Shown: piece after piece, positions 1-64,000 of the stretch
Layout of the letters: every line of letters starts with the position of its first letter
How positions within the stretch are numbered: the first letter of the stretch is position 1
Notes under the pieces: generated by a model
Database searches by the model: none
Told to the model about the DNA's origin: nothing
What the model saw: only the letters and a program-made list of their open reading frames with translations
Assembly (NCBI GenBank): GCA_950295325.1
Contig: OX485803.1
Span: 57,117,554-57,181,553 of the forward strand
Direction of reading: 5' to 3'
DNA length: 64,000 nucleotides
From: Polytrichum commune
Taxonomy: Eukaryota > Streptophyta > Polytrichopsida > Polytrichales > Polytrichaceae
Made by a program: the position numbers and the translations under genes

Positions 1-280
1 TGGCCCTAGTATCTTTCATATCATGAATTTATCACTATAATGCTATGTTTGGAAAATTTAGGATTCTAGATAAGGAGGTTTAGCATTTCAGCTTCATGAT
101 GGGGGTTTCAATATTAGACTCGTACCACTTAGATGAACATTGTTGTGAATTTTGATATCTTTGTGATATCTTTGTTATGATACAACATTCTCTTTTAATA
201 CAATAAATTGTTGGCTACCCTCCCCTTTTTCATTGCACATACTTCATGCCCATATAAGCATCTACATAATAGGGAGTTGA
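1..280. other. AT-rich intergenic DNA, nothing recognised
   Basis: There is no coding pattern, RNA gene or clear repeat. It leads directly into the short tandem array that begins near 285. Confidence 0.5.
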
Positions 281-284
281 TTAT

Positions 285-426
285 TTATGTATTAAGTAGT
301 TGACTAGAGTGTCGATTGCTTATGTAAGCAAACGACTCTCTAGTCAATTGCTCACACAAGCAATAACTTAGTGTGTTGACTCCTTACATATTAAGCACTT
401 GACTAGAGTGTCGATTGCTTATGTAA
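285..426. repeat. Tandem array, left part (target of LINE insertion)
   Basis: About 1.4 copies of a roughly 100-bp unit are visible. The segment around TTGACTAGAGTGTCGATTGC occurs near 299 and again near 399. The unit also carries TCTAGTCAATTGCTCACACA near 342. The same unit resumes at 5759 after the LINE, so the two array parts were once contiguous. Confidence 0.65.
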
Positions 427-867
427 TATACTAAATATACTAAAGATTGTATTAAGAAAGCCATATCCAAATATAGAAAACTATATGAAATAAGCCCCCA
501 AAAATTAAATAGAAGAGTATTCAAAAACTTAGAGACTCCGCCACTAGATTGTATCACAGACCGAAATAATAATATACTCACTAACCCAGAAGACATAGCA
601 AATGAAATACATATACAACAATCTATCAGCAATAGACCCACAGTTCCCACATGTTACTACTTACCAGACCACCCCCTATAATGTACGTGTGCAATAAGAC
701 AATACCCATGGCACGACTTTGAAGGACTAGTTCTGGACAAACGTGGTGACCCGCACATAGCCCTATACACGTACTTTGACCTAGAAACATACAACCTATG
801 CCTTAAAAACCTAGCAAACAACAAAGCCCCAAGCCCCGATAAGATACCCAACTCCATAATCAAGAAC

Positions 868-2543
868 ATGCCCCAAAAATTCCAACACATATTATTCTTA
901 TTTTTTACACATTGCTACAAACACAAACAAATCCCAACATTCTGGAAAATTAGCCTTACAATATTACTGTACAAAAAAAAAGATCCATCTTTACTATCCA
1001 ACCATAGATCTATAGCACTTGCAAACACTATATACAAATTTTTTACTAGCACACTAACATCAATACTCTCGTCATATGGAGCAAAATACCAAATCCTAGG
1101 AGACAACCAATAAGGATTTAGAGCAGAAAGATGTATGTCAAGACAAATACAAACACTAATAGCCGCATTAAAAGACGCCCAATTCACCAACCAAGATATT
1201 TATCTTCTTTACATTGACTTCAAAAATGCATTTGGATCAATCGACCATGCCCAACTATTAGCCATCATGAAAGACTTAGGATACCCAGAAGACGCAGTCA
1301 AACTAATCGGAAACATATATTCACACTCCAACACTATATTCACCGGAGAATACTTTGGCCAAACAAAAGAAATATCAATTCAAAGAGGTACTATACAAGG
1401 GAACACCCTAAGCCCATACCTCTTTATTATATTCCTAGAACCACTACTAAGGTGACTACAAAAAGGCAAGTATGGATACACCTTTGGAACATCTAATTTC
1501 ACAATCAGCTCTACAGCATACGCATATGATCTAGCCACCATCACCAACAAACTCACATCAATATAACCACAACTAAACAAAATAGATAAATATTGTGAAT
1601 GGGCAGGTATGGACCTTGGAATATCAAAATGTGCAGTCACAAGATGCCCTAACAAATCCAAATTGAATCAAATAACATTCAAAAGACAAATACAAACCGC
1701 CAACATTACATACCGAAACCAGAGTATACCAGTGCTACACCAAAACGAACCATACGTATACCTAGGCATTCACCTAGTCTCTTCCCTCAAATGGAAGATA
1801 CAAACACACATCACAACCACTAAGTTAATAAGCCAATGTAGCCAATTAGCGAACTGCCCAATAACAATCAAACAAAAAATTAGCATGGTAGATATAATAA
1901 TCAGAGCTGGAATCACATACAGTTTTTATGCAGTTCCATACTCACTGCCCGGAATCATAAAATTAGATAAACAAATCATAGCAATGCAAAAGAAAATATG
2001 CGGACTCCCAAATTCACATCAAATATGGTCACTCAATTACCCCATGAGCTGTTTGGAATAGAAGCATTTTCACTAAAAAATACCTACCTTAGATGTATTG
2101 GGGAACAACTTAAAGATGCACTAAATGACAAAGGTAAACTTGGAACAATCTACAGAGGGCTTACACACTATATACTTGCCAAACATGAAGGAGCAAAAAA
2201 TATACCTAGAATCAAACACCACGATTGTAATCGATCACCCACCACTAGAACAATATACCTTATAAAAATAACAGGTGGAACCCACCTCAGAAGCCATTTA
2301 GAAACATTCTCTCTTGAAGCAACACCACTCGAAAAAGAATGGCACAAACTATCCACAACACCACCTCCACAAAAAATCTCCAATCAAAACCTAAAACACA
2401 TACACAAACTACTCTTAGAGAACATATATGACATAAAACAACTCACTTTAAGAGATGGCACACACATGATGCCCTATGCTGAATATATAAACTACTACAA
2501 AAAACCAACACATATGCTAAAACAAACACTAAAAATAGCATAA
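868..2543 (+). pseudogene. LINE reverse transcriptase domain, inactivated
   Basis: Motif A is present as YIDFKNAFGSIDH (about 1213-1251) and motif B as RGTIQGNTLSP (about 1384-1416). The catalytic box, normally YADD, reads YAYD (1519-1530), so one metal-binding Asp is lost. In-frame stops occur at 1111 (TAA), near 1453 (TGA in place of a likely Trp) and near 1564 (TAA in place of a likely Gln). The reading frame shifts between about 1998 and 2060. Family membership is clear; activity is not possible as written. Non-LTR reverse transcriptases normally prime on nicked target DNA and copy their own RNA. Confidence 0.85.
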
Positions 2544-3216
2544 CAACTATTTTGCCACCCAGGATGCAATGAAAATTGCCTAGAGTCATGCCAAAACCAT
2601 TACCCACCATGCACATTAAAACAAGAATACATTATAGCAAGACACAACATAGAACCTGTAAACAATGACACCCACACACATCCACCATTCCCAATACACC
2701 CGCCCGCACCAACACACATAATAAACAACCCAACAAAATACCCTATACACTCAATAATAGACCACTATATAGTACCAACCAAAGATAAACATAAAATCAT
2801 AAAAAAAACAATACACATATCTATGCCAATGGGTACTACCCAATGATACAACTTATAACAAAAAACTCACGCAAAGAGAATTATTCCCTTATAACATCCC
2901 AAGAGTCATACAACATAATACAAACATAATACTCACATACTTCACTAAGAAAAAACACACAATATACGAAAATATAATACGAGGAAACGATTTCTTTACC
3001 CAAAACAAAGACCAAAGACACATATCCCCACCCCTAAACATTCCCCTTGTAAATTTATCTACACAAGAATGCAACCCGGAAAAAGATATCAACACTAACA
3101 CAAATAAAATTCAAGTATAAGGTGAAAGCGCCCACATATACGACGAAACAGGAAAACACCTTATAACCATTCCACGAGATATTAGACTCACATGGCTATG
3201 GAATCAATACAACCAA

Positions 3217-4603
3217 ATGCTACATCAACCACACGACCTAATACCTCCCACCCAAACATTCGAAATAGAAATAACCTGGCTATATCAACAATACAAACAC
3301 AGAATCCCAAAGAACGACCCACTAAAAAACTCACACCACACCTTACCCAAAGTATTACTAGACTACATTACAATGTCCTTTAAGATTACCCATTCCTACT
3401 TCTCCTCACCAGTCACATGCTCCACTCAACTAACGAAATTCTGCTCACCATTTCCCAGAGATAAAATATTTGGATTCATAGGTACTGCATTCTCACATAA
3501 ATGGCACGGAATAGGTTATGCCCACCCTCACAATGAAAGAGAAGCCCAAGAAGCCATCCACTGGGCTAGGTTAGCAGCTAAACACAACCCAAACTCCATC
3601 ACAATACTCACCATCCTAGACATAAATTGGTATCAAAACCCCACCCCATACATAGGCCCCTTCCCAGACACATATGTAATCACCCACATACCAGCAGACA
3701 CCACTAAATACGAGGAACCAACAAAACCATCAGAACTCGGTGAAACACGAATAGAAACACTTGTTATAAGAATCCTATGCGTACACCACCAACTCAATAA
3801 CATAGGTACATCCGAACAAATGAACACCATAAAAAACATATGCAATAACCTTGGCATAACACTCATAACCACGCAAATAGCCCCTCCTACCCCACAAAAT
3901 ATAGAAGTTAACATAAGCAAAAAATGGAATGCCCTTACAAACTTAAGCCCAAACATACACTATCACAACACAACCCCACCAATCCCAAACTACGAAAATG
4001 AAACACCCCTTAAATTCCCACCCCAATATTGCTTCTACACGGACGGATCCTTCAACCCACCGAAAAAAGTAGGAGATACTTGGCTAAGGGAAGAAGCTGG
4101 TTATGGTATATACAATCAAGAAAAAAATATCAAACTTGCAATGAGGCTACCAGGCCTACAAAATATTTTTAGAGCGGAATTAATGGCCATACACCACGCC
4201 CTTACAATAATAAACAATGACTTCTCAAATGAACCCGCCCATATCTTCACAGATTGTCTCAATGGCCTATATGTGATAAAAAAACCAAATAAAACACCCC
4301 ACACTACATAACAACCACCCGGATAAAACCATCTTAGAAGAAATTGTTAAGTTCCTTGTCCACAGAATGCAACCCACAACACTATATAAAGTCAGAGCAC
4401 ATGCAAACATTAAGGGAAATGAAGAAGCCGACGCACTCGCCAAAGAAGGAACAACTATGGAACACCTCAACGCCTCCCAACCACATGAATTTGCCCACTC
4501 GACCCCATACTACTACCAAAGAGATGAATGGCCATCAATGGACTCAACCCCGGACAAAGGACCCATCAGATTCCTTGAAAAAACACCTTATAAAATACGA
4601 TAA
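3217..4603 (+). pseudogene. LINE connecting region and RNase H domain, frameshifted
   Basis: An open stretch runs from 3217 to 4311 and ends with an RNase H fold. The acidic residues sit in FYTDGSF (about 4032), FRAELMAI (about 4170) and FTDCLNG (about 4245). The fourth, in GNEEADALAKEG, lies in a different frame at about 4420-4450, so a frameshift near 4310-4365 splits the domain. RNase H in plant LINEs removes RNA from the RNA:DNA hybrid. The four-residue D-E-D-D set can be seen across the two frames, which supports the assignment and shows the damage. Confidence 0.8.
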
Positions 4604-4762
4604 AAATATAAACCTAGAATTAATCCCTACACTATATCCCAACATAGATAAATGGATAGCCAATGAAACAATAGATAATGAATTATCAAATAAATTTTGG
4701 ACAAACAAAAACATTACGGATGCTAAAAAACATGCCCTCTAAAACTAAGACATGGCCAATAC

Positions 4763-5485
4763 ATGGGGAACGCCAGAAAACAATTATTCTTCGGTAGGGA
4801 AGCCTTCCCATCAATCACATGCCCCATATGTAACTCCCTAGACCCAGACACATGGCTACACGTACTCCTAAAGTGTAAACAACACCACATACATGCCCTC
4901 AGAACCAAAAGACATAATAAGGCAGTGTGGAAATTAAGAAAACTAATAGTGGCATCAAAAAAATCAAGATGTTTTGTTCTCATGAATGCATGCACATATA
5001 ACAATAACCCACCAGACAACACAGTCCCCCCATGGCTACTACCTTGCATGTGCCGCCAACAAAGATGTCACTGCAATGCCAGATTCAAACCCGACCTCCT
5101 ATGTGTGAAAGGACTGCCATACCAATCCCCACCACTAGCATAACCAAACGAGAACCTCACAATACAATTCATAGAATTCACATATTGCAATGATAGAATA
5201 CCAGATGATACTATAATTAGGAAAACAGAAAAATATAAACCATTAATAGACAACATACTCAATAGAGGCTGGAAGATAGACCCACTATTAGTCATTACGG
5301 TTGGTGCTAGGGCAGCCACACACATCCCCTCTATGAAGAATATTGAAGGAATATTTAAAATCCCTAAGGTAAATATCAAACACACATTTGAGGAAATTAA
5401 CGTTATTGCCATACAATATGCTATGTCCATAATCCTACACAAAGGAAGAATAGAAAACAACGAACCACTACCAACAGACGCATAA
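4763..5485 (+). pseudogene. LINE C-terminal Cys-rich domain remnant
   Basis: Downstream of RNase H, an open frame carries CPICNSLDPDTWLHVLLKC (a CCHC-type knuckle) and then a second Cys-rich stretch, PCMCRQQRCHCNARF. The frame stops near 5143, but readable sequence continues to about 5485 in the same frame after the stop. Zinc knuckles at the C-terminus of LINE ORF2 proteins bind the template RNA. I do not recognise the final domain beyond this. Confidence 0.6.
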
Positions 5486-5589
5486 CCACTATTATATTTC
5501 CATATACACCAACTAGCGAACTAATAAGTAGGATGAAAAAAAATACAAAAATAAATGCCAACGAAAGCTAAGGAAGTATACCCAACTGA

Positions 5590-5694
5590 TAAGTGCCCAT
5601 AGGCACCTGGCTAGTCTGGTTACTATAGTGCCCACCCCGAGAGGGGTTAGTAGTCCTACAACATTGGTATTATGTCCTGAGGGCATAATACCAA
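5590..5694 (+). other. Hairpin cluster in the LINE 3' tail
   Basis: There are three consecutive perfect hairpins. They are GTGCC/GGCAC at 5593-5606, ACCCC/GGGGT at 5634-5647, and an 11-bp stem TTGGTATTATG with its complement at 5664-5674 and 5684-5694. They lie between the last readable codons and the 3' junction. LINE reverse transcriptases often recognise a structured 3' tail; that role here is inferred. Confidence 0.6.
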
Positions 5695-5758
5695 GGGTGG
5701 GTCGAACGGGCATTCCAATCACGCTGATCGTAGGGTCATCGTTTCTTGTCTTCTCTCT

Positions 5759-6010
5759 GTAAGCAAATGATTCTCTAGTCAATTGCTCACACAAGCAATC
5801 ACTTAGTGTGTTGACTCCTCACATATTTAGAAATCGGCTCCCTAATTGACTACTCACAGAGGCAGTCAACTAGGATGTCGATCGCTGATACAAGTAGCTA
5901 TCTCCCTAATCGACAACTAGCACAAATAGTCGACTAGAAGCCGACTACTACCATCAACAATCGAATGCACAAGGTTGACTACTTATGTTAGCATGGCTAC
6001 AACGTTGATT
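5759..6010. repeat. Tandem array, right part
   Basis: The array resumes with GTAAGCAAATGATTCTCTAG, matching the intact unit at about 334. It then degenerates into further GACTA/TCGAT-rich copies up to about 6010. Confidence 0.6.
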
Positions 6011-6109
6011 GCCATGGTAGCAACTCGATTGCTTCAAGTAGTAGCCCACTCTGTAGTGAGGTTATAAAAACAACACCCCATGAAGAAACAAATTGTTACC
6101 ATAGTGAGG

Positions 6110-6698
6110 TCTATTGGGCGTCACATCCAAACATGATGCAATGTGACATGACATTCAACAATTGCATCACATTCATTTGCACATCCTCGCCTATCATTGA
6201 ACCATGAGGAGTGGTTCAAGTCTTTATTGGGGCGGCAATTTTTAACTAGGATGCCATCCACATAGCCAATCATACCATCCGATCTAGGGGAGCATTTTGC
6301 CTAACATAAATCGTTCATAAGAGTCCATCCATTCAATTCCATTTGAAAGGGTATAAAATATACAAGAGCCTACAAAAATGACGTTGTCATTTACTGCACT
6401 CTTCAACTTGTTCCACTCAAAACCCTCAATCTGGAAGTGTTGGTATGCTTTTGGGATAGGAGAAATGCCAAGAAACGTTCATCTGGAGTAAGTTCATTTT
6501 GCAAATTCATCTAGTGTAAAGTGAATCAACTTTTTGACCATGAAGGCTTGCACGCATGGTAGCCAAACGATCTTTGATGCCTACATCATGATTAACAAAA
6601 GGTTGTCCTCCTTCTTCCAATGCATTTGCAATGAACAAATGGTGTACGTTATTGGTGGCAAGTGCCACCTCCAAGTTCATAAATGATTCCTCATCCAA
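6110..6698 (-). pseudogene. Possible DDE-transposase (PIF/Harbinger-like) relic
   Basis: On the minus strand, two frames read as a damaged nuclease. One has NGIEWMDSYERFML near 6300-6345. The other has GMIGYVDGILVKNCRP followed by WFNDRRGC near 6180-6275. An acidic residue after a GxxGYxDG-like motif, then a Trp-Phe-Asn and an Arg-rich stretch, is the layout of the PIF/Harbinger catalytic region. A 63-residue open stretch upstream (6507-6698) may be its N-terminal remnant. The match is by eye only, and stops and a frameshift are present. Confidence 0.3.
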
Positions 6699-7104
6699 TT
6701 CTCTACAAGGTTCATTGCTGCTACTTGAAGAATCATCTCAACTATCACTATCAGAGGTAAGTGGACTCTCCTCATTCAAATCTTGATCACCCAAGAAATC
6801 ACTATCAAATATATATATATATGTCACTGATCTTGAAAATTTTAAACAAAAGAGGAAGATGTTGGAGTAATGACAACATGGGATGGACTAGGATTAATGC
6901 AATATCATCAAAATGCAAACCAACCTTGCGCTTATTCTTTTGTATAAAAGGTGCAAGTGGAGACAGTGGTGCAATCATGTTTGGTGGCTCAAGAGATGTT
7001 GGTGTAGCATTATTTATCTTTTGTGCTTACCTCCTTTAAATGTATGTTGTGGTTTCTCTTATGGTCCTTTTTTTCCTTATGTACCTCCTTTAACAACTCA
7101 ACAA

Positions 7105-7258
7105 ATAGCTTAAGATTTTTTTCCTAGGAACACAAAACCAATTGGGAACTAAGGGGAACAAGGGAACCACTGGGAACAAAAAACCAAGTGGGAACAAGGG
7201 AACATTTGGGAACACAAGACCAATTGGGAAGAACGGAACCACTGGGAACTAACTATAG
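7105..7258. repeat. Degenerate GGGAACA short tandem repeat
   Basis: The heptamer GGGAACA and close variants recur about ten times with spacers of the type AAGACCAATT and ACCACT. The rest of 6700-8240 is AT-rich with no gene I can support. Confidence 0.6.
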
Positions 7259-8241
7259 AACAGGCGAAGGATGCACAATCTTAGGGGAAGTTCGACCCAC
7301 AAACATAGAGCTGCCACACATATACAAGGAAGACACTAAGCAATAGGGCATTTAACCTTCGGCAATAAGGTCAACAAAATTAAGGAGGAGATCTCAAGTA
7401 CATTAAATACCATCAATTGAAAAAAAATTATGAGGATAGTAAAAGCATAAGGAATAATATTAGATTTAGTGATTAATATGATACATTAAGTAGGTATTGA
7501 GAATGTTTTGTATGCACCTCAATCATTTTCTGAGCCACCTCACCCATACCTTGAGGATGGGGCGAATTTGCAATTGAGCATATTAAGTAAAGTGTATTTA
7601 CACTTGTACATATATATATAGCCACCAAATAGATAAGGGTAAAAACTTCATAATATGAACATATGAGAAACTTGAAGATTCTAACCATTTGAATAAGCTC
7701 TCATCTACAAATGTGAAAAATAGGTCAAGATTTGAATAAAAACGAAATGGTTGTTACATGAAGTGTAGATTTTAGTTTAGGAGGAAAATACTATATATAG
7801 GAAGATTTTTTGGGAGGCCTACCTCTCTCTGAAGATTGAGCATCAAACAACACTTGAGCTTACCTCTTGGTGACACTCTTTTGGAATATACTTACATTTA
7901 TTTTCTACTTAAGAGTGTGATCTCTCCTTCTCTCTCAAATCTTTGGCAAATTGTTGGATGTTGTGATAGTTGAGTGAGTTATTAATTGAAAGGAGAGCAA
8001 CATCTTTTGAACAAGCACTCAAGAGAGTAGTGTGAGGGTAAGATATAAGTGCTCAAAATTTTGAAGAATGATTGTAACTTTCAATCAACATGATGATTGA
8101 GTTAATCTCAAAAACTGATATTTATGTATATTTGGACAAACCACTTATCCTAAAAATATAAGGATGTGTACTTGTGGGGATGAAATAGAAAAATAATAAA
8201 CTTCATCTTCATAGTCCCTTCCATCGGCATTGATTTCTCAT

Positions 8242-8973
8242 TTCATACACTCGGGGGGTGCACTGTACTAAACATGTACGAGTATACGTGAGTGCACAGG
8301 AGGGGTATTGATTTGGACCTTGCCGTATTACGTATACATATGGTATACATGTTATAATTTATAATTACGTACATATATGGAAGGCCTTTAAAAAGCATAT
8401 AATAATTGTACTTGTATGGTATTGTTACTATACTACATATCATAAGTTTTCATATTGGATGTGGAGGAAGTTTTGTAATCGTTGGGTGGAGTATAGGGAT
8501 CCAATTGACTTGATGGACCGTCCATCAAACGTGGAGATTGGTTTATGTTGGTATCAAAAAGGGGCTAACAACAAGTGGACATATGATCTTACTGATCATT
8601 TGATGGTAGACTTAGAGACAATAATTGCATTGGCTACAATGACATATATTGGTGAATCAAATGTTTATGAGTTACATCCGGGAGATGAAAAAGTTTTCAA
8701 CGACTTTGCTGATGAAAGCTAGGATATTTTGTTATACATATTATAGGGGTTGATTATTGTTCAAAAATATATTTGTATACTTACGTTAATGACTATATAT
8801 GAATGGATGTTTTTTTGTGTATACATATTGTCACTTGTATATTTATTGTTGCAATTGTATGTGTATTACTTCATTTCACAAAAAATAACTTGTATATAGG
8901 GGGTTTTTAGAGTATGCAGTGAACGCACGTGATTCTAGGTTTTAATGAAAGGTGCACCCCCCGAGTTCATACA
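8242..8973. mobile_element. 716-bp TIR element with 8-bp target duplication
   Basis: The element spans 8250-8965. Its ends are a perfect 14-bp inverted repeat, CTCGGGGGGTGCAC at 8250-8263 and its complement at 8952-8965. It is flanked by the direct repeat TTCATACA at 8242-8249 and 8966-8973. An 8-bp duplication is typical of hAT elements, but the TIR does not start in the usual hAT way, so the superfamily is open. It contains one 87-codon open frame (8459-8722). Confidence 0.75.
8459..8722 (+). CDS. Small ORF inside TIR element, unknown
   Basis: An 87-residue open frame lies inside the 716-bp TIR element. The protein is rich in Trp, Asp and Glu, with no signal peptide or membrane segment. 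It begins with a Trp/Arg-rich stretch (MWRKFCNRWVEY) and ends acidic. I do not recognise the family. It may be a captured host gene fragment, the remains of the element's own protein, or chance. No intron signals or promoter were identified. Confidence 0.25.
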   Translation: MWRKFCNRWVEYRDPIDLMDRPSNVEIGLCWYQKGANNKWTYDLTDHLMVDLETIIALATMTYIGESNVYELHPGDEKVFNDFADES

Positions 8974-10698
8974 CGAAAACCACAACTTCAAATGTTGTAT
9001 TCCATGTTTACCAATCACCATACTTGTGTGGTTTGTAATCTAGTGTATATCCTATTAGCAGTTGGAATTGTCCAAAAGTCATGTAAAAGTCCAAATATAC
9101 ATAAATCCATGTTCAAAATATATTGAAGCTTGAGAGATTAAATGATCAAGTTTATTCTTTTTGTCTTTTGTATCAAAACTCCTTAAAAAAGAGTATTAAA
9201 CAAGTGAATATTTTAATTATAAGAACTTACTCACTCTAAGTTAGAGTGTTTTTGTGGAATTAATCACTTTAGAGACTACGAAAGTCTTGTTTCATCTTTG
9301 AGTCACACATAACGTTCTTGTGGAGTTGTAAGATTAAGTATATGTCGTTTTATATTAATTATTATGTCAATGTAGTTAAACTTGTCAAAAGTATTATCGA
9401 TATATATATATATATACACACATACAAGGATCATACATATATACTAAGCGGTAACACTTGAGCTAAACGAACAAAGACACAAGAACATGCATCTTCTACC
9501 ACTTAAGACTTCAACATTCAATAGTCACTACTTACTATAATTTATCAAGAAAGTGATTTGGTAGTATGCAAGCTAACATACTCTGATAATATAGTTAAGG
9601 ATTTGATTAGGTGAATTGATGCGAGTACCTATATGAATGAATTGACATTGAAAGGCTTACATTATTATAGAAGTTATAAAGTGAACCAAGAGCTTGACCT
9701 TCTTTGGGAAACCCAATTAAGACCTCAAAGAGTTCTTTTATCATCAACAATTAAGGATATGGATTAATGTGATTTAATTTAATATGATGTAGATGGAACT
9801 TTAGGATATTGATACACCTCCTAGAGCTCACTCCAAATTTAGTTGTTTCTTACAATCAATGAGCCTCACATTGAGAATGAAAATAATCAAGATTGAAATT
9901 CCTCAACTTCAAGTGCATTTATATCCAAATCACAAGAAGAGGAAAGGTTAATAACTTATTGAGGGCTTAACTAAGACACAGTAGTTCTCAAGCGATTATA
10001 AATTAGCATGGTGTTTCAATGTGAGTCTTCCTAGCTTATTCCAAAGGGACAACCTACAATGTTCATCAGTAACTAATATGTATTGGTCTGGATTGTTGTA
10101 ATAAAAATCAATAAACTATTAACTAGTTTTTTTTTTAAAATTCAATGGTGATAGGCCACCCTCACAGGGGGGTCACTATCCAAATTTTCTTACACCCATG
10201 TTAAAACTATCAAATAATTAGACTTGGTTCAAAGATTTTTTTTTCCCATTCACAACCTCACCAAAGTTTGGTCCCGAGTTTGATTATTCTCTCCTGGGAA
10301 CATGTGAATTGGACTTGGAAGCTAACTATGCACCGCGAGGTTTGTAGACCTGGCCCATGTATCTGGAGTTGGAACCAGTGGGTTTTTGGCTAACACACCA
10401 AAGACAAGATGCACCTCCAACCCACAGAGGTCGCTCCTTATAAAATATTAAAAACAATTATGTGCAAAAAAAATGTAGGGTGGAATGAAATCCAAAGCAA
10501 TAAAATTTATAGAAAAATCACCATAAATATTAAGCACTACTAGAGATTCATACTGAAAACATATTCGGTAAATTTCATATACATTCACCAAATATAATAT
10601 GACATATCCCATAAATATGCACATAAATTCATAGTCCCCCCCCCCTCCTAAAAATACCACCCTATGAAAAAGTTACTCCTTGGGACCAATGATCGAGG
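8974..10698. other. AT-rich intergenic DNA
   Basis: I see no gene. There is a short (TA)n/(CA)n microsatellite at about 9400-9424 and a C-run near 10637. Nothing else is supported. Confidence 0.5.
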
Positions 10699-10890
10699 AG
10701 AACCGGCAACTAGTTCCAAATGAATCGGTTGAGTTTGAGAAATAACCGGTTGAAGTTCAAGACTGCAGGATAATTACTGTTCATTTTAGAAGAATTTATA
10801 GAATATACCCAAATTCAATAAAGGAAAACCGGAGGATGTCAACATGTAACCGGTTAGACTTGCAAACACTAGGATCTCAACCAATTTTGC
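10699..10890. repeat. Dispersed repeat copy, empty of MITE
   Basis: About 190 bp resembles 58678-59313 in the same orientation. It begins GAACCGGCAACTAGTTCC and ends near ACTAGGATCTCAACC. The copy near 58.7 kb is interrupted by a MITE after GAGTTTGAGAA; this copy reads straight through and so represents the unoccupied site. Confidence 0.65.
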
Positions 10891-11060
10891 CCAAAAGTCA
10901 CCCAATCACTGCCTGGGACCTCCCATTGGATCTTTTCTCGCGTTCGTCAAGAAATCCATAAATTGTGAATAAAATACTCTGTGCGTAACCTTAGACCATA
11001 AGTTGCCCACGGCATTGACCGCAATCAAGTATTCAACTTCAGCTCTTGGCCTAGTCCTAG

Positions 11061-11078
11061 CCAATCTGCACTATATAT
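11061..11078 (+). promoter_or_regulatory. CCAAT and TATA elements upstream of the Bet v 1 gene
   Basis: CCAAT at 11061 is followed by CTATATAT at 11071-11078. This is about 275 bp before the ATG at 11352, which would give a transcription start near 11105 and a leader of about 250 nt. The assignment is by position only. Confidence 0.35.
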
Positions 11079-11351
11079 TGCACCTGCCCTCTCATTCCCA
11101 TCAACAATGCATTGCACTCCCTCAAGTTCTAGTTTCTCTTCTATATCACTCAACTAATTCATTCATATTAGCCCTTTTTGTAGCTGTGCAACTGATGAGT
11201 CTTGCAAACAACTGCATGTTTCCAAGTCCACAGTTGTGGATTCAATTGTTTCACTCGACAGTGGGTTTGATAGCTCAAGCATATTTTGTGCTCGTCTTCA
11301 CCTACTCTGCATTTGTAGGCAAAATCTAGATCACAAAGTTCAGCTGTCACT

Positions 11352-13962
11352 ATGACAACATTGCAGACCCTCTCCCACACGGAAGTACTGCAGTGCCATG
11401 CAGACACTATTTGGCAAGCTTTTCAGCAACCCGGCAGCATTCTCTGCAACCTCATTCCCGAGGTCTTCGCCAACTGTGAGTATGTCAAAGGCCATGGCGA
11501 GCCTGGCAGCATCCGCATCATCACCCTTGGCCCTGGTAAGTGGACCTTACTTAGACATAGAATACTAGTTTTTAATTTTAATTAGATTTAATTTATGGTT
11601 CAAGATGATCACCACATTATGCTAATAACAAAGGCGATTTGACCCATGTTGTCTTTTAATCATGATAATCTTAGATAATTAAATACTAGATAATGTGCAC
11701 CTGGGTTAACTGCAGTGCAGTGTGCACCATGACTGAGCATTTGTGGTCATGATGGTGTATATTAGAACATCATGCTGCATGCTTCTGTTTAGAAGTGTAA
11801 TCTTTGGAACAGAGCCTTTGATCTCTGATTGATTGTCACAGAGGGTATTGAAACAGTTTGTTCGACAAACCTCTGGATTTCAGGAAATTAAAATGACAAG
11901 ATTCTGATTTGATGAAATCATTACCGTGACAAGGATAATCACACATGCAGCGTTACGGGTGACATATTAGATTCTCACCCTTGTGATTTTGTAACATTAA
12001 AATTTGACGACAAGGGTGATGTAACTATTTGTGATCACCGTGTACACATCGTTGATGCTTTCATTCAGCAAGACTGTGAAACTGAAAAGTTGTTTACAAT
12101 GGTTAGAGAAGCCTTAATCATAAAGTCATGATGTATGATCACATTTAGAATACTCTGGTTTGCAATGGAGACTTTAATTGTTCTGAGTGAATGCCTCACA
12201 GAGAATTGAAACGACTTCATTCACCCAAAAAATAATTTAAATTTAAAAATAAAGTAATTCAAAAAATTGCAGAATAGTTATTAAGTCGAGTGAGGAATTT
12301 TGATGACTTCAATGATCTTTGGGATACTTATTGCAGCCATGAAGGCTGTGTCATCGACTGGTGGGATTATGAAAGAGCGCATTGATAAGCTGGACCACGC
12401 CACCCGCACCTTGAGCTACACGATCCTGGAAGGTGGAGATCCCCGATACAGTCACTATGAGGCGGAGTTCCGATACGATGCAGTGGGGGAGACCACCGAA
12501 GCCACTTGGACCGCGTCCTTTGAACCCATTGGTGACATGGGTCCTCCCTACCACATCAAGGCCACGGCCCCGATGGTGTTCAAGATTTTCGAGCGAGTTG
12601 CTCTGGCCATGAAGACATACACCCACTCGGAGAAGCTGGAGAGCTCCCCGGATTCCATATGGAAAGCGTACAGACATTCCATTGACAATCCACCTAAGGT
12701 TTTGCCCGAGGATAATTCTTCGATGGTCGTGTCAGAAGAGGATTCCATAGCGGCTGCGGCTATGGTTGAGAATCCGCCTAAGGTTATGCCCGAGGATAAT
12801 TCCATGGCCATGTCAGCGGAGGATTCCGTAGTGGTGGCTACGGTCAAGGGCGATGAATGTGACAAGCCTGGCAGCAACTCTGTAATGAAGATGGTTGATC
12901 CTGGTACGCCGTTAATTGATGTCTTCACACATCCTTGAAATCATGAATAGAAAATTTTAGAGCTTTTGTTGAATGACCTCAGGATGCTGATTAAAAACGG
13001 TTGATAATGTTGATGGGTGGCTTAAACCCAAGGTCTTAAACTGGATCCCATGGGGACTCCAAGGTTTAGGCCGCCTAAGGCCGGAAAAATACTCGGAATG
13101 GTGACCTTCCTAGTACATGATTTCTGGTGCACCCGACCACCTATGATGCCCTCAATCATAGTGAGGGTGTTTGGATAAACTAGACATTTTCAACCAACCA
13201 TGTGGAAACATTCAAGACTGGCCCTTGCCTTGCGGGAGGTAGGTGTCATTCGGCTTGTCCACACCCATTGAATGTAGGCAGTAATCTAAAGCCGGGTGTT
13301 GACCGGTTTGTCAAAAGGAGGCAGTAGTCTCAGAGCCCTCTACTTCTCGTAAGTTTTGGGAATACAATTAGACTCAGACCAACTCAAAAATGAAGCAACA
13401 ACATAATTCATGCTGATGGCAACATTGGAGTCGTCTTTCTTTCTTTCACTACTGGAAAACATGGAGCACTGAGTTTTCATGTGAAACTGGATACGACTAA
13501 AACTTGTTCATTGCTGCTCGGCTATTTCTTTTGGGGTCGTTTGTCAAGCTGTATCAAGGATTCGATGAAAATAAATGCTTGCAAGAGGTTGTCATGATGT
13601 TTGTACTGTGACACTTCTCAGAATTAAGTGTGTCCGAGACTAACTTACATAATTTCATCATTGTGCTATATTTCGCAGCCATTCCCCATCTTGAAGAAGT
13701 GGCAAAGCACATGGAGAGTGTTGATGACAGCGCCAAAAAACTAAGCTACTCTCTCGTAAAAGGCGACCCAAGCTACATGTATTTCAATGCCACCGAGGAA
13801 TTCACTTCTGGACCTGAGAAAGGAACCACGACTGCCACATGGGTTGCCACGTACTCGCCGGCAGGAGACACGGGTGCCCCTGAACATATCAAGAACAATG
13901 TGGTCTCCAAGTGGAAGATGATTGAAGAGGCTGTCAAGGCCAACCCCGAGTTGTATGTTTGA
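11352..13962 (+). CDS. Tandem two-domain Bet v 1/START-like protein
   Basis: Exons are 11352-11535, 12337-12903 and 13679-13962, giving 344 residues. Both introns are phase 1 at the same place in the fold, just after LGPG and VDPG, and both acceptors begin CC. The intron sits where PR-10/Bet v 1 genes usually carry theirs. Domain 1 (1-155) and domain 2 (156-344) align with each other: HTEVLQCHADTIWQAF with HSEKLESSPDSIWKAY, VKGHGEPGS with VKGDECDKPGS, and ATWTASFEPIGDMGPP with ATWVATYSPAGDTGAP. Exon 2 therefore carries the C-half of domain 1 fused to the N-half of domain 2. Domain 2 has an insertion made of a duplicated NPPKV(L/M)PEDNS unit. Bet v 1 folds bind small hydrophobic ligands; the ligand here is unknown. 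No signal peptide is seen, so it is probably cytosolic. The second donor (GGTACGC) is weak; without that splice the protein would end at 12938. Confidence 0.75.
12687..12848 (+). repeat. 84-bp in-frame coding duplication
   Basis: Two adjacent units, 12687-12770 and 12771-12848, encode NPPKV(L/M)PEDNS followed by an acidic Ser-rich segment. They lie in the second Bet v 1 domain of the gene starting at 11352, between the first helix and the glycine loop. Domain 1 lacks this stretch. Confidence 0.75.
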
Positions 13963-15730
13963 AGGAAGATCCCTCAAATACGTCAAAGGATGCAATGTTG
14001 GACTGCAATGTTGTACTTATAATTATGAGTAATTATGAGTTTATGGTGTTAAGTTCTCCCCACCTTAAGGTCTAACTCTGCTTTCGAAGCAAACTTGGAG
14101 GGCAGCAACTGGTATCAGTTGGACGGTCTAGTTAGATTTGTTTGCCAATAAATAAGTATACCACCTCAATGTTTCTAGTTTTGACGTGTGAGTGGGTGGC
14201 TGAATGCAACCCGAGCTCGTCTTTGGCACCTCAAGCTTGTGCTTTGAAAGTGCCTCGGAGAGCTTGGAGACCTGAGAGAGCATTCCAACCGAGAGGTCCA
14301 TTCTCTCTACTAGACATGATGTTTTACCACTGAATACAGGGAGATAACCTGCGAAGGTATGATTGCTTATAATTTATTGAACCCAATGCCTACACGGTCT
14401 CATTATACCCCCATTGTTGAAGTGCTCATTTCTAGCATCCATTTGGTTGAGTTGGAATTACGTTGCTAAAGATCGTAAGGTGCTTCACGTTGCCACCAAA
14501 ATTAATTAATATTATAATCATCCAACCACATGTTCCACATTACACTACAATGGCATTTGGGAATCATGAGTGGCCATAAGAGTTTTGAACACCAATTAAA
14601 GCTTGAAACCTACAAGTCCAGCAAGTGCAATAAGAGGGTTGGGAATACGTGGGGAATATAGTATTGGGGTAAAATGGAGAGAAGGTGTTGCCTGATTTCA
14701 TTACACGAAATGAGCAATACCTGGCATCTTAGTGACCCCGCGAAGGCTCTTGGATCCCTGTAAAACTTTTTGTAAAGTCTTTTAAATCTAGAAATAGAAT
14801 TTCAATGGATTCAATTAGGGTTGCAAACAAATTCCACTGAAACTACAACTCGGACTAATTATGGATGTATTAAGTAATGTGGTCCACACTATTTGTGAAT
14901 AATGAAAATTAGTTTGATGATTGAATAATAGCAACTTCCTGATGTATCAAAACATTAGTCAGATATTATAATTATTATTGTGTGAAAAGCCACACTAAAT
15001 AGCATAGCCCAAGCTTGGCTTGGTAAATAACACTAATTATCAACCCCTACTAACGGCGAATATCAGTGTGGCAGCTTGGAAGATTAAGGAGTCAGAGTAG
15101 CTATGTGTACATTTTGATATGCAATTAGCAGTAAGTTTCATTGCAATCTACACCTCTTTTGCTAAAATGAGATCACCCATATGAGGGTTCAAGCATAACA
15201 TAAATAATTTGGAAGATCTCTTCTCTGATGTACAACTCAATAACCTTCGATCTTGAGAGGATATGTTCTACTTCTGGTGGAGGGTTGAGAACACATGCTA
15301 GGTATGCATGACAACCAAGTGGTGTATCAAGGTCTCAAAAGATGCCGATCTGGTGTGAAGAGACACCAGTTTCAACCTTTGGCCCCCAAGTTGACAACCT
15401 TTGAATGTGACAAGGAAATTGGAATCATTATAAATGACTTCTCACAGATTCATTGATTCTCCCAGTCATGGCCCATCATTTTGCGTTTACGGAAGTTGGA
15501 AAACACATAATTTATTAAATCAACCCAATCTAGTCATTTCTTGCAGAATTCAACCCATTCTTGTTCAGAAGCTTGGTGGCTGAGGATTTTGTGATCTGAT
15601 TGCTCAGTTGAAGCATTAGAAACCCTGATATTAGGATGCACTCATATGAAATGCTCGTCTGTGAAAGGTGAATTGCTTAATTCATGTGGATTGACATCAC
15701 ATAGATTTCATTTACACAACTACACACAAT
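13963..15730. other. Intergenic DNA, no gene seen
   Basis: AT-rich spacer. A short motif of the type TGGTCCACACTATTTGTGAA near 14880 recurs in variant form near 25430 and 29895, so part of this is probably old transposon DNA. Confidence 0.4.
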
Positions 15731-15740
15731 TATTTATAAA
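15731..15740 (+). promoter_or_regulatory. Possible TATA box, close to the ATG
   Basis: TATTTATAAA ends only 10 bases before the first ATG (15751). If it is used, transcription would start near 15760 and translation would begin at the second ATG (15772). Confidence 0.3.
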
Positions 15741-15750
15741 GTGCTTTTAA

Positions 15751-16626
15751 ATGAGGTACCAACCTTGTGTAATGAGAGTTGCAGTTCTATGGCTTCTGTA
15801 CACCACTTTAGCAACAGGACAGAGAGCACAGAGGGGTAGAGGAAAAGGAAAGGGTCCAATGTATCCAGCAGCCATGGAATATGAAGTCTACCACAATGTC
15901 ATGGAAGACGATGTCATGGAAGACGATTATGACGAACGAAGAGGTTCAAGTAGAATTGGTGTCGTAAGCATTGAGAATGCATCTCGAAGGCCGTACTCTG
16001 TAGTATGCTGGAACCATAGAGAACGGGAAGAACGAGAACCAGAACTTTTCTCAAACCACCGTTACGAGATTAAGTTTGAAGCGCAGTCGAATGTGTATTG
16101 GGATTGCTCTGTGATGTCAATCGACGAGACAGCTAATGCAGGGCACTTGAGGGATGCAATTTCAAAAACGTTTCGAGCATGGTCAAACACAGACTATCCC
16201 TTAACAGGCACTATGCACAGTTCCCAATCAGGGCTGAGCCAACCTTCTTTAGCAGTTGGTCGTCTTTGCAACAAGTGCTATTGGATGCTCAAAGATGATG
16301 GAATCTACCACGTGTGGGGTGATCTTAGCAGAATGAATCCTCACTTTAGCCTTGTATTCCACTGGGATACACGAGGACATAAACGCACAGGGGATCCACT
16401 GGAAAGACATAGGATGAAAATGGACATTTATTATGGGACTGTTCCAGCTTGGGATGACACAAAAGTGGATGGAGATCCAAGTCTTTATTTAACCAAGCAA
16501 GGGCTAGAGGAGGTTAGGGAAGTCCAATTCAGGGATTACTGGAATAAGAAAAGTGTTGAGGAAGAATTAGAAGACGAATTAGAGCTTGATAATGGGGATG
16601 CAGAGGAGGTTGCACTATCTTATTGA
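15751..16626 (+). CDS. Secreted protein, possibly S1/self-incompatibility-like
   Basis: A single exon of 291 codons. The first ATG gives MRYQPCV before MRVAVLWLLYTTLATGQ, which is a clean signal peptide. Starting at the second ATG (15772) would give a tidier precursor. The mature part begins basic (RGRGKGKG), then has an acidic repeat (VMEDDVMEDDYDE), then a beta-rich core from about residue 70. The core has VVSIENASRRPYSVVCW, YWDCSVMS and CNKCYWMLKDDGIYHVW. The last motif resembles the C-x-C-W...DG signature of plant S-protein homologues (PF05938). The core is longer than the usual 110-130 residues and is followed by a Glu-rich C-terminal tail. S-protein homologues are small secreted proteins with roles in recognition. 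The family call rests on motif resemblance only; a novel secreted protein is the alternative. Confidence 0.55.
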   Translation: MRYQPCVMRVAVLWLLYTTLATGQRAQRGRGKGKGPMYPAAMEYEVYHNVMEDDVMEDDYDERRGSSRIGVVSIENASRRPYSVVCWNHREREEREPELFSNHRYEIKFEAQSNVYWDCSVMSIDETANAGHLRDAISKTFRAWSNTDYPLTGTMHSSQSGLSQPSLAVGRLCNKCYWMLKDDGIYHVWGDLSRMNPHFSLVFHWDTRGHKRTGDPLERHRMKMDIYYGTVPAWDDTKVDGDPSLYLTKQGLEEVREVQFRDYWNKKSVEEELEDELELDNGDAEEVALSY

Positions 16627-16964
16627 AACACAAATTTTCCGAGGTACTTTTGCGATATAATCTGAAAACTGCATCAACAAGGTAGCTAAAAGGTGTGTAG
16701 TTAGAGACCGTCATGTATTGTAGGGGACCATTGGAAATTGGTCTCCGCCATGTATTTTGGGAAGCCATGAGTCAGAAATGATAACACAATTAATGAGGCG
16801 ACTGCTATGGTACAAAAGGTTGACCAAACCAGCCATTTCACTCAACCACACCCTCAAACCAAGTTTATGCTATCAGTTCGAAATGTAATCATGTTGAAGA
16901 TGAATGTTGGCCGAGAACCTACCATGATTGCAGCAAGAAAGTAGCAAACTACCAAAGAAATTCT

Positions 16965-19900
16965 TCACTTTGTGCGGAGATTTCTTTGCAATCCGGGACT
17001 TGGAGTACATACGAGAGAAAACACAGCTGCCCCATGACTCTCAACTGAAGCACCCAGACTTTCACCAACTTCACCAAGGTCGCGCTTGCTCCACACATCT
17101 AAGCCGTTGCAAATTAATGCACCAGGTACACCCACTTCATGCTTGTGGAAATATAACCATATGAATTTGGTAACATTGTTAAATGCAGCTGTGATCTTCT
17201 TGTACCAGCCACCATACTCTTCACCACTGTGATTGTCTGTAAGGCTGCGAACCACAGCATCGATACTAACAGACATATATGTGTCATTTGAAGCTAGGTT
17301 GAAGAATGCCACATAAAATACCTGACCTGTAGAAAGCTCCAAGGACAAACAAATGCACTCAATGTAAGAAACATTCAAGATTCAGAACCTACGTAGATCA
17401 CTTCCATCTGTTTAAATGGAACTTGAAGGATAAAGTAGAAATCAACAATCACGTTAAATTGCAAAGGTTAAATTGCATATTGAGTAGATGTGTCAAACCT
17501 GAAGAGCCTCTTGCAACCCATGTTCGGGTCCCTTCACTAGAAAGTGGCACAGCACAGAATCCTGAACCCTTGTGCGAAAGCTTTCCCTCCGTTGTCAATC
17601 GCCATACCTGGTATCCCAAGCATCCATAAACCTCAATTTCAATCTCCAGGACCACAAACATAATATTTATCCACCAGGAACCATGTGATGGATACTATTT
17701 TTTGTGTTCTCTATCTATTTTTAGGCTCTTCTTAAAAGAAGAACACTTGTAGACCATGACACCTCCCTCTAATCTTTGTCAATAATTAACATGGCACAAT
17801 AGCTGAAAGGTTTCATTACAGTTGCCTGACAGGCACTGATGAACTCTGGAGTGTTCTACCTCTAGGAACTATGAGAGGTGGAAACCATGTTCAAGGTTCT
17901 GTTCTTCATCCATGGTAGTTGTAGTGTCGAGCAGTCAACTATTTAGTACTGCTTTAAAGATTAAGCCCCCTGATGTTGGAAAGTTCTTGCATTCCTTTCT
18001 GCTGAATATCTAAGAGGAACAAGCTAGACAATGGGAATCTATGGGCACCAATATTGTTCAAACCAATTTCATTCGTAAGTGCATCGCTTTGGATATCTCT
18101 GATGCTGCATGTGTCATACCCAATTTGATCTTTCACTGCAACCCGCAACACCTCTCATCCTTGATTGTGTCACAGTGTCATTAACTCCTTGCACAACACC
18201 ACCAACTATACACCCATTTTGCCAATATGACTTACTAAATCCCTTGTCAGCAAACATGTCTGAATCCTGTGACACATTCGTGCTGCAATTTTACAGATCA
18301 CGTACTTTAGTAGTTGCAAAAGAAAGAACTTGGAAATGGGAGATACAGAATTGTGTTCAAGGCCACCTTTGCAGCAAGTCAGCCTCATGCACACATGTCA
18401 CTTTTAACACGCAACAACGGTTGTCTCCAATTCAACCAAATGTTTAGCATGTCACAACCAAAAGTTCTGGAAGAATAACTGATGGACAAGATCTGATACT
18501 TCGGAAAATTAACATATCTAGAAAGAGTAAGTGGCCACAGAGTGATTATTCTGCAGGAAAGTACAACAGGGTTTGTGTTGTTTTTTATTGAAGATATAAT
18601 GTTTCTGAATTATTTTAATATGCCACTCAGAGATAAAGTGGCATTAAGGAAAGCAAGGCATGGCAGAAATGACACCAAGCACAAAGATTTACATTGGCAA
18701 TGGAGATGAAGTTGCAGTTGCGGTCCAGTTCAAGCACCCACTTGGCAGTACCCCTCCCTTGCGCCAATTCCTATCACTAGGCGCCCAGCATATCCGGTCT
18801 GCGTGGGTGGAGGATGCCGACTTGAGAAACCATTTTATATGATTTACCTCCTTGCAGTTAACTAACTTGAGGGCTTCATTGCCAGTATTGCGGGATGAAG
18901 TATGCAGTAGCTGCACAAAGAATACTTATCAGAACTGAAGTTGAAACCCAGCATTTACCACCCTCCAGCTTGCAACTGGGCTTCATATTTGATGAAATTG
19001 CCACAAACTATCACTTCCATGATTGACAAGCAAAAATTATCTACATCATACAAGTAACTTTCATTACATATCAGTGTCACATGCTCATACTATCCTCTTT
19101 CAATATGAGGTTCTTCCTTGTCTGCCTCTTCCAGCTATTCATGACAATTATCAGAATACGTGTTGCATGAAAATTGTAGGGCATTAGTGAAAACTTGTAA
19201 GGATAATAGGCATCTTAATCCTAAATCTTGAGCAATTTGGAATGGTACCAAACATTCCAATGCTGTAATTGGTTTTAAAAGAGTCAAGACAGATACCTCA
19301 TGGTTGTTGATACTGTGAGCATTGATATCGAGTAACAAAGGGTTTGTGATAAGACTCAGTGTGTCGTCATCAATTGCCCGCAAATCGCCCCCATACATCA
19401 ATGGACTTTTTGCCATTGCCCACAGTGAAACCTACACTCGTCAAATACTTCAGTGAACATAATTTTCAGAAACGTACTCCTGGTTGATGATCAACTAGGT
19501 TGCACACTTGCTAACTTCATGTGGAATAGTGTGGATTACACTACTTTCTCAGTTCTGTGATTTGTAAGTAGTCATTTATGAGTACTACCAGTTTGCAGTT
19601 CGTTCAGTTGATGTTGTCTACAATCCATGAGAGATTATGTTGTCACTACACTAAAACGTCTACTAAGTGTGGACTAAAGTCTAATTGAAGTACCCACACT
19701 AATTTCCAACTACATGTGAAGAACATTCACCTTCCACGCACATGGTTTGAAGATACTCTCTGAAAAATGAACTTTGTGTGGCCGGTAACAAGACATGCCA
19801 TTTTCCAACCCAATTAGTTTCCAATCCACACCTGATAGACATTTTGGTGAAGTGAAAGCAAAATCTAACCTGCGTGCGTTCCTCAGCAGGGGAGAGATTA

Positions 19901-22900
19901 CATGAACGGTGAGGGCCAACCCGAGAACCTGCATCTCCCATTTGACAGTGCCATAGGTATCAGATTGTACAAATCCATTGGATGACTGACCACATATGGG
20001 TCAACATTCATTTGACAAGAGTAACACTTGAGAAAGCAAAGATGCAGACGTCATAACTTGTACGCACTGGTCAAGCCAAGCGATTTTGCTAACACTTTTA
20101 TTCCTGATTGGATACGAGGAGGCACAATGTCACCAGTAATTGATAACCATGTCATGGCCTGACCACTACATCCGGTAATGGACACATGCCTCCTGAGATT
20201 GGTTGTAGTAGGCACCCAATACCCACCTCGTCACTAGGTAGGCTGGGCACCCACTACACCCCATGGCCGGGCTCCTCACAATTGCTACCTAGTTCATAAA
20301 CTCACAGAGGATCAACCAGTTTCTAGCATATCCACAAGCCTTAAAAGAGAAAGCACAGCCCTGATATCACCTTCAATGTCTTACCTAGTTCTGGATATTA
20401 GAGACACAAAGGCGTACCAGGGTCAGTGAGCCATCCGAGAGGTAACATATCCAAGTCTGGCCAAGATCGGCCTTGTGCGTTTGTAGCACCCATTAGACCA
20501 GCAGCTGCAAAGTCTCTGTTGTAAAAATATGAAAGCGGAAACCCATATCTGCCATGTTAGCCCTTTCTATGCTTTCCTTAAATCTTGCTCCATAGTTGAC
20601 CCTTTATTCATGCAAATTACGTTTCCCTTATTTCTGGTTATTCTCTTCATGTGGTCATCAGATTGCTATGCACTCACAACTCTCTGTAGCGGGTAGCATG
20701 TTCATGGTCCCTTCATTGGTAAGTGATTGTAACTACCTCAACTCAGTATATTGAACATCAAATTGTGATTCTTTAGCAAAAAAATCTTGAATGCCCTACA
20801 ACAGAATATGCAGCCTGAATTCTAGGGTTGATACTTGAATTCCACAAGACTTTGAATTGCACACCTTGCAACATCGAAGTGGGTCAGCAAGTCCGACCAT
20901 GTGTCCCAGTCATCAGCTGTCACACGATACATGTTGGAGATGTTCTTGACCTTCATAGCTATGTCTGGTGTTGCACGAACACCTGGAGAAAGAGAGTAAA
21001 TAATGGGCCTACCAGTTTGTTGTATCACCTGCAGTAAAGAGGGCCAACAAGTTATAACAAAAAGAAATCACAGCCATCCAGATGCATGTCGTGTCCAAAA
21101 CACTGACTATCTTTGTGTACTTAGTGGCCATAGATTAGTCTGCATTTATATATAAGGTGTGGAATGGGTGCAATTTTTACAAAGACCTATATTTAGCCAT
21201 GGGATGTGGAAAAATTAGGATAGGCTGCTTAGAGAAACATTTGCACAGCATGCTACTTGGCCCTTCACTGCTGGATGGTCTACTTGTCCAGGAAGCCACT
21301 ATGGCGTCCTTCCCGTTAATGAAGTATTTCCAAGGTGGAATTGTATTGCAAGAAAGCATGAGCAGGGCACCTGAGATACAAGTTCAATCTCATCAATGCG
21401 TAAATCGTCCTCACCAAAGACACAATCGTGTTTAACTGCATATATCAAAACAGAATATAAACCCAGTAAGTCTTGTCTGAAGATGCATTGCTAACAAGAA
21501 GTTAATCATAAAGTTACTGAACAATCCATCATTGCAGGAGAGAGGGAAATATTGCATACGAGCATACCTCTCATCCATCCAATAACTTGACCCCCATTAA
21601 TTTGTGGCCGATTCATCTTAATTGACTTGGACTAGACTGATTTGGCGTCTTTAATTCCAATGTCAAATCAACTACAAAAAGTAACCTCTGGGATGCATAC
21701 TATTTCAGGGCTTTTATGTTGTATGATTGAGAGGTATGCTCGCATGCAATAATCCCCTCTCTCCATCATCGCATGCTAGTGAGTGGGGTGTCTAAGCAAT
21801 TTTATATGGCCAAGCAACACATTCATAGGCGAGTAGAACTCAGAGTTAGACATAAAGCTCTTATATCTAGCACAACAAAGAGGTACGTGCAGTTTAAGCA
21901 AGGGTTGTAAGACTCACTGAAATCCACACCCCAGGATGCATACTGATCGTAAAGCGATTTCATGAAAGCACGACCTCCTTCTGTGTTGGAATTCACGCCC
22001 ATAAAGCAGCACTTCATCCACTTACATTCGGTTCCTTGCACAGCAATATCAGTCGCCTGCCAAGGCCTCCCTTTTGCGCCATCTGGACTGCCCTGACCAC
22101 AGGAACACTCCCTCCTGTGAAAAACTGACACAGAGTAGCATCTCTATAGGAATCATCACCATCCGATATGTTGTTTTGGATGTGGATATTTGCACTGAAT
22201 GAGTTTCAGAAGTGAAGAACAAAGATGAAGGAGCCACCGTGCTCTAGACTTTAATCCACATTCCAACAGAATCAATTTCCTTCTGCTCATTTAGAAATCA
22301 GCTGCCATTTGGAAATCATTCACAAATCCTAAGTTTGGTCTCGAACTCTTGTGTTGAACATTCAAAGAGGAGACTTCTAGATTCCACAGCAAATGGGTTT
22401 AGGGTTATGCAAGCATGCATCCACACCACATGCCACAGATTACTAAACTCCCACATCCATGGCGAATAGGGTGTACATTGCATCATGTCGGAATACTCAA
22501 ACCCTGAGAGAGAGACCAGAGTTCAGGTCATGCACACCGTGGCACCCAAAATAGGAGAGTTGGCATTGACGGCCGCAGTGCTAATTCCTCGCATTACATG
22601 GATCCCAAATTTCAGGCCCATAGCATGCACTTGTTGTGCAACTTCAAAGAAACCACTTCCATTACGTGATGATGGCCAGCGATCCGGGTCAGGCATTGGT
22701 CGTCCCCACTCATCAATTAAATCATGGCCAGCTGACCACACTGAAGCACCTGCCTCACGCTTCCGGTACCACAGAAAGTCCACCACCACATACTGCACAG
22801 AGAAAGAAAAATTGAAGTTAGGGGCACATAAAAAATCACATCAGGACTTGCAAGGCTCAAAAGGCCATGAATCACATGTTGCATGCAGATATGAATATGC

Positions 22901-24102
22901 TGCCAATTTTAGTCAATTGTAATACTTATATCTCTGAGCCAATTCTTTCTGGCCGGGTAAGAACATTTGGCTATGGCTTTGCATTGATAATCAAATACTT
23001 TACCTCGTAGCCAAATTTGAGGAGATTCTGCGAAACAAATCTTGCATTGTCAAGGAACTCCTCCTCCGAGATGATCCATGAAAATGAGTTGTATGAGTTC
23101 CACCCTCGCGGTGGTGTCAATGCCAATCCTTGGCTCCCATTTTGCGATTCTGCATTCACCCTGTACAAAAAAATAAACAAATTCAATTACTTTCTATTCA
23201 ATACTCTTGCAAGTCGAGCACATCCATGCTCGTCCATTTGCGTACCTAATAGAATGACCATGAAGACTTGCCATTTACCAGCTGACAGCTGACACCAATG
23301 ACATCAACTCTCAAGAGGGTTTCTCAATGTAGCTGGATCAACCACATAGGTGCAACAAAGGTGCATTTCTTGAACAATCGTCGTACATAATACACATAAT
23401 AGGTTGTGGGTATTGTTTTCACAAACTCTGTAGATGTAAATAAACCATTGTTAGTTTGAAATAAACTATTACTCTACATATGGGGCATGAAGGGCTCAGC
23501 ACTAAAAAAATTCGGGAGAGATCCAAAAATCCACAAAACACACTACTTAGTATTATGTATATGTGAATTAGGGGTATGCATTATTAAAATTGCTGATGAT
23601 AACATACATACACAAGCTTACACCTGCATTTGTATGTATACTTTTACAGAAAAAATTGTAACGTATTAGGGCTATCCCCAAGCATCATAAACAGAGTGAA
23701 TAACACATAGGGGTGTGGGTATTGTTTTCACTAATTCTGTAAACTCAACTAACCATTGTGAGACTGGAATAAGCTATAACTGTACATGTAGGGCATGAAG
23801 GGCTCAGCACTATAAGAGTTGAACAGATCCAAAAATCCACAAACACACTACTTGATATTTGTATATGTAAATTTGGGATATGTATTAATTAAAATTGCTG
23901 ATGATAGTCTACATACACAAACTTAGACCTGCATTTGGATGTACACGTATTCTTTCACAGGAGAAATTGTAACGTATTAGGGCTATCCCCAAGCATCATA
24001 AACAGTGTCAATCTCACACAAGGGAGTCTGTAGAAGCACTTACTCGCGCAGAAGCAAGAGCAATACAGCTGCCAGATTCATCCACTTCACCGATTTCTCC
24101 AT
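16965..24102 (-). CDS. APSE: GH27 alpha-galactosidase / beta-L-arabinopyranosidase
   Basis: The model has 14 exons: 24044-24102, 23004-23160, 22538-22792, 21918-22092, 21371-21435, 20865-21028, 20418-20515, 19870-19928, 19297-19431, 18693-18910, 18236-18282, 17999-18135, 17499-17607 and 16965-17326. It gives 679 residues with all phases consistent. It starts with a signal peptide (MEKSVKWMNLAAVLLLLLRE) split by intron 1. GH27 motifs follow: PPRGWNSY (36-43), VVVDFLWY, GLKFGIHVMRGI, then IKHDC with the expected nucleophile Asp219, DDWDTW, and SWPDLDMLPLG with the expected acid/base Asp312. AKSPLMYGGD closes the barrel. The C-terminal half matches the Arabidopsis At3g26380-type enzyme, which removes arabinopyranose or galactose from cell-wall glycans outside the cell. 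The junction after exon 12 lacks a GT donor. Two upstream spliced leader exons (about 24220-24390) appear to be non-coding. The symbol is by homology. Confidence 0.8.
23406..24014. repeat. Tandem duplication (about 309 bp) in GH27 intron 1
   Basis: The segment starting GTGGGTATTGTTTTCAC at 23406 recurs at 23715. Both copies contain GGGCATGAAGGGCTCAGCAC and TAACGTATTAGGGCTATCCC in the same order. The pair fills most of the first intron of the GH27 gene. Confidence 0.8.
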
Positions 24103-24399
24103 GAGCCTGTGCTCACCATCAAGCCGTCGCATGACTTAGGCTAAGCATAAACCCGCATCAGCCCACAAACAGAAACTTCGAAGGTTGCAATCAAACTACC
24201 GGAAAGTCCCAAACTCCAAGCCAAGCGTCCGACTGAGTCACCTCTGTGGCCATCACCAGACCAACCTTTCCATTTCTTTTCTTCTCCCTGTGCATTTGAA
24301 TGTTAAGTTACAATGTGAGGCACCAATGAAGCTGCTACCAAGTGCAGGTTAAGTTACTAAACTTACATGAGCAGATGTTTTGTCCATGAGTTTGAATGT

Positions 24400-25440
24400 G
24401 GGAGCGTTGAGACGGCTTAACGAAGTGTGTGAGAAGTGTGACTTGATTTGGAGGCGAAGTGATGAAGAAGAGACGAGGGGGGGAGGGGGGGGGGGGTGTG
24501 TCACACTGTCATGCATGTGTCAGGTTCCTTGACGTGGCACTCACCTCCCATGTGGGTCCCACCGAGTAGCATGTATGAGTTGCTATTATAATCTGCAAAC
24601 TTGCAAACATCTATGTGGTTGGAAAAACTTCAGATCTTCATATACAGTCGCTGAAACTGAGGTCACATTTTTTAGACAAATTTGAGGGAAATTGGGCGTG
24701 GGAAGTTAGGAGTTACGACTTGTAACCTCAAGTTCCTATTATCAGTCCGGTCCTTGGTTTCTTGACATTGTGTATATTAAGTCGGTCTTTGGTTGGATCT
24801 TCTTCAAGTTGTTCACTTAAGCATGGCTTGGGTTCATTGAATTGTCTTATGAGGTGTATAGGTATCAATCTTACATTTGATTTTTGATATGTACAACCTA
24901 CACAACGAGTTGTAGCAAGGATTGACACTATCATGACATATTGTAGGGTGTTGTATGGTTCGACACAAAATAATTATTTATTAGAAGAAAATGGCCACAT
25001 GTTGTATCCACATTGACAAAGACCCGTGTTCAATCCAACGTGGAAATTAGCTTTCAACACTCGAAGTATTGAACCAGATAGCACCCTACGGTATCACTCC
25101 AAGGTTGACTACCGCGTAACCTATTTTTTCTACAAACTACAAGCCTGGGCTCTCATCAACACAACATTGTATATCCAATTTTATGGTGGTATCATAAATG
25201 CGAAAGATTTATTGTAGGCCGCAGTTATCATCAAATCTTAAGATTTAATGTGTGGTCTTGTAACAAATTTCTAGTGCTTTTTGCCTTAGTACCACCTACC
25301 ATATTGTCGATGCCACTCATCATATGTTCATGATAAATCATGTGGTCCACAATAATAAGAATTAGTGAGAAAAGGTGTTACTGGAAAAATCATGTGGCCA
25401 CAACAATCAATCTATTGTTTATTGGCTTGGGTCGATGATG
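24400..25440. other. Spacer upstream of the GH27 gene
   Basis: It contains a G-rich run at about 24475-24496, which may be the promoter side of the GH27 gene. A 100-bp stretch at about 24980-25085 resembles 50685-50785 (dispersed repeat). No gene is supported. Confidence 0.45.
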
Positions 25441-25460
25441 AATAGTGTGGCCCTAACCAA

Positions 25461-25463
<3 letters not shown>

Positions 25464-25501
<38 letters not shown>
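25464..25501. repeat. (GA)n microsatellite
   Basis: About 19 uninterrupted GA units. Confidence 0.95.
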
Positions 25502-25504
<3 letters not shown>

Positions 25505-25857
25505 AACTATATTAGCTTGTGAAAAATCCCCAGTAGAACTCCCAAATTTTTAAATTGCTTTACAAAATGCTTCCAATGAGATTAAAGTGACAAGCATTTT
25601 ATAATGGAGGTTCTTCCAATCATAATTTGCCAACAAAGAGCAGGGAGAGAGCTTTGGTTATTTCTGTTTTGATGAAGGATATAGAAATAACTTTCTCTTA
25701 CAACATAGTTATCCGAAAAGTCTTCCCAAAAGGTATGAAAACAACAATTTCATGCCTCTGCAGAAGACTTGGCTATTTGGAGCCTCATGGTTTGTCTGAT
25801 GCTAGACCCATGCTAGAGCCAATTCCATAATACATGTTGAAAGTCCCTCTCCAACAT

Positions 25858-26030
25858 AACATTATTAAGGTAGTGTGCGTTCATTCATGTGGTCCTGGGA
25901 ATATAATCATGGGATGCCCCAACCTAGTGCAAGAAGACTCAGATTAAGTCTGAATCTGCACTAGGTTGGGGCATCCCATGGTTATATTCTCAGGGCCCAC
26001 ATGAACGAACATACACTACTTAATAATGTT
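25858..26030. repeat. Long perfect-length foldback hairpin (74-bp arms)
   Basis: The arms are 25858-25931 and 25957-26030, both 74 bp, about 90% complementary with no obvious gaps over most of their length. They are separated by a 25-bp loop that is itself partly palindromic. The innermost 20 bp and more (around GGGATGCCCCAACCTAGTGC) pair perfectly. This is the shape of a foldback MITE or a young hairpin small-RNA precursor. Confidence 0.8.
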
Positions 26031-26698
26031 GTGAGAGTTTTGAGGGGGTGGAAGATTTTATAAACTAAACTTGGATTCCAGCTTATGTGCAACTCCAGGC
26101 CGGAACATGAAGAGTATCTTGTTTTACATGAGGTTTCTATTGACAAAGGCATGTTCTCTTCCCTTTCAAAATTTGGAGCGCTACTGTGATGGACACTTTG
26201 TGACCATAATAAGGTACATGTGTCTTAATCGGTTACATTTTTCAACTAGCCCACTCTCTTGGAATATGAAACACATACTTAGTAAGCTTATGAGATGGTT
26301 AGCAAATCCAAGTCAAGACCATAGCCACTTTCCTTATGTTTTTCAAAGCTCATATGAATAACTTATCCAACATCAAATTGAAGATTCCCGTGCTCATTAA
26401 ATGGTCATATACATCCCCCTACTATAAGCACATTTGGTCCACAAGAAAGTATAAACAGCAGCCAAGAGGTGCAAATCTTCACTTGGTCCTTACCAACTTA
26501 TGTCAGCCCCTCGCCTTATACCTTCGGCACTGCACAGCCCTATTGTAGACATTCAGCAGCTCACTTTTCTTGTGAGCTGAAGCATAGCAAGAGGGTGGAA
26601 TAATTCTGTGTAGCCATCTTCAATGATCTGTCTTCCCTCTGCAAATGCACTTTCTGATGGTCCTTGAATGTTTCACAAGTTTCTCATGCAGCCTCAGT

Positions 26699-29600
26699 TC
26701 AGTGACTGGCCAGAGCTACAGCAATTCTGGATCCAACTCGAGCATTGTTCTTGATCAATTCAATGTCTGAAGCACAAGTCAAGAATATCCACAGCAGAAT
26801 AGCAAGTTCAATGACATTGAGTCATTGAATACACCAGGGACCATGTTTGCAACCTTTTGAAAAAATATGTCAAGAAAGGAAAAGGATACTTGCAGCTAAT
26901 GAAGCTCCACCAGTGAGTTCATTTACGCGTTTTAAGACATATGGTGTTACTGCAGCCCCACTAACATTCTTCTCCCTGTCAAAGGCAATGCATGTCCATA
27001 ATATCAGTGCCAGGATGCACTTACGGTATGCAAGTGTTGAGAATTCAGAGCATTTTACATGCACAATCAAAGATCCACACAATTTTGGAACTTTCACTTT
27101 CAGTAATGGCAAATGAGAGGATGTGAATTCACATCTATCTCCACAGCTGAAAATCACTCACTTGATTTCCACAAGGGATTTTTGTATTGCAGCTTCCACA
27201 GAGCTTGCCAATGCGGCATGTTGTGTTGGAATAGGTACAGCCACAAGAATTCCACTTTGTAATCCCATTTTTAAATTTGCCTCTGCAAATGGTGAGCATC
27301 ACAATAAGGCACAACAAACACCATGTTGAGTCACATTCAGCTATAAATCTCTCCATCCCTCAGTCCAGCCAGGATGAGATCTTTGCTGCTTCGAAAATGA
27401 AAGAATATTGAAGGCATACCAAAGACTGCACTATTGTTGTGTGTCACAAGCATTCAGGATGTACCAGATATTGCAGCACATTCTTCTGGTGTATCTGCTC
27501 GACTTGGTGCCTGTATGAAAATAAATAAATGAACAAATTTAGCTTCAATAAAACCAAGGGTAGTCACTGGCATTGGCTGATGCAGAAAGGGGTGTCTATA
27601 CGTTCATTGTTTAGTGTTATACCTTGCACCCACTTCTTGGTGTAAAGAAGGCTGGAAACTCATCTGTATTGTATCCAATGACTGTCACACCGTGTGTCTC
27701 CTGATCAAAATACAAAGCAACATAAAGTCAAAACCAGATTCTCACTCTTCGTGAGGAAAATCCCTAGTATCCAAAAATTAGGTTTCGTAACAAACTTGCT
27801 TGACAAATGTTCCAATTCAGAGTAGAACTGCATACCAAGAACTGCATACCAGATATTCGAGAGTTCTAGGGATGTCAAGAATGGACTTGACACCAGCACA
27901 GACAACAGTTACTGCAGTACGGCCAAGCTCTGTCAAGTCTGAGGATACGTCCATGGCTGCCAGATATGTTCACAAGATGTCATCAATTGACAAGTTTTTG
28001 CACGCTTTAATGAATCAGCTGCGGAGAGCTTTATGACGTGGAACTGTCATGTATGGTCCAGAGGGCGGGGAAATCTCCAACCCCTACTTTTGATAACGGT
28101 TTGGTATTGTCAGATCTAATTGTAGGTGATGGTAATTTTAAGTCCAATGTATTGAGCTGGCTTCTTCAAATATGGCAAATTAAGCAGATATTGTGAAAGA
28201 TAATTGGACCAAAACAGACACATCGCCATAGTGGGAGTGATTGAGATTCCTTACTTGTTTCCCCTTCTCGGTGGACACCTCCAATTCCCCCAGTGACAAA
28301 TACGCTGATGCCCACCTGGAGTGTCATAAGACATGCAAGATTGGAGGCAGAAAGAGTTGCTTAAGATAAACCCTTGTCGTAACAACGAATGAATTGAGTA
28401 GACATACAAAAAATCTTTTCTGCTATCAGAATGGGAGACAGAAAGCAGATTATTCTGCAGACCAACAGGGTGACAGTTTATAAAAGCAGAGAAGAATATC
28501 TTCAATAAAGATACAACTGAAACATAGCCACACAATCCAAAACAGTTGACACGAAAGTTGAAAAATTTCTCAAAAAAGCCACTCACTTACTTTTGCCGCA
28601 AAAAACATGGTGGCCGAAACAGTGGTTGCTCCAGTTGCCTTTCTTGCAATCTGTTCTTCAAATAGAATCAGAATGGATTTATATCTCCAGACCAAACAAA
28701 GCCCAGATGATGAAAACTGTAGTACAATTACGAATGTCTTACCAACGTTTTGGAAAGAGCATATTTCTAAAACCCTTAAGGATCAGGCTTAACTGGATCC
28801 ACTACCCCACTGAACTCATCTTCAAAATCACCAACTATATGCCCAATTCTCATACCCATAAGCAATTATTACTTTGCCTATTCCCTAAATGTTCAACAAA
28901 GATACCACATCTTAGAATACTACTCATGGTCAACAAATATCCAGAAATCTAGCTGAGTAGATTTGATTTCCCCATCCACAAGACTAAGCAAATGTATACC
29001 AAATGATTTCTGTCAACACAGGAATTCTGCATCTTTCAACCATTTTGTAACTATGTTGCACTTCAAGTAAATGATGAAAAATTTATATATCTGTAAACAA
29101 GCATTTTGAAGCAGCAAACATAGAAAGGTCCACAACTTTAAAAAGTGGCAAGGCACGCACAACATGGGCAATATCTCTACGAGCTGTCTTCTGCGCCTTC
29201 GATCCAAGTCGAGCAAGCTCTTCCAACTCACTCTCTGTAAGACCTGCACTTGTAATAATCCACTGCAAAGTTATTCACACTCAAATGCAAAACTGAATGC
29301 AACAACCAATATAACCCTGCAAATCCACCATTTGATGAAGTGACTATGTATGTAGATGACCAACCCCATAAAAACCAAGAGAGGTCACCAATCATGTGAC
29401 CCAGAAGAAGGTAAATTTGTACCGATGCAAGGGACGCCATCAAGGATTGCTATAGTAGCTGGTGAAGCACCACTTTGTCTTACAATAGCTTCGACTTCTT
29501 TTGCTGTTTCAAAGTTTTGTGGGAAGGGCATGCCTGCATTTTTAACATTTGATGAGCAACAAGCAACACCTGGGGGTTTAAGACATCACCCGAAGCACTT

Positions 29601-30499
29601 ATTCCCCTATTTCTGTCGCAATGCTCCAGCAATAGAGGCCATGATAGAAGTTCGTCAATGAACCTAGCGCATCCATTCCGCAAAACCAAACTTCAAAGTG
29701 CAAAATCCAGCTGATGGCGTCTGTGGAGGTATTCAAGCTGAAAACTAAACCTAACATCTGATTTAGCGTGGCATCAAAATTGGTGTGCCAGGCCAATGCG
29801 AGTGGTCTTCATGACTTTGTTATATAGCACCAAGTGTCATATCACACCCTCTCTAATTGCCACCCAGTGATTTCAAGTCGAGTAATGTGGTTCGACAATG
29901 AATAGTGTGGACCACACTAAATCAGATGTTTAGTGCACCTTCCAAAACCCTACAAAAATTCCTGGCCTGTGGTGATTTCTATACAACACTTAAAGATGAT
30001 GCATCACAACAAGACATCACCCCCCAGATCTTCTTCTTACTTACCATGAGAAATGATGGTTGATTCTAGGGCAACTACTGGACGGTGATTCTCGAGGGCG
30101 TCTCTCACATCTGCTCCTATCCTAATTGTCGCCCCTGTGTGAAGTTCAGCTCTCACCGGCTGCAAGAGCCAATGCTGGTCAAAATTTAAGCTAAAATTCC
30201 AAAATCAAAGCAAGGAACGCATCGTCATACTACCACGAACCGAGAATAAAAATTCTACAAGATTCAACAAATTTTTCAGTGGAAAGTGGCGATCATCCGA
30301 ACACCCCCTTCAAATCCCACATAGCCCTAACAACAGAATATAATAAATTAAACCTCACGCTCCTTGAACCACACACTATAATTGGAGCGTAAAGAAGATT
30401 GAATGAAGCCAAGAGTTTGTCCATGTGTACCATGAATGAAAGTGAGGATGGAGTTGGCGATATGTGACGTGCAATGGTGGCAAGCCGATTAGAAGCCAT
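26699..30499 (-). CDS. PUMY: Pseudouridine-5'-phosphate glycosidase
   Basis: The model has 12 exons: 30431-30499, 30045-30159, 29423-29533, 29161-29243, 28591-28650, 28255-28315, 27850-27956, 27623-27700, 27465-27510, 27162-27282, 26890-26975 and 26699-26766. It gives 334 residues, close to the roughly 330 of the Arabidopsis protein. The enzyme splits pseudouridine 5'-phosphate into uracil and ribose 5-phosphate. Visible motifs are [80 protein letters not shown] with the expected Schiff-base Lys190, [29 protein letters not shown], and [21 protein letters not shown]. In Arabidopsis it works in the peroxisome with the kinase PUKI. Here residues 5-13 read RLATIARHI, which fits an RLx5H-type PTS2. 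The last intron (26767-26889) has a U12-type donor. Confidence 0.9.
26767..26889 (-). other. U12-type intron in PUMY
   Basis: The donor is GTATCCTTTT directly after GCTGCAA, an exact match to the U12 consensus. A branch-like ATTCTTGAC lies with its A 12 nt before the acceptor CAG. The intron is 123 nt. It separates the codon pieces A|AC (Asn) in LAAN. Confidence 0.8.
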
Positions 30500-31153
30500 C
30501 CTTGCACCACTGACCTCTATATTTTCGTATCCTCCTCAACTTGCTGCCAAATGTCTGCGCAAAATGATGACCAGATGATCATCGCTTCTATGAATCAGTC
30601 TGACAACTTGGGGCACTTAACCAACCTCTCAAACCATGAAGCACGAGGGAAGCGTCACACACATGACAAACTTACATTGTTATACTAGTGAAGGCAATGA
30701 TTTCAGAAGCTGAGCGGATGCTTGAATTCGAGGTAAAACCCAGGTAAATCCGAACTTCTCATCATTAAGTCTCAAGCATCTAACTTTCAGTCAAGCACCG
30801 ATCGATGATGAGGATTAACCCCTTCCCTCTGACGTTGAACTTAAAGGTAATTCAACCACCGGCAGTGTTTTTAGCAGAATCTACGTTGTGAGCGGAGGAA
30901 CCTAACACAGCTGATGTGTGATACAGTTTTGGAAAATCTTCAGAGATTTTCGCAGATGTTTTTAAGTTCGAGATGGCACTTTAAGATGCACCCAAATTGT
31001 AACTTATATCTGAGTTTCATTCGGCGTGCATGCATTTGAAAAATTGACGGCAATATGGATGGAATTATTATCCCAGGAGCAAGAAAACTAATTCAGGAAA
31101 ATATTTGCTATTGAAAGTGACGATGTTCCCTCCGCGGATCCGATGTGCAGTAA
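30500..31153. other. Spacer between PUMY and the first tRNA-Pro
   Basis: Presumed promoter of PUMY (minus strand). No clear TATA or other element was identified. Confidence 0.4.
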
Positions 31154-31236
31154 GGGCACTTGGTCTAGAGGTATGATTCTCGCTTCGGGTCCACCGAGCC
31201 TGCGAGAGGTCGCGAGTTCGATTCTCGCAGTGCCCC
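31154..31236 (+). tRNA. tRNA-Pro(CGG), intron-containing
   Basis: The acceptor stem GGGCACT pairs perfectly with AGTGCCC. The anticodon stem CTCGC/GCGAG encloses TTCGGG, with anticodon CGG at 31186-31188. The 11-nt intron TCCACCGAGCC (31190-31200) follows position 37, the canonical site. Its CCGA pairs with TCGG covering the anticodon, as in eukaryotic pre-tRNAs. The T arm GCGAGTTCGATTCTCGC is intact. A run of 12 C follows, and a T5 terminator lies near 31290. Confidence 0.92.
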
Positions 31237-32409
31237 CCCCCCCCGCCTCTCACCTTCATTCTTGTCAATGTATTCAGAATCTTTGTCTTTTTCTTTGTCT
31301 TTTGTGCACATAACATTATCTGTGTCCGAAAAGAACTTCGAGCATCATCCATGTCACCCTGGACCTATTTGCTGGAGAGTCTAATGACAGATCACTAAGT
31401 TCTCGTGCACTATTCTTGTAATGTATTTATTACAATCTTTCCTTGCAATATCACAGATAAGATTAAACCAACCCTTTAGGCAATTTAGCCTACTTTTCAT
31501 AGGCCGCATGGATAAGCGGTATGCAAAAATTCACTTGGCAATCGACTTAGACAAGATAGAAGCAAAAATAGTATAAATTGCACCATTTGTACTCCTATTT
31601 TATTTGTAATCACCCATGCCAAGGTACCTAAATCTCTCTAGATCACACTATTTCCATTGAAAACGGTCCTAGCACCATCCCAACACAAGTCCAAAAGCAT
31701 CCTTGTTTTCCACCCAAAACCAAACCCGATATGTCTTTCCAAATGAAGGTCCAAGGACCATAACATTATTCACCTAGTATTAGTTGTTCATTCTAATAAT
31801 TTTCATTGATAATGCTTCACTCGAGTTTACCATGTCCAATCTTATGGTAAGAGAATAACCATGGTATAGTTTCCGAATACTATCTGACACATTCCCGGCC
31901 CCACCCTCCATACTCAGTTGGATAATGTTCTGACCATCAGTGAGCTTGCACAAGAATAAGGTGCCATGATGAGAAGGAAAATTGTGTCATAAACTAACCT
32001 AGGACCCCTTTCACCTGGGCAGAGGAGGTTATCAAGCTCGCTATGGGATGGGTCGTCTTAATACACCTATCTATCACACGGGTGAAATTTGGGAAGAGGA
32101 TGTGATTCCCACAAGTCCCAGTTGGATGTGATGAGGTGTCACGAGTGTAAGACTCTCCGGGCACTTCTGCCCAGAAGGCCATAACATTTCCCATATGAAG
32201 GGTCATGATTGGTGCATGGCATGTTCATTTCTTCCAATAAGTGGTTGATAGGAAGGAAGGAAGGAAGGAAGGGTTGTTTAGGCCCTGAATTCAGCTTCAC
32301 CCTAAGCCATTCTTGATGCCAGCTCAGCATGTTTCCCCTCAACCGAAGAGGCTACACTAGTTTATATCTTATTAAATAATTCTCAGGTTGGGAACATGTC
32401 TTCCAAGTA
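31237..32409. other. Spacer between the two tRNA-Pro genes
   Basis: No gene is supported. A (GGAA)n tract of about five units lies near 32250-32270. The two tRNA genes do not share obvious flanking sequence. Confidence 0.5.
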
Positions 32410-32492
32410 GGGCACTTGGTCTAGGGGTATGATTCTCGCTTCGGGTCTTCCGAACTTGCGAGAGGTCGCGAGTTCGATTCTCGCAGTGCCCC
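32410..32492 (+). tRNA. tRNA-Pro(CGG), intron-containing, second copy
   Basis: Same orientation, with the same mature sequence except in the D loop (GGG instead of AGG). The anticodon CGG is at 32442-32444 and the 11-nt intron TCTTCCGAACT at 32446-32456. The intron differs from copy 1 but keeps CCGA opposite TCGG. The acceptor stem is perfect. A T5 run near 32525 can serve as the Pol III terminator. Confidence 0.92.
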
Positions 32493-32738
32493 AGCTACTT
32501 GTGTTTTGTGGACTTTCGACACTGTTTTTGTAGGCCCTTACATATCTTTTGGAAACTGTGCTGTGCTGAGCTGGTTTTAGGTTTCATTTGTAGGCAACCT
32601 AAAATCAACACCCACATCAGATGTTCGAGAGGTGTACATCCTCGTAATCAACAGGCGCCTATTGTTCAAGAAGAGGTTTTAGGTCAGGTGTTGGTTCTGG
32701 TTAGTGGAACTGCTTCCTCTGATTTCTTCGTTTCTTTG

Positions 32739-33138
32739 TTGGCTTTGTCTGTAGGACAGAGACTATGCATCAACTTCTTCGTTTCAGGAGCAAATTTCCT
32801 AAGCACTTTGTGTTCACACTTGGACGTTACTTGTTCTTGTTATTTTTGGTCCACTTTATGTAATGTGGATGTTAACTATAGTTTATATATATATATATAA
32901 GTTCTCCCTAAAATGCATTGAAAGAAATCTAGTTAACTATAGTTATTGGGGCAATTCTTGATTATTTATTTTAAAATTTTCGGGTGATAAATGAGTAGCT
33001 TCAATCCTTGACCCGTATTTGAGAAGAAGGTTTGGTATAGTGGATAGCCATGGATTGGCATGAGCAAAGTAATTAGCTACAATTATAGTCTTTCGTAGCA
33101 AAGGACAGAGCCTCACAGTTCTACCGTTTTCTTGTTTA
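32739..33138 (+). repeat. Dispersed repeat family R1, copy A
   Basis: About 400 bp, also present at 49185-49642 and 61111-61534 in the same orientation. It starts TTGGCTYTGTCTGTAGG, with a small CTGTC/GACAG hairpin, and ends near GACAGAGCCTCAC...CTACCGTTTT. The start GGCTCTGTC and the GACAGAGCC near the end are inverted repeats. This copy carries an (AT)n tract at about 32884-32899. Confidence 0.85.
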
Positions 33139-33763
33139 CAACATTCAAGATTCCTTAGACTCACAAGTAAACCTCTATTATCATTGGATGATGAGGCTCT
33201 GCACAGCAGTCGCACGAAATTACTGCAGAAAACAAAACAAGCACTGCTGTAATATGATTCTCCAGCACAGAGGAACTCCAGGGGAGGTGAAGGGCTTGCT
33301 GATAATTTCACTTGAAGACTTTACTGAGGTATTTGTCTCATGGAACATGAGAAACGAACTCGTAAGTGACAAATACAAATGCCCAAACTATGCCGTTGTC
33401 TACCCACAACTGAATAAAAAATCTGGTATACATATCTTCTGATGCTAGTAACTTTCGTTTAGAAAGTAACCCACGACCTGCATTTCTTTTTTCAAGTTAA
33501 AACCTTGGAACTGGAGCACACTCAGCAGAATCTCCTAGCAAACTAATACTATACTTTGAATGTCAAGTAATCGGTTCAAGGAGCTGACTGTAACACTTGA
33601 AGTATATTTCCGTGTCCTTCCCTTGCAGACAGGCCAGTCAACTTCATATACAACAGAATTTCAAGTCCTTCAATCTTGGGAAACAAAAAGCATGCTAAAC
33701 TTTATGGCATGATCAGAACCTAGAGAAGAAACTAAAATTCCTGTATATTCCCTAACATTTCAC

Positions 33764-36700
33764 CTACATATCATTTGAGAACAGATGTCTCCAATTTCGA
33801 GGGTCAAAGTCATGGGAAGCCACAGGCTTCAAGACTTTTGTAAGAGCAGCTCCCTCTACCAGCACTTTATTGTCTCCAATCAACGTGTACGCAACATCTA
33901 TACCCTCCAATACCAAGTGATATACTACCTTATCATTGTTCTGGACCTTGTTAATCTCTACAACATTTGAATCCAGGCCCACCTCCACATCCTCATTCTT
34001 CTCAACCATAGTTGAAGTCTCGCTGCTAGTGGCTGGAATACTCATGATGTCTTGATCTAGTTTATGTGTGTCAAAGCTTTCAGCATTGTCCAATGCTTTT
34101 TGCAAAGGATTAGTGTCAGTTGCAATCGGGGCATTTAGATACTGTTCATTAAGAGCACTTAAGACTGCATTGCGTGGCTTTTGGCGTTGGCTTAGTGAAC
34201 GTATGTCACGTGACAAAACTTGCTTGATGAGTCCTTGAACCTCCTTCCAGCTCGAGTACAATGAAAACTTTCCCTGCAATTTTGAAATTGGATTATATCA
34301 AGTTATGCCACTCCGCAGGTAATTGCTGAACTTACCAAACTCCCCTCAGGTCAAAGCTTCAAACTTCAGTATGTCAAACACAAAGACCAGTCCAACTCAT
34401 TGATTCAGAACATAATACGAAGTCATAGCAGACCCATGCTTATGCAGTGCAAGGTAATTATTTTAATACTTGTGAAAGTTATATATTCCCTTCAATTTGT
34501 GTTCATAATAAACTTCTCAAATAAGTAAAACTATCATGCTAAGCATAATAATCCAGAAACAAGATTAAAACACAGCTTTGTATACTGGACTCACCATTGT
34601 CTCCCAACATCTCACAAGCTCAGTCAAAAATTCTTCTGTAAATTCAACTGATGACATTGCTATCACATCATCATCCCCTCCAGCCTGCCAAAATATTCAG
34701 ATGAGACCACTGTAAGTTTAATACTAAGGCTAAAAAAGTTTCTAAATATTATATATATGCAATTTGTCATATGTTCCGGTCAACGGCCTCTACCATACCA
34801 CAGAAATCACAGGAGACATGACGCTACATATAATATACTGGAAGAAGAAGAGGAAAGGAGAGAGTCACCTTAACCCAAGAGGGTGCGACTGCATCTGGAA
34901 CAGCATCACAGTAAGGCAAGTATGGCTTGATGTCCAATACCGGCTGCCAGACATATGTTCAATATCAGTAACAGCACTCCTTAGCTCCTACATGCTGTTG
35001 AAGAAGTCAGTTCAGATAAGAAACGCTACTGCACTCTGCATGCTCCAATTATACCACAAATAACCCAGAGATGCATCAAATTGAAAGACCACACCCTTTC
35101 CACAGAATTAAGCCTCCCAGAAAAGGTGATATGTAGCATACTGTGCCATCTACTAGATCAGCACCAGACAGCAGCAATGTAGCTCCTTGGATCCCTTCAA
35201 CCTGCAATAGTCAACAAGAGTATGGATTACAAATAAACAAGGATTTGCTTACTAATGTAGCACTTCCCTGTCCGGGTTTCTTGAGTTGCATGTAATAGGG
35301 AGATTAGCACACTGCAAAAATACCTTCATATAAATATCCTAACAAAAACACTTGCTCATAACACTGTCAATATTTTATTACCATCTAAGAATTTCAAGGC
35401 TGTACTCAATCTACTAAGAGAATTTTCTAACATTTGACAGTCCACACTGTAGTAGGAGTGAACTTGTTGTAACTGAGGTTTCATGCAGAGAAAATCGTTT
35501 AAGTGTTTATAAGATGACCAGGACCTTGTAAGAATATGTTTGAACCTAGAAGAGGAGACACATAACAAGAAGTATTTGATTTAAGAAGTACCTTTGCAAC
35601 AGTCAGTCCAATGGGACATGGGCGATGAGGGGTACGTGTAGCAAAGACTCCCATTTTTCCTCCCTCCAGTCGAGGCACCCGCACCTAACTATACACAAAT
35701 ATGACCATCTTCAGGGGCATCACAGTATCTAGCTACCTTCAAAAAAAGCTTTGTGGTACTCTTGGATATCTTCCAAACAGGTAAATATAAGAACATACCT
35801 CGCAGTACATAAGGTGAGATAGGATACTGGAAGTGACAGGGAACAGACATGCAAAAGGAGTGGACATCAGCATTTCTTGCAAAGGTGAAAGCCTGATGGT
35901 CATTTCAAAAAAGGAGTAGTCAGACTGGACTACAGACATTTTGCTAATAGTCAATGGCAATACACCATAATTACCTTAGCTTTGAAGTCTTTATGTGGAG
36001 GCTGCTTCCAAAGACCAGGTAAGTCAGTATTCTCATGGAACACATATATAAGCCAGCAATGTGAGTACTGTAGAAGCCCATCCAATGCCTCAGCAGCTAC
36101 ATTCTTGCTTGACAACACAAGACTTGCTCTTGCTAAAGTTACTAACATCGGTTGCCTTGGTGTACCATTCCTGCACAGACAAAGTCTCTAATAAGTTGGC
36201 TGATACATATAACTCGACTTAGTGTGAACAACTGAGTCTACAAACTTAGGTGCGGACAAGGAGCAACTTATTCACACTGTACCATCAGCACATCTAGACA
36301 TGAGGCTAAAAATACAGGAGTTATAGATGTGCCAGGTATATGCTCTTTGAAATGGCTTTGAGATCTGCAACTACTTGTGCGAAATAGATCATTAAGATGT
36401 TTAGTTTCATTCTGACTCTTAAAAATATTCTAAATACACTTAAAAGAGTGGAAGAGTGATTAGCAAACAACATTGCAACATACAGAAATTCAAATTCAAA
36501 TAGATGTATAGTTCATCTAGTTCCAAATCCAAGTTCCACCTAGCAGATGTTTTGGCCAAAAACACACAAAGTATGAAACAGGAGATTTTCAGAAGATCAA
36601 GCCCTAGTGTTACCTGGTAGAGAAACAGGATCGAATAAGGCCAATTGGTGTCATGGGATATGAAGCACTGCCTGCCTTTTCATCTTTGCTGCTAAGCAAT

Positions 36701-38095
36701 GCTTGTCGGAGCTCCTGCCCCCATAGATAACTTTTCAAGATCTCACAACTTCACTTCCAAAGTAATCCAAAAGAATGCATAATCATTTGAAACATGTAAC
36801 ATATTTATAGAAGTGCACATAGATATAGTGGAGATGACCTCCCTAAAGGACACCTTGAAAAACAAACTCACTGGAAGTAGCAAATATATCATACATATGT
36901 GGCATGAACACCTCAAGAAAGGTGAATATGGTGGGTCGCATACAAACAACAGTATACCTTTTGGCCCCTGATACGACCCATTCGTTCAGCAGCGCGCTGC
37001 TTGTGAGCAGCAACCAGTTGTGCTTCAAGCTCTGCAATCTGGCCATTCAGACGCTTTTTCCATCCCTGCACTGCTCCAGTCCCATCCCCAATCTTCTCTT
37101 AGTTCTACACCATCTCTACACTAATCATCCTGCTAATACACCTTCATGCAAGGCACCACTACCACCACATGCCTTTATCGGATTGCAACAGAAGGTACAC
37201 ATTACGATGTGTGCCCAGTATAAAACACAAATTTGATTGGAATTCCAAACTGAATCTCTTATACACATCGCACAGCAAAGGAGCTGAGCCATATTTATGG
37301 CTAGCACTATTGATGCCTGCGGAAGTGTTTTTGTCTTACAGACTCACCCTCTGCCGAGGAGGCTAAAAATGCAGAGATGTCGTTCCATTCTGTCATTATA
37401 GACTAGTATGTTGTAACTCACTCAGTTGTAAAGTGTCCATCTGAGGGTGTGCCACGTCCCTTGCCACATACTTTTAGGTTGTCTCTGTAGATTGAACCTC
37501 CTAGGGTTTAGGGTTTAGGATTTTAGATTTGGGTTTGGATTCCATTTACTTCCTGGCTATGTGTGAAGCGCATTTCCATACGATCACATAAACATCCCAA
37601 CAGAGGTTGTCATATTTGTAGTCCACGAGAGATACGTACAGAAACCAAGAAGAGGAGGAACAATTTCCCAAGGAAAAATAGGTCGTTGCGGAACTTTCTT
37701 CCATAGCAGCCAACTTAGCGTAGTTATGATCAAGTTGGCCATTCAAATATCTACAGACTCTATCGAGTAATCAGGGTCCCTTCAGGATCAACTACTTCTT
37801 GTCAAATGTCTCCCAATTTACTCGTCGATTCATATTATGGTTACACATACTTCCTGGCACTTGGTAGTAAAAACATTTACGCAGGAATGTGTTGTGTTGG
37901 TCCAAACACCAATCCCAGGCCCCTGAGTTAAGTCCCGCTCCACACGAGATCAAAATGGTTGCAAAAACTAAAGGAGCCAGAAGCTGACAAAGAGAGAGAA
38001 TTCAAAAACCAAAAGAAACCTGAGATAGCAGAGACGGCCACAGCAGCCGCAGCCGCAGCTAGAGAGAGGATCAGAGTCCATGTGGAGGCCTTCAT
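33764..38095 (-). CDS. TRMO: tRNA (N6-threonylcarbamoyl-A37) N6-methyltransferase TRMO
   Basis: Exons are 37946-38095 (end uncertain), 36958-37065, 36614-36714, 35975-36170, 35592-35684, 35142-35201, 34869-34943, 34595-34684 and 33764-34273, giving about 460 residues. It starts with a hydrophobic segment (TWTLILSLAAAAAAVAV) and a charged coiled coil (GWKKRLNGQIAELEAQ). The UPF0066/TsaA-like domain follows: YPMTPIGLIRSCFSTRNGTP, YSHCWLIYVFHENTD, VRVPRLEGGKMGVFATRTP, HRPCPIGLTVAK, and DIKPYLPYCDAVPDAVAPSW. A C-terminal domain after KQVLSRDIRSLSQRQ is long and partly acidic. The enzyme uses SAM to methylate t6A37 in Thr tRNA(GGU). The first intron is the weak point: splicing at TCAG|GTTT breaks the frame, whereas GATCTC|GTGTGG keeps it. 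The short TTTAGGGTTTAG telo-box-like motif at about 37505-37520 lies in this intron. Confidence 0.88.
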
Positions 38096-38700
38096 CGCTC
38101 CTTGCGACCTCCTCCCAGTGCCGCACCGCTGCTCCTCCTCCGCACCAATTTAGCTACTCATAAACCCTTCCTCCGCTTGTGCACACTTTTCCTTCGTCTT
38201 TCTCTCGAGTTTCACCTCCTTCGCCCCAAGTTCCTCTCGATACATACACAGGCTGAATTTTTTCCTGTGTGATATTAAATTCATGAATCCATGCTCATCT
38301 ACTATACACTTCAAGAAAATAAGTGTGTGTTCTAAGATGCTTGGAGAGCAATAGGGATTGCTCAATTGACAATTCAAGGGATGAAACATGTAATGGAACT
38401 TGAAGGGGCATATTTATCCTAAGAATAATATTGTTGCCACTCAAAAGGAAAGTTAATCCTTGGTCTCACAAACTCAAGTGGGGGGGGGGCTCTTTTTTTA
38501 CCTTGTGCAAACTGCATGAGTGTAAAAGAATTACCTAAGTTATTTGATGCATTAGAATACAAAATCTACATAAGGAGCCCATTTGTTGTTTTTCTTTAGT
38601 TTGTAGAAATAAAGGGCTATTGAATTTTTCATGTAGAGGTAGATGTATCCTTAACTGCATCTTGAATAACCATGATCATCGTAAGTAAAATGGGCTCACA
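38096..38700. other. TRMO upstream region
   Basis: C/T-rich leader sequence directly upstream of the start codon (to about 38240), then AT-rich spacer. A G10 run lies near 38480. No promoter element was identified with confidence. Confidence 0.35.
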
Positions 38701-38719
38701 TTCACATCAGTGATAAGCC

Positions 38720-40850
38720 ACCAAGTTTCTTTTTTCTTTACTTTTGTAAAGGTAGATGTAAAAGGGGTCCTAAAGTTTAGAGAAAAAATCAACAATCAAC
38801 ATGCTAGTTTTATCATATTCATTGCCATGGCTTCAATGATGTATGATGTAGGTTCATTTTCATATGTCAAGTTACATCTCATGGATTTAAAATTCTTGGA
38901 AAATGAAAGTGGATTGTATATACAATAAAAGTTGTATTTTTCTTGGTAAGTGTTTTGTGTATATAGTTAGGACATTTATCACATTAAGTTGAAAACCTTA
39001 GCATAAATACACGAGCATATTGTGTGGCAAACCGTTAGTACATACACCTTTGCTTTCTTGTATGTAATAGCATTCATTTCATGATCATCCCACACATGTC
39101 ATTTAGATTTCTAATGAAGAGTGCACCCCTTAGGCCTCAAACTTTAAGCTTTCCCTAGAATTGTGTTAGCCACCAATTTTTGTAATCTCGGGGAAAATTA
39201 CCACACACTTCCAAGTGGATGGGGGTCCAAATGTTTATAATCTTTTGTTTTTTGTTGAATTCACCAACACATGAAAGTTTGCCTTTACTACAACTATCAT
39301 TGCAAATCTAGTTGTAAACAAATTTCCATGGCAAGGTAGAAAATGTTGGAGATTGTTGATTGTAACTTTAGTTTGGATCATATTCATTTAAATGCATAGG
39401 AATTGCCTAGAGAATAGGGCTACATTGTTGACTTCCTCCATGCTTTCAACTTAGTTCCTTTGATTATGTTAAGCACAATGAATTATTGTGTGGAATTTCT
39501 GGGGTGTTATAGTTTGTTTTCTACTTATAACACTATTTATCATATTATTTTTTCTTTTCTTTTCATTAATGAGTATATTACTTATTTTATTTATTTCATG
39601 GAGCCCAAGGGGGTGGACTCTTCACACCACATACAAACTAATGTGAGTGTATAAAAGGATATTATTTGAGCAATAATGTACATAGTATAAAAGGTAGCGT
39701 TTCTTTCTATTATGTACATTCAAAAAGGTTGATATAATTTTGAAATAAAAATAGGGGTACAAAAAGGGCCCTAAGGTTTAGAGAAATTTTTCGACAATAA
39801 ATGTGTTATTTTCAAATAACTTATATATTTTTCATCCATTTTTGTCATATGATAATGGTCCCCAGTGATTACCGTGTCCATTATTGTAGGATTTTGTATA
39901 TGTTATAAGGGTCTCTTTATTTCATGATTTATATTTTGTGTGTATAGTGAAGGCATTTATTGCATTTAAGTCAAAGTTGAATATAATACATGAGCTTATT
40001 TTCTGGCCTACCGTTAGTACATGTATGTTTTTTTGCATGAATAAGTATGATTTAAATTTTTATTGAGAAAAACAAATGTATACGTGTTAAGGATGCGCTA
40101 GGAAATGGACTCAAGCATATATATTAAGCTTTTCAAGCTGATTTGATAAATGCCCCCATTGCATACACAAAATATAAATCACAAAAATAAAATAGGCCTA
40201 TATAACATATACAATCCACTTTCACTTTCCAATGAGAAAGTCATTGAGAGTTTTTTTCATTCATAGGATGTAACTCATAACAATCCATCCCTAACACATG
40301 TGTCATTGAAGCTAAGGCAATAATAGCATCCAAATCATCATCATATGAATAGTTAAATCACTCTTAAATCATAAGTCCATTTCGATCCATCAAGTTTATA
40401 GGTTTCCTATATTCCAATCACCCATTACCAAAATTTTGATGCATTCTATAAAACCTTCCAATATATCAAGTCTAAGTAGTCAAAACCTTTGTAGTTTTAA
40501 ATGGTCTCCCTCTTTTGTTAACATTCTCGATAGTTGTAGTGTTTCACAAAAGACAATCACCTCTACAACAAGTTCTCCACAACTGCATCAAACAAACAAG
40601 ACAAGGTGACAACATCTTTGTCACAATCCGAAGAGCAAGATTCAAGGGAGTTGACAAGTGCTCCAAGAACATCCACTCTAGAGAAACCTAGAACCCAAAT
40701 GCAAATTCAAACAAGAATGGACAAGTTAGTCATTGGGGACTATTATTATATAAACAACAACTTACCAATTTTCCCTCTAAACCTTAGGGTCCCTTTTGCA
40801 CATCTACCTTTGTTTTTAAATTCTTAATAGCCTTTTTGAATGTACACACT
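38720..40850. repeat. Repeat cluster: direct and inverted copies
   Basis: A unit containing AAAGGTAGATGTAAAAGGGG and TAAAGTTTAGAG (about 38740) is followed by a GAAAGTGGATTGTATATAC segment (about 38910). Both recur inverted in 40206-40817 (CAATCCACTTTCACTTTCC; TAGGGTCCCTTTTGCACATC). A third, direct partial copy lies at about 39750-40060 (AAAAAGGGCCCTAAGGTTTA; CCGTTAGTACATGTATG). It looks like a decayed element family inserted more than once. Confidence 0.6.
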
Positions 40851-41249
40851 AGGAGAAAAGCATAACTCTCCCTTATGTATACTATGCATGCTAATGCCTC
40901 AATAATACCCCTTTCTACATTGATGTTACTTAAGACGAAGAAGCTCTTCATCAATACTTGTTTTCCCAAAGAGTTGACGTTCATATTAATCTATTTATGC
41001 TATGAAAGCAAAATCGATATGCTTAATAAAAGTGTAGAGCACAGCGTAGCTCCAAATAGTAACCCACACTATTTACCATATTCATTGTAGTTTGAGTTGC
41101 AATATACACAAGGAAACAATGTAAGTTGAAAACATGTGTTACTACAAAATGTTCACAGCAAAAAATATGAATTTATTATTAGTGATTTTTATTGCATATC
41201 AATTTACTATAAATTTACCATTTTGTACTACTACACTATATATTGTAAT

Positions 41250-41370
41250 TAATGTCACCTACTATTTGGAATTACGCAATGCTATATATTTGTAAAAAAA
41301 TAAAATAGTACAATATATATAGTACATAAATATATATAGCATTGTAACTCCAAATATCAAGTGACACAAA
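41250..41370. repeat. Short foldback, 40-bp arms
   Basis: TGTCACCTACTATTTGGAAT and GCAATGCTATATATTTG at 41252-41293 pair with the inverted sequence at about 41328-41368. This is a small MITE-like hairpin. Confidence 0.55.
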
Positions 41371-41868
41371 AATAAAAATATCTAAATTAGTGAAGTGCTA
41401 GTAAATCGAGTAAGTCCATCATTACCTATAATATATACATTACTCACACACTGACAACTCAAAATGATGACCAACATGTAATTAATGTTTGTCTCTTCTT
41501 GATTTTGGCTAATGATGTCCATTTCCAATTGGTTGGCGATAAATGAGCTTCTTCAAATTTGGAAATATAAGAGAGCAAACCTCCTCCAAGAAGATTTCCC
41601 CTTTGCACTAATGCAGTCACAAAGTTTGCACATGAGCCATCAATGCGATCAATGCGATTTCATAATTTTTGTCTAAAAGCACTCTTAAAGCATGTGCTAA
41701 GCTTCCCCTCTATTCTAGCTTCAAGACTGTATTTATAATTCATGGTCCTCAATTACAAACACAAAGCCTTCTCCTATCTACCCAAGATTCAATTCAAATG
41801 TGCACCCCAAATGATTTCATTGTCATGTTATTTAGATAACCCAAGAATGAGTCCATTTGCACTAGAAC

Positions 41869-41871
<3 letters not shown>

Positions 41872-41923
<52 letters not shown>
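41872..41923. repeat. (CT)n microsatellite
   Basis: About 26 uninterrupted CT units. Confidence 0.95.
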
Positions 41924-41924
<1 letters not shown>

Positions 41925-41929
41925 GCATA

Positions 41930-43700
41930 AAAGTATCCACCCATTAACGAAACAAACTTTGAAATAAGTAAAGGGGAAACCATGAGAACCTTCTCTCAAG
42001 ATTTAAGCAACAACAATTGTTTACCTAAGTAATCCCTAAGATTAGTTAAGTAGTGAGGAGTAGTAAAGGTGAATGGAGTGTGTAACCTACCACAAAGCTC
42101 AACCTCACGAGGTTCAAATGGCTAAAGAACAAGTAGAATAATCAATGGCAATATGCGTATTCGGTGATACAAAATGTATGATTATACATGTTGTACATGA
42201 GTGTATGACTAAGATAACAATTGGGTTGTTATTTACCTTGTGTACGTTACCAACCCTCTCTATGGATTTGGTGGGTGGCATGGGCGCATGTGAGGCATAC
42301 CCTTCACAAACTTGATGGCACTCTTAAGCTTTGTATCTCATTTTCCTTCAAAAATAGTGTGTGTATGTTGCTTAGGTATCCTACAATAAAATTTGGAATA
42401 CAAGGCAGTTTGATTTGAGATGAAATTTTGAGGCTCTTTTGAGTATATCTTGCATACAATTTTGAACTTAAGAATGTACACCTTCGGATATTTAGCACAA
42501 CACTTTACTTAAGTGTACAGAGGGTAAAACCTTACTAGTTTGGTGATTAAGGTTACAACTTTTTACTTTGAGGAGGCAAACCGATATGGGAAAGTAACAA
42601 ATGAGTGGAGATAATTGAGCACAAATTTTTCTTGAGGGGTACACAAATATGTAGGAGAATGGAATGGCCTTTGAACAAGAGGATGTACTAAGAAGTGACT
42701 AAGCTTGAAAGTAAGCATAGATCTGCTCAAGAAATGCCCAACTCTCTCTTAGAGACACGTTAATTCTTGACCTTCCTTATTAAAATTAACTCATCATTTG
42801 TGGTACTTTTCAAATCGGTTGAACAAATGCTCCATCGTGATTGAACATTTGGTTTCAAATGCACAGTTTGGATGCTCTTAGATACACACACATATGTAGT
42901 GTTTTATTCAACAATGCCATAAATGTGTATAATTTTATTTCTACTTGACATAAGATAAACTATGTGTTAAATAAAGTTTCAAACCCATACATACAAATAC
43001 AAATACAAATACAAATACAAATATGTTCTTATGACTTGGCAAGGCTCGCAATATTTGCATATACAAGTCGTACATTGAACCCCTTGGGCCTTTAAGGGTC
43101 AAGTAAGTGCGATTTCACACTAACCTTTAAGCATCTTAGAGGCTCAATTTAAATGCACAAAAACATGCATTTGAACTACATACTTCAATTATTAGTTGAT
43201 TGTGTTACAAGAGATCCTATCTAAAATTAGCTCATTATTCTAATTCACTCTCCAAATTGATTGAATACCTTCATTTTATTAAAGATGTTTACATTCTTAA
43301 TTTCTCCGTGACATAAGATACTTATGCAAACACAATTTAAATCCCACGATCTGAAAAGTTGATATAAAAACTTGGTGCAGCTCGTAGAGATTGTGTACAT
43401 GGCCGTGTTTGGTCCCCTAAGGATAAACATCCATGCATGCAGTGTAAAAACTTAGCACCACAATAGAGTTATCTGTAAAATCTCTCAAAAGAGGGACAAA
43501 ACCATGGGTTCCATCTTTGGGAAAACTTTTTATTAAGAGCTCATTAGCTCGTCGTGCATTGGAGCCTATTTTGAAAGTTGGGTGGAATTTTTGGGACCTC
43601 TCTCCAACTCTCAAGCTTTGAGAGCAATTTAGGATTTAAAATAAGGTATGTGCATAAGACCTACTGTCCTAAATCCTAGATCGGCTTATGCAAGGCTAGC
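41930..43700. other. AT-rich gene-poor spacer
   Basis: Contains an (ATACAA)n tract at about 42990-43022. No gene is supported. Confidence 0.5.
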
Positions 43701-43709
43701 TTGACCCAC

Positions 43710-44230
43710 CCATGCTACATTATTTATGGTATTAAATGTCACATGTGCAAAAGTGTCATTTACCCTATTTTGAGGCATATCCTAGCTTACATTGATGATT
43801 AACAACTTCACCATAAGTGTCCCCTCATGACACTTGACATTCAAGTGCGCTTGCTAATATAATGGCATGATTATGTTCAATAATGTTATGAGGTGCATGC
43901 CTATGTTACACAATGGTCTACAAGTTGACTAGAGTGTACACAAATGACACTTTCTATTAGTATGCTCAAGAATATCTTCCTCTTGCATACTAAACTATAA
44001 ACACATGACACTTGCCATTAGTATGCTAAAAAAAACAAAAAAACTTCCCCTTGCATACTAAAATACAAGACTATCATCTAACATATCCCGATGTGCTACT
44101 CTAAATGTCTAATAAAAAAAGTTACTTATGTTGACAAATGAAATCATATTGGCAATTAGCAGACGTGACACTTTGAGACCTCTAGGCATCTAGATTAGGC
44201 TGGCCCTTCACAAATAGTGTACGTGGCACT
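43710..44230 (-). repeat. Dispersed repeat family R2, minus copy
   Basis: Read on the minus strand it matches 62686-63090: GTGCCACGTACACTATTTG, then CCTAGAGGTCTCAAAGTGTC, then CTAATTGCCAATAT, and later the GTGTCATG-rich part. The two copies are inverted relative to each other. Confidence 0.65.
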
Positions 44231-44569
44231 AAATACAATAAACGGTGTAGTAGAACCAGTTTATAATAACCCAACACCACTCTTTCTATATGATAATTTA
44301 AGCATTAAGAAAACTTGAGTAATTGTGTGGGAATTCTCAAAAACTCCGGGGTTTGGGACTTAAACCTATGGTTTCGATCTGCTTTACTTTACGAATAAGT
44401 ATAATGAGTGATGAGTCCGGCAACAAGTGAGTCATGACCGCTCTTGCAAGTATGATTGACCGACCACACCTTGGAGCCACGAAAGTGCGGCCGAATGCAT
44501 TGGGATGGGTTCACGGATTCCCCTTGCAAAGCTACTCCTCAGGACTCCTGAAAGCGCCCTAGCCCAGGA

Positions 44570-44685
44570 GATAAGTCAGCAAAGGGGAGCGTGAGCACCA
44601 CAAGCCCCAGAGCAGGCGCAACCTGGCGCCCGGGCCAGTGCCAACTAGCGGCCTATGTGCGGATGAGGCTCCCTTCGTTGCCATT
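44570..44685 (+). promoter_or_regulatory. Ferredoxin promoter elements
   Basis: GATAAG (I-box type, 44570-44575) and an inverted CCAAT (CCATTGG near 44680) lie upstream of the ferredoxin ATG at 44873. No TATA box is seen. The leader from about 44690 is C-rich, as in TATA-less photosynthesis genes. Function is inferred. Confidence 0.35.
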
Positions 44686-44872
44686 GGCTGGCAGCGGCGT
44701 CCCCTCCCGTCCCCACTGTCGCTAACTCCCCCCTCTCACTTAACTACGCGCGCCTCGCATACACAGTAGCCAGCCAGCACCGCACTCTCGCACTTCCCAC
44801 CCACCCGCAAGCTCTCATCAGCCCAGCAGAGCAGAGTCTAGTCCCGATCCGCGTCCCAGCAGCTAGCCAGCC

Positions 44873-45307
44873 ATGGCCGCCGTAGCAGCAGCCACCAGCG
44901 TGGTGCCCGCGACGGCTGTCGCCAGCATTAGCGCCAGGTCCACCGCCGCGAGCGTGAGGCCGGCGTCCCTGTCCATGGCATTCGGGCTCAAGCCCGCCAT
45001 GGGCCGCGTCACCTGCACGGCGTACACCGTGACTCTCAAGACCCCCGAGGGCGTCAAGACCATCTCCGTTGACGACGACAAGTACATCCTGGACGTAGCT
45101 GAAGCTGAGGGTATGGATCTGCCTTACTCGTGCCGCTCCGGCTCATGCTCCAGCTGCGCTGGAATCATCGAGAGCGGCAGCGTGGACCAGAGCGACGGCA
45201 ACTTCTTGGATGACGACCAGTTGGAAAGGAACTTCGTCCTCACTTGCGTCGCTTACCCCACCTCCGACTGCACCATCGCAACCCACAAGGAGGAGGATTT
45301 GGAATAG
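44873..45307 (+). CDS. Chloroplast [2Fe-2S] ferredoxin, intronless
   Basis: 144 residues in one exon, with start context GCCATGGCC. Residues 1-50 are an Ala/Ser/Arg-rich transit peptide ending near VTCTA. The mature protein (from about Tyr51, 94 residues) has the plant-type fold: [28 protein letters not shown], and cluster ligands Cys87, Cys92, Cys95 (C-x4-C-x2-C) and Cys125 (FVLTC). AYPTSDCTI and the acidic C-terminal EEDLE are typical. It carries electrons from photosystem I to FNR and other stromal enzymes. The gene sits in a marked GC-rich island (about 44510-45310) within AT-rich DNA. The sequence [17 protein letters not shown] fits a photosynthetic (leaf-type) form, but isoform type cannot be settled by eye. 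Confidence 0.95.
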
Positions 45308-48029
45308 AGCGAGCCGGCGGGAGGAAACGAGTGGTACATAGCGGGTGTTATGATGAATGTGTGTAGGGGTGTAGAGGGAAAGGAGCGGCAAAATTCAGTT
45401 GTTTTTCTTTCATTGAGGCAAATAACGAAATGAGCTCACAATGAGAAATTCTCACTCACGAAAAGAGAGGATGCTGAGTCCTGTGTGTGTTGTGGGTGCA
45501 ATTGGGTGTTCTTGGCTGTAGATGATCTAGCTAGTTAGCTTGCTCTTGCAGCGTCTGCGAGCTACCAAGTGTAGCGGAATTAGTTCTTTTCTGTGAATCT
45601 GGCCACCAATGTGGTGTTCTGCCGGATGATGCCAATTTGACGACCTTCCATTGATCAATCTAGCTTCAACCGCCTGCATTCTCTCTAACTTTATCTTCTG
45701 AGATCATTGTGCGTTTTCTGATAGATTCAGGTGACAATTAGTCTTAAGTCCATCATGGTACATTTGTGGCATGTCCGAATTCATCTGTGAGTGCTAATTC
45801 CGGTGCAAGCAGGATTGAGTTTAAGTTTCATGAATTTGGGGGAATTCATAGGCCTAAGATGAGATGTGCAAGTCTAGTCTTCTGGAGATGCTCTGGTTCC
45901 CCGGCAATTCTTGTCCACACGCTTGTAATCCTCTCAGGTTTGTCTTCAACGTCGTGCACGTGTCCTCCGCCGTGTTCATGTTATTAGAGTAACCAGGTGA
46001 TTGGCCTGCATTTACTTCTGGTGAAACAGGGACTGACTGCGGAGTAAGTGACAGCTTTGACATGCACATGATTGCATTTCAGAGTTATGCAACTGAAATA
46101 TAGCGCACGTACTTGACAAATTGATAACCTCAAAAATGTCTAGTACAGAGCAAGGCAAGACCTTTTTGCAGGGATATGGTTTTACTAACATTGATCAGTT
46201 TTCAATACCATTGTGGCCTGTAACCTCTGTGAATGTCCTGGGTGACATGGGAGCCTCCAGAATTGAAATGTAAGCAGGCTTGCGGAATGAATGTTTGTCC
46301 ACTGCTGAGGATGTGTATGTCAATATAGGTGAAGAGTGGAAGGCTAGAGAAATAACATGTGGCCTTTTGATTATCAGTCAAACAAGTTGTGTAGATAAGA
46401 ACTCTGCGTCAGTAAACAATATAGCCATCACTCTCATAAGAGGTGACTTTATCAAAGTTCGCCATGAATAATATTGACAGTTGTCATTAAGTAGTTCAAG
46501 GCAGATTGGGCTGGATGGATGGTGTAAAGAATATGCGTTTATCTTTACATAATAGCTATCCCATTTATATTTACATCTTGGAAATAGATATATGTACAAT
46601 GGAACTTTCTTGACTGTCCATGTTGTGTAAAAATGCATGGCTATGCATTGAATAAGCCTTGGGGAAAGGTTTTTATACCGTCTACTGTATGGAACATGAT
46701 CGCGTTAACTGACATACTCCAATATTTCTTCTGCATACGTGTGCTATCATGGATACAACAAAATTCAGCTGGTACACATATTTCATCCTTTGTAGCTTTG
46801 CTTTTGATAATCAACGCTTGCCGAACGTGTAGTAGTAAAAGTTGCAGTACAACAGTGCAAATACTAAGGCCTACAGCGAGGTTATCTCTTCCGTAATGTA
46901 CTTCAAATACAACATAAATCATTAATGCTTATACATCATAATTCATTCTATTCTGCATATTCTGACAAATCATCTTCTCTTCGCTTGTGTATAGCAGAAA
47001 CTTTGTCTGCTTCGTGACTGACATTTACTGCAATCCTGTGAAATGGGGACCAAAATTCGTGAAATCCAGATACTGTTCATTACAAATTGTACCTATACGT
47101 CTTTGTAGTCGATCCTTTCAATAGTACGAACGTGGCAGCATAGGAGAAAAATGAATCTTCCATATTGCTTCAAGATAGGTCTAGATCATTCAATAGTGCC
47201 CTGATCTCGTCCAATAGATTGAGGCTTAGGAACGTGCCATGACACACATCGATTAGAAGATGATGAGACCCCTTATTATAACATAGGTCAAATTGGCTGA
47301 AGTCGAGAGATAGGACGTTTTTGATGGCAAAAAGCGATGAAACAGTCGTTCTAATTCGTATAATTTTCGTGGGCACTATGACATTAGACCTCGCCTCAGT
47401 GATTAAAATGCTAATCCCAAGCGTCTATACTCTAAACTGGTTCATAAGAGAATGTACTCACAAGTCCATTTGTCAATGCAGGAGCAAGTCTGTGAAGCAA
47501 TTCGACATTCACGCACTGAAACCTGTCTACTTCTTGGCAACTCCAGCATTTCCCAGAACTCTACATATAGGTGCCCGGCATTGTTTCAAGATTGTCAATC
47601 ACAACTTATCCTCGAAGTACTGTTCTCATCCTTACAGCAGATGCCTTCCGCTAGTGAGCACGTCTCAAGCCAAACAATAACACGTCTCAGATCCTTGCAA
47701 TGCGAATTTAGACAATGACTGATGAGCATGATACGAGGTAAAATTTAAGTTTATCTATAATGCTGTATTCTCTAAGAAAGTTGGCGCCAACCATTTCAAT
47801 CCCTCATGCACATCTGCTAACCCAGACAACGAACGGCTGCCAACATGGGATAAACCAAATTTGCACACTTTGCAGGTCTCAGAAATAGTGTTCTGTAAAA
47901 TATGTACATATCTCATACCTCAAAAATTATAACGAGCATACATCCTTTGATGTCGTGGTGATGTACACAAGAGAGCCAAAACTCGGAGACAATGGGTTCC
48001 ACGATGCTGCTCTCAGTCATTCATTCATT
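45308..48029. other. Spacer between convergent ferredoxin and DUF3082 genes
   Basis: The first 300 bp are probably ferredoxin 3' UTR. No gene, RNA or clear repeat is supported in the rest. Confidence 0.45.
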
Positions 48030-48872
48030 CTACTCAGAACCTCTATCCTCCTCTGCGGTGGGGGCAGAATCTAGCGGATCGTCCAGCTTCTTCTTAATAG
48101 GCTGCCCTTCTTCACCTTTTCTCGAATCCTCGTTTGAGCCGCCCAGATTGAGAGCTAACTGAATAGACAGTAATGTGAGCCCAATCGAGTTCGCGGCAAA
48201 CACAAAAGTGGCCAAGTAACACAACCCTGTCACAATGGTGCGCACCGTGATGGTCAAGTTCCGAATAGAGTAATTTGTACTCACCACTTTGTTCACGAAC
48301 CCTCCTTCGACAGTCACAGTGAACTTGTAAAGTACCAAAGCTATCCCCCCAGCGACGACAGCACCAAAAAGTGTCTGGAACGCATCTGGTGGCGGTGTCT
48401 TGACCTCAGGGGTTTTCTGGAGCAATGCGATGGCAGACTTCTTGGCGTCCTCCTTGACACTTACTTTCTCTTCCCCGGTGGACCGAAACCTATTCTCTTT
48501 CGCACGCCGCGACCGCCTTCGGATGGACCGGAAGAGAAGCACCGTGATCAACCCCGTGAGCACAATGCTTGCGGCTGTTTGCAGAGGTGTCGTCTCTGGA
48601 ATCGCAAACGGGTCGGTCAGCTCGGGAGGTAGCTCGATGGGCCCATCTGTGAACTCCTCGGAGAGAGAATAGAGGCTCCCTGCGAATTGCGAAGGGATGT
48701 CACTCAGAGCACGCAATTCACTAGAATGCGACGTGAGCTCGCGGCGGGGCAGGCGCAGCGAGAGGCTACCGAGAGGAGAGAGGCCGAGCGAGGAGGGCCT
48801 GCTAGGAGGAGTGAAGCATGGACTAGGGTTTGTTGCGGTGAAGCAGAAGGCGGATGCCATCGCCATGGCCAT
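48030..48872 (-). CDS. Plastid DUF3082 membrane protein, intronless
   Basis: 280 codons from the ATG at 48872 (three ATGs in a row, MAMAMA). The N-terminus is rich in Ser, Arg and Pro with few acidic residues (residues 1-60), fitting a chloroplast transit peptide. A first membrane segment (TAASIVLTGLITVLLFRSI) is followed by a basic stretch. A second, conserved block carries FQTLFGAVVAGGIALVLYKF, then NLTITVRTIVTGLCYLATFVF and GLTLLSIQLALN. This block resembles the C-terminal part of DUF3082 proteins of cyanobacteria and plastids (VRTLVVGL.LATGVFG-type). The C-terminal tail is charged. The function of the family is unknown. The minus-strand start lies close to GC-rich DNA around 48900. Confidence 0.75.
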   Translation of the reverse strand: MAMAMASAFCFTATNPSPCFTPPSRPSSLGLSPLGSLSLRLPRRELTSHSSELRALSDIPSQFAGSLYSLSEEFTDGPIELPPELTDPFAIPETTPLQTAASIVLTGLITVLLFRSIRRRSRRAKENRFRSTGEEKVSVKEDAKKSAIALLQKTPEVKTPPPDAFQTLFGAVVAGGIALVLYKFTVTVEGGFVNKVVSTNYSIRNLTITVRTIVTGLCYLATFVFAANSIGLTLLSIQLALNLGGSNEDSRKGEEGQPIKKKLDDPLDSAPTAEEDRGSE

Positions 48873-49180
48873 GGCCGCAGAAGCCTTCCTCCAGGCCAAG
48901 AGTCGCTCAGGCCGCGAGGAAGCTTGAAAGCTTGAAAGTTTGCAGGACCACGTGTCGCCCTCCCAACCCCTCGGAAGTGCCAGGTGGGACCGTTTCCTGA
49001 TAAGGTTTCTTCACTCTGGGACTCACACCAAATGGTTACTAGCTACACCCATCCATAACATTAGCCGATAAAAGACGCACTAGAGGCTCAATGTATGACA
49101 TACGACATACATGTATACACACTTTCCACAAGCCTCACCAATGACTTGAAACCATTTAACTTTATAGGGGGTTTTGAAAG
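48873..49180. other. Upstream region of DUF3082 gene
   Basis: Presumed promoter side of the minus-strand gene. CACGTG (48950-48955) is a G-box core, a frequent light-response element in plastid-protein genes. Confidence 0.35.
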
Positions 49181-49184
49181 TTTA

Positions 49185-49333
49185 TTGGCTCTGTCTGTAG
49201 GATAGAGACTATGCATCAACTTCTTCGTTTCAAGAGCAAATTTCCTAACCACTTTGCGTTCACACTTGGACGTTACTTGTTCTTGTTATTTTTGGTCCAC
49301 TTTATTTAATGTGGATGTTAAGTATAGTTTATT

Positions 49334-49398
<65 letters not shown>

Positions 49399-49642
49399 CA
49401 TTGAAAGAAATCTAATTAACTATAGTTATTTCAACAGTTCTTGATTATTTATTTTAAAAATTTCGGGTGATAAATGAGTAGCTTCAATACTTTGACCCGC
49501 ATTTGAGAAGAAGGTGCACAAAATCCAAGAGAGGTTTAGTATAGTAAATAGCCATGGGTTGACATGAGCAAAGTGGACAACTACAATTATAGTCTTTCAT
49601 AGTAAAGGTCAGAGCCTCACGGGTCTACCGTTTTCTTGTTTA
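49185..49642 (+). repeat. Dispersed repeat family R1, copy B
   Basis: Same family as 32739-33138. The (AT)n tract of the other copies is replaced here by (GA)n at 49338-49396. Confidence 0.85.
49338..49396. repeat. (GA)n microsatellite inside repeat R1
   Basis: About 29 GA units, at the place where copies A and C carry (AT)n. Confidence 0.95.
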
Positions 49643-50409
49643 GAATTTCACTTAAGGCACATTGATATTCAATCTATCATGAATATATTTGTATCCAAGC
49701 ACTCGTGTTTTGTACCTAAACGTAATTTTTTTTTATGATATTAAGTTTTTTAACCAATTCAAAAAGTGTATTTGAAGAATAGATTTATTATGAATAGATT
49801 TATTCTGACATAGTTGCCATAAATATAATTATTTAATTCAAATATATATTCTTGTGCGTGGAGAGGTGAAGTTTGGGCCTCTTGGGTGTTTACAGATTAA
49901 TCAACAAATAAGGCGAGTACTAGGCCCACGTATTGTTAGGGGATTAACCCGCACACAATGTCCCGTGGATGTCCTTACACCCAAGCCCGAACTCTAAATA
50001 TTAGGCCCAATAAGATCGTTTGGTTTCATCAAATCATGCCCAAGGGGCTTCATACTAGGGTTGGGCTTGAGCATTTACTCAATATATGTGGCATTTTTAA
50101 GTGATCAAATTTTGGAGTCAAATCTTTATGCCGGCTTGAACAAATTAGGACAAGGTTTTTTTGGCTCAAACTCTCAATACGGTCCAAATTGGGCTCATTC
50201 ATTGGATAGTGAACATCTCTACCATCGATTCGTGAAAGGTAAATTCTATTCACTAAAAGGACATTAGGACCTAAAATTGGGCCTCACCTCTTTACATGTG
50301 AGAAGTAGTGCCTAAAAAATGTTGATGAAGTTGGGCTGGAATTAGGACTCAATGCTTGAGGATTGGGCCAACCTTCCATACAGCCATAGGCCATGTATAA
50401 AGCCATCCT

Positions 50410-50790
50410 TTAGAGTAAGTTGACTTTCGATTTCTGTTTGGTTCAACATTTCAACGTGTTGACAAATAAAATCCACGTGACGTTCCATGGGTCTTGACCA
50501 ATGTGAATACAACACATGGAAATTTAAATATTTTGTGTCACATCATACAGGTTTAGACGGTTGTTTCATTTTCCCTCTGCATTTCCTTAGGATGTTGTTT
50601 GGTTCATGACTATATATATACTTTTTTTTCTTTTTTTCTTTTTTTTTGGGGGGGGGGGGCGACTTTTGGCCATTTGACATATTCACATTGGTCAAGACCA
50701 TGCTCAATCCAACATGAAAATTAGATTTCGGCACTCAAAGTGTTCAACAAGACAAACGACACTCCTGAGGTATTCACCTTTTGTTTAATT
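50410..50790. repeat. Foldback element with about 100-bp arms
   Basis: GGTCTTGACCAATGTGAATA (near 50490) has its complement TATTCACATTGGTCAAGACC near 50680. Looser pairing extends outward from there. The loop holds C/T runs and G12 near 50648. The right arm also resembles 24980-25085. Confidence 0.55.
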
Positions 50791-50799
50791 CTTGGTTGT

Positions 50800-52190
50800 T
50801 GATGTATGGTTTTGTTCACATTCACATTCAATAGTGGACCCCCCCCCCCCGAATTAACAACATCTCATTAAAAATTTAGATTAAAATTAAAAAAAATTAT
50901 ACATATTTCACATCGTTGCAACATGACAATAAATAATATATAAATTATGATAACAAGTAAAATCTACCTTTCCTTCCATCCCTAGGACTTCTTTACTTCC
51001 TTGCCAATGGATCTTCCTTTGCTCCATATGCATTGTGTTCATTAGAATGATGGTAAATTTCAAGATTATCAATAATTTCAATAATAGTAAATTATTTCAA
51101 TATTTCAATAATAGTAAATCATGATAAACGCCGAAATCCACTAGTCCTTAAGTCCTTTGTCCCAAAAGTAGTACCTCAACCGTGAATGCCCCCTAGAACT
51201 ATGTGTTTTGTGAAGAAAGGAAAGGCACACAAGAAGCAAGGAATTAGTCAAGAAAAAAATAAACAAAAAGAAACAATGCAAACACTATCCAACACAAGAA
51301 TATTACACTGACAACCTTGATTGAATAATGACTAGGTATTCAATGAATCTACATATGATCTAATAGGTCCTTATCCCTATGCTTCTAACTCAAACCCTAT
51401 CTCACAAATGGGACTTTACCCGTCCTTGATTTGCTATGTTTCAATATTTTTCGTTTGTTGATTTCCCTTGATTTGTTGGAGACCATGAGCCAAATTGTTG
51501 ATTGCTTAGTGCACAATCAATATGCTCAGGTAGGTAGACGAGGCATGATGTAATTGTCATGACCTAGTTAACGATATCCAAACCCCATAAATTCGTCATT
51601 CTTCACATTCTTAGTGAAACCCACATTGGGCCCGAACTCATGCCCAATCCCAAGTCACTTGAGGTCAATCTGTACAATCTTAACCGTTAAGAGCATGAAA
51701 GTTGGGACTTACCACTTCACACAGGTCCCAAGTCCTAAGTCTTAAGTATGACATGGATATCTACGTACCTACACGACAACAATTGTTGGAGACGAGGGTT
51801 GAGACTTGTGTTGAGAGTTGGGTCAAGCAAAAAACCAGACCCAACTCTCAACACAAGTCCTGCAAATATTTTTGCACAAAATAAAATCAAGATCTGACTT
51901 CAATGATAATCAACCATACTTGATGGTTTCTTGAGGCTCAAAAGTTGGAACTTTGCCTCCATGTTGGGACTTGGGATCCCATGTGAACCGGCCCTGAGTA
52001 TAATTAGTTTCCTAAGTGAGTATTTCCACATTTCCACTCCTTCACTCTCACAAACAGGAGACTAGTCACTAGTCTCTAACCTTGGAATAATTCCTTCCTC
52101 TCTCTTCTCTGTCGCCCACGTGTATGTGCCAAATGCATGTCGGATCTCTCTCTCCCGCTCTCTCTGCATAGGTACAAACTCTCGCGCTGT
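50800..52190. other. AT-rich spacer
   Basis: Contains a C12 run near 50837. A local inverted repeat around 51800-51860 is seen (GACTTGTGTTGAGAGTTGGG, then CCCAACTCTCAACACAAGTC). No gene is supported. Confidence 0.5.
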
Positions 52191-52199
52191 GCTTCAATT

Positions 52200-52416
52200 C
52201 CACTCTTCGATGATTCAATCTTCTGCTCCTGCTTCTCGGCATGTGTATAGACTCTCTTTGATGTATTTGCTATGATTGTTTGGGTTGTCAGGGTATGTAG
52301 GTATACTGAGTACCTCTCCTTGAGTGTTTTCACTCTTCGGTAAATCAATCCTCTTTTACAAAGCTCCTGCTTCCCGGCATGTGTAGACTATATTTGATGT
52401 GTTTGTTATGACTGTT
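52200..52416 (+). repeat. Direct repeat in the leader of the DUF3429 gene
   Basis: CACTCTTCGATGATTCAATC, then GCTCCTGCTTCTCGGCATGT, recurs about 130 bp downstream as CACTCTTCGGTAAATCAATC, then GCTCCTGCTTCCCGGCATGT. It lies just upstream of the start codon at 52499. Confidence 0.7.
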
Positions 52417-52498
52417 ATGTGATTGTCGCTCCTTGTAGAGTGTTCAATCGAGTTTCTCATTTGGAAAGAGGTGGTGGGTTATCTTGGGCGTCGCAAGG

Positions 52499-55400
52499 AT
52501 GAGAGTGGCAATAGCAGTGCGAGCTCTTGAGGGCTGTCGATGTCTCTCCCAATTCACTTCATCCGGGACTGCGGTGGGCTCGTGGCGACGATATGCGTAT
52601 GAGGGCCTTGTTCCTGTACCCTACTCAACTTCGGTGGGCTCTAACGTCACAGGAGAACATGTGGAGAGGTTAGAGAAGTCCCAGTCTCCTCTGTGGATGT
52701 CGTCTCCAATGATACAGAGTGCGCTTACAGGAACTCCATTCAATGGGTCCAAATGTGTTGTGGGTGGCCTTGAAGGTGCCATTCTGATGGAACCTGGAAC
52801 CTGGGGTATTAGAGGATCGCACAGGGCGAGACCTCAGGTAAGAAGGCCTAACATTGCATCTTCAACAATTTTAATTGAAAATCTCATTGGAAACTCGTTT
52901 GGGTCAGTCAACCTACAACGGGGTTTTTACTTCATAGGCAGTCATGTGGAGAAGCCAATCCAATGTTGCAGCAAAATGCCTGTTCGCCAATCTATGATTG
53001 TCGTTGCAAGATAATGCGTGCTGAGAAATTGTAGCAGATTTTCAAATGGAGTTTTAGGTTTAGGTTTGGGAAGTGGATGCCCAATTCGGTAAATGAGGAT
53101 TTGGAGATGTGTTTGTGAGCTTGAGGTACTATGTTGGTTTATGGTAGAGCTTTGGATAATGTGTGCAAAATAACTGAATATGTTCAACACTGGGATAATT
53201 TTTTTTCTCCAACCTTGTATTGAAATGGAGCTTCTCTGCCTTTTCTGGATTATATTAAGATGTCATGAGGGTGAGCTTAAGCAGTCCATTATGGAGCTTT
53301 TGTTGGGGAATTTTGCAACCGAACATACACAAACCCTTCTCTTCGGTTTGCTACCCTTGAAAACGAGTCTCTTGGCTGGTTTTGATGGTGTTCTGCAACC
53401 TGCTGGTTTTTGGAGTATCAAATTGGTTTCAAATTAGCTGGTTTCAAATTGGTTTCCGATGTAAACCCTAAAATCTGTTAACATCAGTCTTTTCACTAAG
53501 AGAAACTATTTGATCTTGTGTAACGCCTCATTCATGAATGCATCTCTTTGCTGGAAATACATTTATGATACGTCCCTTGCTTACACGTGCACACTCACGA
53601 CCTTTATTTAGTTCATGAGCTGTAACTGTGATGTTTCTTATTCTCATCCAACAGGATTTTGTACGAGGTTATGCAACTTCATCACCCTCGTCTTCATCAC
53701 CCTCATCTTCATCATCCTCATCTTCATCACCCTCATCTTCATCACCTTCGTCTTCATCACCTTCACCTTCATCAACATCAACATTGAACAATTCTGTATG
53801 ACCTTTTTCTCAATCCTTGTACGCTTGCTAGTCAGAGAACATTTTGTCTCTTATTTATTGCACAATCAGGATCCTTAACCACTTTGTTTGCCAAACAACA
53901 TTGTGTAGTGTGGGATGGGATGAGTTTGAAGGATTAGCAATGCCTGCCTCAGAAGCATCGTGACACAATGAATCATTTGGTGGTTGCTTTCCTTATTATT
54001 TACATTTCATTTTCAATGTGCTGGTGTATATTATCAGCAGATTGCAGTTCTGTTGTTTTATGGGCCTTGCTCCTGATATTGCATTACAAAGTGTGTATTT
54101 TCTGATGTGATATTTACCAGGGTATTATGAACTGGCATTGAAGACCCTTGTTGCATCTCCATCTTTGATTGTTGGATACTTATGTTACTATCAGGATGAG
54201 GTATAAAGCATGAACATAATTGGTGCCATGCAGGGCAGACATGTTGATGAACCCAATTCAAGGAAGGCAGCAGTATTTAAGCAAACACTTTTGGACTTTG
54301 GAGCAGTTCCTTTTCCTGCTCTGGTGCTAGGCATAGCAGGGCTCATCCCGTTTGTTGCATTGGCCCCTCCACTTGCCTCATTCCTCCCGTTACCTGTATG
54401 TCACTCATTTTTCTTACCTTTTTAATATGCAAATCTTGGTGGTGCTATTCCAGCGAGATTTTTGGCTACAAGCATGTATCTTTTCACTTTCAATCTAATC
54501 AATATAAGTTTTTGGTTTAGTAGGTCATCATCCTGTAACAAAATGTTTTAGGCATGTAAAGTGGTTCTAGCAGGGCAGTGTGCAATAGGCTAATATGGAA
54601 GGGCAGGAGCTTTGCAGGAAATTCTGCATGTTTCGGCTGCTGATGCACAAGCAGCATATGGTGCATGCATTGTTACATTTCTTGGTGCAGTTCATTGGGG
54701 TTTGGCTATGGCTCAGTATGCAGGTTAGTTACCACAGTTAATTGCTGCCGTTAAGATCCACATATCAACCTGAAAGGAGGGTGGACTAGGTACACCATTT
54801 GTACCTTAACGGGTAGAGGTGATCCTTGTTAGGTTTTTCATACATGTAAACTGCCAATTATGTGATATTTACAAGGAGTAATATAAATTTGATTATCAGC
54901 ATTTGCTACTCAACCTCTGACTCCCTTGTGCGGTTCAGCTCCAGGCAAGGGACATGGAGTTGCTGGTGTGACATTAACGACCACACGGTAGGTGTGGGTG
55001 GCTGTCCCTATTTAATTGGATGCAACTTTTTATTATCCATTTGGCTGCAGTCAAAGTTCACATCATCTCTGACTTCACTATTCCTGGCTTTGGCCTGTAA
55101 TAAACAATCTTGAGTGCCTCTTGAACTTGTCTCAACAGCTGCATCTTTCTATATGCGATTACTGTTGCGATGTCAACAGTTTCACTAAGTTCATTGATGG
55201 TTTTGGATCACCTGTAGCATGCAGAGAAGAGAATACTGGAACCCAAACTGCCCAAGTATTCTAAACTAGTTTTATACAGATGTTTCAGTCAGGCTCTAGC
55301 TCTGAGCTTTGAAGATGCACATTAATTGCAAATTGCGTAGTGTCATGTAGGAGACATGTCATTAGTGGCAGAGGTGGAACTATCATACTCTATTTAAGAA

Positions 55401-56264
55401 ACTGGCAATGCTTAGCCAAGAAATGGTAATGGTTGCAGGTATTTGTGGAGTGTTGTGCCATCCCTTGTCGCATGGACAGCTCTGCTCCTACATCCTGCCC
55501 CCAAATTTGCTCTGCTCATGTTCTCCCTTGGGATGGTAATTGCTCATTCCTATCTTATTTCTCAAAATTCTAACCGGAATTGTCTCCTCACAAAGTCTGC
55601 ATCATTTCTAAGGTCATGAGCACTCGCCAAAGACCAATGCTGAATGCTTTATGTGTGGACACATTTGGCATTCTATGGAATGGGGTCATAGTTCTTTCTT
55701 TCATATGTTTGGAGAAATTCCCTGTATGATGTATAGATGTTATGAAGCTAAGTGGCAAACTAACTTCCTGCATTTGAGATTCTGCTAAGAGCAAAAAATC
55801 ATGTGTTCCATCAGGCTGATTATAGGATGAGTGCTACATCATTTTGTTTTCACATGGAGTTAACAGATACATTGAAGGGTTTGATTGATATGTTGGAAGG
55901 CTTCGTAACATTTGGTCTTTGGACGCGGTCTGAAATTGGGGCTTTCTTTGTTTTGCATGTGAAGGTACTTGGCGTGGATTTCCTCTTTGCAAAATTAAGA
56001 TTAGTTCCATTCTGGTAAATCCTCATCCAGATTATCTTGCCCTCATGATATCCAGAATCCTCCATCCTCTGTATGAAAGCCATCATTGGTGGCATCTATC
56101 ATATCCAACGCCTTCTTGCTGTTGCTTCTGTAATGCTGATACTTGAAATGATCCTGTTCGTTCATGCTTGCAGGTTCTTATCCCTAAGGTGGCCCCTTAC
56201 GGTCGTGGCCACATTGAGCATGATACCTTCATTTCTCGTTGCTGTGGCCTCTTATCAACTGTGA
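52499..56264 (+). CDS. DUF3429/TMEM69-like membrane protein
   Basis: The model has 8 exons: 52499-52837, 53655-53795, 54234-54395, 54618-54723, 54939-54987, 55439-55535, 55965-56014 and 56174-56264. It gives 344 residues with consistent phases. The N-terminus (MRVAIAVRALEGCRCLSQF) is basic and lacks acidic residues before Glu11, fitting a mitochondrial presequence. Residues 114-160 are a Ser/Pro linker encoded by a simple repeat. The membrane core has FPALVLGIAGLIPFVALAPP, then YGACIVTFLGAVHWGLAMA, the best DUF3429 signature, then YLWSVVPSLVAWTALLL and FALLMFSLGM. After VDFLFAKLRLVPFW comes a last segment, LTVVATLSMIPSFLVAVA. TMEM69/DUF3429 proteins are small polytopic proteins of bacteria and mitochondria without an established function. 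The short 49- and 50-nt exons are supported by phase and motif continuity. Confidence 0.78.
53673..53780 (+). repeat. Coding (TCATCTTCATCACC)-type microsatellite
   Basis: Simple TCA/TCT/CCC triplets in exon 2 of the DUF3429 gene encode a run of Ser with occasional Pro. Length polymorphism would change linker length without shifting frame. Confidence 0.85.
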
Positions 56265-57309
56265 AAGAGGCATTCAGATCCCTTGATATAAGCCTGTGTT
56301 AAACCTGCAGTACAGGTTTGCAATAGGGGGAGGCTTGGTGTGGCAAACTTTCACATCATTGTTTGTCTTGTGTTGTCAAGTTGGGACCTCTGCAGGTAAA
56401 TACACAATGTACAAATTTCAAGGCTTCTGTCAACTTTGATACAAAGAGCTGATGTGAAATCTGAGACTGACACCTTTGTTATAATGCCATGGACTTGTGT
56501 TCAAATGTTTGGTAGCACACATTCACATTGTTTTGCTTGATTTTGAATTGCGTGACACCAAGTGATTGAAAATTTATATTCCCTCTATTGTATCACGTTA
56601 CTACGTAAATAGGAACCATATCATATTCCCGATTCAACAAAAAGCTCTCGTCAGTTACAAAATATGTTCATACTGGAAATATGAGATGTTAAGTGAGCAG
56701 TGAGCAACATTTGATGAGATAATCTACACTGGTATGTGCAATCAGGTGGACCTCATGAATGGGTTGACTCTTAACCCATGAAAATTACCATGCATTAAAA
56801 CTGGATCACAAAACATGTTATTAATGTGTCTCCTATACAGATGAGACACATTAATAACATGTTTCCTGTCCTTTGATACTGTGGTAATAGATATTAAAAG
56901 TAATGTGGAATGTTGATGATTAGTGTGGGTAAATGAATGAATGGGGAGAACTGGCTGCTAGGTATAGATTTATGCTCTATTCACACGCTCGGAGAAATCA
57001 CAGAAATCAACTAAAGCCCCACCGCAACAAAAAGAAGCGACCCCAGGTGAAAAACAGTAAAACCTTTGCACAAGAAGTTTTCTCCATTCTCCAAGAATGC
57101 ACCCTCCGCCATTCAAGAAGAGCGTGCCACGTCCCCGTTCTCCATTCTCCGAGAATGGGAAGAAAGAGGTGTGACAACCCCTAATATTAAGTGGTGAAAT
57201 CATATAAAAAAGGGCGTTTTATACAAGCGTTCAGAATGGTTGTTAAAACTCGAAGATTAAAGCTATGTGGAAAACTAGAAATAGACTGAAAACATAACCT
57301 ACTATGTAA
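56265..57309. other. 3' side of DUF3429 gene and spacer
   Basis: Probable 3' UTR to about 56500. A short inverted pair (ACATGTTATTAATGTGTCTC / GAGACACATTAATAACATGT) lies at about 56813-56862. No gene is supported. Confidence 0.5.
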
Positions 57310-57381
57310 GCGTCTGTAGTCCAACGGTTAGGATAATTGCCTTCCAAGCAATAGACCCGGGTTCGACTCCCGGCAGACGCA
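57310..57381 (+). tRNA. tRNA-Gly(TCC)
   Basis: GCGTCTG pairs with CAGACGC. The anticodon stem ATTGC/GCAAT encloses CTTCCAA, with anticodon TCC at 57343-57345. The T arm CCCGGGTTCGACTCCCGG is intact. There is no intron. A T-rich stretch follows (TTTTACTTTT near 57389). Confidence 0.97.
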
Positions 57382-58677
57382 GGTTTGTTTTACTTTTCAT
57401 GAACAGGCTGTCCTCTTTAATTTTGTTCACAGAACATTATTTCGGACTTGTGTGATGATAAACAAGTGCCTTTTGACGGAGTTGATTTCAATCCGAAAAG
57501 TTCAACAATGTATGCTCATGTTTTCAAATTTTCCTTTCACTTTGCAGTACTCGGAAGTTTTGTTTGGAGAACAATTGGACCATAATATATTCCTTCGTTG
57601 AGTACTAAACATTTTGGAGAAGCAAGTGGAGGTGCTTTTGGAGAAAGCAAAGGAAGTCTTGGACCCCTTGGAACACTTTGGGACAATGAAATGGTACTAG
57701 CATATACTTGAGTAACTCTTTTAATATAACATTTTTTAGTAACATGAACAACGCTCATTTTCATCATAAAACATGTGCATAGACTTGTCCACTGAGTTTA
57801 TCTAGGTTCACATGTTAAATGATTTGTTGAAGTAGGGAAATATTATAATAGTTGGAAAGGTCTCTCATGCCACTTAGATTCAATGAATCTCTCAGCTTCA
57901 GAAGAGTTTGGTTCATTTTGATGCCTTATTGGCCACTTTAATTCCTCGATGTAAAAAGATCGTTGGTCCACCATTTGATGAATGTTCTATTATATGTGTT
58001 TTCATTATGATTCACTTTGTTTGAACATGAATTGGATTGCATTGACCTTTTAAACGAGTTCGTTAAATGTTTGCACAAGAATTCATTTGCAAATGGTCTT
58101 TGGTCAAACATGTATTCTTGAAGGTTTGTCGCAATGCTCAGTCGTACTTGAATCTCGAGCCCTGACAACTTTCAAGTCTTAGCATCCCGTGATTGGAGGT
58201 TGTCGGAGGTAGTTGGAAGCAATCTAAACTGTCTCTTGGATGGAGAGCTCCCATAACGACAACAACAAACATGATCTAGACGCTTCACTTGAGATCCACT
58301 AAAAGTCCCATGTACACCAAACTAAATAAAAGATTTACAATTCTAGTGACATTGACAAGCTTATGTGTCAAAAGTGTGTCAACAAACAAGATGATAAATA
58401 AGAGGTGCTATGACATCCCTCTAAACATCTAAACATCCAAACATTTCATCATATACCACAAAATGAGTGATTTTTGAAACCTTGTAAAAAACTCACTACT
58501 AGTTCTCACATCATGCAAATTCAATAATATTCAAAAATATAATCATTTTCTAGATTAACATGTAGATATGCTTACTTTCCCAAATGGGTAAAGTAGTTTC
58601 CTTACACCAAATGAGGTGGGCTTGGTACATCATTCGTGTGAAGGATGTCTTTCCTCCTAGCTTCAAGGCAAGAGGGT
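57382..58677. other. AT-rich spacer
   Basis: No gene or clear repeat is supported downstream of the tRNA-Gly. Confidence 0.45.
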
Positions 58678-59313
58678 GAACCGACTGCTAGTTACACATG
58701 AACCAGTTGAGTTTGAGAACTAACCCCGGGGGGTGCACTCCATTGTCAAGTTGAACACCACGTGCGATAAAAATATTTTTTTATATATTAAAATTTTAAA
58801 TTAAAATTTACTTTTTACATAAGGCTTCACCAAAATGGGTCAAAATTTTATCAAGGTTTTTTCATGAGTAGATACACATGGTATCTATTACATAGTAAAA
58901 AAATATAATCAAACTTGAGGATTTTCTTTTCTTTATAAAACATACCTTTTCACCCTAGAATGACGCATAATTGAACTAAAAAAACATTCTACAAAAATGA
59001 AGATGACTAAAGATTTCCAAAAAAAATATTAAAAAGATACTATCAATGGTTATCTATATGTAGGAAAAATATCATAAATTTTAAAATTATCTATGGCATA
59101 TAATATAGGGTAGCAAACTTTATCTCACGTGATTATGAAACGTAAGGGGGTGTGATCACCCTGAAGAAATAACTGGTTGATATTCAAGACTACAGGATAA
59201 TTAGTACTCATTTTAGAACAATCTAGAGAATATACCTCTAATTAATAAAGAAAAACCAAAAGATGTTAGCATATAACCGGTTGAACTTGGAAATACTAGG
59301 ATCTCGACCGATT
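58678..59313. repeat. Dispersed repeat copy interrupted by a MITE
   Basis: The outer parts (58678-58724 and 59164-59313) resemble 10699-10890 in the same order. The interruption is the 439-bp element at 58725-59163. Confidence 0.7.
58725..59163. mobile_element. MITE, family M1, copy 1 (nested)
   Basis: The left end is CCCGGGGGGTGCACTCCATT, followed by AAGTTGAACACCACGTGC. The right end (TCACGTGATTATG...GTGATCACCCTG) is a diverged inverted counterpart. Flanks GAGAACTAAC (58715-58724) and AAGAAATAAC (59164-59173) match at 8 of 10 positions, as an old target duplication would. The inside resembles the copy at 61605-62025. Confidence 0.7.
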
Positions 59314-59751
59314 CATGTGTTTGTTGTTAGACCCTTGGTATAATTTCTTCCCCGCTCAATGATGGCATTACCATGCAGCGACATCTATTGGCGAAATAGG
59401 AATAAAAGAAAGTGGATTTATTCATGGGCTAGATGTAAGGGCTCTTTCTCTCTCTCTCTGCGGACATCGGCTTAAACTTCATTTATTTAACATATGTTGT
59501 TTAAAGGATGTTGATGTGGGATTACATGTAGACCGGCACATGCTTTGGCCAACGTTAACTGCAAGATGACACCCTCTGAGGGGCTGATCACACCAACCAC
59601 TTCTGGCACCATCCGTGAGCATCTCCGACTGTAATAGTGTGAAAAGTGGTGGGCCAACATCTATTTCCAAACATAATCCCCATCAATTTCACAGCCAGAA
59701 CCAGACGGAAAATTCGGTGTGATCGGGACATGAGAACAAAAGTCTTGTGTC

Positions 59752-60421
59752 GTGGTGAATCTTATGGGTAGTATTCCAAAACAAAACAAGAAAAACGAAG
59801 TACCACTACAAGTTTACAGCCATGAGGGAGAAGAACTGGATTGTTGCAGCTCCAATCTTGTCAATTTCTCTCTTGCCAAGTTATTTAAGAAACATGCTCA
59901 CCTTAGATTTGGATTTGATGCGAAGGACCATAATTTTATTGAACCGAAGTCGTAGATGGGTTTAAAGCCTATATGAATCCTCATGATATTATTTGGAATT
60001 TGAAGACAAAATTCATTATCAACAACACATAAATGTGGAAAAAAACAACCTTCGCAACAAAAAAATTCCGCACCGTCCAGGAGAAGGTATACAAAGGCTT
60101 CGGTGAATATAACACAATAGCATTTGAATACTATTGTATTCCAAAGGCCACAAAAATTATCTCAAGGATCGTCAACAAAAAGATGGTGGTTTATGATTCC
60201 CTTTAGATTTATGCATGGTGAAGGTTATTATTGATGCGAAATGGCCTTGTAGAACGTTGGACAAACTCAAAATTTATAGTGAGATTGACCATGAACATGA
60301 TGATGAACATGTGAGGAGTGAGACAATAGCACAAACAATGAAATTGAAGAAAAAGAGTAGAAAAATAATAATAATTAAAAATTATATAATTGTAGATTTC
60401 CTAACTTCTTGTATTTTTTAA
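59752..60421 (+). pseudogene. Open-frame cluster, possible gene remnant
   Basis: A 67-codon frame (59752-59955) and a second open stretch in another frame at about 60050-60180 (WKKTTFATKKFRTVQEKVYK, then YNTIAFEYYCIPKATKIISR) follow one another. They look more protein-like than the surroundings but match nothing I recognise. Stops separate them, and no splice sites joining them were found. Confidence 0.2.
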
Positions 60422-61110
60422 AGATTTACATATATTTATAATTGTAGATTAGGGTTCTGAATTGTGATATAATTTTTGGCTAGTACTTCAATTTTAAATT
60501 TTACTTGAATTTATTATTTAGATTGATATCCACCTTAGATTATAGTATTGACTGTAACATATTTTTGGTTAATGTCCTAACTTTAGGTTTTTTTAACATC
60601 CTAAAACCATTGATTGCTCAGTGATCATCAACAAAAGAGCTAGCAACATTCAAAGAAGCAAGAGCGTTGTCCGGAAAGACATGTCGTTCAATTCTTAAAC
60701 ATTCTTGGTTACAAATACTTCATAGGATTTTTCTTTGGCTCTTTTGGTGAGTCAACACACTTTCTATCTAATTTTTATGGGAGATATGTAAATCATAAGT
60801 CATTACTTGAATGTTATAATACTAAAATATGATGTCAAAAAAATTTAAATATCTACTTTTGACATTAAATTTATATAAATAAATGTTGAATAGTAAATAT
60901 ACAATTAAAATGCTATATTATTATCATAATCATTGTCCATCATATAATCATATCATTAGGATTCTATGCTAGGAATTTAGCGTGTTATAATTCTAAACTT
61001 GGACTTTAGTCCAATTTTACTTAAATATTGAATAAAGTGATCATATTTTTGGTGTGTTGGGAACTCATGTGAGAGTCCAATCAATGGTTGCCACTCCAAT
61101 GCAAACTTTG
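60422..61110. other. AT-rich spacer
   Basis: No gene or repeat is supported. Confidence 0.45.
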
Positions 61111-61534
61111 TTGGCTCTGTCTATAGGATAGAGACTATGCATCAACTTCTTCGTTTCAAGAGCAAATTTCCTAACCACTTTGTGTTCACACTTGGACATT
61201 ACTTGTTCTTGTTATTTTTTGTCCACTTTATGTAATGTGGATGTTAACTATAGTTTATATATATATATATAAGTGCTCCCTAAAATGCATTGAAAGAAAT
61301 CTAGTTAACTATAGTTATTTTGGTAGTTCTTGATTATTTATTTTAAAAAATTTGGGTGATATATGAGTAGCTTCAATCCTTGACCTGTATTTGAGAAGAA
61401 GATGCACAAAATCCAAGAAAGGTTTGGTATAGTGAATAGCCATGATGAATTGGCATGAGCAAAGTGGACAACTACAATTGTAGTCTTTCATAATAAAGGA
61501 CAGAGCCTCACGGTTCTACCGTTTTGTTTGTTTG
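61111..61534 (+). repeat. Dispersed repeat family R1, copy C
   Basis: Same family and orientation as 32739-33138 and 49185-49642. It carries the (AT)n form of the internal microsatellite (about 61256-61272). Confidence 0.85.
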
Positions 61535-61594
61535 AATACCCATGATGTTTATTTTGATAAATGTGAAATATGTTATAATGTTCTTGTAAATGTG

Positions 61595-62035
61595 GTTGTC
61601 ATGCATGTGGAGGTAACTCCATTGCAACGTTGAACAACCACGTGCAAACACTTTACATGCAAAAATTCCTACTTTTTACATAAAACATCACCAAAATGGG
61701 TCAAAATTTTATCATTTTTTTTTCATGAGTAGATATACACGGTACCTATTACATAGTAAAAAATGATAACTGAATTTGATGATTTTTTTGGGGTAAAAAA
61801 AACACGCCATTTCTAACTAGAATGACGCAGAATTGGACTAAAACATTTACTACAAAAATAAAGATGACTGATTTTTTTTTTTTAAATACAAAAGATACTA
61901 TCAATGATTATGTATATGTAGAAAAAATATCATAAAATTTGAAAATGATCTATGGCATGTGATGTAGGGGTAGCAAACTTTGTTCGCACGTGGTGTTCAA
62001 CTTGATAATGGAGTGACCTCCCCGTGTTGTCATGC
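61595..62035. mobile_element. MITE, family M1, copy 2, with 10-bp target duplication
   Basis: The element is 61605-62025 (421 bp). The ends pair over about 40 bp: GGAGGTAACTCCATTG on the left, and GGAGGTCACTCCATTATCAA on the complement of the right end, both leading into CCACGTGC. Flanking GTTGTCATGC at 61595-61604 and 62026-62035 is an exact 10-bp direct repeat. Duplications of 9-11 bp are typical of Mutator-like elements. There is no coding capacity, so it is non-autonomous. Confidence 0.82.
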
Positions 62036-62228
62036 TCTTGTTAATCATTCAATTTAACTTTTTGAATTAGATTCATCGCCATTGACAAGGAAATTTCATG
62101 AGGAACACGATGATACCTATTGTGATCTTCCTAGCATCTTCCTTTTGGATGGATTTGCCATCAAAGTCATTCATTAGCTAAAATATGGCCTCTTAGGAAG
62201 GCAAGGGTTAAGTACGGAAAACCACCAT

Positions 62229-62253
62229 ACCACCATACCACCATACCACCACA
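62229..62253. repeat. Short ACCACCAT tandem repeat
   Basis: The octamer ACCACCAT is repeated about four times. Confidence 0.8.
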
Positions 62254-62685
62254 CTTCTAACCTTTAAGTTTGCAAGATATGTGAGGTTATTTACAACTCC
62301 CCATGCATACACAAATCAGAATGCTTACCAAAACTAAATCACCGTACATAACTTTATTTAGCTACTATTAGCCGTTCCATTATGATAATATCAGTTGACA
62401 TTGATTCAACCGACTTTATCAAGTTGAATCTACTCTAGTGAGAGAATTCAAAAAGTATAATTCCAATCATAATCTAGCTTATTCATGTCCCCACCCAACG
62501 TACAAACTTATTTGAATTATGTTATGTGATTATGTAATTTTTTCAAGAAAAAAAGAGGCAATTATCACAACATAAGTAAAGAGTTTGAGTTACATGCATG
62601 CACACTTGTATGAGAAATCATGGCATTTCCCATGTTTATGTGCGTCGAGCGATATCTTTCTTGTAGTTAACTATGTATGGTATTT

Positions 62686-63090
62686 AGTGTCACATACACT
62701 ATTTGCAAACGGCCTAAACTTGAGACCTAGAGGTCTCAAAGTGTCACATCTGTTAATTGCCAATATAGTATTAATTGTCAACATAATCAACTTTTCAAAG
62801 GTGAAAACTTATTTACATAATGACGTTTAACGTAGCACATTGCGATACTTGAGAAGTTGAGATTGATAGTTTTGCTTTTTTGTATGCAAGAGGAAGATAT
62901 TTTTGAGCTACTTATGGCAAGTGTCATGTGTTTTACATTTTAATATGCAAGTGTTTAGGATATGCATACTCCTCATAACACTATTGAACATACTTGTGCC
63001 AAGTTATTAGTAAGCACACTTAAAATAACAAGTGTCATGAGATGACACTAATGGTGAAGATGTTGATCATTGGTTCAACATTTGTTAAAA
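62686..63090 (+). repeat. Dispersed repeat family R2, plus copy
   Basis: Homologous to 43710-44230 in inverted orientation. It includes GTGTCACATACACTATTTGC and CCTAGAGGTCTCAAAGTGTC. Confidence 0.65.
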
Positions 63091-63451
63091 ATTTAGAGCA
63101 AGGAAAGTAATTGCACTTATGTGGTGTTAACACTTTAATAATTATTGGGGTAGCATTGACAACTTGCAACACTTACATGAATAACACTTATGTGGCTTTG
63201 ATTTGTTTTTAAATACCACTTATATAAATAGAGGATGAACATACATAACATATGAATGTCATCATACATCTAAGCGTAATGGAAGAACAAAACTATAGTG
63301 GTTTAATGAGATTCTTGTGCATGTCAAGATCCCATTTATTTTTGAAGTGTTTGAATGCTTTGGATGAAAGGTGTAACATCAGTATGTCTTTGTTCCAAAA
63401 ATTGTTTCAAGGTCACTAATTCACTTTCAACATCCTTGAATCCTACTCTTT

Positions 63452-63952
63452 CTACCACCACATCACTAATTTGAACATTGTCAACTTCTTCAATGGGTTC
63501 ATTATCAACTGCATCACCTCCTCGGTAAGTATGTAGGGATTGTTTAGATCAAATTCTAGTTCATAATTGATGAACTCGTGTGCATTCGTAGTGGGCCCAC
63601 TTTCACTCTCTTTAGATGCCATTGCTAGTTGTTCCAGTAAGGTAGTAATTTCTTCCAACTCTTTCTTATGTATTGCTTTTCTATCTCTCATGATTTGCCT
63701 CCTTTGCTCCCATATTGTCCAAAAACCTCGAAAGAATACACGTATGTTTCCAACAATTCATGAATTGTTGATGCAATAACTCCAAGCAAATTGAGTTTCG
63801 AGCAATTTTTTTAACGTATTGTACAGTTCAAAGTGATTGTGTGCATGATATATGCATGTAACAGTAATTTGATCCGAGTAATACAATTTTGTAGCCTCAC
63901 TTTCATCCAAGTTAACACTTATTGTCATTGAAGAGGGGAGTTTTTGGAACAA
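63452..63952 (-). pseudogene. Unrecognised protein-like fragments
   Basis: Two minus-strand open stretches are present. One (63452-63691) is a charged, probably helical segment (MRDRKAIHKKELEEITTLLE), followed by an acidic part. The other (63758-63952) contains VTCIYHAHNHFELYNTLKKL. They may be remains of one gene or of a transposon protein, running off toward the window edge. I do not recognise a family. Confidence 0.2.
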
Positions 63953-64000
63953 TTTCCCTTAACACATATGTTATTTTAACACTTGTTGGGGTAACACTTA

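What the first reader, a model, noticed from the sequence alone, without database searches (positions are those of the whole stretch)
31154..32492. Two tRNA-Pro(CGG) genes with 11-nt introns
Both genes have a perfect acceptor stem and an 11-nt insertion exactly after position 37. The two introns differ in sequence (TCCACCGAGCC and TCTTCCGAACT) yet both keep CCGA, which pairs with TCGG over the anticodon. That is compensation expected of a real pre-tRNA intron. In flowering plants nuclear tRNA introns are confined to tRNA-Tyr and elongator tRNA-Met, so intron-bearing tRNA-Pro is unusual and informative about lineage.
Basis: partly seen in the sequence, partly recalled or inferred. Interest (0 to 1): 0.72.

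Follow-up and report, generated by a model that had tools for sequence, protein, structure and literature searches.

The report
Two intron-bearing proline tRNA genes
Two neighbouring plant genes for a proline transfer RNA each carry an 11-base intron built like the introns in the same genome's tyrosine tRNA genes; it is a known kind of intron in an unusual host tRNA, in a plant that is probably not a flowering plant.

Summary
Confirmed. Window 31154-31236 and 32410-32492 (+) are tRNA-Pro(CGG) genes, each with an 11-nt insertion at position 37/38. Both insertions can fold as eukaryotic pre-tRNA introns: a 5-bp helix over anticodon-loop positions 32-36, a 5-nt loop and a 3-nt 3' bulge. The same pairing register is open to all 12 tRNA-Tyr genes found in this genome, whose introns are 10-11 nt. 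Exons differ at 1 of 72 positions, introns at 4 of 11; 600-nt flanks do not align.

A pattern census found 26 tRNA-Pro genes (7 UGG, 15 AGG, 4 CGG). Only these two have introns. The other two CGG genes are intronless, so the intron does not define the isoacceptor.

"Compensation" is wrong: CCGA is identical in both copies; the one change within the helix is G to A at intron position -3, opposite U32, which keeps the pair. The flowering-plant comparison probably does not apply: the assembly's plastid contig has bryophyte/lycophyte gene order (order recalled). Splicing is inferred, not shown. Related plants could not be examined. New member of a known kind.

The parts
31154..31236 (+). tRNA-Pro(CGG) gene 1 (w1), 72 nt of exon plus 11-nt intron
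   Evidence: Rfam RF00005 50.0 bits; ARAGORN Pro(cgg) i(37,11)
31190..31200 (+). intron of gene 1, TCCACCGAGCC
   Evidence: ARAGORN, coordinates, fold
32410..32492 (+). tRNA-Pro(CGG) gene 2 (w2), 72 nt of exon plus 11-nt intron
   Evidence: Rfam RF00005 48.4 bits; ARAGORN Pro(cgg) i(37,11)
32446..32456 (+). intron of gene 2, TCTTCCGAACT
   Evidence: ARAGORN, coordinates, fold
31288..31292 (+). first run of T (TTTTT) downstream of gene 1, a possible but distant Pol III terminator (+52)
   Evidence: (distance), sequence
32504..32507 (+). TTTT 12 nt downstream of gene 2, likely Pol III terminator
   Evidence: (distance), sequence
32362..32367 (+). TATA-like TTATAT at -48 of gene 2 (a CAA also lies at -6)
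   Evidence: consensus match only

Best explanation
Both are nuclear, RNA polymerase III-type tRNA-Pro(CGG) genes. [quoted passage not shown] In the precursor, intron bases -7 to -3 pair with positions 36 to 32, locking the anticodon in a 5-bp helix (the -3/32 pair is the A-I pair) and leaving a 3-nt bulge at the 3' splice site. The ordinary tRNA splicing endonuclease, which must already handle the genome's tRNA-Tyr introns of the same register, would cut both sites, and the plant-type tRNA ligase would join the exons to a tRNA-Pro reading CCG. Shown here: gene structure, intron position, predicted fold, register shared with tRNA-Tyr. Inferred: transcription, splicing, charging. Gene 2 is the better candidate for expression.
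For: Rfam and ARAGORN calls. The MFE folds of both precursors contain the 5-bp helix, 5-nt loop and 3-nt bulge. The 12 tRNA-Tyr genes found in the same genome all have 10-11-nt insertions, with bases able to pair at 32/-3, 33/-4 and 34/-5 in 12 of 12 and 35/-6 in 11 of 12; the Pro introns keep the same register plus 36/-7. Exon 1/72 versus intron 4/11 differences, Fisher p = 0.0008. The -3 change G to A keeps pairing with U32. Gene 2 has T4 at +12, a TATA-like box at -48 and CAA at -6; 4 of 7 UGG genes have all three kinds of element.
Against: No expression data. Gene 1 has its first T-run only at +52 and no TATA-like or CAA element, whereas 7 of 7 UGG and 12 of 12 tested AGG genes have T4 by +45. 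Both genes have a purine (A, G) at gene position 16, where the other 32 of 34 pattern sites have T; that place lies in the A box, for which I recall a pyrimidine consensus, so promoter strength may be reduced. Two intronless CGG genes exist, so the pair may be redundant. The copies are paralogues, so shared features are not independent. The MFE structures are only about 4-5% of the ensemble, lack the D-arm, and the gene 1 centroid lacks the normal anticodon stem. Of the 12 Tyr arms folded alone, 8 give the in-register helix with a 3-nt bulge (3 of them with the exact 5-bp, 5-nt-loop form) and 4 fold otherwise.
Confidence: 0.83

Rival explanations
1. The two loci are tRNA-Pro pseudogenes with an insertion in the anticodon loop that is never removed; the near-identical exons reflect gene conversion or short time since duplication.
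For: Gene 1 lacks a nearby terminator and upstream elements. Purine at gene position 16 in both. Pseudogene-like sites occur elsewhere (8 of 34 pattern sites are not called as tRNA). Intronless CGG genes exist.
Against: 600-nt flanks do not align, so the duplication is not recent. Introns diverged 4/11 while exons kept 71/72. The insertion sits at 37/38 with the Tyr-type register; about 1% of random 11-mers fold this way. Gene conversion limited to the exons cannot be excluded.
Confidence: 0.13
2. They are tRNA-Ser(GCT) genes, as plain ARAGORN reports.
For: One search lists both as tRNA-Ser(gct), read from the 83-85-nt unspliced sequence.
Against: With introns allowed ARAGORN changes to Pro(cgg). 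The spliced 72-mers differ from the genome's tRNA-Pro(UGG) at only 2 positions, the wobble base and gene position 16.
Confidence: 0.01
3. An addition to the best explanation: the intron is kept because an enzyme needs it, for example to methylate C34 in an intron-dependent way.
For: PMC11408192 (passages seen) reports C34 methylation of tRNA-Pro(CGG) and tRNA-Leu(CAA) by S. pombe Trm4a, with Trm4b acting on C34 intron-dependently in vitro.
Against: Two CGG genes lack the intron here. No modification data; the parallel is with a distant fungus.
Confidence: 0.12

Closest known systems
Nuclear tRNA-Tyr(GUA) introns of land plants, here those of the same genome
   Same: Position 37/38, 10-11 nt, pairing over the anticodon loop in the same -3/-4/-5 register (12 of 12), 3-nt bulge in 8 of 12 arm folds.
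   Different: Different isotype; all 12 tRNA-Tyr genes found carry the insertion, only 2 of 26 tRNA-Pro genes found do.
tRNA-Pro introns of yeasts (S. cerevisiae tRNA-Pro(UGG); S. pombe tRNA-Pro(CGG) is recalled as intron-bearing, not checked)
   Same: Proline isotype with a tRNA intron; a PMC4090602 passage names tRNA-ProUGG, 10 genes, among the intron-containing isodecoders of S. cerevisiae.
   Different: Fungal, longer introns (recalled), another isoacceptor in S. cerevisiae; no evidence of common descent.
Rare intron-containing tRNA-Pro tDNAs of Panicum virgatum
   Same: Plant nuclear tRNA-Pro predicted with introns (PMC11700998 Table 2).
   Different: Anticodon, intron length and fold are not given in the section read; a flowering plant.

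Membership tests
Eukaryotic nuclear tRNA-Pro(CGG) gene | Cloverleaf scoring over the Rfam tRNA gathering threshold | tested here: met
   50.0 and 48.4 bits against 29
Eukaryotic nuclear tRNA-Pro(CGG) gene | Anticodon CGG in a tRNA-Pro body | tested here: met
   70 of 72 spliced positions equal to tRNA-Pro(UGG) of the same genome
[quoted passage not shown]
   ARAGORN i(37,11) for both; boundaries can slide by one base
Canonical eukaryotic pre-tRNA intron (splicing endonuclease substrate) | A-I pair between position 32 and intron base -3, with a 3-nt bulge at the 3' splice site | tested here: met
   U32-G and U32-A possible, and present in the MFE folds; same register in 12 of 12 tRNA-Tyr genes found. 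Predicted, not probed.
Canonical eukaryotic pre-tRNA intron (splicing endonuclease substrate) | Removal in vivo, spliced tRNA present | not testable with these tools
   No RNA data
Expressed Pol III gene | Run of 4 or more T shortly after the gene | tested here: inconclusive
   Gene 2 at +12, gene 1 only at +52; 19 of 19 tested UGG/AGG genes have it by +45, 3 AGG genes not tested
Intron as a mark of the whole CGG isoacceptor | All CGG genes carry it | tested here: not met
   2 of the 4 CGG genes found are intronless, L070 and L094

The most novel reading that the evidence does not exclude
A recent, lineage-specific gain of a splicing-competent tRNA intron. A tRNA-Pro(UGG) gene would have acquired both the C34 change and an 11-nt insertion that already fits the Tyr-type splicing rule, then duplicated. 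The spliced exons are closer to the intronless UGG gene (2 differences) than to the intronless CGG genes (3 and 4 differences) of the same genome. This would be an example of tRNA intron birth in a non-flowering land plant.
Probability: 0.25. Interest if true: 0.55.

Novelty: new member of a known kind. Interest (0 to 1): 0.33.

Why it matters
In flowering plants nuclear tRNA introns are almost confined to tRNA-Tyr and elongator tRNA-Met. An intron in tRNA-Pro(CGG) with the same minimal architecture suggests that the plant splicing machinery can serve another isotype when the A-I register is met. It also offers a natural comparison, two genes with and two without the intron in one genome, for asking whether the intron affects modification of C34 or tRNA supply. 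Whether it is an old trait of bryophytes or lycophytes or a recent gain would be settled by a simple survey of related genomes.

Tried and rejected
tRNA-Ser(GCT) reading rejected. 'Compensation' by covariation rejected: the CCGA/TCGG bases are unchanged. Repeat origin of the intronless CGG gene L094: its 294-nt 3' flank matches only itself (1 place). For L070 the same search did not complete; its match to pseudogene L073 runs about 22 nt beyond the tRNA. The Rfam family search of the genome scored only 63 of 24132 candidates and did not include the window's two intron-bearing genes, so it does not bear on introns. Never answered: intron-specific patterns, a search with gene 2, elongator tRNA-Met as second positive control, a wider CGG pattern, and the LEAFY domain as lineage marker. 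Species identity: the listings of paper searches, and the empty search 23, did not name an assembly of this size and chromosome number; only listings were seen. Print on moss or other plant tRNA-Pro introns: searches; I saw no such report for non-flowering plants, but most listed papers were not opened. Passages were seen of PMC9126412, PMC11301382, PMC10598085 and PMC13120521, none of which gave one. PlantRNA (PMC3531208) is not held, nor a DOI tried for S. pombe C34 methylation.

Full report
Observation. With permissive filters Rfam's tRNA model matches 31154-31236 (50.0 bits) and 32410-32492 (48.4 bits), threshold 29; the default whole-window scan listed only the tRNA-Gly at 57310. ARAGORN without introns reads tRNA-Ser(GCT); with introns it reads tRNA-Pro(CGG) with an 11-nt intron for both. 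Intron coordinates are 31190-31200 and 32446-32456.

Divergence. The two genes differ at 5 of 83 positions: 1 of 72 exon positions (gene position 16, in the D-loop) and 4 of 11 intron positions, p = 0.0008. Within 600 nt on either side, flanking DNA shows no significant alignment beyond the tRNA (a 27-nt match in that output is the overlap of the two extracts). All intron changes lie outside CCGA, a 10.6% chance by counting. The CCGA pairing is therefore conserved, not compensated. The one change inside the helix is G to A at -3, opposite U32, and it keeps the pair.

Comparison within the genome. The window lies in a 407.8-Mb assembly of 64 contigs. A pattern for the tRNA-Pro 5' half with up to 2 mismatches hit 34 sites, and the reversed control pattern hit none. 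ARAGORN with introns of the 34 as tRNA-Pro: 7 UGG, 15 AGG and 4 CGG; 8 sites are not called as tRNA. Only the two window genes have introns. Genes with more changes in that stretch would be missed. The intronless CGG genes are L070 (C1:53.47 Mb, 52.8 bits as L010) and L094 (C7:32.74 Mb, 56.1 bits as L011). L070 has no T4 within 80 nt and no TATA-like or CAA element. L094 has a paired change in the anticodon stem (gene positions 27 and 41), a T-run at +38 and a CAA at -12, and looks functional.

Positive control. A pattern for the tRNA-Tyr 3' end with up to 2 mismatches found 11 sites; their loci hold 12 tRNA-Tyr genes. All 12 carry a 10- or 11-nt insertion in the anticodon loop; ARAGORN reports it for 11, the twelfth shows it in the sequence. 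Bases able to pair stand at 32/-3, 33/-4 and 34/-5 in 12 of 12 and at 35/-6 in 11 of 12. Folded as single arms, 8 of 12 show the in-register helix (3-5 bp) with a 3-nt bulge, 3 of these with the exact 5-bp, 5-nt-loop form of the Pro introns; 4 of 12 fold otherwise. The Pro introns thus obey the pairing rule that this plant's splicing machinery must already serve. Elongator tRNA-Met, the other expected control, could not be searched (unanswered, for example).

Expression signals. T4 within 45 nt downstream is present in 7 of 7 UGG and 12 of 12 tested AGG genes (12 of 15; L018, L099 and L100 were not tested). It is at +12 in gene 2 but at +52 in gene 1. Gene 2 also has a TATA-like box and a CAA; gene 1 has neither. 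TATA-like boxes occur in 5 of 7 UGG genes and CAA in 5 of 7. Both window genes have a purine at gene position 16, where the other 32 of 34 pattern sites have T; I recall a pyrimidine there in the A-box consensus, which speaks against strong promoters. Gene 2 is the likelier active gene of the two.

Source. Seven contigs of 42-78 Mb make up nearly all the assembly; four of their seven starts carry plant-type CCCTAAA telomeres and the other three starts read N. Contig C8 (146,561 bp) appears to be plastid DNA: a 364-codon ORF that I recognise as the end of ycf2, then trnD-GUC, trnY-GUA, trnE-UUC, trnT-GGU and the start of psbD (ycf2 and psbD recognised from recall, Pfam gave no family for the ORF). 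ycf2 beside trnD and psbD is, from recall, the order of bryophytes and lycophytes and not of flowering plants. [quoted passage not shown] The species was not identified; a moss with seven chromosomes, such as one of the Polytrichaceae, is a guess.

Literature. [quoted passage not shown] virgatum. PMC4090602 (passages): A-I pair, and intron-containing tRNA-ProUGG in S. cerevisiae. PMC11408192 (passages): canonical position 37/38, the A-I pair disrupts codon-anticodon binding, and C34 methylation of tRNA-Pro(CGG) in S. pombe. I did not see a report of tRNA-Pro introns in bryophytes or lycophytes in the listings, but PlantRNA's paper is not held and no tRNA database could be queried.

Judgement. 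The genes and introns are real sequence features, with about 0.83 confidence that they are functional, spliced tRNA genes. The kind is known; the isotype is unusual for a land plant. Origin is open: after splicing the window genes are closer to the UGG gene (2 differences) than to the intronless CGG genes (3 and 4), which allows a recent gain but does not show one without related genomes.

Noticed in passing
window 57310-57381 (+): Ordinary tRNA-Gly(TCC) gene, 73 bits.
   Followed up: no
window 32735-33136: About 400 bp, 88.7% identical to a segment near tRNA-Pro(UGG) locus L069 (L069:1705-2130) that is missing from its duplicate L076: looks like a mobile-element insertion.
   Followed up: partly
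window 682-5485 (+): Several reading frames, among them matches to reverse transcriptase and RNase H: a LINE-like retroelement in pieces.
   Followed up: no
window 44867-45307 (+): Plant-type 2Fe-2S ferredoxin reading frame (Pfam Fer2, E 6e-21).
   Followed up: no
L080, L083, L085 (G000 C7, C2, C3): tRNA-Pro 5' halves that run, in or just after the anticodon loop, into a related sequence (GCGGAGCTCC...GGTGAGATCC; in L080 and L083 then a T-run): truncated tRNA-Pro copies, perhaps a repeat family with tRNA-Pro heads.
   Followed up: no
G000 contigs C10, C11, C13-C15: Small contigs whose first 1500 bases are 61-70% G+C, unlike the window: possibly bacterial contaminants.
   Followed up: no
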